The notes beneath the pieces were generated by a model. The model was given only the letters and a program-made list of their open reading frames with translations, did no database searches and was not told where the DNA came from. From positions 3,128,001 to 3,192,000 of the forward strand of contig NZ_CP092334.1 in the NCBI RefSeq assembly GCF_018595685.2: a DNA stretch of 64,000 nucleotides. The letters run 5' to 3'. The DNA is from Flavihumibacter rivuli (GTDB taxonomy: Bacteria > Bacteroidota > Bacteroidia > Chitinophagales > Chitinophagaceae). A program made the translations under genes and the position numbers. Shown in pieces: positions 1 through 64,000 of the stretch (the first letter of the stretch is position 1; the number at the start of each line of letters is the position of its first letter).

Positions 1-1273
1 AAGGTTCTTCTGTACCCTTGCTGATCAGGTCATCGATCAAAACCCCAATATAGGCATCACTTCTTTTCAGGATTAGGGGGTCCTGTTCCTTTACTTTGAG
101 GTGGGCATTGATCCCTGCCATCAAACCCTGGCAGGCTGCTTCTTCATAACCTGTCGTTCCGTTGATCTGTCCAGCAAAGAAGAGGTTCCCAATCAATTTT
201 GTTTCCAGGGAGTAACGCAATTGGGTTGGTGGGAAATAATCATATTCAATCGCATAACCTGGTCTGAACATCTTAGCCTGCTCAAATCCGGGTATACTGG
301 TTAGGGCTTTGTACTGTACATCTTCCGGTAAAGAGGTAGAAAATCCATTCACATAGATCTCAACGGTATTCCATCCTTCCGGTTCTACAAAGATCTGGTG
401 CCTTTCCCTGTCTGCGAAGCGGTTGATCTTATCCTCGATACTTGGACAATACCTTGGTCCTACCCCTTCTATCCTGCCGGTAAACATGGGACTTCTATCG
501 AAACCTGTTTTCAGTAATTCATGGGTATTGGAATTGGTATAGGTGATAAAACAACTTCTTTGTTCTTCCGCACTTATCCGCTCAACGGGAAGGTAAGAGA
601 AGCCAATGATCTCTTCATCCCCCTTTTGTTCTTCCATTTTTGAGTAGTCGAGGCTCCGTCCGTCAATCCTTGGTGGGGTACCTGTTTTCAATCTGTCTGC
701 TTCAAATCCCAGTTCCACCAGTTGTTCCGTTATTCCGGTTGCAGCCTTTTCCGCTACCCTTCCCCCACCGAAGGTCTTTTCACCAATATGGATCACCCCG
801 TTCAGGAAGGTTCCACTGGTTACCACAACTGCTTTCGATTGGATATGGTGACCAAGTCCAGTGATCACTCCACAGGCCCTACCATCCTTAATGATCAGGC
901 CTTTTACCATATCCTGGTAAAAGTCAACATTTGGGGTTTTCTCCAGCATTTCCCTCCAGGTTGCTGCAAAGAGCATCCTATCGTTCTGCGCCCTTGGGCT
1001 CCACATGGCAGGTCCTTTAGATCTATTCAACATCCTGAATTGGATCATGCTTTTATCAGTGACGATACCAGAATAGCCACCCAATGCATCGATTTCCCTT
1101 ACGATCTGTCCTTTGGCAATACCACCCATTGCGGGGTTACAACTCATTTGGGCAATGGTTTGCATGTTCATGGTTACCAGTAAAACCCTGGATCCCATAT
1201 TTGCGGCTGCAGCCGCAGCTTCACAACCTGCATGTCCAGCGCCTACTACTATAACATCATAATCTGGAAACAT
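1..1273 (-). CDS. mnmG: tRNA uridine-5-carboxymethylaminomethyl modification enzyme MnmG (GidA), C-terminus cut off by window edge
   Basis: FAD-dependent enzyme that works with the GTPase MnmE to modify the wobble uridine (U34) of several tRNAs. Translating the minus strand from the ATG at 1273 gives 424 uninterrupted codons. They begin [20 protein letters not shown], the GxGxxG dinucleotide-binding fold of the family, followed by the family stretches [12 protein letters not shown] (about residue 65) and [12 protein letters not shown]. The usual length is about 620 residues, so the C-terminal third lies outside the window. A possible Bacteroidota -7 element (taattttg, 1300-1293) lies about 20 bases before the start, and four parS sites begin 70 bases upstream. 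In many bacteria mnmG is close to the replication origin, which fits those sites. The identification is firm. Confidence 0.97.
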
Positions 1274-1292
1274 TCAAATAAGTATTAGGGTG

Positions 1293-1300
1293 CAAAATTA
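1293..1300 (-). promoter_or_regulatory. possible -7 promoter element of mnmG
   Basis: Read on the minus strand the sequence is taattttg, an exact match to the Bacteroidota -7 consensus TAnnTTTG, 20 bases before the mnmG start codon. No TTTG is found at the expected -33 distance, so only half of the promoter is supported. Confidence 0.35.
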
Positions 1301-1342
1301 CAATTGACTTTTGGATATTATGGATGGTAATCCTTTTATTGA

Positions 1343-1358
1343 TGTTCCACGTGAAACA
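1343..1358. promoter_or_regulatory. parS site 1 (ParB-binding centromere site)
   Basis: The sequence is tgttccacgtgaaaca. It is one base from a perfect palindrome around CACGTG and differs at one position from the classical TGTTTCACGTGAAACA site of ParB/Spo0J. It is the left-most of four such 16-mers in 560 bp. Confidence 0.85.
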
Positions 1359-1380
1359 CCAAAGAATTAATGATGAAGTT

Positions 1381-1396
1381 TGTTCCACGTGGAACA
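1381..1396. promoter_or_regulatory. parS site 2
   Basis: The sequence is tgttccacgtggaaca, a perfect 16-bp palindrome with the parS core CACGTG, 38 bp from site 1 start to start. Confidence 0.87.
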
Positions 1397-1448
1397 GAAT
1401 GATCAAATTTCCGGATACCAGGATCCTTATTACAATTGTTTACCTATT

Positions 1449-1464
1449 TGTTCCACGTGGAACA
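1449..1464. promoter_or_regulatory. parS site 3
   Basis: Identical to site 2 (tgttccacgtggaaca), 68 bp further on. Confidence 0.87.
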
Positions 1465-1887
1465 GTTAGGTATCGTATTGTATTACTGTTATTTGGCTTA
1501 AAGGTCTGATTGTGTTGGGTTCCTGGAAGGTTGAAGCATTTAAGCGAGCCTTTGTTTGTTATTCGCTATTGTTCTTTAGCCAGACTGGTATTCCTGGTTG
1601 GGTAAATGGCTTTATTATCCCAGGATAGATGGATCTTTTCAAAGAGGTATAATGGGCCTTTCTGCTTTGACTATGGATAAGATTTCCTTACTCTAAAATT
1701 GTTGCCGGTCAGGCTGGTTAGTTTCTTTACTGGCTGAGCTGCCTGCTCTACTTACCCCACTCCTACTTAGCCGGGTGTTGCTTCATTGCTATAGTGTGGA
1801 AGAGTGGATGTGATGGTTAGATATATTTCCCTGTTTATGCAGGCCTTAAGGCGAATGGCGATCCTTTTGTTTATGGTTGCATCTATT

Positions 1888-1903
1888 TGTTCCACGTGGA
1901 ACA
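1888..1903. promoter_or_regulatory. parS site 4
   Basis: Identical to sites 2 and 3, separated from site 3 by 439 bp of non-coding DNA and only 34 bp from the 3' end of ybeY. Confidence 0.87.
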
Positions 1904-1936
1904 GGGAGATTTACCTTTCGATCTGAAAAGGAGAGC

Positions 1937-2380
1937 TTACTTACCAAAGTATAGCTTAAGGTATTTATCCTCCATCTTACGCATCAATATCTCTTCTTGC
2001 TGGGTTTTATCCTTGTACCCACATAGGTGCAAAGCGCCATGGAAGATCACCCTGTGCAGTTCATAGGAGAAGGTTTCATTCAGGTTTTGGGCATTATCCC
2101 TCACCCTGTCGATGCTGATATAAATTTCCCCGGTAGTACCCTGGCCGGGAGCAGAAAGGTCGAAGGTGATGATATCGGTATAATAATCGTGCTGAAGGTA
2201 ATTACGGTTGATCTCCAGGAGGTACTCGTCGGAGCAGAAGATAAAACTCAAACCTTCCAGTTTCTTTTTCTCTTTACGGAAGAGTTCATTCAGGAAGCTT
2301 TTTACTTCATTTCTTTTAGGAAAATGAAAACGTTGGTCCAGGTAGTGGAACTGAATATTATCGGTAGCTTTGTTCATCAT
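1937..2380 (-). CDS. ybeY: endoribonuclease YbeY (16S rRNA maturation)
   Basis: Metal-dependent single-strand endoribonuclease needed for 16S rRNA 3'-end processing and ribosome quality control, acting in the cytoplasm. The C-terminal half has the family signature HGALHLCGYKD. The first two histidines match the known zinc ligands, while the third ligand position of the E. coli protein (HGxLHLxGYDH) is aspartate here; I recall this variant as usual in Bacteroidota. The open frame extends to 2482, but the family starts at the paired ATGs at 2380 or 2377. The longer form would overlap divergent feoA, so I use 2380, giving about 147 residues. Confidence 0.9.
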   Translation of the reverse strand: MMNKATDNIQFHYLDQRFHFPKRNEVKSFLNELFRKEKKKLEGLSFIFCSDEYLLEINRNYLQHDYYTDIITFDLSAPGQGTTGEIYISIDRVRDNAQNLNETFSYELHRVIFHGALHLCGYKDKTQQEEILMRKMEDKYLKLYFGK

Positions 2381-2432
2381 TTCCAAAATTCGTAAAACAT
2401 TCCCAATGGTGGAGCATAGCTTTGAGGCTGTT

Positions 2433-2663
2433 ATGATGAAACGCTTGTCAGATATCGAAGTAGGTAAAACAGTGGTGATCAAAAGTTTTGAGAATAATGA
2501 TATTTTCCTGAAGTTGATGGAAATGGGATGTGTTCCCGGGGAGAAGATCAGGATTGACCAGGTTGCGCCATTGGGTGACCCGATCGCTATTACAGTTTCT
2601 GGCTATAACCTGAGCCTCCGCCTGGATGAGGCACAGAATATCTTTGTCGAAGAAATCAACTGA
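2433..2663 (+). CDS. feoA: FeoA-domain protein (small SH3-like subunit of ferrous iron transport)
   Basis: A 77-residue protein beginning MMKRLSDIEVGKTVVI. It has the FeoA pattern: a short SH3-like beta barrel with LMEMGCVPGEKIRIDQVAPLGDP in the middle and SLRLDEAQNIFVE at the end. FeoA is a cytoplasmic accessory of the FeoB iron permease. No feoB follows; the next gene is nadD, 53 bp away, so this is a standalone FeoA and its partner is unknown. The start is one of two adjacent ATGs (2433, 2436). A perfect TAnnTTTG element (tagctttg, 2417-2424) lies 8 bp upstream, so the mRNA may have almost no leader. Confidence 0.85.
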   Translation: MMKRLSDIEVGKTVVIKSFENNDIFLKLMEMGCVPGEKIRIDQVAPLGDPIAITVSGYNLSLRLDEAQNIFVEEIN

Positions 2664-2716
2664 CCAATCTAATTCCCGCAATAGGTTCCTTCAAGCTTTT
2701 CCCAGCTACCAGCATC

Positions 2717-3286
2717 ATGAAAATCGGATTATACTTTGGTTCCTTTAATCCTATTCATATAGGGCATTGCATCATCGCCAACCAAATGGCGACCCATTCC
2801 GACCTTGACCAGGTATGGCTGGTGATCTCACCCCAAAACCCTTTCAAGCCTTCTGCCGGATTGCTGAATGAATACCATCGGCTCCACCTGGCCAAACTGG
2901 CCATTGAAGGAGCAGAGGGTTTAAGGGCATCTGATATTGAACTTCACCTTCCCCGTCCCTCCTATACTATTGATACCCTAACCTACCTGCAGGAAAAATT
3001 CCCCCAACATAGTTTTGCCATTATCATGGGTAGTGACGGGCTGCAGAACCTTAGGAAATGGAAGAATGCTGAAGTGTTGATTCGCGACTATGACCTTTAT
3101 GTCTATCCCCGTCCTGGCTTTCCTATCGATCCCCAAATCTCATCCCGTTTGCACACCATCAATGCCCCCCTGCTGGATATCTCCGCTACTGCTATCCGTC
3201 AAATGATCAGGCAAGGCGAGGATATCCGCTTCCTTGTGCCGGAACCTGTTCGCCTCGAGATCGAGCAAAATGGGTACTACAAATAA
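2717..3286 (+). CDS. nadD: nicotinate-nucleotide adenylyltransferase (NAD biosynthesis)
   Basis: Transfers AMP from ATP to nicotinate mononucleotide to form deamido-NAD. The 189-residue protein has the nucleotidyltransferase signature GSFNPIHIGH at residues 8-17 (the HxGH motif) and the C-terminal ISATAIR motif (I/LSxTxxR) that binds ATP phosphates, near residue 155. Length and motif order match NadD. The start is the only ATG in good position. The gene lies between feoA and a secreted serine hydrolase, with modest gaps, so co-transcription with feoA is possible but unproven. Confidence 0.95.
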   Translation: MKIGLYFGSFNPIHIGHCIIANQMATHSDLDQVWLVISPQNPFKPSAGLLNEYHRLHLAKLAIEGAEGLRASDIELHLPRPSYTIDTLTYLQEKFPQHSFAIIMGSDGLQNLRKWKNAEVLIRDYDLYVYPRPGFPIDPQISSRLHTINAPLLDISATAIRQMIRQGEDIRFLVPEPVRLEIEQNGYYK

Positions 3287-3332
3287 GATTCTTTAAGGTA
3301 AATGTCTATATTTATCTCATAACCAAAACGTT

Positions 3333-4271
3333 ATGAAGAAGATCGCATTGCTGCTCATTTCTTTTGCCTGGCTCTTCCCCAATGCCATGGCCCAGGATAC
3401 CAACAAATATGATAAACAGTTGGAGCGAAAAATGGCTGAGCTATTCAAGGGCTTCAATGGCCAGGCAGGGGTATATGTGAAAAACCTCCGGACAGGGAAG
3501 GTTGCAGCCATCCATGCGGATACCCTCTTCCCCACCGCCAGTATGGTCAAGATCCCCATCATGATCGGCATTATGGATAAGATCAATAATAAGGAACTGG
3601 GCTATCACCAGGAATTAATATATAAAGACTCTTTATTATATGAAGGAGAGGATATCCTGGGCTCCTTCAAGGATGGCGAAAAGATAGCCCTGGCCAAGGT
3701 ATTGATGCTGATGCTCACCACCAGCGATAATACCGCCAGTCTATGGCTGCAGGCATTGGCCGGTACCGGTACCCGCATCAACCAAATCCTCGACAGCCTG
3801 GGTTTTCAAAACACGCGGGTGAATTCCCGGACACCCGGCCGTGAAGAGAACCGCAGGCAATTTGGATGGGGACAGACCACTCCCCGTGAAATGGTGCGCT
3901 TGATGGAGTTGATCTACCTCCGGCAAATGCTTTCCAATGATGCTTCTGTTCAGATGCTGCGGATGTTGGGAAGGAACTACTGGGATGAAGAGGCTATTTC
4001 ACAATTTCCACCGGATGTATTCATTGCCTCAAAGAATGGAGCGGTAGACGCTTCGAGAAGTGAGACCATCCTGGTGATGGCACCTCATGGACCATTCATC
4101 TTTTCCATCATAACCAAGAACCAGCAAGACCGGAGCTGGTCCAGTAACAATGAAGGATGGGTGCTCGTCAGGAAAATGGCTAACCTGCTTTGGCAATACT
4201 TTGAACCGAAATCAAAATGGAAACCGGTACTGGGCTTCGATGGTAACCCCAGCGTAAAAAGAAATGATTGA
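3333..4271 (+). CDS. exported class A beta-lactamase-related serine hydrolase, no clear general-base glutamate motif
   Basis: A 312-residue protein with a signal peptide (about residues 1-20, ending NAMAQ). The three active-site elements of the class A beta-lactamase/penicillin-binding fold are visible: SMVK (nucleophile Ser70, Lys73), SDN (131-133) and KNG (234-236) in place of KTG. The omega-loop ExxLN that carries the deacylating Glu166 in true class A enzymes is not evident; residues 164-182 read SRTPGREENRRQFGWGQTT. It may be a beta-lactamase with a divergent loop, or a peptidoglycan or peptide hydrolase. Resistance should not be assumed. The gene ends at a strong terminator shared with convergent dgt. 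Confidence 0.8.
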   Translation: MKKIALLLISFAWLFPNAMAQDTNKYDKQLERKMAELFKGFNGQAGVYVKNLRTGKVAAIHADTLFPTASMVKIPIMIGIMDKINNKELGYHQELIYKDSLLYEGEDILGSFKDGEKIALAKVLMLMLTTSDNTASLWLQALAGTGTRINQILDSLGFQNTRVNSRTPGREENRRQFGWGQTTPREMVRLMELIYLRQMLSNDASVQMLRMLGRNYWDEEAISQFPPDVFIASKNGAVDASRSETILVMAPHGPFIFSIITKNQQDRSWSSNNEGWVLVRKMANLLWQYFEPKSKWKPVLGFDGNPSVKRND

Positions 4272-4272
4272 T

Positions 4273-4307
4273 AAAAAAACCACAGGAGCCCCTGTGGTTT
4301 TTTTTTA
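4273..4307. terminator. bidirectional Rho-independent terminator
   Basis: Stem ccacagg (4280-4286) pairs with cctgtgg (4291-4297) across a 4-base loop. A-rich and T-rich flanks on both sides let it serve the plus-strand hydrolase and the minus-strand dgt gene. Confidence 0.85.
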
Positions 4308-4330
4308 CTACCAGTAATGGTTTATAACGA

Positions 4331-5716
4331 TCAGGTATGCGTTGGCAGTGAAATACCTTTAAGGTTCTTATACAGTTCCATGGCATAGGAGTCGGTCATG
4401 CCGGAAATAAAGTCAATTACCGATAATGCCTTTTCATAGGCAGTTTCATTTTCACCCCGGAATTGGTTGGGTAACAACTGCAGGATCTTCCTTTCCTTAT
4501 GCGAGGCCTTTTCCTGTAAGATGGCAGGAATGAATGCACCCAGCAAGGAACTCATCACTTCATAACCGGCCAACTCGATCTTTACCACTGTTTCATGGTT
4601 GTAGATCTTCCTGATGGTCACTTTGTTGATCGCCTCCAAAGCCTCCAGTGACCTGGCTTCTATTCCATCGATAAGGGATCGGTTATAGCTTCCCGTTAGT
4701 AATTCCGCATTGTTCCCTACAAATACTTCGGCGCAGCTGTTTGCCAGGTAATTGATGCATTTTGCCCTGAGGTAGGCCAGCTGTTCGCGCGGGTCATTGT
4801 CCAACTCCTTCAGGGTCTTATGGATCCTATCCATCTTATCCCATTTGCTGGTTTCCAGCAAGGCCAGGAAATGTCGAATGGCTGTGTCACTATCAATGAT
4901 GCCTAAACGATGCGCATCCTCCCAATCGATCACCCGGTAACAGATATCATCGGCTGCCTCTACCAGGTAAACAAAGGGATGTCTTTTATAGATCAGTGGA
5001 TCGGTATCCTCACAGGTCATACCGAGTTTTGCAGCCACTTCCACAAAAGCATCCTTGTCGGCCTGGAAGAAACCATATTTCTTGCGGTTCAGGTATTTCT
5101 TGTCGCTGCCGATACTTTCGCATGGATATTTGGCTATGGCTGCCAAGGTGGTATAGGTCAGCTGGTAACCGCCTTTCTGCCGGTTGGCATAATGGTGGGT
5201 CAGGATCCTGAAGGAATTGGCATTGCCTTCAAAATTGGTAAGGTCCTTCCACTCCTTCTCCTCAAAATGCCCAATGAGCGGTTTCCCACCGATCACGGTT
5301 CCTGCATGTTGTTCAAAATAAGAACTGATGGCCGCTTCCCCAGAATGCCCAAAGGAAGGGTTGCCGATATCATGTGCCAGGCAGGCAGCCGCGATCACAC
5401 TGGAAAGGTCAGACTGGTAGAAGAGTTTTGCCTCATCACTTAGTTCACTACCCAGTTTCTCCACCAGCATATCCCCTACGATCTTCCCCAATGACCTGCC
5501 TACACTCGCCACTTCAAGGGAATGGGTAAGGCGGTTGTGCACCAGGATCGGCCCGGGCAAGGGAAATACCTGTGTCTTGTCTTGTAACCTCCTGAATGCG
5601 GCAGAGAAGATCAGCCGGTCGAAATCCCTTTCATAGGGAGTCCGCACCGTTGAAGAAATGAATCCCTGCCCATATCGTCCATGTGAAAAACAATTGTTCC
5701 AATTCATGCGCTTCAT
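4331..5716 (-). CDS. dgt: dGTP triphosphohydrolase (HD domain)
   Basis: Hydrolyses dGTP (possibly other dNTPs) to the deoxynucleoside and triphosphate, controlling nucleotide pools in the cytoplasm. The N-terminus has FSAAFRRLQDKTQVFPL and HNRLTHSLEVASVGRSLG, followed by the metal-binding CLAHDIGNPSFGHSGE (HD pair near residue 115), the exact family arrangement. The length of about 461 residues fits. The open frame reaches a TTG at 5728, but ATGs at 5716 and 5707 are better starts; I use 5716. It is divergent from the AddA-like gene with 80 bp between them. Confidence 0.93.
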   Translation of the reverse strand: MKRMNWNNCFSHGRYGQGFISSTVRTPYERDFDRLIFSAAFRRLQDKTQVFPLPGPILVHNRLTHSLEVASVGRSLGKIVGDMLVEKLGSELSDEAKLFYQSDLSSVIAAACLAHDIGNPSFGHSGEAAISSYFEQHAGTVIGGKPLIGHFEEKEWKDLTNFEGNANSFRILTHHYANRQKGGYQLTYTTLAAIAKYPCESIGSDKKYLNRKKYGFFQADKDAFVEVAAKLGMTCEDTDPLIYKRHPFVYLVEAADDICYRVIDWEDAHRLGIIDSDTAIRHFLALLETSKWDKMDRIHKTLKELDNDPREQLAYLRAKCINYLANSCAEVFVGNNAELLTGSYNRSLIDGIEARSLEALEAINKVTIRKIYNHETVVKIELAGYEVMSSLLGAFIPAILQEKASHKERKILQLLPNQFRGENETAYEKALSVIDFISGMTDSYAMELYKNLKGISLPTHT

Positions 5717-5796
5717 TCTATGGCCCAAAGATGAGAAAATGCTGCTGGTTATCTGCCCAAAAATGAGGTAATTTGAATCCTTCCATAACCAACCTT

Positions 5797-8700
5797 ATGC
5801 CCGAAAAAGAATTTACCCTCCCCCTTCATATCTACAGGGCTTCAGCCGGTTCAGGAAAGACCTTCCTGCTGGCCTCCCAGTACCTATGCCTGCTCTTTGA
5901 GCAACCCCATAAGTACAGGGAGATACTTGCGGTAACCTTTACCAATAAGGCCACTGAGGAAATGAAGCACCGTATCCTGGGCGAACTGCGGAAAATTGCC
6001 AAAGGGGAAAAGACCGACTATGGAAGCATTATCCTGGAGAGGTTTCCCGAATTGGCAGAGGGCAACCAGCTGGCCATGAAGGCTGACCAGGTCTATAGGG
6101 CTATCCTTCATGATTATGCGAAGTTTTCTGTTAGCACTATTGACAGTTTTGTGCAGCAGGTGATCCGCTCCTTTGCCTATGAGATCGGCCTGGATGCCGG
6201 CTATGAACTGCAAATGAACCAGGATATTGTAAAGGAGGACCTGGCCGACCGGTTGTTTGAATTATTGGAGACGAATGATGAGTTATTACAATGGGTCCAG
6301 AAAATAGCCCTTGAACGAATCGAGAATGGACAGGCCTGGGACTTCAGGGGTGAGATGCTCAATTTTGCAGGTGAGATCTTCCAGGAGCGGTTCCACCGCT
6401 TTGAAGCCAATATGCGCAACCTCGAAGATCCGACAGCAGCCTTTGAAAGCCTGAAAGCGGGCCTGCAACAAACCATCAGACAGATGGAAGAGCCGATGAT
6501 GGAATGGGCGAAGAAGGCCCAGTCCATCCTGAAGGCTTCTGGCTTGGAACCGGAAGTTTTCAGTTACGCAAAATCAGGATTCATCAATTATTTCAATAAG
6601 GTTATCCAGGACAAGGATTTCAGCCCCAGTAAAAGGGTAATGGAGGCATTGGATAACCTGGACAGGTGGACTAAAAAAGATACAGATGAATCCACCAGGT
6701 CAAGGGTTGCCGCAATTTACCCGCAATACAATGAACTGCTCAACAAGGCGGTTGATCATGTAAGCGAACATATGCTTACTTACCAGACTGCGAAAGTTGT
6801 CCTGGCCAACCTGAATAATATGAACCTGCTCAGGATCATGGCTGAGCAACTGGCGGATTACCGTAAGGAGAACAATGCCCTATTGATCTCGGATACCCAG
6901 CAATTATTGCGGGAACTGGTAAGTGATAATGACGCGCCTTTCATCTATGAGAAGATCGGCAATCGTTTCCAGCATTTCCTGCTGGATGAATTCCAGGACA
7001 CCAGTAGTTTCCAGTGGGACAATTTCAAACCCCTGGTAGAACAGTCCGTATCAACGGGTCAATATAACCTGATCGTTGGGGATGTCAAGCAGTCCATCTA
7101 CCGCTGGCGTAATGGCGATTGGCGATTGTTGCAGGAACAGGTGAAAAGGGATATCGGTGATGTGTATGTGAAAGAGGACAGCCTCAAGGAGAATTACCGG
7201 AGCAGGAAGAACATCATCAGTTTCAATAATTACCTTTTTCATTGTGCCCCCAAAATCCTGCAGCTGGATTTCAACAATGAGATGTCCCAGGTTTCAGATG
7301 AGGCGATCCACCATCGGCTTCAATCCAACCATTACTATGACATCATTGGAACCGCCTATGAAGATGCAGCCCAGGAAATGCCTGCCAGCGCAAAGGATGG
7401 CGGGGTGGTGGATATCCGGTTCTTTGCCAAGGATTCGCGATCGATCCATTCCTGGAGACCCGAAGCAGAAGAATGGTTGTGTTCCCTGATCGATTCATTG
7501 ATCGTGGAAAAAGGAATTGATCCTGCCCAGATCACCCTGCTGACAAGGAATAATAAAGATGCACGCTACCTGATCGACCTCCTCCTTCAATACCAGCAGA
7601 CCACCAAGGCCCGCGCTAGGTATGGTTTGATCTCTACAGATGCGCTCGTCATTAATGCTTCCCCGGCCATCCAGTTATTGCTTGCAGCCTTAAAATACCT
7701 GATCAACGATAAGGATAACCTGGCACTGGTGGAGCTGGTGCAGGCAAATGCTTACAGGCTGGGACTTGACCTGAGTAACCTGGAATGGTACCGCATAAAA
7801 ACTGACCATGCCCTGGCGCAGTTACCAGAGGCTTTTTCAAAAAGAAGGCACTACCTGCTGGAAACAGGATTATATGAATGTGTGGAAGAATTGATCAGCA
7901 TATTCTCCCTGGATAGCTGGACAAGGGAACAAGCCTATGTATTGGCATTCCGGGATATGGTGAACAAGTTCAGTGTGAAAGGAAGGGCCGATATCCGGGA
8001 ATTCCTGGAATGGTGGGCTGATGAAGGCGAAAAAAGGGCCCTGCCCATGTCCTCTTCCGCCAATGCCATCCAGGTGATGACCATCCATAAATCCAAGGGA
8101 TTGGCGTTCGATGTGGTCATCGTACCCTATGCAGATTGGAAGTTACAGAATGACCAGGGCAGACTATGGTGCCAATGGAAGGTAGAAGGATCGCCCATTG
8201 AAGTGGTCCCGGTTAGTATCAGTAAGTCACTAGCGCAAACCCATTTCGCTTACGACTATTTTGAAGAACAGCTGATGGCAAGGATGGATGCATTGAACAT
8301 GTTGTATGTAGCGCTTACTCGTACCCGTCAGGCCATGTACATAATGGCACCAATGCCTTCCGAGAAATCAGAAAAGGAAGGCAGTATCTCAACAATTGGG
8401 GATTTGCTGTACCATTCCCTCAAACAATCGGCAAGCTCCCTTCCAAAGGGGCAGGAGGATTATTCTGCCAATTTTGAATCGGGAAAACTTTGTATAGACG
8501 GTGAAATTACCGGTAATGGTAAAGGCAATGCCAGCGAAGACGCACTTGTACTGCAACCCTTCACTGCACATCCTGAATTGCTGAAAGACCTAAGGGAGCC
8601 GGCCAGGCATGAGCTGATCCTGCAGTTGTCCACCAATGACCAACAGAAGATTGGCCAGCTAGCCCACCTGGCACTTGCTAAGATCAGCCATCCGGATGAT

Positions 8701-9099
8701 GCAGGTACCGTACTCCAGAAAATGCAGATGGAAGGTATCATCACCAGCCAGTATTATGAAGAAGTCAGGGAAAAAGTGATGCAGGCCATGAATAACCAGC
8801 AGCTGAGGCTATGGTTCAGTGAAGCATATGAAGCCATCAATGAAAGGGCTATTCTAATAAAAGGCGGTGATACCAGGAGACCCGATAAAGTATTGGTGGG
8901 TAAAGAGGAAACGATCCTGCTGGACTTCAAGTTTACCCAGGAAGAATCACCCGGTCATGCCAGGCAGTTAAAGCAATACCAGGAACTACTGCAACAGATG
9001 GGCTATCCCGCTGTGAAATCATATGTTTATTATGGGTTTAACCAATCGCTCGTTCCATTGGCACATTTAGCAGTTGAACAGGGTAATCTTTTCAGTTGA
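5797..9099 (+). CDS. AddA-like UvrD/Rep helicase-nuclease subunit (double-strand break repair)
   Basis: Large ATP-dependent exonuclease subunit, 1100 residues, expected to unwind and resect broken DNA ends for recombination. Superfamily 1 helicase motifs are in order: Walker A ASAGSGKT (15-22), the motif TFTNKATEEMK, Walker B LLDEFQDTS (about 392), QSIYRWR, TIHKSKGLAFDVV (about 765) and YVALTRTRQ (about 840). The C-terminus carries a RecB-type nuclease with the aspartate and DFK residues of the PD-(D/E)XK fold (RRPDKV...LLDFK). The start is the ATG at 5797, not the upstream TTG. The AddB-like gene begins 13 bp after the stop, so the two should form one complex. Confidence 0.9.
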   Translation: MPEKEFTLPLHIYRASAGSGKTFLLASQYLCLLFEQPHKYREILAVTFTNKATEEMKHRILGELRKIAKGEKTDYGSIILERFPELAEGNQLAMKADQVYRAILHDYAKFSVSTIDSFVQQVIRSFAYEIGLDAGYELQMNQDIVKEDLADRLFELLETNDELLQWVQKIALERIENGQAWDFRGEMLNFAGEIFQERFHRFEANMRNLEDPTAAFESLKAGLQQTIRQMEEPMMEWAKKAQSILKASGLEPEVFSYAKSGFINYFNKVIQDKDFSPSKRVMEALDNLDRWTKKDTDESTRSRVAAIYPQYNELLNKAVDHVSEHMLTYQTAKVVLANLNNMNLLRIMAEQLADYRKENNALLISDTQQLLRELVSDNDAPFIYEKIGNRFQHFLLDEFQDTSSFQWDNFKPLVEQSVSTGQYNLIVGDVKQSIYRWRNGDWRLLQEQVKRDIGDVYVKEDSLKENYRSRKNIISFNNYLFHCAPKILQLDFNNEMSQVSDEAIHHRLQSNHYYDIIGTAYEDAAQEMPASAKDGGVVDIRFFAKDSRSIHSWRPEAEEWLCSLIDSLIVEKGIDPAQITLLTRNNKDARYLIDLLLQYQQTTKARARYGLISTDALVINASPAIQLLLAALKYLINDKDNLALVELVQANAYRLGLDLSNLEWYRIKTDHALAQLPEAFSKRRHYLLETGLYECVEELISIFSLDSWTREQAYVLAFRDMVNKFSVKGRADIREFLEWWADEGEKRALPMSSSANAIQVMTIHKSKGLAFDVVIVPYADWKLQNDQGRLWCQWKVEGSPIEVVPVSISKSLAQTHFAYDYFEEQLMARMDALNMLYVALTRTRQAMYIMAPMPSEKSEKEGSISTIGDLLYHSLKQSASSLPKGQEDYSANFESGKLCIDGEITGNGKGNASEDALVLQPFTAHPELLKDLREPARHELILQLSTNDQQKIGQLAHLALAKISHPDDAGTVLQKMQMEGIITSQYYEEVREKVMQAMNNQQLRLWFSEAYEAINERAILIKGGDTRRPDKVLVGKEETILLDFKFTQEESPGHARQLKQYQELLQQMGYPAVKSYVYYGFNQSLVPLAHLAVEQGNLFS

Positions 9100-9112
9100 A
9101 AAAAGCGGAATT

Positions 9113-11977
9113 ATGTTTTTACAAACGGTAGCGAGCCAGTTATACCAGCAATACGGTAAGGATATTTCCAGGTTTGCCTTTGTGTTCCCTAACAAAAGGC
9201 CGGCTGTCTATTTTCGGCATTACCTGGGAAACCTCATCGACAAACCGATCTGGAGCCCTGAATTATTGACGATCCATGAATTCATTGGGTTGTCAACCAA
9301 CAGGCTTCCGGCTGATCGCTTATTACAATCCTTCCTGCTATATGATGCATTCCTTGCAGTTCTCCAGGAAGATGGAGAAACGGATATCCCAACCTATGAG
9401 CGATTTTACTCACTGGGTGAAATCTTGCTGAATGATTATACTGAACTGGAGTCGAATATCATTTCCATTCCCGACCTCTACAGTAATATGGCAGAGCTGG
9501 CGGCGATAGAGAAAGGCTTCGACTACCTAACAGCGGAACAGCAGGAATACCTTAAACGTTTCTGGAAGAATTTTTCAACGGAGAAACTGAGCAGGCAAAA
9601 GGAAAAGTTCCTGTTGCTTTGGAGAAGGCTACCCAGGATCTTTGAACGGTTTGGTGCATTGCTGGAAGAAAGGCAGCTGGTCACCATGGGTACCATATAC
9701 CGAAACCTTGCTACGGGTAAGCATGATAATGCCGTATTCCTCGACAAGTTTGAAAAGATCGTCTTTATCGGTTTCAATGCCTTGAACCGTGCTGAGCTGA
9801 GGCTCTTCACGGAATTGAAGAATGATGGTAAGGCCCTGTTCTATTTTGATGCCGATAGTCATTATATAGATGACCCCTTGCAGGAAGCAGGATTGTTCCT
9901 GAGGAGAAACCTGGGGCTCTTTGGTAATGAAGCACCGGTGGAAAACAATATCAACAGAACCGACAGGACCATCAGGGTCATAGCGGCCGAGGGCAATGCG
10001 GCGCAGGTAAGGCTTCTTCCTCAGCTACTGAAAGAGATACCTGACCTGGCTAAAGCACCGGAACGTATAGGCATCCTGCTGGCTGATGAACAGCAACTGA
10101 TGCCGGTACTACATTCCCTGCCGGATGGGATCCCCTTTATCAATATTACCATGGGCTACGGTATCGCCCAGTCTCCTGTTTTTTCATTGATCACCACCAT
10201 CATTAAGGTGCAGGAATCATTGGAACAACAGTCAGGGAAGAGGATCTACTACCAGTACCTGTTGCAACTATTGCAGCATCCCTACTTTTACCAGGTTGAC
10301 CAGGCGGCTGAATTGGTAACGGAAATCAACAAACGAAGTTTGGTATCCATACCTGTTGAGAAATGGGAACAGGTTACGGAGAAGCGATTGAAGCAAATAT
10401 TACAGCTTGTCCAGCAGCCCATGGATATCTTTGGGTTGATCAGGAATGTGCTGGAAGTACAGGCAAGGGAACCGGTCAACGGTGCGATCGGTGCCCTCGA
10501 ATTACAGTTGTTATCATCCGCCTATTACCAGCTTAACCGCCTGGAGGACCTGCTGAAACAATTCAAACATCCCCTTAGCCTGGAGTTCATTGGTGAAACC
10601 ATTACGAATGTTATGAGGACCCTCAGTGTTCCATTGGAGGGTGAGCCACTCAAAGGGTTGCAGGTGATGGGATTACTGGAGAGCAGGGGACTCGACTTCG
10701 ATCACATTATCGTATTGAATGTTAATGAAGGGGTGCTACCGAAAAGAGCGGTAGCCCCAACCTTTATCCCCGATAGCATCAGGAGGGCTTATGGCTTGAG
10801 TGTGATGGAAAAGCAGGACGCCATCTTTGCCTATGTGTTTTACCGCTTGTTGCAACGGAACAGTACCATGGCCTGTTTGTACAATTGTACGGTAGATGAA
10901 GCCGGTCCCGGCGAGCCAAGCCGCTTTCTTGCACAATTGGAGTATGAGACCAGGATACCGTTCATCCACCAGCAACTATTGGTGAACGTAGCACCTGAGG
11001 CCAAGCCTCCCATTTCCATCATCAAGGATGAAAAGGTAATGACCTGCCTGAACAGGTACCGTAAAGTTGCCCTTTCCCCTTCTGCGATCAATAACTATAT
11101 CGAGTGTCCTTTAAGGTTTTACTTGAAGCATGTGGTCGGTATTGATGAGCCCGAAGGTTTCCAGGATGAGATCGACGCAAGGGTGATGGGAAATATCCTC
11201 CACAAGGCAATAGAACATTTATACGAGCGTCTGGCTGCGGGCAAGAATGGATCCCGTGAGGTAACTGCTGCTGATATCGATCTACTCGATCAATGGGCCG
11301 ATGAGGCCGTGGATGGTGCGTTTGGAATGGAACTGGCAGGGGAGTTCGGCTACCCGGTACAGTTCACGGGAAGCTATAAGGTGATCAGGGAAGTGATCCG
11401 CTATTATGTGCGTGAGGTATTGTATTATGACAAGAGATACGCTCCTTTCACGATCGTTCAACTGGAGAAGAAAGCCCTGGGAAATTTTAGCTTTGTCTCG
11501 AACGGGAAAGCAATGGAGATAAAGATCGGGGGGATAATTGACCGGATCGATAAGAAGCAGGGGATTTACCGGATCATCGATTACAAGACCGGTAAGGATA
11601 AAAAGGATTTCAAGTCTGTGGAGGGTTTATTTGACCCGGAAGAAAGGGAAAGGAACAAGGCCGCCCTCCAGACCATCATCTATTCGCATGTGCTGAAAGC
11701 AGAACTGCCGCAAGGAACCCCTGTGGTGGCTGGTCTATATGATGTCAGGAATATGAAGAAGGATGGGGAAGGTTTCGATTGGAGGTTCAGGGAGCAGGCA
11801 GGAAGGGGGAAAATGGAACCCATTGATCACCAAAGGATGGAAGAACTGGTTAAGCTGACCATGGAGAAACTGGAGGAAGTAGTGGCTTCCATCTTTGACG
11901 AGCGGATACCTTTTGACCAGACCACGCATATTGAAAAATGCCAGTACTGCACCTACAAGACCATTTGTGGTAGGTAA
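9113..11977 (+). CDS. AddB-like nuclease subunit with predicted iron-sulfur cluster
   Basis: A 954-residue partner of the preceding helicase. The N-terminal helicase-like part lacks a Walker A motif (the region reads VFPNKRPAVYFRHYLG), so it is probably not an active motor. The C-terminal PD-(D/E)XK nuclease has GIIDRID and RIIDYKTGK with the catalytic D and K. Four cysteines match the AddB/Cas4-type cluster: one in NNYIECPLRFYLKH (about residue 665) and three at the end in CQYCTYKTIC. The start is taken at ATG 9113 because the longer frame overlaps the upstream gene. Role: end processing in recombinational repair. Confidence 0.88.
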   Translation: MFLQTVASQLYQQYGKDISRFAFVFPNKRPAVYFRHYLGNLIDKPIWSPELLTIHEFIGLSTNRLPADRLLQSFLLYDAFLAVLQEDGETDIPTYERFYSLGEILLNDYTELESNIISIPDLYSNMAELAAIEKGFDYLTAEQQEYLKRFWKNFSTEKLSRQKEKFLLLWRRLPRIFERFGALLEERQLVTMGTIYRNLATGKHDNAVFLDKFEKIVFIGFNALNRAELRLFTELKNDGKALFYFDADSHYIDDPLQEAGLFLRRNLGLFGNEAPVENNINRTDRTIRVIAAEGNAAQVRLLPQLLKEIPDLAKAPERIGILLADEQQLMPVLHSLPDGIPFINITMGYGIAQSPVFSLITTIIKVQESLEQQSGKRIYYQYLLQLLQHPYFYQVDQAAELVTEINKRSLVSIPVEKWEQVTEKRLKQILQLVQQPMDIFGLIRNVLEVQAREPVNGAIGALELQLLSSAYYQLNRLEDLLKQFKHPLSLEFIGETITNVMRTLSVPLEGEPLKGLQVMGLLESRGLDFDHIIVLNVNEGVLPKRAVAPTFIPDSIRRAYGLSVMEKQDAIFAYVFYRLLQRNSTMACLYNCTVDEAGPGEPSRFLAQLEYETRIPFIHQQLLVNVAPEAKPPISIIKDEKVMTCLNRYRKVALSPSAINNYIECPLRFYLKHVVGIDEPEGFQDEIDARVMGNILHKAIEHLYERLAAGKNGSREVTAADIDLLDQWADEAVDGAFGMELAGEFGYPVQFTGSYKVIREVIRYYVREVLYYDKRYAPFTIVQLEKKALGNFSFVSNGKAMEIKIGGIIDRIDKKQGIYRIIDYKTGKDKKDFKSVEGLFDPEERERNKAALQTIIYSHVLKAELPQGTPVVAGLYDVRNMKKDGEGFDWRFREQAGRGKMEPIDHQRMEELVKLTMEKLEEVVASIFDERIPFDQTTHIEKCQYCTYKTICGR

Positions 11978-12057
11978 ATCCAAAATGGCAGCGGTAGGCG
12001 AATGGCCATTTGCGATAATTGGATATTTTTAAACTTTCTATACATCATCCGCCGGCA

Positions 12058-13305
12058 ATGGTTTTAATACGTCACATACCATTTCTAAAGGCTGTTTTCT
12101 TGCATAGTGTCACTGCGTTTGGCGGACCGCATGGGCATTTTGGCATGATGCTAAAGACCTTTGTGGACCAAAGGAAGGATGTGACGAAGGAAGAACTACT
12201 GGAATACAACGCATTTTGCCAAATGCTACCGGGAGCATCTTCTACCCAGGTATTGACCCTTATCGGTTACAAGCGGGGAGGTGTGATGCTGGCGGTGCTT
12301 ACCTTATTGATCTGGATATTACCAGCCTGCCTGCTCATGGGTGGCCTGTCCTTCCTTGTTAAGTACATCGATAACAAATCTTTCCAGCATGATGTGTTCC
12401 GGTATATCGGCCCAATGACGGTAGGTTTCCTGGCTTATGCATCGGCAGAAGCATTTAAATACGCGATACACAATACCATCACCAGGGTGATCATGGCGGC
12501 CAGCACCATCCTGGCCTTTGCGTTTTTCAAGTTGCCATTGATCATACCGGTCCTGATCGTAGCGGGTGGATTCGTCACCAACCTCAGCGATAAGAGGATA
12601 CCCCAGGTGGGCGAGAAGCCCAGGAAGATCAAGTGGGGGAATATCTGGCTCTTCGCTTTTATTTTCCTGGCTGCAGGTTTGTTGAGTGAACAGGCAAGGA
12701 AGCATGACTGGCCAAACAGGCGGCCCATCAACCTATTTGAGAATACCTATCGTTTCGGAAGTCTTGTATTTGGCGGGGGCCAGGTGCTGGTAGCCATGAT
12801 GTATGAACAGTTTGTGGTTCGTCCCAAAAATGAGCGGCTTTTGCAAAGGAACCCCAATGTCATCAAGATCGAACGCGATGATTTTTATACCGGGGCGGGC
12901 GTGGTCAGGGCGATGCCCGGACCCGTATTCTCCATTGCATCATTCATGGGTGGAATAGCCATGAGTGACAGGGGGACCGCCTGGCAGGTATTGGGATGCA
13001 TTATTGGGACAGTAGCTATTTTCCTGCCGAGTGCCTTATTGGTCCTATTCTTTTTCCCGGTCTGGCATAACCTGAAACGGTATGCGATTGTCTATCGCGC
13101 ATTGGAAGGCATCAATGCAGCAGTTGTTGGGTTCCTGATCGCTTCAACCCTCTACATGCTTAAGGACATCACTATAGCGGAATGGTCCGGCAGGGGTTTA
13201 TTGAACTCCATTGTTATTGCTGCCACCTGGTTATTGTTATGGAAATCAAAGATCCCTTCTCCCTTCATTGTCCTCATGGTATTGTTACTGGGATTGCTGG
13301 TATAA
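12058..13305 (+). CDS. chrA: chromate transporter family protein, two-domain (long-chain) form
   Basis: An inner-membrane protein of 415 residues made of two homologous CHR halves. The first has [12 protein letters not shown] and the family's N-F-C-Q-x-L-P-G-type segment ([14 protein letters not shown]). The second repeats it as [11 protein letters not shown] and [20 protein letters not shown]. Known members export chromate, but many relatives are untested and may carry other anions. The start is the ATG at 12058 rather than the TTG at 12019. It stands alone after the Add-like pair and converges with the TPR gene on a shared hairpin. No metal-resistance partner genes are nearby. Confidence 0.88.
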
Positions 13306-13334
13306 AAAAGCCCCTCCTGAAAAGAAGGGGCTGT
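13303..13334. terminator. terminator between chrA and the TPR gene
   Basis: Stem agcccct (13309-13315) pairs with aggggct (13326-13332). On the minus strand the stem is followed by six T residues, so it ends the TPR/Usp/GT transcript well; on the plus strand the T-run is weak. Confidence 0.75.
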
Positions 13335-13366
13335 CAAAAAACCAACCTGTAGATGAGCATGCTTAA

Positions 13367-14971
13367 TTATTTTGGACCGCCATCAGCCACCCATTTCTTC
13401 AGGATACCGCTGAATTTCTGGGCATCCTGGTTATCGGGATCCAGGGCGAGTATTTTTTCAAACCACTCAAGTGCCAGGGGATAATCTTTCTTTGTATTGG
13501 CATCAAATGCACCAAGGTATCCATAGGACTGGATAAGGAGGCTCTTGTTCTTCTGCGGGTCGGCCGCGGCGATCTCTGTAACCTTCCTGTAGTCATCATA
13601 GGCAAGGCCCTGTTCCATGGTACTGTCTACCTGTGCCCTGCTCCTCGCCCTCCAGTAATAGCCATAAACCTGTTCCGGGTATTTGTTTACATAGATACTA
13701 AAAACACTATCCGCCAATTGGAATTCATTCGCCGCATAATGGGCAAGTCCCCAGTTATAGATGTCGAGGTTATTGGCATCTTCTTTCTCCTGGTAGATCT
13801 TTCCCAGCCATGCAGCTTCATTGCTGCGAAGGTTCTGCTTTTTATATAGGCTGGCAATATTTTGCATATAGCCGATGCGGTATTTATTGACCGTGTCCAA
13901 TTGAAGGGCCTTTGTCCAGGCATCAATGGCCAGGGAGTCCTGGGCCATCTTTGCCAATAATGAAGCTTTAAGGTCATGGTCCTTGGCAACGATGCTGCTG
14001 TCTGGGGCTTTTTGGAAATATTGGTCAATGTATTGCAAAGCCTGGGTAGCGTCGCCCTTGGCATCGAATGAGTAGGCCATCATTTTAAGCAGCCTGGGTT
14101 TTACGGCATTCGTTTTTTCTTCTATCAGGCTCCTGACCGAATTAATGGTCTCATCATATTTTCCGGAAACAAACAATAGGTCGGCCTGCATCAACTGGTG
14201 TTCTTCAGAAGGATCCGTATGCGCTATGTATTGGTCGAGGTATTCCTTTGCCTTGTTCACATCCCGGAAATAATAGTAATAGTATAACTCATAATATGCC
14301 GGTGCATAATTCGGGTCTGCTGCTATGGCCTTGTTGAAATGTTTCAGGAACATTTCGGTGTTCTGCTGGGTAAGGTAGATCTTGCCAAGTTTATAGGCAG
14401 CTTCAGCAAATTTATCATCTTCAAGAAGGGCATTCATATAGGCTTTAGCCGCTTCTCCCCCATCACCTTTTTTCCGATAGGCATCGCCGATAAGGGTATA
14501 GAACCTGGCGTCAACAGATTTTTTCTTTACCGATTCGAAAACATTGATGGCATAATCCGGGTCGCCGGACCTGGTTTCCACCTGTGCTTCCATAATGGCC
14601 TTCACTACTTCTGCGTCCTTATGGCGGGAATCTTTCAGGGCCTCTTCAAACAGGCCTTTTGCTTCATCGACCTTACCTTCCTGCAGCAATAACTTGCCCA
14701 GCGCCACTTTATTGAGTGGTGTATTCAGCATGCCAGCATCAGAGGGCTGCAATAACAATTCTTTTGCTTTGCTGATGCTGTCTTTTTCAAAATAGACCTC
14801 ACTTAGCCAATACAACACATCTTTCTCCTCCCCACTTTCCCTGATCTTCTGGAGAATGTTCTCGGCACTTTCGAGGCGATCATAGTAGATCAGTTGTTTG
14901 GCCTCATCAATGGATTGAGCTGCAGCGAGGGTACTTAAGCCACAGCAGGCAATGGTCAGTAGTTTTCTCAT
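13367..14971 (-). CDS. exported tetratricopeptide-repeat protein
   Basis: A 534-residue protein with a signal peptide (MRKLLTIACCGLSTLAAAQ) followed by about ten degenerate TPR units, for example AAKAYMNALLEDDKFAEAAYKLGKIYL, which carry the alanine/glycine/leucine pattern of TPR helices. The C-terminus has another clear unit (ALEWFEKILALDPDNQDAQKF). No catalytic domain is seen, so it is probably a periplasmic scaffold, but its partner is unknown. It starts 9 bp after the universal stress protein and is the last gene of that transcript. Confidence 0.85.
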   Translation of the reverse strand: MRKLLTIACCGLSTLAAAQSIDEAKQLIYYDRLESAENILQKIRESGEEKDVLYWLSEVYFEKDSISKAKELLLQPSDAGMLNTPLNKVALGKLLLQEGKVDEAKGLFEEALKDSRHKDAEVVKAIMEAQVETRSGDPDYAINVFESVKKKSVDARFYTLIGDAYRKKGDGGEAAKAYMNALLEDDKFAEAAYKLGKIYLTQQNTEMFLKHFNKAIAADPNYAPAYYELYYYYYFRDVNKAKEYLDQYIAHTDPSEEHQLMQADLLFVSGKYDETINSVRSLIEEKTNAVKPRLLKMMAYSFDAKGDATQALQYIDQYFQKAPDSSIVAKDHDLKASLLAKMAQDSLAIDAWTKALQLDTVNKYRIGYMQNIASLYKKQNLRSNEAAWLGKIYQEKEDANNLDIYNWGLAHYAANEFQLADSVFSIYVNKYPEQVYGYYWRARSRAQVDSTMEQGLAYDDYRKVTEIAAADPQKNKSLLIQSYGYLGAFDANTKKDYPLALEWFEKILALDPDNQDAQKFSGILKKWVADGGPK

Positions 14972-14980
14972 TTTCTTTTT

Positions 14981-15823
14981 TTAGATTGTCATTACCGGAA
15001 TACCGGATGATGAAAAATTGAATTTTGATAATAGCCGATGGAAGATACCGGGAGGGGATGTTTCTGAACCGGGTTTGACCAGTATCAAATCGGCATTGAC
15101 TTTCCTTGCATATTCCAGGGTGGGGGCAGCGAGGTTGTCTCCATCTACCGGATGACATTCTACAGTTAAGGTGGTATTGTCCCTGATCAGTTGATAGGTT
15201 TTGAACAAATAGGGGTTTTCGGTTCTCTGTCTTTTGGCATCCTGTTCCTGCAGGGCCAGTAAATGGATCCTGGCGTCATTCTTTTTACCGGCAAGGAAAC
15301 TGGCGATCATGATCTTTTTAAGGGGCAGTTCGTGGCTGATCGGCAGGACGATGTTCTTAAAATCATAGTCCTTCTTGTGCAGGGGAACCATGATCATAGG
15401 GCAATTGATTTTACCCACCAGCTGGGAGAACCGTATCGGCTGCCTTTTGAAACGGCTGCCCGACTGCAACAAAAGCAGGAGGTCGATCTGGTTTTCATGA
15501 ATGTAATTACGGATCAACCATAAAGGCTTTCCTTCCTTGCAATAACAATGGATACGTGTGCCTTCAGGTAAAAGCTTCTTCAGTTTCTCCTGGTATTCCT
15601 TCAACCTATGTTCAGCAGTATCGAAGGGTTGGGTTCGGCCATTAGCATAACCCTTCCAAATATTCTTGAAAGAGAAGGCTGGTCTTTCCACCACATATAT
15701 CAGGTGGAATGAAGATTGCCATTCCCTGGTGAGTGACACCAGGTTCTCCAGATTCTTCACCAGGGCGTCATCCTGGTCAACTACTATTGCTACCTGCTTG
15801 AAAAGTTTTTCCATTGTAAGCAT
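14981..15823 (-). CDS. universal stress protein, tandem UspA domains
   Basis: A cytoplasmic 280-residue protein with two UspA-like halves. The first starts FKQVAIVVDQDDALVKNLENLV; the second starts near residue 150 with FKNIVLPISHELPLKKIMIASFLA and ends VNADLILVKPGSETSPPGIFHRLLSKF. The classic ATP-binding G-x2-G-x9-G(S/T) loop is not clear. Its ATG overlaps the stop codon of the upstream gene by one base (TAATG), so translation of the two is probably coupled. Usp proteins bind nucleotides and act in stress survival; the ligand here is not known. Confidence 0.85.
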   Translation of the reverse strand: MLTMEKLFKQVAIVVDQDDALVKNLENLVSLTREWQSSFHLIYVVERPAFSFKNIWKGYANGRTQPFDTAEHRLKEYQEKLKKLLPEGTRIHCYCKEGKPLWLIRNYIHENQIDLLLLLQSGSRFKRQPIRFSQLVGKINCPMIMVPLHKKDYDFKNIVLPISHELPLKKIMIASFLAGKKNDARIHLLALQEQDAKRQRTENPYLFKTYQLIRDNTTLTVECHPVDGDNLAAPTLEYARKVNADLILVKPGSETSPPGIFHRLLSKFNFSSSGIPVMTI

Positions 15824-17199
15824 TAATAGGCCAGCGTAATTCCCTTCTCATCCTGGTCAATAAGTGCCATTTCACTCCGTAGTTCCGCAACCAACAATTC
15901 AACTGTTGCGAAGGCTCGATGCAAACCATCATTGGAGATATCATGTTTCCCTAATCCAAATCCGGCAGTATAGCAATTTTCCTGAAGGACCTGGAACCTG
16001 TTACACAGGTGGGGAATGGTATTGGTTTTGGAAATGGCCTGACCAAAAAGGCTCAGGTTACTGGTATAAAAACAGGATGGAATCCTCACCTCACCTGTGG
16101 TCAATCCTTCAAAAGACTCGAGGTGGTTACCAATGCTGAAGTCTGCCCCCAGTACGTTCTTACAATATTCCGCTACATAGGAATTATGGTTGCTGATAAC
16201 ACCTACCAACACGCCCATTGCTTTCAATTCCTGTACCTGGTCCACGATATTTTCCCGGATGCCTGTTTCGGAGGCAGTTTGCAGGATGAGGTTGATACTT
16301 GCTCCCTTCAATAGGGTGGCAATTTTCTTGGTGAAAGTGGAAGGGTCCTTTTCTTTTTCCACCAGGTTCTTCATTTCTCTTTGAAGGCCTAGTCTTTCCG
16401 CAATGAGGAAATTGAAATCCTTTTCCATGACCAGTTTATCTGCGTCTATCAACACCATTTTGTTTTGGCGGAAGAATGCAGAAGGCAACATGTTCTTCAT
16501 TTCTGAGGAGATGCGGTTCAATACTTCCTTTCCGCCAACGGCTACCACATCATCCATCTGTAGGACTGATTTTGCAATGATGGCCCTCGTCACTTCATAA
16601 CTCATTTTACCGAGCGCCTGCCAGGGCTTGCTTTTGTTTTCGATATAACCGATACATACTTCCTTCATCCTGGCTTGCATCAGGTACATATCGATCAGGA
16701 TACCGATATCCACACCGTAATCAGAAAAGAACCGGATGCGCTGGAAGAATTTTTTCTTTCCTGCTATCATTCCGCTTAAAGGTTGCTCGAAACGCGCCAG
16801 GCCGGGATAGAAAATATTGATCAAAGGCTTTGCCACCAGTTCTGTTACCCTTCCTGCATTGCGCGAGAATCCTGCTTTCACGAAATCTACTTCATCGCGC
16901 AGCAATGGATCCGTCAGCAGGAATATGGTGGGTTGTGGATAAGGGTCTATATCACCATCAAGAAAGACAAGGAACTCGTTGCTGGCAGCTTTAATGCCGT
17001 CTTCCATGGAACTGCCCTTACCCCTTGTTGCACTAATGATGACTTTCGCGCCGGCGCTTTCGGCTACTTCCCTGGTCTTGTCTTCCGACTGGTCGTCAAC
17101 AACAATTACTTCGGTAACAACTTCATGCTGCAGGCAGTAGCGTACTACCTTGCCTACAGTCTTTTCCTCGTTCAATGCTGGGATGATAACAGTTACCAT
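15823..17199 (-). CDS. GT81-like glucosyl/mannosyl-3-phosphoglycerate synthase domain fused to a degenerate HAD (SerB-like) domain
   Basis: A protein of 458 residues in two parts. Residues 1-215 are a GT-A glycosyltransferase: TVIIPALNEEKTV, VVDDQSEDKT, metal-binding DGD in FLDGDIDPYP (about 80), then GRVTELVAKPLI, QPLSGMIAGKK and YGVDIGILIDMYL. This order is that of glucosyl-3-phosphoglycerate synthase (GT81). Residues 250-440 resemble phosphoserine-phosphatase-type HAD: LIDADKL at motif I, ISNH at motif II and a stretch like ANxLExxDGxLTG. Motif IV is GFGLGKHD instead of GDGxND, and the motif I threonine is lost, so this half is probably inactive or altered. Start is ATG 17199, not the TTG at 17205. 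The likely product is a glycosylglycerate-type solute; the substrate is inferred. Confidence 0.8.
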   Translation of the reverse strand: MVTVIIPALNEEKTVGKVVRYCLQHEVVTEVIVVDDQSEDKTREVAESAGAKVIISATRGKGSSMEDGIKAASNEFLVFLDGDIDPYPQPTIFLLTDPLLRDEVDFVKAGFSRNAGRVTELVAKPLINIFYPGLARFEQPLSGMIAGKKKFFQRIRFFSDYGVDIGILIDMYLMQARMKEVCIGYIENKSKPWQALGKMSYEVTRAIIAKSVLQMDDVVAVGGKEVLNRISSEMKNMLPSAFFRQNKMVLIDADKLVMEKDFNFLIAERLGLQREMKNLVEKEKDPSTFTKKIATLLKGASINLILQTASETGIRENIVDQVQELKAMGVLVGVISNHNSYVAEYCKNVLGADFSIGNHLESFEGLTTGEVRIPSCFYTSNLSLFGQAISKTNTIPHLCNRFQVLQENCYTAGFGLGKHDISNDGLHRAFATVELLVAELRSEMALIDQDEKGITLAY

Positions 17200-17270
17200 A
17201 GACAAAATTTTATTTTACCAAATTTGCCCATGAATCATTAAGACCCGATTAAAGCATAATTAAAAGGAAA

Positions 17271-18659
17271 TTAATTCGAGTTGTAGCTATTGATATTGGG
17301 GATGCTGACAGTGAAACAGGTTCCTTTAACTACATCAGAATCAACGTCTATGCTTCCTTTGTGGATACCAATGATACGTTTGGCCAATGCGAGTCCAAGG
17401 CCAAACCCTTTGCCTGACTGTGTCTTGGGGGAGCGGTAAAAAGGAAGGAAAATATTGTCAATTTCATCTGCGGTGATCACATCCCCCCTGTTCCTGATCT
17501 CAATGATCAGTTCGTTCTCCTTGAAATTGAGGAATACGTTACTGGTATGGTCATTGGAATATTTGCATCCGTTCTCCACAATATTTTTCAATGCGCTGAA
17601 AAGCAGGTCTGCATTACCAAATACTACACAGCGCTTTTCGTCTTCCGGAATTTCACTAAAGCTAAGGATGACCTGGTAGTCCTGTGAAATTTTTTGTACA
17701 GCGCTGGTAACTTTCAACAACACTTCATCGAGGCGTACCTCTTTCAATTCAATACTTCCCTGTGATCCGGTCTTGGCAATTTCCAGCAGACTCTTGGTCA
17801 GCTGTCGCATTTGCTGCACATCTTCCTGTACAGACTCCAGTACTGCTTTATACTCTGCAACACTTCTTTCCTTCCTAAGGGTGATTTCCAACTGGCTGGA
17901 GATCGATGTCAAAGGCGTATTCAATTCATGGGAAGCATTGGAAATGAAGCGGCGCTGTGTGGTAAAGGATACCTGCAGGCGATTGAGCAATTCGTTAAAG
18001 GTATCAGCCAATTGCCTCAATTCATCCTGTCCGCTGCCTGCATCGATCCTTTGGGAAAGGTTGTGGGAGGAAATATTGTTTACCTCATCAATAATATTGG
18101 CAATTGGGAGCAGCAGTTGGCGGGAGAACAGGTAACCGATCAACATGGATAATGACGTGCCGAAGAGTGTGCTGAACAGGAGGATCTGTTTTAACCTGGA
18201 AAGCCATCCATGCCCATCAAGGTCATAGGCGGTGGCCACCACAATAAAATGGTGCCTGGCGTCTTTATGCAATAATCCATAGGCATCGCGATCATCTATG
18301 CTGAAGCCGGTTTCCTTTTTGCTGATGATCGTATTGAGGTTATCCTGCGAAAGCTTGAACGCATCATTGGGGGATGCGTTGAAAATGTACAAAGGCCTTC
18401 CGGAAGAATCATAAACATGTAATGATTTTCTCGAAAACAGCCTGGCATTGCTCGCTTCGATCCTGTCGAGCAGGCTTTTGCTGGTATCGCCCAGGATGAT
18501 ATACAATTGGGCAGAATTACTTGCCCTGCTTTGGAGTCGCTGGCGGAAGGTGTCCTTTCTTTGGACAGAGGAAAGATAATAAACGAACCAGGCCAGCAAT
18601 AATAATAAGGCTGTGACCAGTATCGTGAACAGTAAGGTTATTTTGGTTCTGATCTTCAC
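17271..18659 (-). CDS. sensor histidine kinase (HAMP, HisKA, HATPase)
   Basis: An inner-membrane sensor of 462 residues with transmembrane helices at about 8-30 and 158-178 and a periplasmic sensor of about 125 residues between them. A HAMP segment follows (about 180-232). The phosphoacceptor is H244 in FISNASHELNTPLTSI. The ATP-binding domain has an N box (ENGCKYSND) and a G box (GKGFGLGLALAKRI). The start is GTG at 18659, one base after the stop codon of its response regulator, so they are a cognate pair. The signal is unknown; neighbours suggest ionic or envelope stress. Confidence 0.93.
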   Translation of the reverse strand: MKIRTKITLLFTILVTALLLLLAWFVYYLSSVQRKDTFRQRLQSRASNSAQLYIILGDTSKSLLDRIEASNARLFSRKSLHVYDSSGRPLYIFNASPNDAFKLSQDNLNTIISKKETGFSIDDRDAYGLLHKDARHHFIVVATAYDLDGHGWLSRLKQILLFSTLFGTSLSMLIGYLFSRQLLLPIANIIDEVNNISSHNLSQRIDAGSGQDELRQLADTFNELLNRLQVSFTTQRRFISNASHELNTPLTSISSQLEITLRKERSVAEYKAVLESVQEDVQQMRQLTKSLLEIAKTGSQGSIELKEVRLDEVLLKVTSAVQKISQDYQVILSFSEIPEDEKRCVVFGNADLLFSALKNIVENGCKYSNDHTSNVFLNFKENELIIEIRNRGDVITADEIDNIFLPFYRSPKTQSGKGFGLGLALAKRIIGIHKGSIDVDSDVVKGTCFTVSIPNINSYNSN

Positions 18660-18660
18660 G

Positions 18661-19350
18661 CTAGCTGTTTTCTTTCAGCACATACCCCATGCCAACCTGG
18701 GTGTGGATCAGTTTCTGGTCAAAATCCCTGTCGATCTTTTTACGGAGGAAGTTCACATAAACATCAATAACATTGGTACCGGTGTCAAAATCAATATCCC
18801 ATACATTCAAGGCTATATCGGCACGTGACACCACCCTGTTCTTGTTCTTGATCATGTATTCGAGGAGCTGGAATTCTTTTGCGGTCAACTGAATGGGTTT
18901 ACCAGCCCTTGATACTTCCTTACTATCGATATTCATCAACAGGTCTCCTACCCTGATCGTATTGCCGATCGGCATGTTATATTGTGCCCGCTTCAATAAT
19001 GCCCGGATCCTAACGAGGAGTTCCACAAAATCGAAGGGTTTCACAATATAATCATCTGCGCCGGAATTGAAGCCCTCAACCTTATCATCTATTCCGTTCA
19101 GTGCTGTCAATAAAAGTACCGGGATATGCTGGTTTACCTGGCGGATATGGTGGAGTAATTCGTAACCATTGATGCCGGGAAGATTGATATCTGCGATCAC
19201 CAGGTCGAAATGCTCGTTATCGAACAGTTTCTTACCCATGTTCCCGTCGTAGGCGATCTGGACAGTGTACTGCTGTTCTTCCAGGCCTTTTTTCAGGGTT
19301 TCGGCAATCTTTCGCTCATCTTCGACCAATAAAATGGAAATATCCTGCAT
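18661..19350 (-). CDS. OmpR/PhoB-family response regulator
   Basis: A 229-residue regulator. The receiver domain (1-120) has the acidic pair ED at 10-11, phosphoacceptor D54 in VIADINLPG and K104 in VKPFDF. The C-terminal winged helix (about 128-229) contains LTAKEFQLLEYMIKNKNRVVSR and VYVNFLRKKID, typical of OmpR-type DNA binding. It partners with the kinase immediately downstream. A TAnnTTTG element (taagtttg, 19374-19367 on the minus strand) lies about 17 bp before the start, so the pair may have its own promoter in addition to read-through from the DUF389 gene. Confidence 0.95.
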   Translation of the reverse strand: MQDISILLVEDERKIAETLKKGLEEQQYTVQIAYDGNMGKKLFDNEHFDLVIADINLPGINGYELLHHIRQVNQHIPVLLLTALNGIDDKVEGFNSGADDYIVKPFDFVELLVRIRALLKRAQYNMPIGNTIRVGDLLMNIDSKEVSRAGKPIQLTAKEFQLLEYMIKNKNRVVSRADIALNVWDIDFDTGTNVIDVYVNFLRKKIDRDFDQKLIHTQVGMGYVLKENS

Positions 19351-19440
19351 ACACGATGGAATCAGACAAACTTAAAATTACCAAAACTCCTGCTCAGTGC
19401 GCTCCGTAGAACAATTATAAATTCATTAAAATGACTACTA

Positions 19441-20796
19441 TCAAGGTTTTATCTCGGAAAACACCTTGATATTCTCACTCTTCAGCCTTGCGGAAAGCCA
19501 TTGGTTAATGGACTGGGTCTCGTTTTTATTAAGGGGTATTCTTAGTTCAAGGAATACCAGGTAGGCAGTATCTGAGCCTGAAGGCCCTTCTATTATGGTT
19601 GGTTCCACGGCCAGGGCTTTGATATTGCTGTTAAAGCTGGCCAGCTCTTGCAGTAATGCAGCATTACGGGGCGTGGTATCCATTTTCATGACAGCCTGCG
19701 CTTCTTCCAGTCGGGACAGCCGCTCTTCCATGGACAGGCTTAACTCCTGATTACCCTTGAGGTCTTCCCTTATGGCATTTTTGAGCAGGTTAACCTGAAG
19801 GCTGTCGCTAATACTAATTTGCCTGATCTTGCATTGGGTATTGGTCAAATTATACTCGGGCATTCTTTGTTTCCGGCTATTTATTAGGCTATCTGTTAAG
19901 GGAGCACCGATATATACCAGCGAGATCACCCTTGCTTTAGTATTGATTTCTGATTTGACCAACTGTGAAAACCCAAAGGACATTTCCTTCTCTATAAAAG
20001 AACTTGCGTTTTTCAGGTAAATATTTTGTTGAATAATGTTATAGCCAAAATATATGCTAGGTACCAGGGTTAGTAAGGATATGCTCAAAATATAACTGCG
20101 AACCTTTTTCCGCTCTTCATCATTAACGTACTTTACCTTGGGGAACTTCAGGAACCTGACAATTAGGATGGTAGCCAAACTGATGAAAACGCTATTGATA
20201 AAAAACAGGTAGAGGGCTCCCATTAAGTATTTCCACTCACCGTTAGCCAATCCATAACCTGCCGTGCAAAGCGGGGGCATTAGTGCCGTGGCAATTGCAA
20301 CGCCTGGAATAACATTACTCTTTTCCTTTCTTGTAGCCGCCACAACTCCTGCCAACCCGCCCAAAAATGCGATTAAGACATCATAGGTAGTTGGCTGCGT
20401 TCTTGCCAATAACTCTGACGCTGCATCATGGATGGGGGAAATAAGGAAGTAAAGGGTAGAGGTACAAAGACTGAGTAAGGCTGCGATGGCCAGGTTACGT
20501 AAAGCCCTTTTGACCAGCTCAAAATCATAGATCCCTACCCCAAGGCCGAAACCCATGATTGGTCCCATTAAAGGAGAGATCAGCATCGCCCCAATGATCA
20601 CCGCAGTAGCGTTAACATTTAGTCCAATTGAGGCTATAAATATGGCAAAGATGAGGATCCATAAATTTGTTCCTTTGAAGTCAACACCCTTACTTAAAGC
20701 TTCGATAATATTTTCAAACTCATCTGTATCTTCCATCAGGTTAAACCTGTCCCAAAAGAACCATTTGATCTTTCGAAGTAAGGCACTCATGATCAT
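19441..20796 (-). CDS. DUF389 family membrane protein
   Basis: A 451-residue inner-membrane protein. The DUF389 core runs from about residue 45 to 270: SIGLNVNATAVIIGAMLISPLMGPIMGFGLG, LAGVVAATRKEKSNVIPGVAIATALMPPLCTAGYGL and LYLFFINSVFISLATILIVRF. A soluble region of about 180 residues with coiled-coil-like character follows. The family function is not established. It starts 6 bp after the ClC channel stop codon, so the two are co-transcribed and may act together in ion or volume homeostasis (inference). Confidence 0.88.
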   Translation of the reverse strand: MIMSALLRKIKWFFWDRFNLMEDTDEFENIIEALSKGVDFKGTNLWILIFAIFIASIGLNVNATAVIIGAMLISPLMGPIMGFGLGVGIYDFELVKRALRNLAIAALLSLCTSTLYFLISPIHDAASELLARTQPTTYDVLIAFLGGLAGVVAATRKEKSNVIPGVAIATALMPPLCTAGYGLANGEWKYLMGALYLFFINSVFISLATILIVRFLKFPKVKYVNDEERKKVRSYILSISLLTLVPSIYFGYNIIQQNIYLKNASSFIEKEMSFGFSQLVKSEINTKARVISLVYIGAPLTDSLINSRKQRMPEYNLTNTQCKIRQISISDSLQVNLLKNAIREDLKGNQELSLSMEERLSRLEEAQAVMKMDTTPRNAALLQELASFNSNIKALAVEPTIIEGPSGSDTAYLVFLELRIPLNKNETQSINQWLSARLKSENIKVFSEIKP

Positions 20797-20802
20797 TGAT
20801 GT

Positions 20803-22614
20803 TTAGGGTTCATGTTCTTCTTCATCATAAAGATCAGCCTTTCCGGCCAGTGATTCCCGGTATTTTTCAAAAATCCTGGTTTTGGATAGAAAGCCAAGAA
20901 AGCGTTTGTCCTTGTCCAGTACAGGCAGGTACCATGACTGGGTGTAATCCATTTTATCCATGGCCTTCTTCATGGATTCATTTTCAAAAATAGTTGCCGG
21001 GGGTTTCTTCATCAGTTCCTTGACTGTTGTCCTTTCAAATAACCTGGGTTCGAACAAGGTCTTTTTGATATCATTCAGTTCAATGATGCCCTGGAATTTT
21101 CCCTCATTGTTAACCACCGCAAAGATGTTCTTGTTGGAAGATTTGATCAATGCTACCAGGTCAGAGAGTTTCTTATCGATCCCGATCCGTTCATATTCAT
21201 CCTGAACCAGTTCCCCAAGGTGCATTTGCTGAAGGATATTGTCTTCTTTTTTGTGGGTGAATACCTGCCCTTCGCGAACCAGTTTTTTTGTTTCCATTGA
21301 ATAAGGCTCAAAATGCTTCACGATGAAAAAAGAAATGGAAGAAACGATCATCAGGGGAATGAACAATTCATACCCATTGGTGATCTCAGCAATGAGGAAG
21401 ATGGCAGTAAGCGGACAATACATTATGCCGCTTAAAACCCCGGCCATACCGGCAAGGCTAAAGTTGCCTTCCGGTAAACTGAACCATTTGGTGAGATTGG
21501 TAATACGTGAAAGGAAAAAACCCAGATAGGCGCCCACAAACAGGGATGGTGCAAAATTTCCGCCATTGCCACCCCCGCCAATGGTAATACCGGCCGCTAC
21601 CGGTTTTAATAGGATAATGGCGCCGGCAATCAGTAATAATCCCCACATGCCCGGCTCGAACTGGTAGAGGAAGGCCTGGATGATCTTTTCAGGTTCACCA
21701 TTGGCGAGGAAGCCGACAGTAGGATAGCCCTCCCCTAAAAGTGGGGGAAAAGCAATGATCAGGATAGCCAATAAGCAGCCTGCGATCAGTGCTTTCAAAT
21801 AGGGATTTTTGATGAGCTGGTGTACACCGTGTTCGGTTTTCTTGAATACCCTGGCATAATAGAGTGACGTGAACCCTGCCATCAGTCCAAGGAGGATATA
21901 GAATGGTACATTATGGTAATCAAATGCCTGCTTTAGTTTGAAGTTGAAAAGAATGCTCTCTTTTAAAATGATATGGGAGCATAATGCGCCGGTAACAGAA
22001 GCAATAATGAGCGGGATGAAATAACTGACAATGGTTTCGGTCAACAGTATCTCAATGGCAAAGATTACCCCGGCCACAGGGGCATTGAAAACTGCCGAAA
22101 TACCTGCAGCTGCACCGCAAGCAAGGATCAAACTTCTCTCCTTAAAATCTAACTGATGTATCCTGGCGGTATTTGACCCAATGGCTGAGCCGGTCGCTAC
22201 AATGGGTGCCTCAAGACCTGCGGAGCCGCCCATGCCTACCGTAATAGATGCGGTGACAAGGTGTTTGTAAGTATCTGAAAGTGGGATAAAAGCGTTCTTC
22301 CGGGCCACTGACCTTAACACCATTCCAATACCTTTCTCAATGAACCCGTTGAAAAAAAGGCGGGTGATGATCACCGTTATGATCAGTCCAAGTATGGGGA
22401 AGATGGCAAATGTGAATTTCCTTGAACCTGGTTGGGAAATGAACTCCTGCAGCAGGTGGACCACCGATTTTAAACCAACGGCAGCCAGGCCAGTAACAAT
22501 CCCTGTCAGGATTGCCGTATACACCATGAACTGAACACGATTCAGTTTAAGCCGCATCCAGCCGATAAAGGCCTGGTACCTCGCAACTACTGGTCTTGAC
22601 AGTTTCAATAACAT
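20803..22614 (-). CDS. ClC-family chloride channel/transporter with C-terminal CBS pair
   Basis: A 603-residue membrane protein. The ClC core (about 30-440) has GMGGSAGLEAPIVATGSAIGS, where E135 is in the position of the gating glutamate, GAAAGISAVFNAPVAGVIFAIE, and GGNGGNFAPSLFVGAYLG, the GxFxP anion-filter segment. Residues 455-585 form two CBS domains (IFAVVNNEGKFQGIIELNDI; YLPVLDKDKRFLGFLSKTRI), which usually sense adenine nucleotides. Whether it is a channel or an H+/Cl- exchanger cannot be told from sequence alone. It lies between the aminotransferase (10 bp) and DUF389 (6 bp). Confidence 0.93.
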   Translation of the reverse strand: MLLKLSRPVVARYQAFIGWMRLKLNRVQFMVYTAILTGIVTGLAAVGLKSVVHLLQEFISQPGSRKFTFAIFPILGLIITVIITRLFFNGFIEKGIGMVLRSVARKNAFIPLSDTYKHLVTASITVGMGGSAGLEAPIVATGSAIGSNTARIHQLDFKERSLILACGAAAGISAVFNAPVAGVIFAIEILLTETIVSYFIPLIIASVTGALCSHIILKESILFNFKLKQAFDYHNVPFYILLGLMAGFTSLYYARVFKKTEHGVHQLIKNPYLKALIAGCLLAILIIAFPPLLGEGYPTVGFLANGEPEKIIQAFLYQFEPGMWGLLLIAGAIILLKPVAAGITIGGGGNGGNFAPSLFVGAYLGFFLSRITNLTKWFSLPEGNFSLAGMAGVLSGIMYCPLTAIFLIAEITNGYELFIPLMIVSSISFFIVKHFEPYSMETKKLVREGQVFTHKKEDNILQQMHLGELVQDEYERIGIDKKLSDLVALIKSSNKNIFAVVNNEGKFQGIIELNDIKKTLFEPRLFERTTVKELMKKPPATIFENESMKKAMDKMDYTQSWYLPVLDKDKRFLGFLSKTRIFEKYRESLAGKADLYDEEEHEP

Positions 22615-22624
22615 CGGAACAGTT

Positions 22625-23770
22625 TCAGATCTTTTGCAATTTGGCTACTGCCGTTTCAAGTGTGGATTCCTTTTTGGCAAAGCAGAAGCGCAAAAGCTTC
22701 CCATCAAAGCCATCCTGGTAGAATGCGGAGACGGGTATGGTAGCCACACCAGTCTCCTTTGTCAACCTGATGGCAAATTCGGCAGCGGACTCATCCGATA
22801 TCCGGCCATAGGAAGCGCAGATAAAATAACTTCCGTAGGAAGGCAGGAGGTTGAACCTCGTAGTTGACATCAGGTCGGTGAAATGATCCCGCTTCTTTTG
22901 CAGGAAGCTACCTAATTCCAGGTAGGCCGAAGGATTTTTCAGGTAGCTGGCCAGCGCCACTTGTGAAGGGGTATGGCAGCTAAAACAGTTGAACTGGTGA
23001 ACCTTCCTGAATTCCTTCATCATGGCCTCCGGGGCAATGCAGTAGCCCATCTTCCATCCTGTGCAGTGGTATACTTTCCCGAAAGAGAAACAAACGAAGC
23101 TGCGTTGCAACAAACGGGGATACTTCAGCATACTCAGGTGTGGCCGTCCGTCGAAGATCAGGTGTTCATATACTTCATCACTAATGATAAATAGGTCATG
23201 CTCCTCCACCAAATGGGTGAGCTGGATAATATCTTCTTCCCTAAGGATGGCGCCGGTTGGGTTATGTGGCGAATTGATGATGATGGCCCTGGTAGCTGGA
23301 CTTACGGCATTCCTCACCGCATCCCAGTTGATGCTGAAATTGGAAGGGTCAAGTGGTACCAGTACAGGCTTTGCCCCATTGACAAGGATATTGGGGACAT
23401 AACTGTCGTAAGCGGGCTCGAGAACAATAACCTCATCACCTTTATTGAGGATCGTGGTCAGTGCGGTATAGATGGCATAGGTTCCGCCGGGTGTGATGGT
23501 GACCTCTGTTCCGGGGTTGATCAGGGTGCCATAACACAATAAGACCTTTTCTGCAATGGCTTCGCGGAGTGCAGGAAGACCAGGCATGGGGGCATATTGG
23601 TTGAAATCATTTTCCATGGCTGCATTGACAAGGCTTGTGAGCGATTTGTCCATGGGGAAGTCAGGAAATCCCTGCCCGAGGTTGATGGCATTGTATTCAG
23701 TTGCTAGAGCGCTCATGGTGGTAAAAATGGTTGTACCCACCAGTGGTAATTTGGAGTCGATCCTTCGCAT
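22625..23770 (-). CDS. ybdL: PLP-dependent aminotransferase, methionine aminotransferase (YbdL) type
   Basis: A fold-type I aminotransferase of 381 residues, very like E. coli YbdL in KLPLVGTTIFTTMSALA, INLGQGFPDFP, NQYAPMPGLPALREAIAEK, NSPHNPTGA, ISDEVYEHL and the C-terminal RFCFAKKESTLETAV. The PLP lysine is in SFGKVYHCTGWKMGYC. YbdL-type enzymes prefer methionine, histidine and phenylalanine with 2-oxo acids. The start is the ATG at 23770; the frame extends further but without homology. A TAnnTTTG element (tatctttg) sits 4 bp before the ATG, and a four-hairpin region ending in a terminator lies just upstream. Confidence 0.88.
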   Translation of the reverse strand: MRRIDSKLPLVGTTIFTTMSALATEYNAINLGQGFPDFPMDKSLTSLVNAAMENDFNQYAPMPGLPALREAIAEKVLLCYGTLINPGTEVTITPGGTYAIYTALTTILNKGDEVIVLEPAYDSYVPNILVNGAKPVLVPLDPSNFSINWDAVRNAVSPATRAIIINSPHNPTGAILREEDIIQLTHLVEEHDLFIISDEVYEHLIFDGRPHLSMLKYPRLLQRSFVCFSFGKVYHCTGWKMGYCIAPEAMMKEFRKVHQFNCFSCHTPSQVALASYLKNPSAYLELGSFLQKKRDHFTDLMSTTRFNLLPSYGSYFICASYGRISDESAAEFAIRLTKETGVATIPVSAFYQDGFDGKLLRFCFAKKESTLETAVAKLQKI

Positions 23771-23809
23771 GGGCCAAAGATAAGGGAGGCATATTGGTAG
23801 TGCAGGCAC

Positions 23810-23935
23810 AAAAAAATAGAGCCCGCGGACGAGCTCTATTAGGACCACCCTAAAACCTGCATGAAGAAGAGGTTTTACAATCTGCTGCTTACAGATTGCC
23901 CCATGAAGTTAGTTCAGTTCCCCGCCTTCATGAGG
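23810..23935 (-). ncRNA. candidate structured RNA or leader with terminator, upstream of methionine aminotransferase
   Basis: Four consecutive perfect stems lie in about 120 bases with no gene. Read on the plus-strand coordinates they are 23902-23908 with 23926-23932, 23878-23884 with 23892-23898, 23851-23858 with 23870-23877, and 23815-23822 with 23833-23840. On the minus strand the last stem is followed by a T-run, making it a Rho-independent terminator for a minus-strand RNA, about 40 bases before the aminotransferase start. It could be a small RNA, a riboswitch-like leader, or the structured 3' end of the AraC transcript. It matches no RNA family that I can name. Confidence 0.45.
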
Positions 23936-23972
23936 TAAGTGTTATAGAATTTGTGGTAATTTCTTGCTTTAA

Positions 23973-24902
23973 TCAGATTTTAACATTGTTACGGGCCTTG
24001 TCCCGGTAGTCGGATGGGCTGATTCCAACCTGGTGACGGAAGAATTTGGCGAAGTTGGAATTGTCCTTGAAATGCAGGTAATAAGCCACTTCAGCAACGG
24101 TCATATCCGTATTCTTGAGAAGGGACTGTGCTTCAAGGATCACCCTTTCCCTCACCAGTTGGGCTGCCGTCTTCCCGGTTTGCTGCTTGAGCAGGTTACT
24201 GAGATAGGTGGGGTGCAGGTGCATTTCATTAGCCACATACTTAAGGGTCAGGGCTTTATCCATTTTGCCCTTATTGAGTTTGATAAAGTACTCGTTCAGC
24301 GTCTGTAGGAAATTGTTCAGGGTAGTGTCCTTGCCGTTCTGTTGCTGGGCGGTTTCACTGCCAAACTTGGCCTTGCACTGGTAAAGGAAGATGTTCAGGT
24401 AATGAAAGAGCATCTTCATCTTTTCGGGATTATCACTGTGCAGGATCTTGTACATGAGATCCAACAATTCCTTCTGTTCATCGAGGAAACCGGGACCCTT
24501 ATCTATGACCAGTCCATTTTCAGTATGGAAGAACCTGAACTCACGGAAAATGAATTCACCCTGGGGATACTGGAAGATGAAATCAGGGGTGAAGAATACC
24601 AGGTATCCATTCCAATCAGTGATCTCTGAATACTGGCGGATATGCCAGGGCGAGGTAAAATACATGATGTCCTTACCAATGGCATATTCCTGGTTACTGA
24701 TATTCAGCTTAAAGCTACCTCCCGTTACAAATCCGATTACAAAAGCATTTAACCGGAACGGGTTGGTAGTGGTTTCTTTGGTTTGCCAGGAGATGTCCTC
24801 GAATTTCAGGATCTCAAAATGCGGGGAGATCGGTTCCTGAGAATGGTGATTGATTCGGAATGAATCGACCAGATTGTCGAAATAGGCAACCTGTTTTTGC
24901 AT
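23973..24902 (-). CDS. AraC family transcriptional regulator
   Basis: A 309-residue protein with an N-terminal cupin-like ligand-binding half (SFKLNISNQEYAIGKDIMYFTSPWHIRQ) and a C-terminal AraC DNA-binding domain (about 205-305) with two helix-turn-helix units: LKYVANEMHLHPTYLSNLLKQQTGK and VAEVAYYLHFKDNSNFAKFFRHQVGISPSDYR. It follows ridA by 41 bp on the same strand, so it may be co-transcribed with it and respond to a related metabolite. Target genes are unknown. Confidence 0.92.
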   Translation of the reverse strand: MQKQVAYFDNLVDSFRINHHSQEPISPHFEILKFEDISWQTKETTTNPFRLNAFVIGFVTGGSFKLNISNQEYAIGKDIMYFTSPWHIRQYSEITDWNGYLVFFTPDFIFQYPQGEFIFREFRFFHTENGLVIDKGPGFLDEQKELLDLMYKILHSDNPEKMKMLFHYLNIFLYQCKAKFGSETAQQQNGKDTTLNNFLQTLNEYFIKLNKGKMDKALTLKYVANEMHLHPTYLSNLLKQQTGKTAAQLVRERVILEAQSLLKNTDMTVAEVAYYLHFKDNSNFAKFFRHQVGISPSDYRDKARNNVKI

Positions 24903-24943
24903 GTGTTTTCTCTTTGTGTTTATAGGATAAGTCTAAGGTTTAT

Positions 24944-25330
24944 CTATGCTTTCATGGCCGTAGCCTCTATCTCTACCAGGTAATCAGGCGATATCAGGCC
25001 CTTTACCTCCACCATAGTGGTGCAGGGTTTGATGGCCTTGAAAAACTCACCGTGGGCGCGACCAATCTCTTCCCAACGACTGATATCGGTTACGAAGATC
25101 CTGGTCCGGATCACATCCTTGAGGCTGAAGCCTGTCTGCTCCAGGACCCTGCCGATCTTTTCAATGATGAAGCGGGTTTGGGCATAGGCATCTTCCTTGC
25201 CTACCACTTCATTGTTTTCATTGATGGCAACTGTTCCGGTCACTTCTACTAGATTGCCCACCTTCACTGCCCTGCTGTAACCGACAATTTCTTCCCAGGG
25301 TGCGCCTGAAGAATAGTTTATTCTGGTCAT
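24944..25330 (-). CDS. RidA (YjgF/YER057c/UK114) family enamine/imine deaminase
   Basis: A 128-residue protein whose full length is the RidA fold: INYSSGAPWEEIVGYSRAVKVGNLVEVTGTVA, AQTRFIIEKIGRVLEQTGFSLKDVIRTRIFVTDIS and the C-terminal VEVKGLISPDYLVEIEATA, with the arginine of the RTRIFV segment in the usual substrate-binding position. RidA proteins hydrolyse reactive 2-aminoacrylate-type enamines from PLP enzymes. It is probably on one transcript with the AraC gene downstream. Which RidA subgroup it belongs to cannot be decided by eye. Confidence 0.9.
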   Translation of the reverse strand: MTRINYSSGAPWEEIVGYSRAVKVGNLVEVTGTVAINENNEVVGKEDAYAQTRFIIEKIGRVLEQTGFSLKDVIRTRIFVTDISRWEEIGRAHGEFFKAIKPCTTMVEVKGLISPDYLVEIEATAMKA

Positions 25331-25636
25331 ATAAAAGATTTAATACGATCTGCAAGAGCATCAGATGGCAACCGTCAATAGGGTGTCATCCGGTATCAAG
25401 CCGGGAACAGCAAATTTGACATCATGTGACGCAAAACGTTGCAAGCTGTTCCTGACAAATAGCTTTTACGGATCGTCAATTATCTACGGTTAGTATGGTT
25501 TGGGTTCTGCCTGGCGCCTGCACCAGCATCCGACACCCGGTGTAGTAGAGGATTAGAGCCTATGTTTACAAAGACTCAACTCGGGGGAGGATAAGGAACA
25601 AGCGGTTTATTGTGATGCGATGTTAAAGGTAAATAT
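25331..25636. other. gene-free stretch with several potential RNA stems
   Basis: Between ridA and manC there are about 360 bases without a credible gene. Complementary segments include ggaacagc/gctgttcc (about 25408-25415 and 25454-25461), gggtgtc/gacaccc (about 25379-25385 and 25531-25537) and ccgg/ccgg. The plus strand ends in the strong hairpin at 25637. This could be an unrecognised RNA gene or only a long leader. I found none of the hallmarks of tmRNA, SRP RNA or RNase P RNA. Confidence 0.3.
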
Positions 25637-25670
25637 AAAATGCCTCGCGGGAAATAGCGAGGCATTTTTA
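25637..25670. terminator. strong bidirectional terminator after manC
   Basis: Stem tgcctcgc (25641-25648) pairs with gcgaggca (25657-25664), with AAAA/TTTT flanks on both sides. It lies just beyond the 3' end of manC and could also end a plus-strand transcript from the gene-free region. Confidence 0.85.
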
Positions 25671-25693
25671 AAAAACTTGATAAGTGGTATGGC

Positions 25694-26776
25694 CTATAGG
25701 TACTTCTCGCCTTTTTTCCTTTTTACCTCTGAAACATAATCCTTTATCTCCTGTTCGCGGCCTTTCTGGCAGATCATCAGGACATCTTTTGTATCCACAA
25801 CGATGAAATCATCGAGTCCCTGCAGCAATACCAGTTTGTCATCCGGGACATGGACCATGCATTTTGTAGCATCTATTACCATGACGTTCTCCCCGGCAAC
25901 GGCATTACCCAGGTAATCTTTCTCGAAATTATCATAGGCACTGTTCCAGGTACCCAGGTCGCTCCAGCCAAAGGAAGAGGGGATCACATAAACATTATTG
26001 GCTTTTTCCATGATGCCGAAATCGATGGAAATATTGGTACACTGGGGATAGACCTGCTCCAGGGTTGCCTTTTCTTCAGGTGTGTTGAATTTTTCCTTTT
26101 CTGAGGCGAACACTTCGAACATTTCCGGCAGGTATTGTTCAAATGCGGCAAGCACATTCTTGACCTGCCAAACGAAGATACCTGCATTCCAAAGGAAATC
26201 GCCGCTAGCCAGGAAGGTCCTGGCCAATTCCAGGTTGGGCTTTTCGGTGAAGGTCTTTACCTTAAAGACATTATCGGTAACGGCATGTTGCTCATACTGG
26301 ATATACCCATAACCCGTGTTGGGATGGGTTGGCTGGATACCCAGCGTCACCAGGGCATTGTGCTTATTCACAAAGCTCAGGGCTTCCAAGCAAACCTTCC
26401 TGAAAGCGGTAGTGTCCAGGATAAGGTGGTCTGAAGGCGCCACGATCAGGGATGCCTGTGGGTCCTTCTGCATCAGCTTGAAGGAGATATAGGCGATACA
26501 GGGTGCGGTATTCTTGCGGGAAGGTTCACCCAGGATATTATCGGTTGGCAGTGCGGGTAATTGTTCTGCAACAATATCGATGTACTCTTCCGACGTAACA
26601 ACAAAGATGTTTTCCTTGGGGATAAATTCAGCGAAACGATCAAAGGTCCACTGGATAAGGGTCTTGCCCGTATTCAGGATATCCAGGAACTGTTTGGGGT
26701 AGTTGGTACGGCTCATGGGCCAGAAACGGCTTCCTATCCCTCCGGCCATAATGGCCACGTAGTGATGTTTGTTCAT
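25694..26776 (-). CDS. manC: mannose-1-phosphate guanylyltransferase (GDP-mannose synthesis)
   Basis: Makes GDP-mannose from GTP and mannose-1-phosphate for surface polysaccharides. The 360-residue protein begins with the nucleotidyltransferase signature VAIMAGGIGSRFWPMSRTNYPKQFL, and contains EPSRKNTAPCIAYI, FTEKPNLELA and NAGIFVWQV. It lacks the C-terminal phosphomannose isomerase domain of the bifunctional type. It starts 18 bp after kdsD, so the two form an operon supplying cell-envelope sugars. A bidirectional terminator follows. Confidence 0.94.
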   Translation of the reverse strand: MNKHHYVAIMAGGIGSRFWPMSRTNYPKQFLDILNTGKTLIQWTFDRFAEFIPKENIFVVTSEEYIDIVAEQLPALPTDNILGEPSRKNTAPCIAYISFKLMQKDPQASLIVAPSDHLILDTTAFRKVCLEALSFVNKHNALVTLGIQPTHPNTGYGYIQYEQHAVTDNVFKVKTFTEKPNLELARTFLASGDFLWNAGIFVWQVKNVLAAFEQYLPEMFEVFASEKEKFNTPEEKATLEQVYPQCTNISIDFGIMEKANNVYVIPSSFGWSDLGTWNSAYDNFEKDYLGNAVAGENVMVIDATKCMVHVPDDKLVLLQGLDDFIVVDTKDVLMICQKGREQEIKDYVSEVKRKKGEKYL

Positions 26777-26794
26777 TGGTCAGGCTATTGTGCC

Positions 26795-27763
26795 TTAAAT
26801 AAGGCCTTCTTTGATTAGATCGTGCAAATGTAGGATTCCAAGGTATTGGTTGTGCTCGTCCCTGACAACCAGCTGGGTTATATCATATTTCCTTAACAGG
26901 TCCAGCGCATTGATGGCCATGGCATCGGCCAAGATGCTTTTGGGATTGCTGGTCATGATGTCGGAGGCCTTAATGCCTTCAAGGCTTTGCTCCTTTTCCA
27001 GCATCCTGCGCAGGTCCCCATCCGTGATCACCCCCAGGATGGTATTGTTGCCATCAACAACCGTAGTCATTCCCAACCGGCTTCCCGAAATGGAGATGAT
27101 CACCTCTTTCAGTCCTGCAGAAGGGCTTACTTTGGGTTTTTCATTATTGATATAGAGGTCGTGTACCCTCAGGTAAAGCTTCTTGCCCAGGGTGCCACCC
27201 GGGTGGAACTTGGCAAAATCCTGGCCATTGAATCCGCTCAGCTTCATGAGGCTCACCGCCAATGCATCACCCATCACCATTTGTGCCGTGGTACTGCTGG
27301 TAGGTGCCAGGTTATTGGGACAGGCTTCTACGGAAACAGAAGTGTTCAGGACAATATCTGACTGCCTGGCGAGGAAGGATGCGGTATTACCGACCATCCC
27401 GATCAGCACATTGCCGAAATTCCTGATAAGGGGTACCAGCACCTTGATCTCCGGGCTTTCGCCGCTCTTGCTGATCACCATTACCACATCATCCTGTTGA
27501 ACCATACCCAGGTCGCCGTGGATAGCGTCCGCAGCATGCATATAGAGTGATGGGGTACCGGTTGAATTGAGGGTGGCCACGATCTTCTGGGCAATGATCG
27601 CACTCTTTCCTATTCCACTCACCACCAGCCGGCCCTTGCTCTGGTACACCACTTCTACCGCGCGGGAGAACTGGTCGTCGATGAACTGCTGCATGGCCAG
27701 CAGGGATTCCGCTTCCAGTCCAATGGTTTGGCGGGCGATCTCTTGAATTTGTTGGGGATTCAT
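26795..27763 (-). CDS. kdsD: arabinose-5-phosphate isomerase, KpsF/GutQ family (KDO pathway)
   Basis: Interconverts ribulose-5-phosphate and arabinose-5-phosphate, the first step to KDO for lipopolysaccharide. The 322-residue protein has a SIS sugar-isomerase domain (about 30-180: VSGIGKSAIIAQKI, MHAADAIHGDLGM, ISKSGESPEIK) followed by two CBS domains (TTVVDGNNTILGVITDGDLRR; LVVRDEHNQYLGILHLHDL). The start is the ATG at 27763; the longer frame begins with TTG. A TAnnTTTG element (27780-27773) lies 10 bp upstream. It is the first gene of the kdsD-manC operon. Confidence 0.94.
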   Translation of the reverse strand: MNPQQIQEIARQTIGLEAESLLAMQQFIDDQFSRAVEVVYQSKGRLVVSGIGKSAIIAQKIVATLNSTGTPSLYMHAADAIHGDLGMVQQDDVVMVISKSGESPEIKVLVPLIRNFGNVLIGMVGNTASFLARQSDIVLNTSVSVEACPNNLAPTSSTTAQMVMGDALAVSLMKLSGFNGQDFAKFHPGGTLGKKLYLRVHDLYINNEKPKVSPSAGLKEVIISISGSRLGMTTVVDGNNTILGVITDGDLRRMLEKEQSLEGIKASDIMTSNPKSILADAMAINALDLLRKYDITQLVVRDEHNQYLGILHLHDLIKEGLI

Positions 27764-28042
27764 ATAGCGGGGCAAAAATAATGAGGAATGTGGATTGGAG
27801 GGGGGCGAATTTGGTTGACGGTCCCTTTTCCGAAAAGGGGCTATATACCTAACCGAAGCGGATAAAATCGCATCATATTAACAATTTCAACCCCCTTTTG
27901 GCCCCATTTTTCAGTAACTTCGCCGTCCTTTCTGAAAAAAGCAGGGATTTCCGGAAAAAGGTAAAGGCTCTGGTTCCCTCATATGGCTTTTTTCGTTAAC
28001 TTATGAGATTACTGATTGCAGTGAGAATGAAAATTACAGCGC
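27764..28042. other. divergent upstream region of kdsD and recQ
   Basis: This 279-bp region separates the two starts. It contains a short hairpin (ccctttt/aaaaggg near 27831-27847) without a T-run, and a possible -7 element for kdsD. I see no other recognisable element. Confidence 0.4.
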
Positions 28043-30328
28043 ATGGCAACGACTACAAGATCCAGGAAAACCGCGGCTTCAGCTCCAAAGGCTAAGAAGA
28101 CGGCATCCAAATCCACCACATCTACATACAGCTCCGAACAACTGCTGGAAGCCCTGCAGGAGCATTTTGGTTTCAATCAATTCAAGGGCCAGCAGGAAGC
28201 AGCGATCCAGTCGCTGCTCAGCGGCAAGGATACCTTTGTAATCATGCCCACCGGTGGCGGTAAGAGCTTGTGTTACCAGTTACCGGCCATGATCAAGGAT
28301 GGGGTTGCGATCATTGTATCGCCCCTGATCGCCCTGATGAAGAACCAGGTAGACCTGGTGAGGAGTTACAGCAGCAAGGATGATGTGGCCCATTTCCTGA
28401 ACTCCACCCTTACCAAGAAGGAGATCAGGGAAGTGCACGATGACCTGCTGACCGGCAGGACCAAGATGCTGTATGTGGCACCTGAAACCCTTACCAAGCA
28501 AGAGAACCTTGAATTTTTCAGTGACCTGAATATTTCCTTTTTCGCCGTTGACGAGGCCCACTGTATCTCAGAATGGGGACATGATTTCCGCCCGGAATAC
28601 CGTCGCCTTCGTGAAATGATGGACCAGATCAGCCCGGAAGTGCCGGTGGTTGCCCTTACGGCGACCGCCACCCCCAAAGTGCAGAGTGATATTGTGAAGA
28701 ACCTGGGCCTTCGCGAACCAAATATCTTTATTTCTTCCTTCAACAGGCATAACCTCTATTACGAGATCCAGCCCAAGATCAAGAAGGAACAGACCATCAA
28801 GAGCATTGTAAAATATATTGTCAGCCTGAAGGGAAAGAGCGGTATCATCTATACCCTGAACCGCAAGACCACCGAAGAACTGGCCGATGTGCTGGTGGCC
28901 AATGGCATCAAGGCGGTGGCCTACCATGCGGGACTCGACAGCAAACTGAGGGCAGAACGCCAGGATATGTTCCTGAACGAGGATGTCCAGGTGATCGTGG
29001 CGACCATCGCATTCGGGATGGGCATCGACAAGCCGGATGTGCGTTTCGTGATCCATTATAATATCCCCAAGAGCATCGAGAACTATTACCAGGAAACAGG
29101 TCGTGCCGGTCGTGATGGACTGGAGGGCAACTGTATCCTGTATTATTCCCATAAGGATGTGGCCAAGCTGGAACACCTGATGCGCGACAAGCCCCTGAGC
29201 GAGCGCGAAGTGGGCGCCCAACTCATCAATGAGACCGTGGCCTACGCAGAAAGCGGTGTCTGCAGGCGGAAGATCCTGCTGAGCTATTTTGGAGAGGAGT
29301 GGACCGATAAGAACTGCGGCAACTGCGATAATTGCAGGAACCCCAAGGAGCAGGTAGAAGCTAAGGAGAATGCCGTGAAGGTGTTGAAGGTGGTGAAGGC
29401 CCTGGATGAGCGCTTCGCGACCGATTACGTGGTGAATATCCTGACCGGTAAGCTGACCCCCAATATCAAGATGTTCAGGCACGATGGCCTGGCCGAGTTC
29501 GGCATTGGTAAGGATGAGGCCGACCATTACTGGAATTCCCTGGTGAGGCAGCTGCTGTTGGCAGGGTACCTTTCCAAGGATATTGAAGAATATGGGGTGT
29601 TGAAGCTGACCAAAAATGGCGAAGCCTTCATGAAGAAGCCCAAGAGCTTCAAGATCATCCTGAACAACCTGTTCGAGGACGCCAATGAGGACGATGACGA
29701 AGGCGTAGAGACCGGCGGCGGTTCCGCAACGGCTACGGATGAAAAGCTGTTCGAGATGCTGAAGGAGCTCCGCCAGAAGGAGGCGAAGCGTAAGAGCCTG
29801 CCACCATTCGTGATCTTCCTGGAAACCTCCCTGCAGGATATGGCCACCCTCTACCCTACCACGGTGCAGGAGCTGGAGAAATGCCAGGGCGTGAGCAAGG
29901 GCAAGGCCATCCGTTATGGTAAGCCATTCGTGGAGCTTATCGCTAAATATGTGGAGGAGAACAATATTGAGAAGCCCGATGAGTTCGTGATGAAGAGCGT
30001 GGTGAACAAGAGCGGGCTGAAAGTATACATCATCCAGCAGACCGATAAGAAGATACCGCTGGAGACCATTGCGAAGAACAAGGACCTGAGGCTCGATGCC
30101 TTGCTGGAGGAAATGGAGACCATCGCGGCCAGCGGCACCAAGCTGAACCTGGACTATGCCATTGATGAAATGCTGGATGAATATGACCAGGAGGAGATCC
30201 TGGAATATTTCAAGGGTTGCGAGACCTCATCCCTGCAGGTAGCCCTGGAGGAACTGGCGGAAAGCAATTATACCTGGGAGCAGCTGAAGATCATGCGCAT
30301 CAAGTTCCTGGCGCAGTATGGGATGTAA
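28043..30328 (+). CDS. recQ: RecQ-type ATP-dependent DNA helicase
   Basis: A 3'-5' DNA helicase of 761 residues for recombination and replication repair. It has Walker A PTGGGKS (69-75), DEAH (170-173), ALTATAT, motif [12 protein letters not shown] (350-359), and the RQC zinc cysteines C407, C425, C428 and C431. A winged helix and an HRDC domain (about 575-650) follow, then about 100 residues that resemble extra C-terminal helical domains. The first 30 residues are a basic Thr/Lys/Ala tail ([18 protein letters not shown]) ahead of the catalytic core. The start is the only good ATG. Codons ending in G or C seem more frequent than in neighbouring genes. Confidence 0.96.
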
Positions 30329-30336
30329 TGTTTTGG

Positions 30337-30419
30337 GCCACGAAGGCACTAAGACGCTAAGTAACACAAAGATCTTTCAAACGCCTTCGTGCTCTTTTGA
30401 GCCTTCGTGCCTTCGTGGC
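30337..30419. repeat. inverted-repeat element of the CCACGAAGGCAC type downstream of recQ
   Basis: Perfect 13-bp arms gccacgaaggcac (30337-30349) and gtgccttcgtggc (30407-30419) enclose about 57 bp that contain further partial copies (cgccttcgtgct, gccttcgtg). Similar GGCACGAAG-like intergenic repeats occur dispersed in many Bacteroidota genomes (recalled, not searched). Here it may form a long cruciform or the 3' end of the recQ transcript. Confidence 0.75.
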
Positions 30420-30464
30420 AAAGCACGATAACTAAAGGCGATATCAACATTTTTTCCAGAATTT

Positions 30465-30496
30465 TTTGGCAGGAAAGCATCCTCCGCTTATCTTTG
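30465..30496 (+). promoter_or_regulatory. Bacteroidota-type promoter of tRNA-Phe
   Basis: A -33 TTTG (30465-30468), a 20-base spacer and a -7 TATCTTTG (30489-30496) match the Bacteroidota consensus exactly, about 43 bases before the tRNA. This is the clearest promoter in the window. Confidence 0.8.
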
Positions 30497-30539
30497 CCAC
30501 CCATTCGAAACGAATATTCTTCGTTGAAGAAAGGAAGGA

Positions 30540-30612
30540 GGTGCGGTAGCTCAGTTGGTAGAGCAAAGGACTGAAAATCCTTGTGTCGCCGGTTCGATTC
30601 CGGCCCACACCA
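30540..30612 (+). tRNA. tRNA-Phe (anticodon GAA)
   Basis: A 73-base tRNA. The D stem is gctc/gagc, the anticodon stem aagga/tcctt with loop ctGAAaa (anticodon GAA at 34-36), the variable loop gtgtc, and the T stem gccgg/ccggc with loop ttcgatt. The CCA end is not encoded. The acceptor stem ggtgcgg/ccacacc has one mismatch (C5 with A68). A promoter upstream and a terminator immediately downstream show a single-gene transcript. Confidence 0.95.
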
Positions 30613-30614
30613 CG

Positions 30615-30647
30615 AAAAAACCCGGCTAATCTAGCCGGGTTTTTTAT
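30615..30647. terminator. terminator of tRNA-Phe, bidirectional
   Basis: Stem cccggcta (30621-30628) pairs with tagccggg (30632-30639), with A6 before it and T6 after it. It also serves the S9 peptidase gene from the minus strand. Confidence 0.88.
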
Positions 30648-30667
30648 TTTGATCTTGTTCAACTTTC

Positions 30668-32644
30668 TTACTTCAACTTAGCTCCCATCCATTCAAGATT
30701 GGTTTGCATGGTCTTCTTCACCATCCTGGGTTCCACCGGGCCATGTGGTTGGCGGGGCAATACCAGTAACCTTACCGGGATATTCCTTCGCTTCAAGGCA
30801 TTATAGAACATAATGGAGTTGCTTACCGGCACCCGCTGGTCGGCCTCACCGTGTTGCAACAATACCGGGGTTTGTACATGCTGGACATACAGAAGGGGTG
30901 AATACTTATCATAGAGGTCCCAGTTCGTCCAGGGGTCGCCGTTAAAGTAAGTGATCAGCAGGCCGGCCACATCATCGGTCAGGTTCTGGTGACGGAGGTC
31001 CACTACCGGGGCACCGATGGATGCAACCTTGAAGCGGTTGGTATGGCCCACCACCCAGCTGCTCATGAAACCGCCATAACTCCAGCCCATCACGCCCAGC
31101 TTGTCCTTGTCGGCCACGCCCATTTTGATCACGGCATCTATTCCATTCATGAGGTCGATATAATCCTTTCCACCCCAATCGGCGCGGTTGGCCTGGCGGA
31201 ATGCCGTTCCATACCCTGTAGAACCCCTGGGATTAGGGCGCAGGATGGCAATGCCCTGTTCACTGAAACTGGCTAAGGGATAGGTCCCGGAATTGGCAGC
31301 GATACAGGTCTCGGCAAAAACGCCTGCCGGGCCACCATGGATGTTCAGGATCAGCGGTACTTTCTGGCCGGCCTGGTAATTCACCGGGTAGGTGAGCAGG
31401 CCTTCGATCTCCAGGCCATCGGCTCCCTTCCATTTGATCAGTTCTGTCCTTCCCAAGGGCTTATTGGCATGTCCCGCATTGATGCTGGTAACTTTTGCTG
31501 GCTTGTAGTCATCCAGGGTACTCACATAGAGTTCCGGAAACTTCGAGCTGTTCTGCAGCAAGAAGGATAGATGGGTCCTGCTGTTGTTCAACCTGGCCAG
31601 GCTGATATGGTCTTTCTCGCCCTTGCTCCATTCGCTTATGGTTTGGCCGTCCAGACCAAGGAGATAGATACTGGCCCTGGTACGGTTTTCCTCGGACCAG
31701 ATCAGTGCCTTGCCGTCCTTTGTCCAGCCGAGTATGGCACCGTCCTCATTTGGCGTGGCTTTCAATTTCCAGCTTTTGCCATCAGCCAGGCCATAAACCT
31801 GTGCATGCCTGGCGCCGGCCCAATCGTGCGGGTTCTGGGTGCAGTGGTAACTGATGTATTGACCATCGGGACTGAAGCGTGGATTGGTCTCACCGGCCGG
31901 GGTGTTGGCAATGGTCTTTATTTCACCGGAAGCAATATTGACCATGGCGATATCGCTGTATATATTGTCATTCACCTTGACAGACTTACCATAACTGTAA
32001 ACAATAGCCGAACCATCCTTGTTCCAGTCGAATGCATTTACATTGATATTGTCCTTGGTGAGCACTTTCTGGACAAGGCGACCGGTACTGTCCTTCTGGT
32101 TCAACCAGACCACAGCCAGTCGGTTTTGCTTCAGTACTTCTTCCATGAAGTACCAATCGTCCTTTGCCTTCTTGCGTTTCTCCTCCTCATCACTTGCCAC
32201 ATCGGCAGTCAGGTAGGCGATCATCTTCCCATCGTAGCTCCAGCTGAAATCACCCACACTGCCTTTCACTTCCGTGATCTTCTCGGCTTCACCTCCGGCC
32301 AGTGAAATGATATAAAGATTGCTTTTACCATCCCTTGAAGAAGTAAAGGCAATGGATTGGTTGTCGGGGCTCCATTTGGGGTTGTTATTGCTTTTGTCTC
32401 CCCTCGTAAGCTGGAAGGCATTGCTGCCATCGATGGCACTGATCCAGATCTGGTTCACATATTCACTGCGGTCGTCTGTCATCACAGCTTCTCGGATAGT
32501 ATAGGCGACCCTTTTACCATCGGGCGATACTTCAGCAGCAGAGATGTTCTTGATCTTTAGGAGTTGATCCGGACTCCAGTTGGTCTGTGCGGATACCAAT
32601 ACGGGAATAACCAGGAGCAATAACCAGGTGAGTACAGGTTTCAT
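30668..32644 (-). CDS. exported S9 family serine peptidase (prolyl oligopeptidase / dipeptidyl-peptidase type)
   Basis: A 658-residue protein with a signal peptide ending VLVSAQ, then a WD40/PD40-like beta-propeller (about 30-400) with repeats such as NPKWSPDNQSIAFTSSRDGKSNLYII. The C-terminal alpha/beta-hydrolase has the nucleophile in GWSYGGFM (about 520), the aspartate in HGEADQRVP (about 600) and the histidine in QPHGPVEP (about 632). Relatives cleave after proline or remove acylated or dipeptide N-termini; the exact specificity is not clear. It probably acts in the periplasm on peptides. Confidence 0.92.
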   Translation of the reverse strand: MKPVLTWLLLLVIPVLVSAQTNWSPDQLLKIKNISAAEVSPDGKRVAYTIREAVMTDDRSEYVNQIWISAIDGSNAFQLTRGDKSNNNPKWSPDNQSIAFTSSRDGKSNLYIISLAGGEAEKITEVKGSVGDFSWSYDGKMIAYLTADVASDEEEKRKKAKDDWYFMEEVLKQNRLAVVWLNQKDSTGRLVQKVLTKDNINVNAFDWNKDGSAIVYSYGKSVKVNDNIYSDIAMVNIASGEIKTIANTPAGETNPRFSPDGQYISYHCTQNPHDWAGARHAQVYGLADGKSWKLKATPNEDGAILGWTKDGKALIWSEENRTRASIYLLGLDGQTISEWSKGEKDHISLARLNNSRTHLSFLLQNSSKFPELYVSTLDDYKPAKVTSINAGHANKPLGRTELIKWKGADGLEIEGLLTYPVNYQAGQKVPLILNIHGGPAGVFAETCIAANSGTYPLASFSEQGIAILRPNPRGSTGYGTAFRQANRADWGGKDYIDLMNGIDAVIKMGVADKDKLGVMGWSYGGFMSSWVVGHTNRFKVASIGAPVVDLRHQNLTDDVAGLLITYFNGDPWTNWDLYDKYSPLLYVQHVQTPVLLQHGEADQRVPVSNSIMFYNALKRRNIPVRLLVLPRQPHGPVEPRMVKKTMQTNLEWMGAKLK

Positions 32645-32791
32645 TAGCGGAAAGTTTTGGGTTGAAGGAATGTGTGGTAGTAAAAAGTGATATTAAATCT
32701 ACAGATATCTCTTCAATTTTGACCGCAGCGAGTATCCTTGTTACGGTCAATTATCTTCGAAGTATAGTTCACTAAAGAATACCCTTATAGG

Positions 32792-35461
32792 ATGAAGCGG
32801 TTTATCATTATTTCCCTTGCATGGTTAGCCCTTTCTTCAGTGGCCGGGGCCCAACAATCATTGCCGTACAAGAACCCGAAACTTCCTGTTGAAGAAAGGG
32901 TGAAGGACCTTTTGGCGAGGATGACCCCAGAGGAAAAATTCTGGCAGTTGTTCATGATACCGGGAGACCTGGGTGAGGACCCCGGACAATACCGGCATGG
33001 CATCTTTGGCTTCCAGGTAAGCGCCGCTTCCGCCGGCAAGAATGCTTCTGCACAGTTACTGCAGTACAATGCATCAGAGAACGCCTTGTTACTGGCCAGG
33101 AAGGTGAATACCATCCAACGCTATTTTGTGGAGCAGACAAGATTGGGTATTCCCATCATGGCCTTTGATGAATGCCTGCACGGACTGGTTCGGCAGGGCG
33201 CTACTGCATTTCCGCAGGCCATTGGGTTGGCAGCGAGTTTCGATACCAGTATGATGCGGAAAGTGGCTTCGGCCATAGCTACTGAGACAAAGGCAAGGGG
33301 CATCCGTGATGTGCTTTCGCCTGTTGTGAATATTGCCAGTGATGTCCGTTGGGGAAGGACCGAATAGACCTATGGTGAGGATCCCTTCCTGGCAGCAGCC
33401 ATGGCGGTGGCATTTGTATCGCCCTTTGAACAGATGGGCATCATTACCACCCCCAAGCATTTTGTGGCCAATGTGGGTGATGGCGGAAGGGATAGTTATC
33501 CCATTCATTTCAATGAGCGGTACATGGAAGAGATCCACTTCCCTCCTTTCAGGGCAGCCATTGAAAAAGGTGGATCGCGGTCCATCATGACCGCATATAA
33601 TTCCTATGACGGCAAAGCCAGCACGGCCAATAGCTGGTTATTGATGGATAAACTGAAAAAGGAATGGGGCTTCGGTGGATTCGTGATCTCCGATGCGGGC
33701 GCCACCGGTGGAACCCTGGTGCTCCATAATACAGCGAAGGATTATCCGGCATCAGCGGCAGATGCCATTTCCAATGGACTGGACGTGATCTTCCAGACCG
33801 ATTACCAGCATTACCAATTGTTCCAGCCACCTTTCCTGGATGGGTCTATCTCACAGCAACGAATAGACGATGCGGTGGCAAGGGTCCTGCGTGCCAAGTT
33901 TGAACTCGGACTGTTTGAACAGCCATATGTTTCCGAAGAACTGGCCCAGGCCTGGGTGAACAATACCACCCATAAGGCCATTGCAAAGCAAGCTGCATTA
34001 AAATCAATCGTGTTGCTTAAGAACGAAAAGCAAGTACTTCCCATCAGTAAGAAGATCCGCTCCATCGCAGTGCTGGGTAAGGATGCGGTAGAGGCCAGGT
34101 TGGGAGGCTATAGCGGTCCCGGTAATGGGAAGGTCAGTATACTGGAGGGCATCCGGGAAAAACTGGGTAAGACCGTGCAAGTGAATTATGTGGAAGGAGC
34201 CAACAGGAATGAAACCTATTGGGAACCGATCCCTAATAAGTACTTACAAACGGTTTGGAACGGTAAAACCACCCAGGGCCTTACAGGGGAATACTTTTCA
34301 GGCCTGAACCCGAGTGGTAAAGCAAGTTTGACACGACTAGACCAATCGGTGAATTTCCATTGGACCTTGTTCTCACCAGACCCCTCCCTCCCAACCGACC
34401 ACTATTCAGTGAAATGGAGTGGCAAGCTGGTAGCGCCTGTTTCAGGTAAGGTAAAGATTGGACTGGAGGGTAATGATGGGTACAGGTTATACATCAACCA
34501 ACAACTGGTCGTGGATAATTGGGGCAAGCAGGGATATCATACCCGTCTCGTGGATTATGTATTGGAAAAAGGAAAAGAATATGCCATCCAGGTAGAGTTC
34601 TATGAAGCGGCAGCGAATGGCAGGATCAGGCTGGTTTGGGACTATGGTGTTGAAAAGAACCAGGAAGCAAAGATCAGGGACGCGGTTGCGGTAGCAAAGG
34701 CATCAGATATAGCGATAGTTGTGGTGGGAATCCATGAGGGGGAGTTCCAGGACAGGGCCATGCTGAACCTTCCCGGCCACCAGGAAGAACTGATAAAGGC
34801 TGTGGCTGCCACCGGTAAGCCTGTCGTGGTCGTATTGGTGGGGGGAAGTGCCATCACCATGGGCAATTGGCTGGATAAAGTGGATGGGGTGCTGGACGTT
34901 TGGTACCCGGGTGAAGAAGGCGGGCATGCTGTAGCAGCGGTGTTGTTTGGTGACTATAATCCAGCAGGTCGATTGCCGATAACCTTCCCGCAACATGAAG
35001 CCCAGTTGCCATTGGTCTATAACCACAAACCAACCGGTCGGGGGGATGATTACCATAACCTCAGCGGACAACCGCTTTTCCCCTTTGGGTCCGGGTTAAG
35101 CTATACACAATTTGAATACAGCAATATCCGCTTATCCCGGCAACAGATGGGTGTGAAGGATACAACTTTTGTTAGCTGTACCATCAGGAATACCGGCCGG
35201 GTTAAAGGAGAGGAAGTAGTGCAAATGTACATAAAGGATATCCTGGCATCCGTAGCGCGTCCTGTGCAGGAGTTAAGGGGATTCCAGCGGATCGAGCTGG
35301 CTCCGGGGGAAAGTAGGACGGTGCAATTTGCCATTACGCCTGAAATGCTGGAAATGCTCGATAAGGACCTTAAGCGTGTGGTCGAGCCCGGTACCTTCAG
35401 GATCATGATCGGGTCTTCCAGTCGTGACCTTTGGCAAAAGGCGAACCTTGAAGTGAACTGA
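32792..35461 (+). pseudogene. GH3 family beta-glycosidase with PA14 domain, interrupted by an in-frame TAG
   Basis: An otherwise complete gene of 890 codons. A signal peptide (MKRFIIISLAWLALSSVAGAQ) leads into the GH3 N-terminal barrel with LGIPIMAFDECLHGLVRQGATAFPQ, then RWGRTE, a TAG stop at 33365-33367, and TYGEDPFLAA in the same frame. The usual motif is RWGRxEETYGEDP, so the stop replaces the second glutamate; one base change, GAG to TAG, explains it. The nucleophile is the aspartate in GFVISDAG (about 300). A PA14 domain is inserted at about 493-617 and a fibronectin-like domain ends the protein. No frameshift is seen. Unless the stop is read through or a sequencing error, no full enzyme is made. 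An internal ATG at 33401 would give only a partial barrel. Confidence 0.9.
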
Positions 35462-35476
35462 GCAAAACTAACGGAG

Positions 35477-35509
35477 AAGATCATACTAAGTTTTCTTAAG
35501 GATGATCTT
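35477..35509. terminator. convergent inverted repeat at the GH3 / GH95-like junction
   Basis: Arms aagatcat (35477-35484) and atgatctt (35502-35509) flank a 17-base loop. The second arm lies within the last codons of the minus-strand gene. There is no proper T-run, so termination is only a possibility. Confidence 0.3.
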
Positions 35510-37768
35510 CCCTCCTGCTTTGCACTGAACAATAAGCAAATTACCTTCCCGCTTTTGGCCGGTCACTTTTTCATTTACGCTGATGGAATAGGACGCTGAT
35601 GGCATTTTCAACCGGAGGGTATTTTCTTTCTCAGCGAATATCTCAATACTCCTGATCTCGCCGTTTTCTTTGTCCGCACTCACCAGGAAAGCCCCTTCCG
35701 CCCTTAAGGTATGGAAGGAAACAGTTTTCCACTCAGCCGGAATAGCCGGCATCACTTCAATATAGCCGGCATGGGACTGCAGCAGCATTTCCTGCAGGCC
35801 TGCTGCAAAGGCAAAATTCCCTTCAAGGGTAAAAGGGCGATAGGTGAAACTTGAATAGCCGGATTTGGTCTGGTCGCCATTCAGGTGAAAGCTATTGGGG
35901 GAGCAGAAAGCCCTGGCAAAGATCTGCAGAGCATTTAATGCACCTGCTCCATCTTTTGCCCTCGCTTTTAAATTGGCCAGCCAGGAATAGGAGTATCCAC
36001 ACCAGTTCCCTGGACCTATACTATCAAATTGCTGAAGGCTATTCCGAATTATGGTTTGTTCGTTTGCAGAACCATCCCAATTGATCAAGCCCAGCGGGTG
36101 GATCGCCATCAGGTTGGAGAAATGGCGATGGGATTCCCTGAAAGGGTAATTGGGGCCTACTATCAGTTCTTTCTTGTTGGAAAGGGCATAATCGGGAAGC
36201 TGGTCATGCAATTGTTGCCAGTGGTCGGCTTCATCTGCCAATTCCAGTTCGTTAGCGAGTTCAGCAGCAGCCTTGAAATTGAATTTCATCAGTGATAGGT
36301 CATAGTTGGTGGTTTCGAGAAACCAGGCATCCAGGCTATTGTCATTGATCTCGGGACTTGAACTGATGGGCAATTGCCGGCGACCATTGGTGTCAATGAT
36401 GGTGATGGATTCAAGGAATCGGGCGGTGCCTTTGATCCAGGGATAGGCTGTGGCTTTCAGGAAATCCCTGTCCATGCTATAGCGCCAGTGCAGGTAATAG
36501 TGGTGGGAGATCCATGCGGAGACAGTAGGCGATAAAGAATACTGGATCCAGCCTCCCATTTCCGTTCCATCAAGCGTGGTGACACCCGGTACGGCAATAC
36601 CCTCCTTACCGAAATACAATTTGGTATAGCGCTTAAAGTTCTCCTTGTTCTTCTCGAAGTAATTAAGGTAACCCATGGCTTCCCCTAAATGGTTACCGCT
36701 ATAAGCTGGCCAATAACTCAGCTGGGTATTCAAGTCATGGTGGAAGTCCCCTTTCCATGGTGGGATCCTTCCATTGTCAGCCGTCCAGATAGCCTGCAAG
36801 GAAATGGGCGGTGCATTTTTCCTGGCTGTAGCCCCGAATTTGTATTGTTCCATATACCATTGGTGCTGGACAAGGCTGTCGGGTACCCGTACATCAGATT
36901 GCGCCCAGAACCGTGACCACCAATCCCTATGCAGACGACTCGCAGCTTCATATCCCTTCATTAGTTCTTCAGCCAGTCCATTTAATGAAAGATGGAAACC
37001 GGAATATACCTCCGGGCTTCTGGTAATGGTCCACACGCCTTCCACTGTCTTCGAATCAACTTCTGTCCATTGAATGCTTACTTCATAGGCAAAATCACCC
37101 CACCCTTTTTGGCTATAAACAATCGCATTGTTCTTCCGGGTAATAGTACCCTGGGAATAACCGAGACGGCCAAGGTCATCGCCCCCTACCGGATCGGCAA
37201 TATTCCTGACCGCTGCCTGGTAAGCGGGAGGCACCAGTTCAAGGGAGAAGGGCTGGTGTAGATTTTCGAAACGAAACCAACCGATAGGCCTGGTAGCATG
37301 TACAAAGGTTTTGAGCAGGGTTCCGCTGGACCATTTGACCTGGCTGATAGCAGTGCTGAGATTCAGTTCTGCCTGAACAATATCCCCTAAAGCGGCTGAA
37401 TTGATTTCAAGTGCCGCACCCGGGATCTTGGTTGGTGCAGGTTCATTATCATAGGGAGCGTCAAAATATTGCTGAACGATCTTGTAATCCTTTTTCAGTA
37501 CCTGCCGGTACACCCAATCATAGCTGAATTCATTCCTATGTAGTCCTTTCATTGGACGGCTATCCCAAAGGTCTGCCCGGTCAAGGGAAAACCTTAGCTT
37601 ATCTTCTTTCTGCCAGATTAGCGCTCCCAGCATTCCATTGCCAAGCGGGATGCCTTCATCCCAACGTTTGGGAAAGGGCTGAAAAAGATGCCGTTTGGGC
37701 TGGCCTGAAGTGATTTCAGCAAGAAGAAAAAAGAGAAAGATCAATATTGACCGGATGCTGATTGACAT
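35486..37768 (-). CDS. exported glycoside hydrolase, GH95-like (alpha-fucosidase/galactosidase clan)
   Basis: A 760-residue protein with a signal peptide (about 1-20, ending EITSGQ). The N-terminal beta-sandwich reads WDEGIPLGNGMLGALIWQKEDKLRFSLDRADLWDSRP, the typical GH95 opening. The (alpha/alpha)6 barrel contains HHDLNTQLSYWPAYSGNHL and SPTVSAWISHHYYLHW, and the C-terminal domain has EWKTVSFHTLRAEGAFLVS. GH95 enzymes remove terminal fucose or galactose from glycans; this one is divergent, so the sugar is uncertain. The start is ATG 37768; the frame itself begins with TTG at 37777. It converges with the broken GH3 gene. Confidence 0.8.
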   Translation of the reverse strand: MSISIRSILIFLFFLLAEITSGQPKRHLFQPFPKRWDEGIPLGNGMLGALIWQKEDKLRFSLDRADLWDSRPMKGLHRNEFSYDWVYRQVLKKDYKIVQQYFDAPYDNEPAPTKIPGAALEINSAALGDIVQAELNLSTAISQVKWSSGTLLKTFVHATRPIGWFRFENLHQPFSLELVPPAYQAAVRNIADPVGGDDLGRLGYSQGTITRKNNAIVYSQKGWGDFAYEVSIQWTEVDSKTVEGVWTITRSPEVYSGFHLSLNGLAEELMKGYEAASRLHRDWWSRFWAQSDVRVPDSLVQHQWYMEQYKFGATARKNAPPISLQAIWTADNGRIPPWKGDFHHDLNTQLSYWPAYSGNHLGEAMGYLNYFEKNKENFKRYTKLYFGKEGIAVPGVTTLDGTEMGGWIQYSLSPTVSAWISHHYYLHWRYSMDRDFLKATAYPWIKGTARFLESITIIDTNGRRQLPISSSPEINDNSLDAWFLETTNYDLSLMKFNFKAAAELANELELADEADHWQQLHDQLPDYALSNKKELIVGPNYPFRESHRHFSNLMAIHPLGLINWDGSANEQTIIRNSLQQFDSIGPGNWCGYSYSWLANLKARAKDGAGALNALQIFARAFCSPNSFHLNGDQTKSGYSSFTYRPFTLEGNFAFAAGLQEMLLQSHAGYIEVMPAIPAEWKTVSFHTLRAEGAFLVSADKENGEIRSIEIFAEKENTLRLKMPSASYSISVNEKVTGQKREGNLLIVQCKAGGKIILKKT

Positions 37769-38005
37769 ATTCCACAAAGTTTTGAAGGGATATAATCCAG
37801 GTTATATTAAAGGCTAAAATGAATGTACTTCATTTTGGGGCATCGTTACCTGCCTCAGCTGGATGTAGCGCAATCGATTCCGCTCCCCCTGACCAAGCAG
37901 GGCTTGGGTGCCTCGTAGGTTTTATTCAGATAATGGTGGTTCCTGTCTGTACAGGGGTGAATATCGACTTAAATTTTATGTAACTTATGAACAAAGAAAA
38001 CCACT

Positions 38006-39574
38006 ATGCTCCCCGAATCCCACGCACTCGGCAGGACCTTTACTGCCCCTAAACATTTCCCCGCACCAGGTTCTGAAGAAGAGCAAGCTGTATTCCGGGA
38101 CATCCAGGCAGGTTTCGGGAAACAATACGAGCATGTCTTCCCCGATAAACTGGCACCTAGGACAGTAGTGATCATCCCTTCCCTGACACTCGATCAGGAG
38201 ATATTGTCGAAGGTGAAAGGAGCGGTGCATTATGAAGAACGCATGCTTTGCCTGTTGATGTTGCTGCGCATGCCCAATACCAATGTGATCTATGTGACCA
38301 GTATGCCGGTGGCGGATAGCATCATCGACTATTACCTTCACCTCTTACCGGGTATAACGGGATCGCATGCGCGAAAAAGACTGACTTTACTGAGTTGTTA
38401 TGATGCTTCGGTAAAACCACTTACGCAGAAGATCCTCGAACGTCCCCGGCTGATCGAGCGCATCCGCCAATCGGTCCCCGACCCTTCTGTCGCACACCTT
38501 ACCTGTTACAATATCACGCCATTGGAGAAAACCTTGTCCGTACACTTAGGCGTACCGCTATTCGGGACCGATCCTGAAAAATTATATGAAGGCTCCAAAT
38601 CTGGTGGAAGGAAATCCTTCCGAGAAGCTGGTGTGTTGCTGCCCGATGGCTATGAGGACCTTCATACCAAGGCAGATATAGCAGCTGCACTGGCTTCTTT
38701 AAAAAGAAAGTATCCGGCCATGCGCAAAGCGGTGATCAAGATGAATGATGGCTTCAGCGGAGATGGCAATGCGATGTACAGGTATCCTGATCTGCCGATT
38801 GATGACCAACTCGAAGAGCAGCTGGCAGCCAGTCTTTCCCAACAGATGAAGCCCGTAGCGCCCGATGTTTCGGAAGAATTGTTCTTTGAGAAATTCGCTT
38901 CCATGGGAGGAATCGTAGAAGAATTCCTGGATGGCGAGATCAAGACCTCACCATCCGTTCAATGCGTGATCAAGCCAACCAGGGAAATAGAAATTGTGAG
39001 CACCCATGACCAGGTCCTTGGCGGGGATGATGGCCAGATCTTCATCGGGGCCATATTCCCGGCGGATGAATCCTACAATACCAGCCTGGCGGCCGAGGGC
39101 AGGAAGATCGCGGAAGTGTTGGAGAAGAAAGGAGCCCTGGGACGCTTTGCCATTGATTTTATTTCAGTGAAGCAAACGGATGGTTCCTGGAAGCATTATG
39201 CCATTGAGATCAATTTGCGTAAGGGTGGGACCACGCATCCCTACCTGATGTTGCAATTCCTGACGGACGGGCATTACAATGCTGAAAAGGGCGAGTATAT
39301 CACAGCGGGCAAGAACAAACGTTTCTATTTTGCGTCCGATAATGTTAGCAGTGAATGTTATAAGGGCCTGACCCCGGATGACCTGATCGATATCGCCATG
39401 TACCACGACCTCATGTACGATGGGGCAGCACAGGAAGGCGTGATGTTCCACCTGGTAGGTGCATTATCAGAGTTTGGAAAGCTGGGATTGGTTTGTGTGG
39501 GCAGTTCGCCGGAAAGGGCAAAGGCATTGTACGATAAGACCCTTCAGATACTGGATCATGAATGTACCTTATGA
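38006..39574 (+). CDS. PGM1-like ATP-grasp peptide/amide ligase
   Basis: A cytoplasmic 522-residue protein resembling the peptide ligase PGM1 of pheganomycin biosynthesis. The N-terminal half (1-190) ends in SVAHLTCYNITPLEKTLSVHLGVPLFG; then EGSKSGGRKSFREAGVLLPDGYEDL and VIKMNDGFSGDGNAM start the ATP-grasp core. Magnesium ligands are probably in RFAIDFISV and AIEINLRKGGTTHPY. The C-terminal 90 residues match the domain of the same proteins (YKGLTPDDLIDIAMYHDLMYDGAAQEGVMFHLVGAL). Such enzymes join a carboxylate to an amine using ATP. No precursor peptide or partner biosynthetic gene is adjacent, so the substrate is unknown. Confidence 0.8.
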   Translation: MLPESHALGRTFTAPKHFPAPGSEEEQAVFRDIQAGFGKQYEHVFPDKLAPRTVVIIPSLTLDQEILSKVKGAVHYEERMLCLLMLLRMPNTNVIYVTSMPVADSIIDYYLHLLPGITGSHARKRLTLLSCYDASVKPLTQKILERPRLIERIRQSVPDPSVAHLTCYNITPLEKTLSVHLGVPLFGTDPEKLYEGSKSGGRKSFREAGVLLPDGYEDLHTKADIAAALASLKRKYPAMRKAVIKMNDGFSGDGNAMYRYPDLPIDDQLEEQLAASLSQQMKPVAPDVSEELFFEKFASMGGIVEEFLDGEIKTSPSVQCVIKPTREIEIVSTHDQVLGGDDGQIFIGAIFPADESYNTSLAAEGRKIAEVLEKKGALGRFAIDFISVKQTDGSWKHYAIEINLRKGGTTHPYLMLQFLTDGHYNAEKGEYITAGKNKRFYFASDNVSSECYKGLTPDDLIDIAMYHDLMYDGAAQEGVMFHLVGALSEFGKLGLVCVGSSPERAKALYDKTLQILDHECTL

Positions 39575-39769
39575 GTCGTTTGAAGGGATGATCAATGGAA
39601 TGAAGCAGGAATGCTGACCCCTTTCTCAACTTTTCTCATGATAATGTTTGAATAGGACAAAGCCACCACGATCCGGAACCGATGGACCGCTGACTTACCC
39701 GAAGTAAACTGCTTAAAGGAAGTATTTCCTTCCTTTCGGGAAAGTATTAGAACCACCAAATCAATAATC

Positions 39770-40360
39770 ATGAAATCACTGACCAAAAAGCTACGCGATA
39801 CCATGATCGCGGGAATCATCTTTCTTTTACCCATCCTGGTATTGGTTGTCCTGGCCAATAAGGTTTTATTATTCTTCACTGGCCTTACTTCAAGGTTTGC
39901 CGCTATGTTCGGATTGAAATCCTTTTTGGGGGTATCTGGTGGGACCATAGCTGGTGCTATCGGTCTGCTGCTGTTTATTTTGTTTTGCGGATACCTGGTA
40001 AGGGTTGCCTTTTTCAAACAGATCACCAACTGGGTGGATAATAAGCTTAGTGCGCATATTCCCGGTTATAGTATTTACCGGGAAATGGCCATGTCAAAAC
40101 TGGTGGAAAAGGAAGAAGTGTTACCATACCAAATGGCTGCACTATTCCCATCCGATGGGAAATTTGTCCCATGCTTTGTAATGGAATCCGGCAATAACGG
40201 GGAGGTTGTAGCTTTCTTTCCAAGTGCAGGAAATACCAAAGAAGGAAGCATTCAATTGGTTCCGGGTTCCCTGCTCAGGAAACTACCGGAAACAGATATG
40301 CGAAAATTCAGGCAGGCGATTGATAAGAATGGGATTGGTTTGATGGAGGCCATAAAGTAA
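39770..40360 (+). CDS. DUF502 family membrane protein
   Basis: A 196-residue protein with two transmembrane helices (about 13-37 and 58-82) and a soluble C-terminal domain with the DUF502 pattern (KQITNWVDNKLSAHIPGYSIYREM; GEVVAFFPSAGNTKEGSIQLVPGSLL). Its function is unknown in general. It stands 195 bp after the ATP-grasp gene, with its own upstream region, and converges with the MFS transporter. Confidence 0.85.
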   Translation: MKSLTKKLRDTMIAGIIFLLPILVLVVLANKVLLFFTGLTSRFAAMFGLKSFLGVSGGTIAGAIGLLLFILFCGYLVRVAFFKQITNWVDNKLSAHIPGYSIYREMAMSKLVEKEEVLPYQMAALFPSDGKFVPCFVMESGNNGEVVAFFPSAGNTKEGSIQLVPGSLLRKLPETDMRKFRQAIDKNGIGLMEAIK

Positions 40361-40425
40361 AGAGATTCCGGAAGAGGAGATTGAGTATGTGCTTTAGCCA
40401 GAAGACGGATCCCATAAAAGCCGCC

Positions 40426-40460
40426 AATAAAAGAGGCTGCATCGGCAACGCGATACAGCC
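40426..40460 (-). terminator. probable terminator of the MFS transporter transcript
   Basis: Outer stem ggctg (40435-40439) with cagcc (40456-40460) and inner stem atcg/cgat. On the minus strand it is followed by tcttttatt. It lies 30 bp beyond the stop codon. Confidence 0.5.
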
Positions 40461-40491
40461 CCTGAATCATAGGAATAAATAGACTACCTTA

Positions 40492-41910
40492 TTATTTGGG
40501 CTGCCTGATCTTTAGGATAGCAACCAGGACAGCGATAGCACTAAAACATGCGGCCAGGCCAAATGCGGATTGAAATCCTTCATTCAGGGCAGCTTTTTCC
40601 GCCAGGCCATCAGCCAGTGAGGCTTTGGTCACACTTGCTGCAAATACTGCCACTACAGCCAATCCGATTGCCGATCCGATCTGGTAGCTGGTGTTAACGA
40701 TGCCGGAAGCAAGACCAGTTTCTTCTGGTTTTGCCCCTGACATGGAGGCCATGGTACCCGGAATATAGGCAAGCGACATACCCAGGGCACCCAGGATAGA
40801 TGCCGGCAATACATTTCCCATATAGGTACCACTGTCCGGTACAAAGCTGAACAGGATCAGTGAAAGCGTCAGGGATACCAGTCCCGCTACCAGGTTGGTC
40901 TTGAAGCCAAATTTCCCAACCAGCTTTCCTGTTAATCCAACCATTACGATCATGATGATAATGGTCATGGGCAATAATGCCAATCCGCTTTGGAATGCAT
41001 TCAGCTGGAGGATCTGCTGCAGGTAGAGGTTAAGGAAGAACCACAAGGGAATCCAGGCCGCAGCCATCAATGCCATTGAAATATTACCGGCCGACAGGTT
41101 GGGTGCCTTAAATATGCTAAGGGGAAGGATGGGTGACTGGCTGTTCTTCTGCCTGATGATAAAGACAATGAACAGGCTTATGGATGCTGCCAGGATTCCT
41201 ATGGTCTGAACGGATATCCATCCTGCAGACTCAGCTGAAACGATGGCATAAACCAGGGTGATCAGGGCCACTGTACTTTGTATGGCGCCTGCCCAGTCGA
41301 TCTTACCTTCCACCTTTTTGCCCGGCAACAGGTATTGCTTACCCAATGCCAGCACGATCAGGCCAATGGGAATATTTACCAGGAATACCCATCGCCAATC
41401 CAGCCACTCTGTAATGACACCACCAAGGAATACACCGGCTGAACCACCAGCTGCGGCTGAAGCACCCCAAAACCCGAAAGCCTTTCCCAGTTCCTTTGGA
41501 TCAGTGAAGGTGCTCATCAACAGGGTCATGGCTGAAGGGGCGATAAGTGCGGATCCCAAACCCTGCAGTGCCCTTCCGGTGTTTAGCGATGCGGGCGACC
41601 AGGCTAAACCGGCAAGTAAAGAGGAAATGGTAAGGATGGCAAATCCCCACAGGAACAGTTTCCTGGCACCGAACAGATCGGAAAGCCTTCCGCCCAATAA
41701 GAGTAATCCGCCAAACAGTACCACATATGCATTAAAGATCCATTGCAGGCCACTTTGTGTGTATTGCAATTCTTCCTTAATAGCTGGTAGCGCAACACCG
41801 ATGATGGAAGTATCCATGATTACCATGAATTGCGCGGTGCATAACAGGGCTAGTGCTGCCCATCTTTTCCCGTAGTAGGCATTAGCTGCCATTGACATTG
41901 CTGTGTTCAT
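40492..41910 (-). CDS. MFS drug/efflux transporter, DHA2 (14-TM, EmrB/QacA) type
   Basis: A proton-driven exporter of 472 residues in the inner membrane, with about 14 predicted helices. It begins WAALALLCTAQFMVIMDTSIIGVALPAIKEEL, the D-x-T-I-V-N-V-A-L-P-like first helix of DHA2 proteins, then LLGGRLSDLFGARKLFLWG and RALQGLGSALIAPSAMTLL. The start is ATG 41910; the upstream extension in the same frame is not conserved-looking. It is the last gene of a run with AhpD-like, DoxX and NTF2-like genes. The substrate is unknown. Confidence 0.9.
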   Translation of the reverse strand: MNTAMSMAANAYYGKRWAALALLCTAQFMVIMDTSIIGVALPAIKEELQYTQSGLQWIFNAYVVLFGGLLLLGGRLSDLFGARKLFLWGFAILTISSLLAGLAWSPASLNTGRALQGLGSALIAPSAMTLLMSTFTDPKELGKAFGFWGASAAAGGSAGVFLGGVITEWLDWRWVFLVNIPIGLIVLALGKQYLLPGKKVEGKIDWAGAIQSTVALITLVYAIVSAESAGWISVQTIGILAASISLFIVFIIRQKNSQSPILPLSIFKAPNLSAGNISMALMAAAWIPLWFFLNLYLQQILQLNAFQSGLALLPMTIIIMIVMVGLTGKLVGKFGFKTNLVAGLVSLTLSLILFSFVPDSGTYMGNVLPASILGALGMSLAYIPGTMASMSGAKPEETGLASGIVNTSYQIGSAIGLAVVAVFAASVTKASLADGLAEKAALNEGFQSAFGLAACFSAIAVLVAILKIRQPK

Positions 41911-41986
41911 ATGATCTGGTTTTTGAACGAATCTAGCACCAGCAATCAATGACATTATTGTATTTACGCTTCCCTTAATTGTATAA

Positions 41987-42427
41987 TTAAGGCAATGGTT
42001 CAAGGTGCACTGAAATGGCCAGCCTGTTCCAGGCATTGATGGTAATGATGGCCATGATCAACTGTGCCAGGTATTGATCACCGAATACATCCCTTGCTTC
42101 CTTCAGAAGTTCTTCCCTCTCCCCAGTATGATGGATCAGCGTGATGGATTCCGTAAGGGAAAGGATAAGTTTTTCTTCTTTTGAGAATAGCGTACTGTCT
42201 GGCCAAAAAGCAATAGCGTCGAGCCTTTCTTCCGTTTCCCCCAATTTCCTTGCCTGCCCTTTGTGCAATTCAAGACAGAAGGAGCAACCATTGATATGTG
42301 AGGCATGTATCCTTAACAGGTCCTTATGGATGGGTGATAAGGAACTTTGCTCCAGGTATCTTTCCATCCTGGCCATGACACCAAATATTTCCGGCGCTAC
42401 CTGGTCAAGCTTAATTCTTTTGTCCAT
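41987..42427 (-). CDS. carboxymuconolactone decarboxylase / AhpD-like protein
   Basis: A 146-residue alkylhydroperoxidase-fold protein with the redox motif CSFCLELH (C48, C51, H55) preceded by DLLRIHASHING, the AhpD core. It probably reduces peroxides or protects thiols in the cytoplasm. The start at 42427 (MDKRIKLDQ) overlaps the end of doxX-like by 17 bp; a longer frame to 42466 overlaps further. It is in the NTF2-DoxX-AhpD-MFS run. Confidence 0.88.
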   Translation of the reverse strand: MDKRIKLDQVAPEIFGVMARMERYLEQSSLSPIHKDLLRIHASHINGCSFCLELHKGQARKLGETEERLDAIAFWPDSTLFSKEEKLILSLTESITLIHHTGEREELLKEARDVFGDQYLAQLIMAIITINAWNRLAISVHLEPLP

Positions 42428-42863
42428 TGACCAATAATTTATCGATTGAATACTTTCCCCCGCCATTGATCAAGGCGATCAATGCTACTGCGATCACGGC
42501 AATATGGTATTCAAAACCTTCCCCTTTTCCACTGTTTCCCCAGTTCATAAAAAAGCCATAAGGGGCATGAACAGTTAGAATGGCGCCGATCATTAAAGCG
42601 ATCATGATCAGGGACCAGAAGCGGGTGGCAAATCCTGCGATGAGGAATAGGGCACCTATGAATTCAGTGATGATGATAAAGGCACCTAAGATCCAGGGAA
42701 TCTGTATGGTTTCAGTAAAGAAGGCCATGGTATTGGAAAAACCATAACCACCAAATGAACCAAGCGCTTTTTGCATTCCATGCGGGAGGATCAGTAATCC
42801 AACAGTTATCCTTGCGATAAAACCCGTCCAGTTGTCGACTGGTGATAAGATCATTTTCTTCAT
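42411..42863 (-). CDS. DoxX family membrane protein
   Basis: A 150-residue inner-membrane protein with four helices and the DoxX pattern: RITVGLLILPHGMQKALGSFGGYGF, EFIGALFLIAGFATRFWSLIMIALM and the C-terminal GGKYSIDKLL. DoxX-type proteins are linked to redox and thiol stress in several bacteria, but biochemical roles differ. The start is ATG 42863. The gene overlaps the AhpD-like start, so the two are probably translated together. Confidence 0.88.
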   Translation of the reverse strand: MKKMILSPVDNWTGFIARITVGLLILPHGMQKALGSFGGYGFSNTMAFFTETIQIPWILGAFIIITEFIGALFLIAGFATRFWSLIMIALMIGAILTVHAPYGFFMNWGNSGKGEGFEYHIAVIAVALIALINGGGKYSIDKLLVNGQKN

Positions 42864-42889
42864 AAATAAGATTTGAATGGGTGATTGAA

Positions 42890-43243
42890 TTAATTGCCGT
42901 AGAAGAATTGTTCCTTGATGATCTTTCCATTCTTCCAGTGCTGCACAGATACCTGGGTATAATTGCGTGCTCCCCATTCCATATGGGTATAGTCATAATG
43001 CCATACCACCATGGTAACCCCATCACCAACTGCTACGTACAGGGCGGCAGCTCCCCGGAATTCAACAATGTTGTTAAAGAATTCTATTTCTCTCTGCCTG
43101 TTCGCTTCCTTTCCTATTGTAGGTTGCTGTTCGTTTTCCTGCATGATCACATCAATATCATAGTACTTTTCAAATGCCTCCATGGCATTGCCATCCAGCA
43201 CCATTTGGTTAAGGTCCCTGATCAGGGTTGCTAAGTTTTGCAT
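42890..43243 (-). CDS. SnoaL/NTF2-like small protein
   Basis: A 117-residue protein of the NTF2-like cone fold: LATLIRDLNQMVLDGNAMEAFEKYYDIDVIMQEN at the start and VAVGDGVTMVVWHYDYTHM and SVQHWKNGKIIKEQFFYGN at the end, the usual SnoaL pattern. Such proteins bind small hydrophobic molecules or act as enzymes; nothing here fixes the substrate. Start is ATG 43243. It is first in the run toward DoxX, AhpD-like and MFS, and follows a Crp-type regulator. Confidence 0.85.
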   Translation of the reverse strand: MQNLATLIRDLNQMVLDGNAMEAFEKYYDIDVIMQENEQQPTIGKEANRQREIEFFNNIVEFRGAAALYVAVGDGVTMVVWHYDYTHMEWGARNYTQVSVQHWKNGKIIKEQFFYGN

Positions 43244-43333
43244 ATAATAAATTTTACATGACAAAGCTAGAAACCGCTATGGACCTGAATCTTAAGGTAG
43301 TTTAAGAAATATGGGCTTAACAATAGATTAGGA

Positions 43334-43912
43334 CTATTGCTTCATTTTCCGAAGCAAAGCGCTGAAGAATTCCGGGGTAACACCTATATATGATGCAATC
43401 AGTTTTTGGGGCAACCTGTTTACCAATTGAGGGTATTTGCTTAGGAACTGCTGATATTTTTCTTCTGCTGATTTGGAAAGGGTGTCATCAACTCGCTGGA
43501 TCTGTGCAATCAGTGCGTTCTGGAAAAGTATCCGGAAGAATCGTTCGAATTTTGGGACCTTATCGAAAAGTAATTGCAGGTTTGTTTTACTGATCTGGAT
43601 TGTGATGCTGTCTTCAATGGCTTCAACATAGAATTTTGTTGGTTGTCCGGTCAGGAAACTGTAAAGGTCTCCTGTCCACCAGTTTTCAGGAGCGAACTGT
43701 ACAATGTTTTCCTGTCCTTTCTCATTTAACGAGTAGGATTTAAAACAACCCTTCACTACAAAATAATCGTACCGGCAGATATCTCCTTCACGGAGCAGCA
43801 ATGCTTTCTTTCTAAGTTCCTTCTCCTCTAATAAGGAAAGGAAATAGGCTTGCTCCTCCTCATCCAGCCTGATATGCCTTGCGATATTATTGAGTATGCT
43901 GACGGTGTACAT
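43334..43912 (-). CDS. Crp/Fnr-type transcriptional regulator
   Basis: A 192-residue protein with an N-terminal cyclic-nucleotide-binding-like barrel (LLREGDICRYDYFVVKGCFKSYSLNEKGQENIVQFAPENWW) and a short C-terminal helix-turn-helix (LPQKLIASYIGVTPEFFSALLRKM), as in the many short Crp-like regulators of Bacteroidota. Glycine/arginine contacts for cAMP are not obvious. It is 90 bp upstream of the NTF2-DoxX-AhpD-MFS genes on the same strand and is the natural candidate to control them. Confidence 0.9.
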   Translation of the reverse strand: MYTVSILNNIARHIRLDEEEQAYFLSLLEEKELRKKALLLREGDICRYDYFVVKGCFKSYSLNEKGQENIVQFAPENWWTGDLYSFLTGQPTKFYVEAIEDSITIQISKTNLQLLFDKVPKFERFFRILFQNALIAQIQRVDDTLSKSAEEKYQQFLSKYPQLVNRLPQKLIASYIGVTPEFFSALLRKMKQ

Positions 43913-43947
43913 TGGTAGGTGCAATTTATATGCTATTTTTTATAACA

Positions 43948-43980
43948 ATAAGGGCCCCGGAATGCATCCGAAGCCCTTTT
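43948..43980. terminator. terminator after the RND/TolC operon
   Basis: Outer stem aagggc (43950-43955) with gccctt (43973-43978) and inner stem cgga/tccg. It lies 20 bp beyond the stop of the tolC-like gene, with T-rich sequence on both strands. Confidence 0.55.
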
Positions 43981-43999
43981 GTTCTAACAAGGAGGAAAA

Positions 44000-45337
44000 T
44001 TATTGCAAGTGCAAGGTCCCGGTTGCTTTCCTCAGCTGCACCTCAGCCAACCTGATCTGGTAGATGGCTTGGATCTTTCCGAGCCTGGCTTTAGTGAGCG
44101 ATAATTCTGCATCACTGAGTTCGAGCCTGGTGCCGAGTCCGTGGGTGTACCGTTCCTGCATCATATGGTAATTGATCTGTGCCGCTTGTTCATTCTGTTC
44201 CTGGATGCCCAGCTGCCGCCATGCTTCCTGTAAATTGGCATTGGCTGCATACAGTTCAGTCTTTACGGAAGACTTCAACTCCTCGATCGATTTTTCTGTT
44301 TGACTGACGGCCATTCCCGCCTGCTCCAGCTGGTATTTTTGCCTGTTACCGCTATAGATAGGCATAGAGAACCTGATACCGGCAAAAGAGGTTCGGGGAA
44401 AGGAATAATTCCAGAACTTCAGATTATCGGCCTGCGCCTGCAGCTGGTATTGACCTACCAGCCAAAGCTGTGGGGAATATTTTGACTTCACCGCTAGGCC
44501 CTGCTCCTTTCTTTGTTCCAGTTGCAATGCCGCGGAGCGGATATCGTTCCTGTTGTTGAGCGCAAAACCCAACAGGCTGTCACCAGGCAGGTCATTGGTT
44601 GCCGCTACTGCGTTTTCCAGTTTGTCGGTAAGTTCAATGGTAATACTATCTTCAAGGCCCATCAATTGTTTCAGTTCCAGCTTCATAACATTGGTGGATG
44701 TATGCAGGATGGAAATTGAAGACAATATATTCTGGATCATGATATAGTTACTGAGCGTATCTGTCTTCAGGTTCTTGCCTTGTAAGAACAGTGACCTTGA
44801 ATCTGCCAGGGCTTTCTGGTTGCGTTGCAGGCTTTGGAGCAATAATTTCTCCTGTTCCTGGTTCAGCAGGATGCCCAGGTATTTTTGTGATACGGTTATG
44901 GCCAATTGTTCTTCCAGCAATTTGGTTTGCTGGTGGCTCAATTGCTCACGGATTCCTGATTCCCGGATGGCACTTTGGATTCCCTTGTTCAGGATGGGAT
45001 AAGCTGCACTGATCACTCCATCAAAAGCATGGCGACCATTGTACTTTACATCACCAACCTTCTCGCTTGTATTCTCATTGCGCAGGTAAATGACCGGCAG
45101 TTCAGTATACAGTGTATAGGAGCCGTTGAGATTGACAACGGGTAGTAATTGACTCTTGCTTTCCTTAACTGCTAAACCGGATCGCTGGTTCTCCAGGGCT
45201 TGTACCTGGAGGTTACGGTTCCCTTTGGCTACGAGTCCAAAGGTTTCGCTAAGGCTTAGCTGTTTTACCTGGGCGGTTGCTTTTTCCTGCAACAGCAACC
45301 CGAGTAGGCCTATCGTTATTAATGTTCTACTTTTCAT
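44000..45337 (-). CDS. TolC-family outer-membrane efflux protein
   Basis: A 445-residue outer-membrane exit duct with a signal peptide (about 1-22, ending KATAQ) and two long OEP coiled-coil repeats. The first is LSLSETFGLVAKGNRNLQVQALENQRSGLAVKESKSQLLP; the second is ALNNRNDIRSAALQLEQRKEQGLAVKSKYSPQLWLVGQYQ. It is the last gene of the adaptor-pump-duct operon, 17 bp after the pump. It should dock to the adaptor in the periplasm and pass substrates out. Confidence 0.93.
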   Translation of the reverse strand: MKSRTLITIGLLGLLLQEKATAQVKQLSLSETFGLVAKGNRNLQVQALENQRSGLAVKESKSQLLPVVNLNGSYTLYTELPVIYLRNENTSEKVGDVKYNGRHAFDGVISAAYPILNKGIQSAIRESGIREQLSHQQTKLLEEQLAITVSQKYLGILLNQEQEKLLLQSLQRNQKALADSRSLFLQGKNLKTDTLSNYIMIQNILSSISILHTSTNVMKLELKQLMGLEDSITIELTDKLENAVAATNDLPGDSLLGFALNNRNDIRSAALQLEQRKEQGLAVKSKYSPQLWLVGQYQLQAQADNLKFWNYSFPRTSFAGIRFSMPIYSGNRQKYQLEQAGMAVSQTEKSIEELKSSVKTELYAANANLQEAWRQLGIQEQNEQAAQINYHMMQERYTHGLGTRLELSDAELSLTKARLGKIQAIYQIRLAEVQLRKATGTLHLQ

Positions 45338-45353
45338 AAAAAAGGTTTTTGTG

Positions 45354-48300
45354 TTAAGCGATTTCTGCTTCTGCTACCGGATCTTCTTCCACTATCACCC
45401 TTTTCTTCTTTGAAGAGGAGAGATAGGAATACACAGCGGGGATAATGAATAGCGTCAGGATACCTGCGAATACGAGTCCGCCCGCAATAACGATACCTAA
45501 TGACTGACGGCTATTATGCGTAAGCGCAATGGGAATAGCCCCGAAGATCATAGCCAGTGAGGTCATCAGGATTGGCCTGAAACGTTGGATGGCGGCCTGG
45601 ATAGCAGCTTCGAAACTATTCAAGCCTGAATCCTTCAGGTGATTCGCGAATTCAACGATAAGGATACCGTTCTTGGTAATGAGGCCTACCAATGTGATGA
45701 TCCCGATCTGGCTGAACACATTCAGGCTTTGGCCGAACCACTGCAAACTGATCAGCGCACCGGTTACCGCCATAGGGACAGTTAACATGATGATCAGCGG
45801 ATCCCTCAGGCTTTCGAATTGTGCTGCAAGGATCATATAGATCAGTAGGAGTGCCAGTATCAGGGTGAAATTGATATTGCCCTGGCTTTCCTGGTAATCG
45901 CGGGATTGACCGGCAAGGGTTGTCTTGAAGTTTTCACCCAGCACTTCCTTCCTTATCCTTTCCATCTCCTGGATACCTTCTGCAAGGCTCACACCAGGTG
46001 CCAAGCCTGCTGAAACAGTAGCAGAAGTGTACTGATCGTAGCGGTAGATGGCGGCCGGACTGATGCCCTCTTCGATTTGCACGAGGTTGTCCAGCGAGAT
46101 CATGTCGCCTTTGGCTGAACGCACATAAACAGAACGGAGATCGCTGATATCATTGCGGTTGCTCCTTTCTACCTGGCCGATCACCTCATATTGCCTGTCG
46201 TTGCGCAGGAAGTATCCATAGCGCTGACCCGAGAAGGATAGCTGTAATGCCCTTGCCACTTCCTGGATGGAAACGCCCATCAATGCGGCTTTTTTCCGGT
46301 CAATATTGATCTTAAGTTCCGGCTTGTTGATCTTCAGGTCGGCATCCGCAAACATGAGCTTGGGGCTTTGCCTTACAGCGCCGAGGAATTGGGGCAATAC
46401 GGCACTGATGCTATCGAGTGATGGTGCCTGCAGCACATATTGTACTGGCATACCACCACCATACCTGGTGCCAATGGTTGGTGGCAAATAGGGGAACAAG
46501 AGGATATTCCTGAAATTGCCGGAAGCCATTCCGTATTTGTTATAGAGGTCCTGTATGGTTGATTTGCGCTCTTTGGGATCTTTGAGGTAAATGCTCTGAA
46601 CGGCGAAATTGGTGGGTGCCGGTGCAGGTATGAAGGAAATGGCCACCATGGAATAGGTCTGGTAGAGGCCTTCGGTGGAATCATTCACAAACTTTCCTAC
46701 CTCGAGCATGTTCTGCTTCATTTTGTCGAACGACACGCCTTCGGGTGCAATAGCGATCAGGCTGAGGTTGCTGCGGTCTTCAACCGGGGCCAACTCTGAA
46801 GGAAGCTTACGGCCGATGGTATAGATCAGGCCAGCGGTGAAAGCAAGGAATACCCATGCCACCCAACGGTATTTCATAAAGGCCTTGAGCCATTTGCCGT
46901 AGCCGTTGTTAAGGCTTACAAAAAAAGGCTCTGTGGCCCTGTACAGCCAGTTGGGTTTGTCCTGTTTCTTCAAGAGGTAGGCACTCAACATGGGCGACAG
47001 GGTAAGGGCAACAAATGCAGATACCATTACTGAACCGGATACGACAATGGCAAACTCCTTGAACAACTGTCCACTGATACCGCCCATGAAAATGATGGGC
47101 ATGAATACGGCAGCCAGGGTAATGGTGGTGGAGATAACCGCGAAATAGATCTCCTTGGAACCTGCAAAAGCAGCCTGGATAGGACTCATGCCTTCTTCAA
47201 CCTTCTTATAGATATTCTCAAGGACCACAATGGCGTCATCCACCACCAGTCCGATCGCCAGTACCAGTCCAAGCAGGGTAAGCACATTGATGGAGAACCC
47301 TGCGATGTACATGATAAAGAAGGCAGATAGGATGGAAACAGGGATAGCGAGCACCGGAATGATAGTTGATCGCCAGTCGCGCAGGAACAGGAAGATGATG
47401 ATCACCACCAGTCCAAATGCGATGAAGAGGGTTTCTTCCACTTCCTTGATCGATTCCCTTACCGGTTTGGTATAGTCGAAGCCAACGATCAACCTATAGT
47501 CTTTGGGGACTTCTTTCCTGAGGACTTCCAGTCTCCTGTAGAATTCATCAACCACTTCAATGGCATTGGCGCCCCGCTGGATCTGGATGGCCACACCCAC
47601 GCCAATGGCATTGGCTCCGTCGGTTTCGTTGATGATGGCATTGCGTTCATTCATTTCCCCCAGTTCCGCATAACCGATATCCTTCAGTCGGATCACTGCA
47701 TTATCGGTCTGCTTGATGATCATTTCATTGAACTCTTCTTGCGTGGAGAGCCTTCCCAGGGTCCTTACACTCAGCTCGTTGTTATTGCCTTCAATTCGAC
47801 CGGAAGGGAGGTCAATGTTCTCCCTGCTCAAAGCAGTACGGATATCTTCAGGGGTCAATTGGAATGCCGCCAGTTTAACGGGATCGAAACGGAGCCTCAT
47901 CGCGTACTTGTGTTCACCAACGATGGCAACACGCTGAATGCCGGGGATGGATTGCATCCTGTCCTTGATCACGGTACTGGCCAGGTGGCTGACCTCCTTG
48001 ATATCCTTGTTATCGCTTTCCACTTCAAGGAAAGCCACGAGGTTGTCGGGTGAAGAAGCTTTTTCCACGATAGGCGGGTCCACGTCAGCTGGTAACTGGT
48101 TCTTGGATTTGGCCACTTTGTCGCGGACGTCATTCAAGGCATCTTCCAGGTCAACATCTCGGTTGAACTCGACGGAAATAACACTTACCTGTTCCCTTGA
48201 TTCAGATGAGATGGTCCTGACACCATTGGCTTCTGCAATGGACTCTTCTAGTGGTTTGGTGATCTTCGATGCGATAACATCAGGACTGGCACCGGGATAG

Positions 48301-48449
48301 AAAGTGACCACGGAGATCACCGGTGGTTCGGTCATGGGGAACTCCCTGACCCCCAGGTAGCGCCAGCCCACAAGGCCGGCAATGACGATAAGGGCAGAGA
48401 ATACTGCTGCCAATACCGGTTTCTTGATACTTATTGATGGTAAACTCAT
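45354..48449 (-). CDS. RND efflux pump, HAE1 (AcrB/MexB-like) inner-membrane subunit
   Basis: A 1031-residue proton-driven pump with 12 transmembrane helices and two large periplasmic loops. The adjacent aspartates of the proton relay are in GLVLAIGLVVDDAIVVLENIYKK, followed by STTITLAAVFMPIIFMGGISGQLFKEFAIVV, the classical HAE1 helix 4-5 segment. The sequence does not contain the metal-relay glutamate/methionine pattern that I would expect for a CusA-like pump, so organic substrates are more likely. It is co-transcribed with the adaptor upstream and TolC downstream. Confidence 0.95.
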   Translation of the reverse strand: MSLPSISIKKPVLAAVFSALIVIAGLVGWRYLGVREFPMTEPPVISVVTFYPGASPDVIASKITKPLEESIAEANGVRTISSESREQVSVISVEFNRDVDLEDALNDVRDKVAKSKNQLPADVDPPIVEKASSPDNLVAFLEVESDNKDIKEVSHLASTVIKDRMQSIPGIQRVAIVGEHKYAMRLRFDPVKLAAFQLTPEDIRTALSRENIDLPSGRIEGNNNELSVRTLGRLSTQEEFNEMIIKQTDNAVIRLKDIGYAELGEMNERNAIINETDGANAIGVGVAIQIQRGANAIEVVDEFYRRLEVLRKEVPKDYRLIVGFDYTKPVRESIKEVEETLFIAFGLVVIIIFLFLRDWRSTIIPVLAIPVSILSAFFIMYIAGFSINVLTLLGLVLAIGLVVDDAIVVLENIYKKVEEGMSPIQAAFAGSKEIYFAVISTTITLAAVFMPIIFMGGISGQLFKEFAIVVSGSVMVSAFVALTLSPMLSAYLLKKQDKPNWLYRATEPFFVSLNNGYGKWLKAFMKYRWVAWVFLAFTAGLIYTIGRKLPSELAPVEDRSNLSLIAIAPEGVSFDKMKQNMLEVGKFVNDSTEGLYQTYSMVAISFIPAPAPTNFAVQSIYLKDPKERKSTIQDLYNKYGMASGNFRNILLFPYLPPTIGTRYGGGMPVQYVLQAPSLDSISAVLPQFLGAVRQSPKLMFADADLKINKPELKINIDRKKAALMGVSIQEVARALQLSFSGQRYGYFLRNDRQYEVIGQVERSNRNDISDLRSVYVRSAKGDMISLDNLVQIEEGISPAAIYRYDQYTSATVSAGLAPGVSLAEGIQEMERIRKEVLGENFKTTLAGQSRDYQESQGNINFTLILALLLIYMILAAQFESLRDPLIIMLTVPMAVTGALISLQWFGQSLNVFSQIGIITLVGLITKNGILIVEFANHLKDSGLNSFEAAIQAAIQRFRPILMTSLAMIFGAIPIALTHNSRQSLGIVIAGGLVFAGILTLFIIPAVYSYLSSSKKKRVIVEEDPVAEAEIA

Positions 48450-48465
48450 TGCTTGTTGTTTTCAA

Positions 48466-49539
48466 TTACTTACTTGATACCACTTGTACTGGTGCTCCGT
48501 CACTGGCGCGCATCAGGTTGGAAGTCAGAACGGAATCACCGTTGCTGATACCGGAAAGGATGGTTGCCTCTGTCTGGCTCCTGTTACCAATGGTAACCGG
48601 AGTGATCTTGGCCACGCCATTCCTGATCAGGAATACGCTGTATCCATTAGCACTGGGAATGAGCGATTCGGTTGGAATAAGTATGCCCTTTTGATCAGCA
48701 GCATTTGTAGAAAAAGATACTTTTACTGACATGCCTGGTTTTAACTGACCGTCTGTATTAGGTGCCACTGCCTGCAGTTCAATGCTCCTGCTATTGGCAT
48801 TGATACCAGCTTCGGAAGCGATGATCCTTGCCGTTCTTTTCACCTGGTCAACATCCGTTGCAAATTGAACGGTGTTGCCTGTCCTGGCTAGTTTCAGGTA
48901 TTTTTCACTCACCGCGAAATTGATCTTGGCTGTTGCCTGGTCCTGGAGGGTGACCAGGGGCATGCCGGGACTAACCAATGTTCCCGGGTATACTTTGGTG
49001 ATGCCAATGCGACCACTGAAAGGAGCCCTGATGGTGGTCTTGGAAAGTTCTACCTGCATTGCCTGCATGGCCGCCTGCAATGACTGGAGCTTTGTGTTGG
49101 CCACATCGTATTCTTCCTGCCTTACTGTTTCAGATTGCAGCAGGTTGTATAACCTGCGTTCGTTTATACTGGCAAGGTTCAGGTCTGCCTTGAGCTGCCT
49201 GACACGTGCCTGGATATCTGCATCATCCAATTGGTAGAGTACCTGGCCGCTGTTGACAAAGCTTCCATCGGTGAAGTTTACTGAACTGATCTTTTTGGTC
49301 AGTTCACTCATGATCATCACTTCCTTATTCGGGAGGATAGTACCGGCAATGGTTTCAGCCTGGTCCAATACTTCTTCCTTCGCAATTTTGATATCTACAG
49401 GAAGTGCGGGCGCCGCAGCAGGAGCAGGACTTTGGGCCGCTTCTTTTTTTCCTGCCTCATTGCTCCCGCAAGCAGTTAAGATAATGACCGGCAAGGAGCC
49501 CATCAGGACGGCCCTAGCCATGTTGATAAAGGTTTGCAT
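48466..49539 (-). CDS. RND efflux periplasmic adaptor (membrane fusion protein), lipoprotein
   Basis: A 357-residue adaptor with a lipoprotein signal (lipobox LTAC, Cys24). It has a barrel-sandwich (lipoyl-like) and alpha-hairpin region (SVNFTDGSFVNSGQVLYQLDDADIQARVRQLKADL; TTIRAPFSGRIGITKVYPGTLVSPGMPLVTL) and a beta-barrel with NFAVSEKYLKL. It links the pump to TolC. It is the first gene of the operon. A TAnnTTTG element (tagttttg, 49577-49570 on the minus strand) lies about 31 bp upstream of the ATG. Confidence 0.94.
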   Translation of the reverse strand: MQTFINMARAVLMGSLPVIILTACGSNEAGKKEAAQSPAPAAAPALPVDIKIAKEEVLDQAETIAGTILPNKEVMIMSELTKKISSVNFTDGSFVNSGQVLYQLDDADIQARVRQLKADLNLASINERRLYNLLQSETVRQEEYDVANTKLQSLQAAMQAMQVELSKTTIRAPFSGRIGITKVYPGTLVSPGMPLVTLQDQATAKINFAVSEKYLKLARTGNTVQFATDVDQVKRTARIIASEAGINANSRSIELQAVAPNTDGQLKPGMSVKVSFSTNAADQKGILIPTESLIPSANGYSVFLIRNGVAKITPVTIGNRSQTEATILSGISNGDSVLTSNLMRASDGAPVQVVSSK

Positions 49540-49569
49540 GATTATAAATTTTGAACATCAATGAATGCC

Positions 49570-49598
49570 CAAAACTAACCCCGCACTGAGGCGGGGTT
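49570..49598 (-). terminator. terminator hairpin of the EamA transporter, overlapping a possible RND operon -7 element
   Basis: Stem aaccccgc (49577-49584) pairs with gcggggtt (49591-49598). On the minus strand it is followed by agttttg, which is also the TAnnTTTG-like element before the adaptor gene. One short region may thus both end the EamA transcript and start the efflux operon. Confidence 0.55.
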
Positions 49599-49655
49599 GT
49601 TGCATATAAACCTTGCTTTTATGTATAATTATTCCGATGTAATCCTTTGTGGAAG

Positions 49656-50516
49656 CTATTTCCTGGCGATGACCATATAGAGTCCACCGAGAATGAAGGC
49701 CAGGCTGATAAGGATACCTGCAGTAATGATCTCCTGCAGGAAAATGACGGACCAAACCAGGCTGAAGACCGGTACCAGAAAAGTTACAAGGGTAGCTTTC
49801 ATGGGACCGGCGCTAGTGATGAGTTGGAAGTAGAGGGTATAGGCAATGGCCGTACAGCCAACAGCGAGAAAAAGTAGGGAATAGGCAACTGTATTGCTGA
49901 ATGGCACAGTGCCAGCATTTCCTGATAAAACCAGTGGTAACAACAGGATGGCTGCAGCAGTCATTTGTCCGGCTGCTGTTTTTTGAGGGGCTGCACCGCT
50001 GAATTTTTTCCTGGTATAGGCTGCGGCAATTGCATAGGAAAGTGCAGCAGCCAGTCCCATAGCCATTGCGAGATATACCATAGCATCAGCTGGTAATGGG
50101 TTCCAGCCTACCAGCAGGACAACCCCAATAAAGCCAAGGACCAACCCTGTAACTTTTGCACCACTCAGGCTTTCCTTATTCCAGATGACGCCCACCAGCA
50201 GTGCAAACAAGGGTGTGGTGGCATTGATGATGGCTCCCATGGAAGCGTTGAGGTATAGCATGGAATAGGTTATCAATGCAAAGGGCAAAACCAGGTTGAG
50301 TATACCCAGGAGGATATACTGCTTCCAGTATTTCCTGAACTCGGGAAGTTTTCCGGAAAAGCCAAATATTATAAGGAGAAGGACTGCAGCGATGATGATG
50401 CGGATGCCCACTGTATTGGTAACGCCGATCACCGGTGCAACCATTTTCATGAAGAGGTAGGAACTTCCCCATAAGGCACCAAGTATCAGTAATCTGAAGA
50501 TATCTACCGTTTTCAT
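49656..50516 (-). CDS. EamA/DMT family transporter
   Basis: A 286-residue inner-membrane protein with ten predicted helices in two EamA repeats: LLILGALWGSSYLFMKMVAPVIG at the start, AIINATTPLFALLVGVIWNKESLSGAKVTGLVLGFIGVVLLVG at the end of repeat 1 and GPMKATLVTFLVPVFSLVWSVIFLQEIIT at the end of repeat 2. These carriers export or import small metabolites; the substrate cannot be told. It starts 46 bp after the HMA-AraC regulator, so control by that protein is likely. Confidence 0.92.
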   Translation of the reverse strand: MKTVDIFRLLILGALWGSSYLFMKMVAPVIGVTNTVGIRIIIAAVLLLIIFGFSGKLPEFRKYWKQYILLGILNLVLPFALITYSMLYLNASMGAIINATTPLFALLVGVIWNKESLSGAKVTGLVLGFIGVVLLVGWNPLPADAMVYLAMAMGLAAALSYAIAAAYTRKKFSGAAPQKTAAGQMTAAAILLLPLVLSGNAGTVPFSNTVAYSLLFLAVGCTAIAYTLYFQLITSAGPMKATLVTFLVPVFSLVWSVIFLQEIITAGILISLAFILGGLYMVIARK

Positions 50517-50562
50517 GTTGTTTGATTTGTTTGGTGGTTAAAAATTTTCCCCGGCAATAGAA

Positions 50563-51126
50563 TTAAATCATGACTGAATTAGCCTGTTGATTATCCCTGT
50601 AAACAGAGGGGTTCATGCCAACAACAGATTTGAATTGCCTGGATAGGTGTGCGACACTGCTATATCCCAGTCTAAAGGCTATGTCAGACAAGCTTTTCCT
50701 TTCTTCCAGCAGCATTGACTTGACCCTTTCGATCCGGTATTTGATAATGTATTGCTCCAGTGTGATGCCTTCTATTTCTGAAAAAGCGGCACTTACAATA
50801 TCGTAATCTTTAAACAATTCCTTTTCCACAAGCGCCGAAAACCTGAATCTGCCCGGAAAGTCGAAATCACCGGAATATACTTTTGCAACCAATTCCTTTA
50901 TTCCGGAAGAAAGCCGGGTTTTTCTGTCTTCCACCAGTTCAAAACCAAGTTGCTGCAACGCTGAATTTATCCTCGCAAGATCCAGCTCGTCTCCGCATGA
51001 CCTGACCACCAGCTCACCCAGCCGAAGATGGATGATCTCCAGCTCTAAGCGGCTTACCTGGCTTCGCACTGCATTGATGCACCGGTTACAGGTCATTCCC
51101 TTGATGATCAATTGTTGCTCTTGCAT
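50563..51126 (-). CDS. transcriptional regulator with N-terminal HMA-like metal-binding domain fused to AraC DNA-binding domain
   Basis: A 187-residue protein in two parts. Residues 1-70 have the heavy-metal-associated pattern IKGMTCNRCINAVRSQV with paired cysteines C13 and C16, followed by ELVVRSCGDELDLARINSALQQLGFEL as in HMA beta-alpha-beta-beta-alpha-beta folds. Residues 90-185 are an AraC DNA-binding domain (IIKYRIERVKSMLLEERKSLSDIAFRLGYSSVAHLSRQFKSVVGMNPSVYR). The arrangement suggests a one-component sensor of a soft metal (inference). It precedes an EamA transporter on the same strand and diverges from the amidohydrolase operon. Confidence 0.85.
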   Translation of the reverse strand: MQEQQLIIKGMTCNRCINAVRSQVSRLELEIIHLRLGELVVRSCGDELDLARINSALQQLGFELVEDRKTRLSSGIKELVAKVYSGDFDFPGRFRFSALVEKELFKDYDIVSAAFSEIEGITLEQYIIKYRIERVKSMLLEERKSLSDIAFRLGYSSVAHLSRQFKSVVGMNPSVYRDNQQANSVMI

Positions 51127-51244
51127 AAAGAATAGGCTTTACCTGATGCAAATTTCCTGATTGCTTTAGGAAAACCTGTTATACTATTTTGAGAGAAGTT
51201 TGTATGATTTCCATTTTGCTTAACTTTTAGGAACAATTACCAAC

Positions 51245-52939
51245 ATGTATCCCTTCCGATTGCTTCCCTTTCTTGCTTTACTATCCTTAGCCTCCTGCAG
51301 GTATGCCACCCAACAGGTGAATTATGCAACGGCTATCTACAAGAATGCAAAGGTCTGGACGGGTGACAGCAGTAATCGTTCTGCTTCCGTCATTGCAGTG
51401 AAGGATAGCGTGATCATCTATGTGGGCAATAATGCAGATAGCTTGCGGGGGCCTGATACGGAAGTGGTGGATGTTTCAGGCCAGATGATCCTCCCCGGTT
51501 TTATTGACAACCACAGCCATTTCATTTCAGGAGGTTACCAGCTGGCCTCTGTGGACCTGAAGCTGGCAAAGAATCCTGCAGACTTTATAACCATTCTGAA
51601 GGATTATGCCGCACAGTTAAAGGATGATCGCTGGATCCAGGGTGGTAATTGGGATCATGAGGGGATCGGGGGGAAACTTCCGACAAGGTATTGGATCGAC
51701 AGCATTAGCGGTAACCATCCGGTTTTTGTATCCCGCTATGATGGCCATATGGCTTTGGCCAATAGTCTTACCCTGAAACTGGCCGGTATCAACAGGAATA
51801 CGCCGGATCCCCCTGGTGGTGAAATTGTACGCGATCCCAGGACCGGTGAGCCAACAGGGGTATTGAAAGATGCAGCCATGGACCTCGTTTATGCAAAGAT
51901 CCCGCCCCCATCAGCAAAGGAATTGGAAGAAATGCTGCAGCGGGCAACCGCCCATGCATTAGAGCATGGTATCACACAGGTCCATGATGTCGGCAGCTAT
52001 GGCGGCTGGACAGACCTTGAAGCCTACCGTCGTGCCAGAACGGCCGGAAGCTTATCCATCAGGATCTATTCCATGGTTCCTGTGAATAGCTGGCGCAGGA
52101 TGGTTGAATATGTGCGGGAGAATGGAAAGGGTGATGATATGCTTCATTGGGGAGCTTTGAAGGGATTCGTAGATGGTTCGCTAGGTTCTACTACTGCCTG
52201 GTTTTATCAGCCCTATCTCGATGAGCTGAAGAAAACGGGGCTGTTACTGGCCGACTCCAATGAGTTAAGGCAGCAGATCCTGTCAGCAGATTCAGCCGGT
52301 TTGCAACCTGCGATCCATGCCATAGGCGATAGGGCAATAGACTGGGTATTGGATGTTTTTGCGGAAGCACAAACCAGAAGTGGCAAAAGGGAAAGTCGAT
52401 TCAGGGTTGAACATAGCCAGCACCTCAGTAAGACAGCGATCGACCGGTTTGCGGCCATGAAAGTGATCCCATCCATGCAGCCCTACCATGCGATTGATGA
52501 TGGAAGATGGGCCTCTAAACGACTCGATGATGACCGGCTCAAAAGGACCTATGCCTTCAAATCATTGCTGGATGCGGGTGCCCGGGTGACCTTTGGTTCA
52601 GACTGGGTGGTGGCGCCGCTCTCACCGATCGAAGGGATCAATGCAGCGGTCAACCGCCAGACCCTGGATGGCAAGCATCCTGGAGGTTGGTATCCGGAAC
52701 AGCGCATCACAGTTGAACAGGCCCTCCGGTGTTACACGGTAAACAATGCTTATGCTGCTTTCCTGGAGAAAAAGACGGGGATGCTAAAGCCTGGTATGCT
52801 GGCAGACTTCGTGGTATTGTCCGATGACCTGCTTACCCTTCCACCTGCTGAGATCCTTACGGTGAAGGTTACGCGAACAATTCTCAATGGCAAATTGGTA
52901 TATGAGAAGCAGCGCAGTGAAGATCACCATCAACATTAA
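51245..52939 (+). CDS. amidohydrolase family protein (YtcJ/AepA type), lipoprotein
   Basis: A metal-dependent hydrolase of 564 residues. The N-terminus is a lipoprotein signal (LASC at about 17). The amidohydrolase_3 barrel has NHSHF (HxH metal site, about 90), QGGNWDHE, GGEIVRDPRTGEPTGVLKDAAMDLV, the histidine in AIHAIGDRAIDWVLD and TFGSDWVVAPLSPIEGI. Members act on amides, formamides or cyclic compounds; the substrate is unknown. It is the first of four close-packed plus-strand genes (6 bp to the rhamnosidase), so a role in processing a rhamnose-containing compound is possible. Confidence 0.9.
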   Translation: MYPFRLLPFLALLSLASCRYATQQVNYATAIYKNAKVWTGDSSNRSASVIAVKDSVIIYVGNNADSLRGPDTEVVDVSGQMILPGFIDNHSHFISGGYQLASVDLKLAKNPADFITILKDYAAQLKDDRWIQGGNWDHEGIGGKLPTRYWIDSISGNHPVFVSRYDGHMALANSLTLKLAGINRNTPDPPGGEIVRDPRTGEPTGVLKDAAMDLVYAKIPPPSAKELEEMLQRATAHALEHGITQVHDVGSYGGWTDLEAYRRARTAGSLSIRIYSMVPVNSWRRMVEYVRENGKGDDMLHWGALKGFVDGSLGSTTAWFYQPYLDELKKTGLLLADSNELRQQILSADSAGLQPAIHAIGDRAIDWVLDVFAEAQTRSGKRESRFRVEHSQHLSKTAIDRFAAMKVIPSMQPYHAIDDGRWASKRLDDDRLKRTYAFKSLLDAGARVTFGSDWVVAPLSPIEGINAAVNRQTLDGKHPGGWYPEQRITVEQALRCYTVNNAYAAFLEKKTGMLKPGMLADFVVLSDDLLTLPPAEILTVKVTRTILNGKLVYEKQRSEDHHQH

Positions 52940-52945
52940 TTCATA

Positions 52946-55627
52946 ATGCCTGGATACATGAACCGACCGTTCCGCTTTTGTACACTGTTATTGTTCGCCT
53001 TGGTTACTGATCCGGTCCTTGGCCAACAACCGGTGGCCTTGCAGTGCGAGTATTTGAATAACCCGCTGGGGATAGATGCCAGTAAGCCAAGGTTAGCCTG
53101 GAAGCTCAGTGATGATCGTGCAGGTGCGGTCCAGGCTGCTTACCAAATTATGGTGGCAAGGGATTCCCTTGAGTTGGTGAAGGGAAAGTCACCACTCTGG
53201 AATAGCGGGAAAGTAGTCTCTTCTTCCCAATTGGTGAGTTATGCCGGCCAGCCGCTCGAACCATTCTCAAAGTATTATTGGTTGGTCAGGACCTGGGACG
53301 AAAAAGGGACCCCTTCCAAAAATTCAGGGATTGCCTCTTTCGAGACCGGGATGATGGATATGGCCAATTGGAGCGGCGCATGGATCAGTGATGGCCAGTC
53401 AATTGATGTCAGGCCGGCGCCCTGGTTCAGGAAGGCATTTAAGACAACAAAGACTATCCTTTCGGCAAGGGCCTATATAGCAGCGGCAGGCCTTTATGAA
53501 TTCTACCTGAACGGCGTGAAGCAAGGGGACCATATGCTGGATCCTATGTACACGCGCTTCGACCGCCGCAATCTCTATGTTACCTACGATGTGACCAATG
53601 CCATGAGCCAGGGTAATAATGTGGTCGGCATCTGGTTGGGCAATGGCTGGTATAACCACCAACCCATTGGTGTTTGGGATTTCCATAAGGCTCCCTGGCG
53701 AAACCGCCCGGCCTTCTGTATGGATCTTCGCATAACCTATACCGATGGTTCAGTGGAAACCATTTCAAGTGGAAAGGACTGGAAAACGGCCCTGAGCTCC
53801 CTCAGCTTTAATGCCATTTACGCAGGGGAAGTATATGATGCCAACCGCCACCAGTCGGATTGGAACCTTGCCACCTTTAATGATTCATCATGGACGAATG
53901 TATCCTTGCGCGCTGCCCCTTCCACCAATATTGTAGCGCAGGCCCTTCCTCCCATCCGCATTAAGGAAAGGATCCCATTCAGGTCGATCAGGAAGCTGGC
54001 TGATACGCTTTATATAGCGGACCTGGGAAGGAATATCGCAGGCGTATGTGAGATCAGGCTGAACGGGAGAAAGGGAACGAAGGTAACCCTCAAGCATGGG
54101 GAGAAGTTAAGCCCCGGCGGAAGGCTGGATCAATCCAATATTGATATCTTCTACAGATCGGCGGCGGATATGATCCCATTCCAATCAGACACTTATATCC
54201 TGGATGGCCAGGGGCCAGCAGTGTTTTTGCCGAAGTTTAGCTATAAAGGATTCCAGTACGTTGAGATAAGCAGTGACCAGCCCATCGACCTCAGGAAAGA
54301 AGACCTGGTAGGATGCTTCATGCATAGTGATGTGCCATCAGCAGGAGGATTCAATACGGATAATCCCCTGGTCAATCAATTGTGGAAGGCTACCAATAAT
54401 TCCTATCTATCCAACCTTTATGGATACCCGACGGATTGCCCACAGCGGGAAAAGAATGGCTGGACCGGCGATGCGCATATTGCGTCCGAAACCGGGTTGT
54501 ATAATTTCGATGGCATAAAGGTGTATGAAAAATGGCTGGCCGATCATTTTGACGAACAGCAACCCAATGGGGTTTTGCCGGCTATCATTCCCACCGGTGG
54601 CTGGGGGTATGAATGGGCAAATGGCGTAGACTGGACCAGTACTATCGTGATCATACCATGGAATACCTACCTGTTCTATGGTGATAAACAACTCCTGGAG
54701 AAAAGCTATGATCACATGAAGCGTTATGTGGATTATATCACCAGGCAAAACCCTGGAGGAACTACCTCCTGGGGGCTTGGTGATTGGGTTCCGGTAAAAT
54801 CAAAAGCCTCGCTTGAACTGACTTCAACCTGTTATTACTATGCTGATGCGGTGATCATGGCCAAAGCGGCAAAGCTATTAGGGAAGAATGTAGACGCCCT
54901 TCATTACCAGAAACTGGCTGAAAAGATCAAGGCAGCCTTCAACCAGAAATTCCTTGACCAACGGTCAGGTATATACGCTTCAGGCTTGCAGACAGAACTG
55001 GCCATGCCCTTGTTCTGGAGCTTGGTACCAGCGGAATCAAGGCAGAAGGTTGCCGATAACCTGGCAGCCAGGGTACATGCAGACGGCGACCATATTGATG
55101 TTGGCTTATTGGGAACCAAGGCTATCCTGAATGCCTTGAGTGAGAATGGTTGTGCAGAACTGGCCTACCAACTTGCTTCCAACGAGACTTATCCCTCTTG
55201 GGGCTGGTGGATAAAGAACGGTGCCACTACCTTATTTGAGAACTGGCCGGTTGATGCGAAGAATGATATTTCCATGAACCATATCATGTTTGGTGAGATC
55301 GGGGCCTGGTTCTATAAAGCCCTGGCTGGCATCAAACCTGATGAAAAATTAGCTGGATTCCGGAAGGTCATCATTGAACCCCACTTCGTCAAAGGCCTGA
55401 ATAAGGTGGAAGCCTGGCATGATTCCCCGTTTGGCAGGATCGGTTCATCATGGGAAAGGGTTAAGGGAAATATCCAACTCAGTTTGATTATTCCAGCCGG
55501 TACTAGTGCTGAGCTTCGACTTCCGGGTATAACCGCAAATCAGGTCCTCGTCAACGGCAAACAAGTAAAAACGGTAAATAGTATTACCCTGCAGTCGGGT
55601 AAACACCAAATTCAAATCAAAGAATAA
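52946..55627 (+). CDS. exported alpha-L-rhamnosidase, GH78
   Basis: Cleaves terminal alpha-L-rhamnose from plant glycosides or polysaccharides. The 893-residue protein has a signal peptide (either ATG 52946 or 52958 is possible; the shorter fits better), N-terminal beta domains with CEYLNNPLGIDASKPRLAWKLS, a lectin-like fold with WLGNGWYNHQPIG, and the (alpha/alpha)6 catalytic barrel containing TDCPQREKNGWTGDAHIASETG (residues near 500), where the conserved aspartate/glutamates act. The C-terminal jelly-roll has VEAWHDSPFGRIGSSWER. It is in an operon with an amidohydrolase, a serine hydrolase and GH3. Confidence 0.94.
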   Translation: MPGYMNRPFRFCTLLLFALVTDPVLGQQPVALQCEYLNNPLGIDASKPRLAWKLSDDRAGAVQAAYQIMVARDSLELVKGKSPLWNSGKVVSSSQLVSYAGQPLEPFSKYYWLVRTWDEKGTPSKNSGIASFETGMMDMANWSGAWISDGQSIDVRPAPWFRKAFKTTKTILSARAYIAAAGLYEFYLNGVKQGDHMLDPMYTRFDRRNLYVTYDVTNAMSQGNNVVGIWLGNGWYNHQPIGVWDFHKAPWRNRPAFCMDLRITYTDGSVETISSGKDWKTALSSLSFNAIYAGEVYDANRHQSDWNLATFNDSSWTNVSLRAAPSTNIVAQALPPIRIKERIPFRSIRKLADTLYIADLGRNIAGVCEIRLNGRKGTKVTLKHGEKLSPGGRLDQSNIDIFYRSAADMIPFQSDTYILDGQGPAVFLPKFSYKGFQYVEISSDQPIDLRKEDLVGCFMHSDVPSAGGFNTDNPLVNQLWKATNNSYLSNLYGYPTDCPQREKNGWTGDAHIASETGLYNFDGIKVYEKWLADHFDEQQPNGVLPAIIPTGGWGYEWANGVDWTSTIVIIPWNTYLFYGDKQLLEKSYDHMKRYVDYITRQNPGGTTSWGLGDWVPVKSKASLELTSTCYYYADAVIMAKAAKLLGKNVDALHYQKLAEKIKAAFNQKFLDQRSGIYASGLQTELAMPLFWSLVPAESRQKVADNLAARVHADGDHIDVGLLGTKAILNALSENGCAELAYQLASNETYPSWGWWIKNGATTLFENWPVDAKNDISMNHIMFGEIGAWFYKALAGIKPDEKLAGFRKVIIEPHFVKGLNKVEAWHDSPFGRIGSSWERVKGNIQLSLIIPAGTSAELRLPGITANQVLVNGKQVKTVNSITLQSGKHQIQIKE

Positions 55628-55637
55628 AACCTAAATC

Positions 55638-57152
55638 ATGCGCTATCCTAAAATGCTGCTCCTTTTTAGTATTTGCCTGTTGACCACTAATTGGCTCAGT
55701 GCACAACGCAAGCAGAAGGGAATGGACACTACTGCTGTATTTGACGCCTATGCAAAAAAGGCCATGGAAGATTGGCGGGTACCGGGTATGGCGATTGCAG
55801 TGGTTCGGGATAACAAAGTGGTGTACAGGAAGGCCTATGGCACCACCAGGCTTGGGACCGGAAAGGCAGTAGATGAACAGACCCTATTCGCTTGCGCCTC
55901 CACTACAAAAGCCATGACAGCTGCCTGCATGGGTATGCTGGTAGATGAAGGCAAGGTAAAATGGACTGACCCAGTGATCAAATACCTCCCGGACTTCCGG
56001 GTCTATGATCCTTATGTGACCAGGGAGTTACAGATTCGGGACCTTTTCATTCACAATAGCGGCGTGGGCAATGCGGATTTTCTCTGGGGATACAATACGT
56101 TGGATTCAGATGGCATACTGCGGCAAATGGCACTGGTAAAGCCCAGCTATTCTTTCCGCAGTAGTTATATCTACCAGAATATCTTCTACCTGGTGGCAGG
56201 AAAGGTAATAGAAAAAGTAAGTGGGATGACCTGGGCAGCTTTCATGGACCAGCGTATTTTCAGGCCATTGGGGATGTCGAGAACGAAAGCGGAATTAAGA
56301 TTGGTCAAGGATGATAATATCGCCACCCCGCATTACGTGATCGATAGCGTGGTTCAGCCCATTGTGAGGGATACTGCAGACCAGGTCGGACCGGCTGGTT
56401 CAGTTTATTCCAGCATAGAGGATATTACCAAATGGGTAAGTTGCATGTTGGATAGCAGTAAGTACAGTGGCGGAAGGTTGGTGAAGCCAGAGACCTGGAA
56501 AGAATTGCTCAGGCCACAGGTCATACTACCCGCAGAAGAATTCTATCCCACCCAGCGACTGACCCATCCTAATTTCCTAACTTATGCCATGGGATGGTTT
56601 CAGCATGATTATAAGGGAAAGAAGTTGAATATGCATACCGGGAGTCTGTCCGGGGAAGTAGCGATCCATGGCCAGATCCCGGAAGTAAATACAGCAGTAT
56701 ATGTATTCGCCAACCTCGACCATGCTGAAATGAGGCACGCTTTGATGTATAAGGCATTCGACCTGTACGCACTGGGCGGTAACAGGGATTGGCACCAGGA
56801 AATGTTTGCCTTGTATCAATCCATCCAAAAGAACCGTGCACAACAGGTGAAGGAATTTGAAAGCAAAAGGGTGACCGGCACCAAACCCAGCCATGACCTG
56901 AAGGATTATGCAGGGGTATATGAGGATCCTTTATATGGGAAAATTGAGATCACCTTGCAGGGAGACCGGTTGTTGTTGGTATTGAACGATCGGGGAAAGG
57001 GAAAACTGGAACACTGGCATTATGATGCTTTCAAGATGCAGTGGGATGAAAAGTGGAATGGCAGTATGCTGATCGGTTTCCAGTCCGATGGCTATGGAAA
57101 GATCAGGGAACTCATATATGGGAATGCAGTTTTCCACAAACGTCCTGAATAA
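55638..57152 (+). CDS. exported serine hydrolase, class C beta-lactamase-related with C-terminal DUF3471-like domain
   Basis: A 504-residue protein with a signal peptide (ending WLSAQ). The class C active site has STTK (about 94-97), the YxN-like segment SYIYQNIFY and HTG in LNMHTGSLSGE. Around residue 395 a C-terminal beta domain begins (LKDYAGVYEDPLYGKIEITLQGDRLLLVL), as in many esterase/peptidase relatives of AmpC. Possible roles are D-amino-acid peptidase or carbohydrate esterase; true beta-lactamase activity is not implied. It is 10 bp after the rhamnosidase and 34 bp before GH3. Confidence 0.9.
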   Translation: MRYPKMLLLFSICLLTTNWLSAQRKQKGMDTTAVFDAYAKKAMEDWRVPGMAIAVVRDNKVVYRKAYGTTRLGTGKAVDEQTLFACASTTKAMTAACMGMLVDEGKVKWTDPVIKYLPDFRVYDPYVTRELQIRDLFIHNSGVGNADFLWGYNTLDSDGILRQMALVKPSYSFRSSYIYQNIFYLVAGKVIEKVSGMTWAAFMDQRIFRPLGMSRTKAELRLVKDDNIATPHYVIDSVVQPIVRDTADQVGPAGSVYSSIEDITKWVSCMLDSSKYSGGRLVKPETWKELLRPQVILPAEEFYPTQRLTHPNFLTYAMGWFQHDYKGKKLNMHTGSLSGEVAIHGQIPEVNTAVYVFANLDHAEMRHALMYKAFDLYALGGNRDWHQEMFALYQSIQKNRAQQVKEFESKRVTGTKPSHDLKDYAGVYEDPLYGKIEITLQGDRLLLVLNDRGKGKLEHWHYDAFKMQWDEKWNGSMLIGFQSDGYGKIRELIYGNAVFHKRPE

Positions 57153-57186
57153 ACCAATTTCAATCATCACTTCAAATAGTTCTTCA

Positions 57187-59508
57187 ATGAGATCATTGTT
57201 GTCGCTTTCAATAGCCGGTATCTTATTACCAGCCATGGCCCACTCCCAACAGAAATGGAATGAGAATTCCTTCGGTATCTATAACCTGGTCAAGAACCCG
57301 GGAGGGGTTACACTGGGTTACGCTCCGGCATCAGGGGTGAAGATCCTGACGGTAAATGGGTTGGCCTTTAAGGACCTTAACAGGAATGGCCAACTTGACA
57401 AGTATGAAGACTGGCGTTTACCCGTGGACGTTAGGGCAAAGGACCTGGCATCCCAGTTATCCATTGAGGAGATCGCCGGCCTGATGTTGTATTCTTCCCA
57501 TCAATCCATTCCCGCAAGGTCAACAGGATATTTTGCCGGCACCTATAATGGGAAGCCATACAAAGAAGGGGAAGTTGATCCAACAGACCTCACCGACCAG
57601 CAAAAGAAATTCCTGAAGGAAGATAACCTCAGGCATGTATTGGTGACCACTGTATTGACCCCGGAAGTTGCCGCCAAGTGGAGCAATAAGCTGCAGGCCT
57701 ATTGTGAGGGACTGGGCAAGGGAATACCTGCCAATAACAGTTCTGACCCGCGCCATGGAACACAGGCAAGGGCCGAATACAATGCCGCGGCGGGTGGCAG
57801 GATATCCATGTGGCCCTCATCACTGGGAATGGCTGCTACTTTTGATCCTGCACTGGTAGAGCAATTTGGCCGGATTGCTGCTGCCGAGTACAGGGCATTG
57901 GGTTTGACCACGGCATTGTCACCCCAGGTAGATATTGCGACTGAGCCACGTTGGGGAAGGTTTGAAGGAACATTCGGGGAAAGCCCCAAACTTTCGGCAG
58001 CCATGGCAGAAGCCTATTGTAATGGCTTCCAGACCTCAACCGGTATCAAGGAGATCGCCAATGGCTGGGGATATGGCAGCGTAAATGCCATGGTGAAACA
58101 CTGGCCGGGTGGTGGTGCGGGTGAAGCCGGACGCGACGCACACTATGCCAATGGAAAATTTGCGGTTTACCCCGGGGACAATTTTGTTGAACACCTTATC
58201 CCATTTACCGAAGGCGCATTTAAGCTTAAGGGCAAGACGAGGAAGGCTTCCGCAGTAATGCCCTATTATACCATTTCCTGGAACCAGGATAAGAAGAATG
58301 GTGAGAATGTCGCCAATAATTACAATCGGTATATGATCACCGACCTTCTTCGCAACAAGTACAATTATGATGGAGTGGTTTGTACCGATTGGCTGGTAAC
58401 GGGTGACCATAAGGCCATGGATGTATTCGTTGATGGAAAATCATGGGGCGTTGAAAACCTTAGCCTTGCTGAAAGGCACTACAAGGTATTGATGGCCGGT
58501 GCTGACCAATATGGGGGTAACAATGATATGAAACCCATATTGGAAGCGTACCAGATCGGTATAGAGGAACATGGGGAAGCTAAGATGCGTGAGAGAATGG
58601 AGCAATCTGCCGTTCGACTGCTCCGCAATATTTTCAACACCGGAGTGTTTGAGAATCCCTATATCGATCCGGAAATCACCAGGGCCACCGTTGGTAAGCC
58701 TGAATTTATCAAAGCTGGTTTTGAAGCACAGTTGAAATCGGTTGTGATGTTAAAAAATAAGGGGCATGTTTTGCCAATGGCTGCTACCAGGACAGTTTAT
58801 GTTCCCAAACGCTATGTTGCTGCCAGCAGGAACTTTCTTGGTGCAGAGATCCCTGCATCCAATGATTATCCCTTTAATATGGAATTAGTGAAGCGATATT
58901 TCAAGGTGACCGATAACCCGGCTGAAGCTGATTTCGCTTTGGTGGGAATAGAGAATCCCAAAAGCGGAATTGGGTATGATAAGGAGGATGTAGCGAAAGG
59001 CGGAAATGGGTATATACCTATCAGCCTGCAGTATGAAGATTATACGGCTACTGATGCCCGTGAGACCAGCATTGCCGGCGGTGATCCAATGGAATCCTTC
59101 ACCAACAGGTCCTATAAAGGAAAGACAGTGAAGACCAGGAATGCCACGGATATCCAACTCATCAGGGAGACAAAGGAGAAAATGAAAGGCAAGCCTGTAA
59201 TCGTTACCATCAACTTGTCAAACCCGATGGTGTTTTCGGAATTTGAAACTGGAGTGGATGCTATTCTGGTAAGCTTTAATGTGCAAGACCAGGCATTGCT
59301 GGAGATCATTTCCGGTAAGGCAGAGCCATCAGCATTATTACCCATGCAAATGCCGGCAGATATGGGTTCGGTGGAGAAACAGGCTGAGGATGTTCCCTTT
59401 GACCTGAAATGCCATAAGGATTCCGAAGGAAACCTTTATGACTTTGGGTTTGGTCTGAATTGGAAAGGTGTGATCAACGACAAGCGGGTCAAGACCTTTC
59501 AAAAATAA
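57187..59508 (+). CDS. exported GH3 family beta-glycosidase
   Basis: A 773-residue glycosidase with a signal peptide (MRSLLSLSIAGILLPAMAHSQ). The GH3 barrel contains PRHGTQARAEYNAAAGGRISMWPSSLGMAAT, SPQVDIATEPRWGRFEGTFGESPKLSAAMAEAYCNGFQ and KHWPGGGAGEAGRDAH, and the nucleophile aspartate is in YDGVVCTDW (about 400). The second alpha/beta domain follows. The start at 57187 gives a clean signal peptide; the longer frame overlaps the preceding gene. It completes the four-gene operon and is intact, unlike the GH3 at 32792. The sugar (glucose, xylose or other) is not determined. Confidence 0.93.
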   Translation: MRSLLSLSIAGILLPAMAHSQQKWNENSFGIYNLVKNPGGVTLGYAPASGVKILTVNGLAFKDLNRNGQLDKYEDWRLPVDVRAKDLASQLSIEEIAGLMLYSSHQSIPARSTGYFAGTYNGKPYKEGEVDPTDLTDQQKKFLKEDNLRHVLVTTVLTPEVAAKWSNKLQAYCEGLGKGIPANNSSDPRHGTQARAEYNAAAGGRISMWPSSLGMAATFDPALVEQFGRIAAAEYRALGLTTALSPQVDIATEPRWGRFEGTFGESPKLSAAMAEAYCNGFQTSTGIKEIANGWGYGSVNAMVKHWPGGGAGEAGRDAHYANGKFAVYPGDNFVEHLIPFTEGAFKLKGKTRKASAVMPYYTISWNQDKKNGENVANNYNRYMITDLLRNKYNYDGVVCTDWLVTGDHKAMDVFVDGKSWGVENLSLAERHYKVLMAGADQYGGNNDMKPILEAYQIGIEEHGEAKMRERMEQSAVRLLRNIFNTGVFENPYIDPEITRATVGKPEFIKAGFEAQLKSVVMLKNKGHVLPMAATRTVYVPKRYVAASRNFLGAEIPASNDYPFNMELVKRYFKVTDNPAEADFALVGIENPKSGIGYDKEDVAKGGNGYIPISLQYEDYTATDARETSIAGGDPMESFTNRSYKGKTVKTRNATDIQLIRETKEKMKGKPVIVTINLSNPMVFSEFETGVDAILVSFNVQDQALLEIISGKAEPSALLPMQMPADMGSVEKQAEDVPFDLKCHKDSEGNLYDFGFGLNWKGVINDKRVKTFQK

Positions 59509-59525
59509 ATCCTTCTATAGGAATG

Positions 59526-59556
59526 AAAGGCAGCGGTAATCCCGCTGCTTTTTTAT
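59526..59556. terminator. bidirectional terminator
   Basis: Stem gcagcgg (59530-59536) pairs with ccgctgc (59542-59548) followed by T6. It ends the glycosidase operon on the plus strand and is only a few bases past the M20 gene on the minus strand. Confidence 0.85.
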
Positions 59557-60872
59557 TTCTGCTTTGGCATCAGGTCCATAAGGCTATTGGTCATTACCCT
59601 CACAGCCCCAGGAATGGCTGATTGGTAATCGGGAGCGAACCTGGGTGAGTGCAGTGATGGTAACTCCGTTTTACCCTGCCTGGCCAATTCCTTTCTTTCG
59701 GGGGAAACTGTTCCGATCCAAACCAGGTAGGACGGGATCCTGGACTCCTGCTGGCCATAAATGCCGAAGTCTTCCCCGATCATAATAGGTTGAACCTTTG
59801 TAACGGACTGCTCCCCCAGCTTCGCAACCAGATTATTCCTCAGGCGTTCCCCCAGAATGGGATCATTGTAAACAGAAGGAATGGACATGTCCAGAAGATC
59901 AAAAACCGGCATGCGGTCCTTTTCCAATCCAGCCGCAGCTGCCAGGTTGTTCCCAATGGTCTTGAGCCTGTTGAAGATCAGTTCACGGGATTCCTTGCTG
60001 TAGGAACGAATGGTAAGCTTGAGTGTTACCTGGTCGGGGATGATGTTCCCTACAGTGCCTCCATTGATGGCACCTACGGTGATAACAGCTGGATCATTGG
60101 GTGACAGGTTACGGCTAACGATACTTTGAATGGCAGTCACGAATTGTGCCGCCAGTAATACCGGGTCAATGGCCTGTTGGGGTACCGCACCGTGTCCACC
60201 CTTACCATAGAAGGTAATGTTCAGCATGTCAGTAGCAGCCATAGCGAAGCCATCGCAAAAGCCAGCCTGGCCGGTAAGCAATTCTGCATGATCATGGAAG
60301 GCCAGCTGGATATCAGGTTTAGGTAATGACCTGAAAGCCGGGGATGCCACCACTTTCTTTGCCCCCTGCCCGGTCTCTTCCGCGGATTGTGCCAGGAGAA
60401 TGAGCGTACCTGTCCATAGGCTTTTCATTTCCGCCATTGCCCTGGCTGTTCCCAGCCAGCTGCTCATATGGATATCGTGTCCACAGGCATGCATAGCCGA
60501 AACGGTTTCTTCCCCCCGCTTCACCTGCACCTTGCTGGCATAATCAAGGTTGGTAAGTTCCTTTAATGGTAGTCCGTCCATATCCGTACGGTATAACACC
60601 ACCGGCCCTTTCCCATTGCGAAGGACGGCGGCGAAACTATGGTAACCCATGGAATCGGTTATTTCATAGCCCATGGAAAGGAGTTCCTTCTTCAAATAGG
60701 CAGCAGTCTTTTCTTCCATGGTACTGAGCTCCGGGTTGGCATGCAGGTGCTTGTACCAGGATTCGTAAGCGGCCTTCTGGCCACTGATGGATTCATCAAT
60801 TTTCTTTACTTGTGCCTGAGAAAAACCCAGCGCCGGAACCAATACAAAAAGCAATGGAATGGAATGTTTCAT
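59553..60872 (-). CDS. exported M20-family amidohydrolase (hippurate/IAA-amino-acid hydrolase type)
   Basis: A zinc/manganese-dependent amidohydrolase of 439 residues with a signal peptide (ending GFSQ). Metal-binding regions are VVLYRTDMDGLPL, MHACGHDIHM and QSAEETGQGAK, and the dimerisation domain starts near DMLNITFYGKGGHGAVPQQAIDP. These enzymes split N-acyl amino acids; export suggests work on peptides or conjugates in the periplasm. It is downstream of the Dabb gene on the same strand with 99 bp between, including a hairpin. Confidence 0.93.
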   Translation of the reverse strand: MKHSIPLLFVLVPALGFSQAQVKKIDESISGQKAAYESWYKHLHANPELSTMEEKTAAYLKKELLSMGYEITDSMGYHSFAAVLRNGKGPVVLYRTDMDGLPLKELTNLDYASKVQVKRGEETVSAMHACGHDIHMSSWLGTARAMAEMKSLWTGTLILLAQSAEETGQGAKKVVASPAFRSLPKPDIQLAFHDHAELLTGQAGFCDGFAMAATDMLNITFYGKGGHGAVPQQAIDPVLLAAQFVTAIQSIVSRNLSPNDPAVITVGAINGGTVGNIIPDQVTLKLTIRSYSKESRELIFNRLKTIGNNLAAAAGLEKDRMPVFDLLDMSIPSVYNDPILGERLRNNLVAKLGEQSVTKVQPIMIGEDFGIYGQQESRIPSYLVWIGTVSPERKELARQGKTELPSLHSPRFAPDYQSAIPGAVRVMTNSLMDLMPKQK

Positions 60873-60907
60873 GCAGTAAGATTAGCAACCAATGAAATTA
60901 ATGAATT

Positions 60908-60932
60908 AACCCATCGGGAATACCGATGGGTT
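60908..60932. terminator. hairpin between the Dabb and M20 genes
   Basis: Stem aacccatcgg (60908-60917) pairs with ccgatgggtt (60923-60932). On the minus strand the following sequence is T-rich but broken (aattcattaattt). It probably ends the upstream Dabb transcript. Confidence 0.5.
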
Positions 60933-60971
60933 AAGTAAGGGAGCTTATAATCCTGAAATTTGGTTGATCCG

Positions 60972-61349
60972 TTAGTTCACGAAGTAGTCAACCACGAAGA
61001 CCTTATCCATATGTGGTTTCAGTACCTTCTGGAAGTCCCGGTGTGCCGGGTGTTCCTGGTAATCGGCCAGGTCTTTTTCTGAATGGAAGGTAAGGATAAA
61101 GCAATGCGTGAATTCGGGGTTGAGTTTTTCAGGGCTCATGTTGACACCCCATTCAACGGCTTTGATCTGTGGCACCTTTCCATGAAGTGCTGCAAAAGTT
61201 TCCGCCACTTTTTTGATATCATCAGCAGAAGAACTTTTCTTAAAGGAGAATACTACCACATGCCTGAGTAATTTAGGTTGTGAAGCAGTTTGGGCAAGAA
61301 CCGCCACATTGATGAACAGGGCAGTCAGGAGAATAGAAAGTACTTTCAT
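60972..61349 (-). CDS. exported Dabb (stress-responsive alpha/beta barrel) protein
   Basis: A 125-residue protein with a signal peptide (MKVLSILLTALFINVAVLAQ) followed by a single Dabb domain: LLRHVVVFSFKKSSSADDIKKVAETFAAL, IKAVEWGVNMSPEKLN and HCFILTFHSEKDLADYQEHPAHRDFQKVL. The histidine in LRHVV is typical of the fold, which forms dimeric barrels; some relatives are enzymes, most are uncharacterised. Export is the unusual point. It starts 16 bp after the aldo/keto reductase gene, so it belongs to the PhyH-AKR-Dabb run. Confidence 0.87.
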   Translation of the reverse strand: MKVLSILLTALFINVAVLAQTASQPKLLRHVVVFSFKKSSSADDIKKVAETFAALHGKVPQIKAVEWGVNMSPEKLNPEFTHCFILTFHSEKDLADYQEHPAHRDFQKVLKPHMDKVFVVDYFVN

Positions 61350-61365
61350 AATTAAGTAGATGTAG

Positions 61366-62184
61366 TTAAAGCATGGTCATGGGGTCATCGCAGATCCGGA
61401 AGTCCTCATTGAAGCTATCCATAAAAGCAATATCCTCCTTGTCCATGGTGAATAGAATGCTGTCAAAATTTTCCTGGAGTCTTTGCTTGCTGGACGATTT
61501 GGGAATGGTTGAAAAACCGTGCTCCAGGTTCCAGCGCAGGACCAACTGTGCCGGTGTCCGTTGGTATTTCCCACAAAGGATCTGTAGCCTTGGGTCATCC
61601 AGCTTTTTTCCCCTCGTTATGGGTGAATAGGATTGTAACTGGATCCTATTGGCCGCACAATAGGTAACCAATGTTTTGTCGTATAGCCAGGGAGTCAACT
61701 CTACCTGGTCCAGGACGGGCGTAATGGAAGCGTATCCTTCCAATTCCTTTAGGAAGGGTAGCAGGTAATTGGCAACGCCAATGGCCCGTACCCGTTTATC
61801 CTGGTAAAGTTTTTCCAGTGCCAGCCAGGTTTCCTTGCGTTGCCCCTTTACGGGCCAGTGCACGAGATAGAGGTCCACATAATCCATATTCAGCTTTTTC
61901 AGGCTGGTATCGAAAGCCTTGAGGGTAGCGTCAAAGCCATGGTCATTGTTCCCCACTTTCGTAGTGACAAAGATCTCTTCCCTCGCCATACCACTTTGCC
62001 TGATCGCATTGCCGATCTCTTTTTCATTTTCGTAAAGTGAGGCGGTATCTATCAGCCGGTAGCCTATATCCAGTGCGTCCAAAACAGCCCGTTCGGCTTC
62101 CTGGTTGTACATGTCATAAACACCAAGTCCAAGCAATGGCATAGATATGCCATTGCTCAGCGTAGTGATGGGTTGATTTACCAT
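61366..62184 (-). CDS. aldo/keto reductase
   Basis: An NADPH-dependent oxidoreductase of 272 residues with a complete catalytic tetrad: D46, Y51 (DTASLYENEKEIG), K76 (FVTTKVG) and H109 (VDLYLVHWP). The cofactor-binding end has RWNLEHGFSTIPKSSSKQRLQENF, giving the IPKS motif typical of the family. Physiological substrate unknown; sequence type is near the 2,5-diketogluconate/methylglyoxal reductase group. It follows the PhyH dioxygenase by 19 bp and precedes the Dabb gene by 16 bp. Confidence 0.93.
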   Translation of the reverse strand: MVNQPITTLSNGISMPLLGLGVYDMYNQEAERAVLDALDIGYRLIDTASLYENEKEIGNAIRQSGMAREEIFVTTKVGNNDHGFDATLKAFDTSLKKLNMDYVDLYLVHWPVKGQRKETWLALEKLYQDKRVRAIGVANYLLPFLKELEGYASITPVLDQVELTPWLYDKTLVTYCAANRIQLQSYSPITRGKKLDDPRLQILCGKYQRTPAQLVLRWNLEHGFSTIPKSSSKQRLQENFDSILFTMDKEDIAFMDSFNEDFRICDDPMTML

Positions 62185-62203
62185 AGTTGCTTATCTGTAT
62201 TGA

Positions 62204-63187
62204 TCACCATTTTTCGAGTCCGAGAAGTTTCTTGCCCAATTCGTTCAACTCAGCCGTACCATATTTGGTCTGCTCCCATTTGCGGGGATCACCCGGGAAG
62301 GCATAACCTTCAGGGGCAATCCTGTCGCGCCATGAATTGATCCTCCACTGGCGCAGGGCTTCATTGTCTTCTTCTGCAGGCATCATGGAAATGTACTGTG
62401 CTATGCGCACCTTATTGCCGCTCAGGTTGGGGCGGATACCATGGGGCTGCAGGCTATTAAAGATAAGCAAGTCACCTGCTTCCATTTTAACCTTTACCGG
62501 CTCAAAGCCAGTAGTATCGGGTTTAAACCGGTCACGGTCTTCGGGTTGGGTTTGCTTCCAGGTATCGTAGGTGCGGAACAACTCAGGAATACACTGGAAG
62601 CCGCCCATGTTCTCATCTGTCTGGTCAGCAAGCGCCAGCACACCCTGCACATTCACCGGCCTGGTCTCCGGGTCATAATCCCAGTGGATGAAACCTTTGT
62701 ATTCATGGCCTGGCCTGATGGGGAAGTTAAGGTTGGCCCTGTCAATGGTCACCCACAGTTTTTCGGTACCCCAGATATCAACAAATGCATCATATACTCT
62801 TTGCATCTGGCGGTTGTTCCAGAGGTGCTGGTTATTATAAACTTCCACCATTCCCGTATTGGTGAGTTCCTTCATCTTCATTTCGGCGCGGGGCGGGGTG
62901 TACCAGGTATCTGGGTTGTTGGGGTCCTTTTCTTCAAATTCCCAAAGGAAGGCAGCTGTTGCCAATGCCTGTTCCCTGGGCACGGCATTCTTGATCACTA
63001 TGTAACCATTGTGGATCCAGAAATACCAGTCTTCTTCACTCAGCACACGGAGTGGCTGGCCATTGCTGCGGTCGTTGAGTTGGGTAGCACTGCTCTTTGC
63101 AGTGGACGGATTGCCCGGTATATCCAAATGGGCATTATTGGGCGTCATGGTGGGGGCCATAGTAGCGGCCATGGTTTGCTGTGACAT
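62204..63187 (-). CDS. phytanoyl-CoA dioxygenase (PhyH) family protein
   Basis: A non-haem Fe(II)/2-oxoglutarate dioxygenase of about 327 residues. The iron-binding triad is in YKGFIHWDYDPE (H and D) and SLQPHGIRPN (H), with an arginine in NKVRIAQYISMM for 2-oxoglutarate. Starting at ATG 63187 the first 40 residues are low-complexity (rich in M, T, P, A); an even longer frame to 63316 adds a proline-rich segment, so the true start is uncertain. Substrate unknown. It is first in the run with the aldo/keto reductase and Dabb genes and faces an AraC gene. Confidence 0.88.
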   Translation of the reverse strand: MSQQTMAATMAPTMTPNNAHLDIPGNPSTAKSSATQLNDRSNGQPLRVLSEEDWYFWIHNGYIVIKNAVPREQALATAAFLWEFEEKDPNNPDTWYTPPRAEMKMKELTNTGMVEVYNNQHLWNNRQMQRVYDAFVDIWGTEKLWVTIDRANLNFPIRPGHEYKGFIHWDYDPETRPVNVQGVLALADQTDENMGGFQCIPELFRTYDTWKQTQPEDRDRFKPDTTGFEPVKVKMEAGDLLIFNSLQPHGIRPNLSGNKVRIAQYISMMPAEEDNEALRQWRINSWRDRIAPEGYAFPGDPRKWEQTKYGTAELNELGKKLLGLEKW

Positions 63188-63573
63188 ATGATTGCGTTTA
63201 TTGGTTAAAAGGAAGGGATAAAGCGGTGGCGGCTGGACAGGGCCGATGACTCCTGGTGCAGTAGCCGGTTGCGGTGCGGTACTTACAGGATTGTTCATGG
63301 CGACTTGTCGCGGCATAATTTTTTACCGGGGGATGGACGGGGATCAACTGTTCGAGGTTGATTCGATTGGCAGGGTTGGTTGATTTTACCTGTGGCATAT
63401 GGCAAACGTTGAAGGTGAATGACCATTCAAAACTACCTCCTGGAACAGGCTGGAATCTACCATTACAATGGCCAGTTTTTGCGCTGTATTGATATTTTTT
63501 GTAAGTTTTGTTGGTTTTTGGACCAATCGGGAGCAATTTCAATGGAAACCGGTTCCGCCATTACCCAGTATTT
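63188..63573. other. divergent region between the PhyH gene and the AraC gene
   Basis: About 385 bp without a convincing gene. A minus-strand open frame (63198-63542) overlaps part of the extended PhyH frame in another phase and resembles no protein. The region should hold both divergent promoters; I could not pick a convincing -33/-7 pair. Confidence 0.4.
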
Positions 63574-64000
63574 ATGAAGGTTAAACTCGAAGCCATACAG
63601 CCTGATGCAGACAGTTCATTCAAGATACTGCTGACACCTAACCTCAATGACCTGTTCTACTGGCATTTCCACCCGGAATACGAGATCGTTTATGTGGAGG
63701 CCGGGAGTGGGATTCGTCATATAGGTGACCATATTTCCAGGTATGAAGAAAGTGACCTGGCCCTGATCGGTCCTAATATCCCCCATCTCAATTTTGATTA
63801 TGGGGTAAAGACCACTGTGGAAACAGTAGTGGTTCAAATGAAGGAGCATTTTCTTGGCGAGGCATTTTTTGCATTGCCGGAGATCGCAGCCATCAATGAC
63901 CTGTTTGAAAGGGCGCGTACAGGTCTGGCTTTTTATGGGGAGACCAAAAAACTTGCGGGAGAACTATTGAAAACGCTTACCAACCTTTCGCATTTCGACC
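63574..64000 (+). CDS. AraC family regulator, N-terminal cupin domain only (cut off by window edge)
   Basis: Reading from the ATG at 63574 gives 142 codons to the window end. They start MKVKLEAIQPDADSSFKILL, then FYWHFHPEYEIVYVEAGSGIRHIGDHI and LALIGPNIPHLNFDYG, the cupin sensing domain of AraC regulators in Bacteroidota. The C-terminal DNA-binding domain is outside the window. It is divergent from the PhyH-AKR-Dabb genes and is the obvious candidate to control them. Confidence 0.88.
   Translation, partial: MKVKLEAIQPDADSSFKILLTPNLNDLFYWHFHPEYEIVYVEAGSGIRHIGDHISRYEESDLALIGPNIPHLNFDYGVKTTVETVVVQMKEHFLGEAFFALPEIAAINDLFERARTGLAFYGETKKLAGELLKTLTNLSHFD

Follow-up and report, generated by a model that had tools for sequence, protein, structure and literature searches.

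A parS cluster beside mnmG as the very probable origin-proximal centromere of a Chitinophagaceae chromosome, and a composite element in the same slot of relatives

Few DNA sites of bacteria are as conserved as the ParB-binding site parS, whose distribution was reportedly surveyed by Livny et al. in 2007. In Pseudomonas aeruginosa, the four 16-bp sites parS1-4 lie near oriC in a genome that encodes ParA, ParB and SMC, according to the available part of PMC4368675. In the gut bacteria covered by the accessible text of PMC10197239 (12 strains, including two Bacteroidetes), parS clusters mark the origin away from dnaA. The sections of PMC10419367 at hand describe the half-parS heptamers GTTCCAC and GTTTCAC as occupied by Pseudomonas ParB in cells, while B. 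subtilis ParB showed no binding to half-parS and Caulobacter ParB bound it weakly. The Caulobacter residues contacting parS include Q162, G170, K171, R173, N178, G201 and R204 (PMC7383237, in the portion available).

The window, i.e., the whole stretch of 64,000 nucleotides analysed here, corresponds to C1:3128001-3192000 of the single contig of its genome (4,297,234 bp). The initial annotation read four 16-bp parS palindromes, three of them identical, between ybeY and mnmG, and exact matching confirmed this reading. The features of the locus are the following:

1..1273, minus strand: mnmG, 5′ part; the whole protein has 622 aa and runs past the left edge of the window (translation across the border and homologues)
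1293..1300, minus strand: likely mnmG promoter element TAnnTTTG, kept in relatives (alignment)
1343..1358, no strand: parS site 1, TGTTCCACGTGAAACA, exact match, closest of the four to mnmG
1381..1396, no strand: parS site 2, TGTTCCACGTGGAACA, exact match
1449..1464, no strand: parS site 3, TGTTCCACGTGGAACA, exact match
1465..1887, no strand: non-coding spacer between sites 3 and 4 (alignment of 14 stretches; tblastn, Pfam and profile search)
1888..1903, no strand: parS site 4, TGTTCCACGTGGAACA, exact match, closest of the four to ybeY
1937..2380, minus strand: ybeY, 147 aa from ATG (open frame, and homologues in 28 of the 28 genomes searched)

The TAnnTTTG element is presumably a promoter motif of the Bacteroidetes type.

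Chromosomal parS sites are 16-bp palindromes close to TGTTTCACGTGAAACA, few in number and grouped near the origin; here, the four sites match TGTTNCACGTGNAACA exactly and all lie within 561 bp, with start-to-start spacings of 38, 68 and 439 bp. When the window was scanned with up to 3 mismatches, these four sites and one 3-mismatch site at 52730 were found, and shuffled windows gave a mean of 0.73 matches, five being reached in 1 of 100 shuffles. Genome-wide, TGTTNCACGTGNAACA has 4 exact places, all in the cluster, none at 1 mismatch and 12 with 2 mismatches, the pattern read backwards giving 8 places at ≤2 mismatches. The earlier statement that parS occurs nowhere else in the 64 kb is thus borne out for exact sites, and extends to the 4.30-Mb genome at 0-1 mismatch. 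Like P. aeruginosa parS1-4, the cluster consists of four 16-bp sites near oriC in a genome encoding ParA, ParB and SMC; unlike them, going by the available part of PMC4368675, it has no 1-mismatch sites elsewhere, and over 1 Mb separates it from dnaA and parAB. The uneven spacing had been called unusual, which the relatives contradict: the most frequent exact spacing among them is 38 bp (seen 5 times), and 380-700 bp gaps occur often.

GC skew was computed for 63 samples of 20 kb each, three of them taken from the window and 60 fetched. Apart from single exceptions at 0.64 and 2.41 Mb, it is positive up to 1.08 Mb and negative between 1.14 and 3.07 Mb; it is close to zero at 3.108-3.148 Mb and positive beyond, 3.39 Mb excepted. 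Its cumulative curve reaches the minimum at 3.108 Mb, next to the parS cluster at 3.129 Mb, so that comparing a whole-genome scan with the skew, as the initial annotation proposed, confines the sites to one cluster at the skew switch. The minimum is not sharp, and a finer profile of the 84 kb around it has its lowest point at 3,124,435 and a nearly equal dip near window position 6000. Twenty skew stretches sampled in G012, of the same genus, were too noisy to place a minimum. The dnaA gene is located at C1:25-1413, 1.17 Mb from the cluster if the contig is circular.

The origin itself probably lies where a ppiD-like gene and nadA are separated by 608 bp (C1:3124602-3125209), at a distance of 4.2 kb from the closest parS site of the cluster, since this gap has a tandem pair of exact DnaA boxes, another three boxes with one mismatch and 60 bp with an AT content of 87%. 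In addition, the double box TTATCCACAGTTATCCACA (≤2 mismatches) occurs once in the whole genome, in this gap, and four of ten other genomes have one copy each, which in G001, G013 and G016 lies 4.4-4.5 kb from the parS core at ybeY-mnmG; the copy of G018 is not near a parS core. A half-parS, TGTTCCACGT, was noticed post hoc inside this likely oriC (L064:16743, C1:3124743). The sequence TGTTYCACG has only 6 occurrences in 1.2 Mb of sampled genome.

One ParB of the genome scores over the family cut-off (TIGR00180; C1:591495-592004), and parA-parB lies 1.76 Mb from the parS cluster if the contig is circular. The frame directly preceding parB encodes a ParA-like protein of 293 aa with a GGVGKTT motif, i.e., the ParA partner expected of a ParABS system. 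The ParB combines a CTP motif with parS-type contact residues: it carries a GERR motif, its residues 41-244 align with a solved ParB (E 1.7e-57), and the seven Caulobacter contacts listed above have identical residues at the same spacing, by which they were mapped, while the contact position S172 differs. An SMC over the family cut-off is encoded at C1:1046822-1050319. That places smc close to the maximum of the sampled skew, where the terminus probably is. As in the gut bacteria, parS and skew together mark an origin from which dnaA can be distant, whereas no condensin was recognised in the two Bacteroidetes of PMC10197239, as far as its accessible text goes.

Of 583 relatives, the 80 with the mnmG most similar to that of the window supplied the related loci, many of them being MAGs. 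The exact 16-mer was found in 43 of the 59 genomes searched, including that of the window; 14 of the 16 genomes without it were tested for the 14-bp core, which was present in 9 and absent from 5. For counts of sites, spacings and positions, seven near-duplicates were removed from the 97 ybeY-mnmG stretches. Among the remaining 90, parS occurs in 45, 69 and 75 at ≤0, 1 and 2 mismatches, and at least two sites occur in 28, 53 and 61, respectively; shuffled stretches gave means of 0.02 and 0.18 loci with parS at 1 and 2 mismatches. In the 61 multi-site stretches, the first parS lies at a median of 13 bp past the ybeY stop and the last at a median of 59 bp before mnmG, and 36 of them have both end sites within 35 bp on the ybeY side and 28-80 bp on the mnmG side. 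In L098 and L178, which are near-identical, the array is much enlarged, with nine parS-like sites (≤2 mismatches) in 1,021 bp.

On sequence grounds, the parS-mnmG association is wide in the order, since parS lies within 300 bp of an mnmG match or inside mnmG in 19 of 20 further regions fetched around parS (17 genomes from the order and 3 from the family). In the remaining region, that of G036, mnmG was not seen. In G057 and G033 (L293-L312, e.g., L307 and L311), parS lies inside the mnmG coding match and not upstream of it. This order-wide link does not appear in the available part of PMC10197239.

The interval from the ybeY stop (1937) to the mnmG start (1273) had been described as non-coding; accordingly, its open frames do not exceed 61 aa and it contains no Rfam or tRNA match, the sole one in the window being a tRNA-Phe at 30540. 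The spacer between sites 3 and 4 (423 bp, 42% GC) had been noted as DNA of no other visible purpose. This description holds within the genus, where an alignment of 14 stretches (12 distinct, mostly from the genus) revealed conservation only of the end sites and of the promoter-like element before mnmG, the letters of the spacer being unconserved. It does not hold for several relatives in which the same gap houses a gene: a CAP-domain protein is encoded in 24 of the 97 stretches, duplicates included (tblastn and Pfam), and in eight loci its gene fills a 668-692 bp gap between two adjacent parS sites. A relic of this gene was sought in the window's spacer by tblastn and profile, was not found and was rejected. 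A structured RNA was likewise set aside: each of 20 shuffles has a poorer fold than the stretch (z -4.1), but the parS palindromes by themselves provide stems, Rfam gave no match and the letters are unconserved. The spacer most likely consists of neutral DNA; in the simplest view, the window has an unoccupied version of a slot where some relatives have a gene, and retains parS at either end. The maintained parts would be the sites close to the end of ybeY and those preceding mnmG. Comparing the region across relatives, another check proposed at the outset, hence shows site and position conserved and spacer not.

Several readings of the cluster can be weighed against these observations. The stretch might itself be oriC, with parS embedded in the origin and the 423-bp spacer as the DnaA-binding and unwinding region. 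Its position at the skew switch and its non-coding nature agree with this, but the best DnaA box in 1275-1936 has one mismatch and belongs to no cluster, steps of 80 bp give 50-71% AT and the spacer is unconserved, while the ppiD-like/nadA gap 4.2 kb away offers exact tandem boxes; an origin inside the spacer was therefore rejected and is very unlikely. ParB is said to be able to affect promoters close to parS; the suggestion of the initial annotation that ParB spreading could silence or shape the transcription of mnmG and ybeY is a weaker part of its reading, an effect that ParB may have here. A reading of the palindromes as mainly operators or 3′-end hairpins of ybeY and mnmG, and not segregation sites, would fit the placement just after ybeY and before mnmG in the 61 multi-site stretches as well as the strong RNA fold. 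However, the sequence is that of parS itself in a genome with one parS-type ParB, and the sites of G057 and G033 are inside mnmG, which leaves this reading extremely improbable.

The four palindromes are, with high confidence, the origin-proximal parS centromere of the chromosome. The initial annotation had proposed the main ParB-loading centromere, and this proposal agrees with sites that are unique in the genome, lie at the skew switch and are 4.2 kb from the likely oriC, with a single chromosomal ParB adjacent to ParA, with an SMC, and with the conservation of site and position. None of the three observations it had named as counter-evidence (random spread of sites, lack of parB, great distance from the skew switch) appeared. 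The window cluster is an ordinary canonical parS in a notable place. By analogy with the known family, we infer that ParB, encoded 1.76 Mb away, would recognise the 16-bp palindromes, close into a CTP-bound clamp at parS and slide onto the flanking DNA, reaching oriC 4.2 kb away. ParA would then separate the ParB patches once they are replicated, driving segregation, and SMC would be loaded by ParB at the cluster.

Fifteen of the 90 stretches lack parS at ≤2 mismatches. The core GTTNCACGTGNAAC is absent from all 12 whole genomes searched for these stretches (the genome-wide test covered G059-G070), two of which have one stray 16-mer place each at one mismatch, and all 12 retain a ParB over the cut-off. 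Eleven of the 12 carry in the slot a composite element, GTTYCACRNRWCMCNGTTYC-N5-GRAACA, the twelfth being the genome of L124. When the loci lacking parS were searched for some other palindrome common to them, no perfect one stood out, and the composite was found by reading the stretches. It occupies the ybeY-mnmG slot, in one or two copies, in 14 of the 80 loci and in one diverged case, L145 (the loci are L081, L086, L097, L102, L105, L109, L117, L120, L127, L129, L136, L144, L145, L147 and L158). Among its carriers is a cultured strain, Sediminibacterium soli WSJ-3, which has two copies and lacks core parS. Canonical parS has a central CACGTG between inverted half-sites, which the composite does not.

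An alignment of 22 copies (14 loci) shows GTTYCAC and GRAAC without variation in degenerate form and a GTTCCAC or GTTTCAC heptamer in all 22, with an information content of 0.02-0.24 bits at the five central bases. These copies exclude those with 2 mismatches (one each in L136, L147 and L145), the second copy of L145 and the reverse arms of L105 and L109; the pattern was derived from the same loci in which it was counted, GTTYCAC and GTTYC being fixed and the GRAAC half free, yet kept in 22 of 22. In L105, L109 and L158, the composite forms near-symmetric palindromes (20-5-20). The heptamers are those of the P. aeruginosa half-parS, although the latter are dispersed as single heptamers, while the composite is longer and sits in a single slot (PMC10419367, in the sections available). 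No composite of this kind was found in the open-access literature searched.

Core parS and the exact composite never occur together: 54 of the 80 loci have the former only, 13 the latter only, none both and 13 neither, this last group comprising canonical sites with 1-2 mismatches, diverged composites (L117, L145), variants (L124, L131) and a cut contig (L115). L120 has the composite together with a canonical-like site with one central mismatch. The slot of L131, a locus without the HNH-like gene described below, contains an outward-facing inverted repeat, GTGACTCGTGGAACA ... TGTTCCACGAGTCAC, similar to the composite's outer half. Among the 16 genomes to which the loci led (G059-G074), 13 have the exact composite and G073 has it at one mismatch, all of these places lying in the ybeY-mnmG slot by coordinates; whole-genome scans found none in G063 and G068. 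In the 59 other genomes, the exact composite occurs in G032 only, outside the slot, and at ≤1 mismatch in 13, about the background of the backward control. In 1.26 Mb of the window's genome, there was no match at ≤2 mismatches.

The ParB of the 11 composite genomes examined keeps the parS-contact residues. A residue separating composite from canonical genomes was sought, and none does so fully, the best being the last residue (Fisher p 2e-4, uncorrected and confounded by kinship). In L124 (G063), two GTTCCACATGGAAC sites stand in place of parS before mnmG, and its ParB (in L239) has S in the place of G201 and K in that of R204; here, ParB and its site have possibly changed together. The ParB-to-Noc transition is a precedent for a ParB-family site altering its sequence, but there the protein changes at residues 173 and 201, which are unchanged in the composite genomes examined (PMC7383237, in the portion available). 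On a tree of mnmG and ybeY (81 rows), the composite requires 11 changes and the supported branches force at least eight putative switches between composite and parS, in either direction; the tree rests on the two genes beside the slot, its bootstrap is unsettled and the counts leave out L124, L115 and L131.

In 14 loci, an unannotated HNH-like gene of about 205 aa sits between the composite and mnmG, and in all 14 a composite copy (0-1 mismatch) lies 32-243 bp before it. Core parS occurs in 0 of these 14 loci vs. 54 of the 66 others (Fisher 6e-9, ignoring kinship). Among nine independent pairs differing in the gene, the composite goes along with it in 8 and against it in 0 (p 0.008), the two being DNA neighbours. 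HNH-like distances do not follow those of mnmG and ybeY (Spearman 0.065, Mantel p 0.38; 13 loci, L109 being excluded as partial), as for a mobile gene or for saturation. A protein search gave 1125 homologues, with no Pfam domain on any of the 120 matches listed. Fold matches are weak and mostly to HNH domains, and no solved relative is convincing (best E 0.57). A viral source of the gene was rejected, no relative being present in viral_contigs.

Two readings of the composite compete. It may be an operator or target of the HNH-like gene, whose cassette displaced parS, with ParB using scattered half-sites or being idle. The fixed place before the gene favours such a cassette with its own operator or target, and the uncorrelated distances and the HNH-type fold matches point the same way; against it stand the half-parS GTTYCAC in one or two copies at the position of parS, the contacts kept by ParB in the 11 genomes and L145, which keeps two diverged copies with no adjacent HNH-like gene. 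We hold this reading at somewhat less than even probability. Alternatively, the half-parS content, the exclusivity and the retained ParB favour the composite as a plausible replacement centromere. The slot would then be a site of centromere exchange, at which at least 14 sampled Chitinophagaceae would have replaced canonical parS by a composite of 32-45 bp with half-sites and no CACGTG, in at least eight switches, travelling with the 205-aa HNH-like gene and loading an otherwise parS-type ParB; in this extended form, the proposal is tentative and on balance doubtful. Because all canonical sites of such a genome lie in one slot, a single cassette swap would exchange the whole centromere.

The cluster of the window places origin and centromere together, where a numbering based on dnaA would put the origin 1.17 Mb away. 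In relatives, parS, mnmG and oriC stay together though dnaA and parAB lie elsewhere. The genomes with the composite, which combine a parS-type ParB and the lack of core parS with one composite element in that slot, would represent a natural experiment on the change of a centromere sequence.
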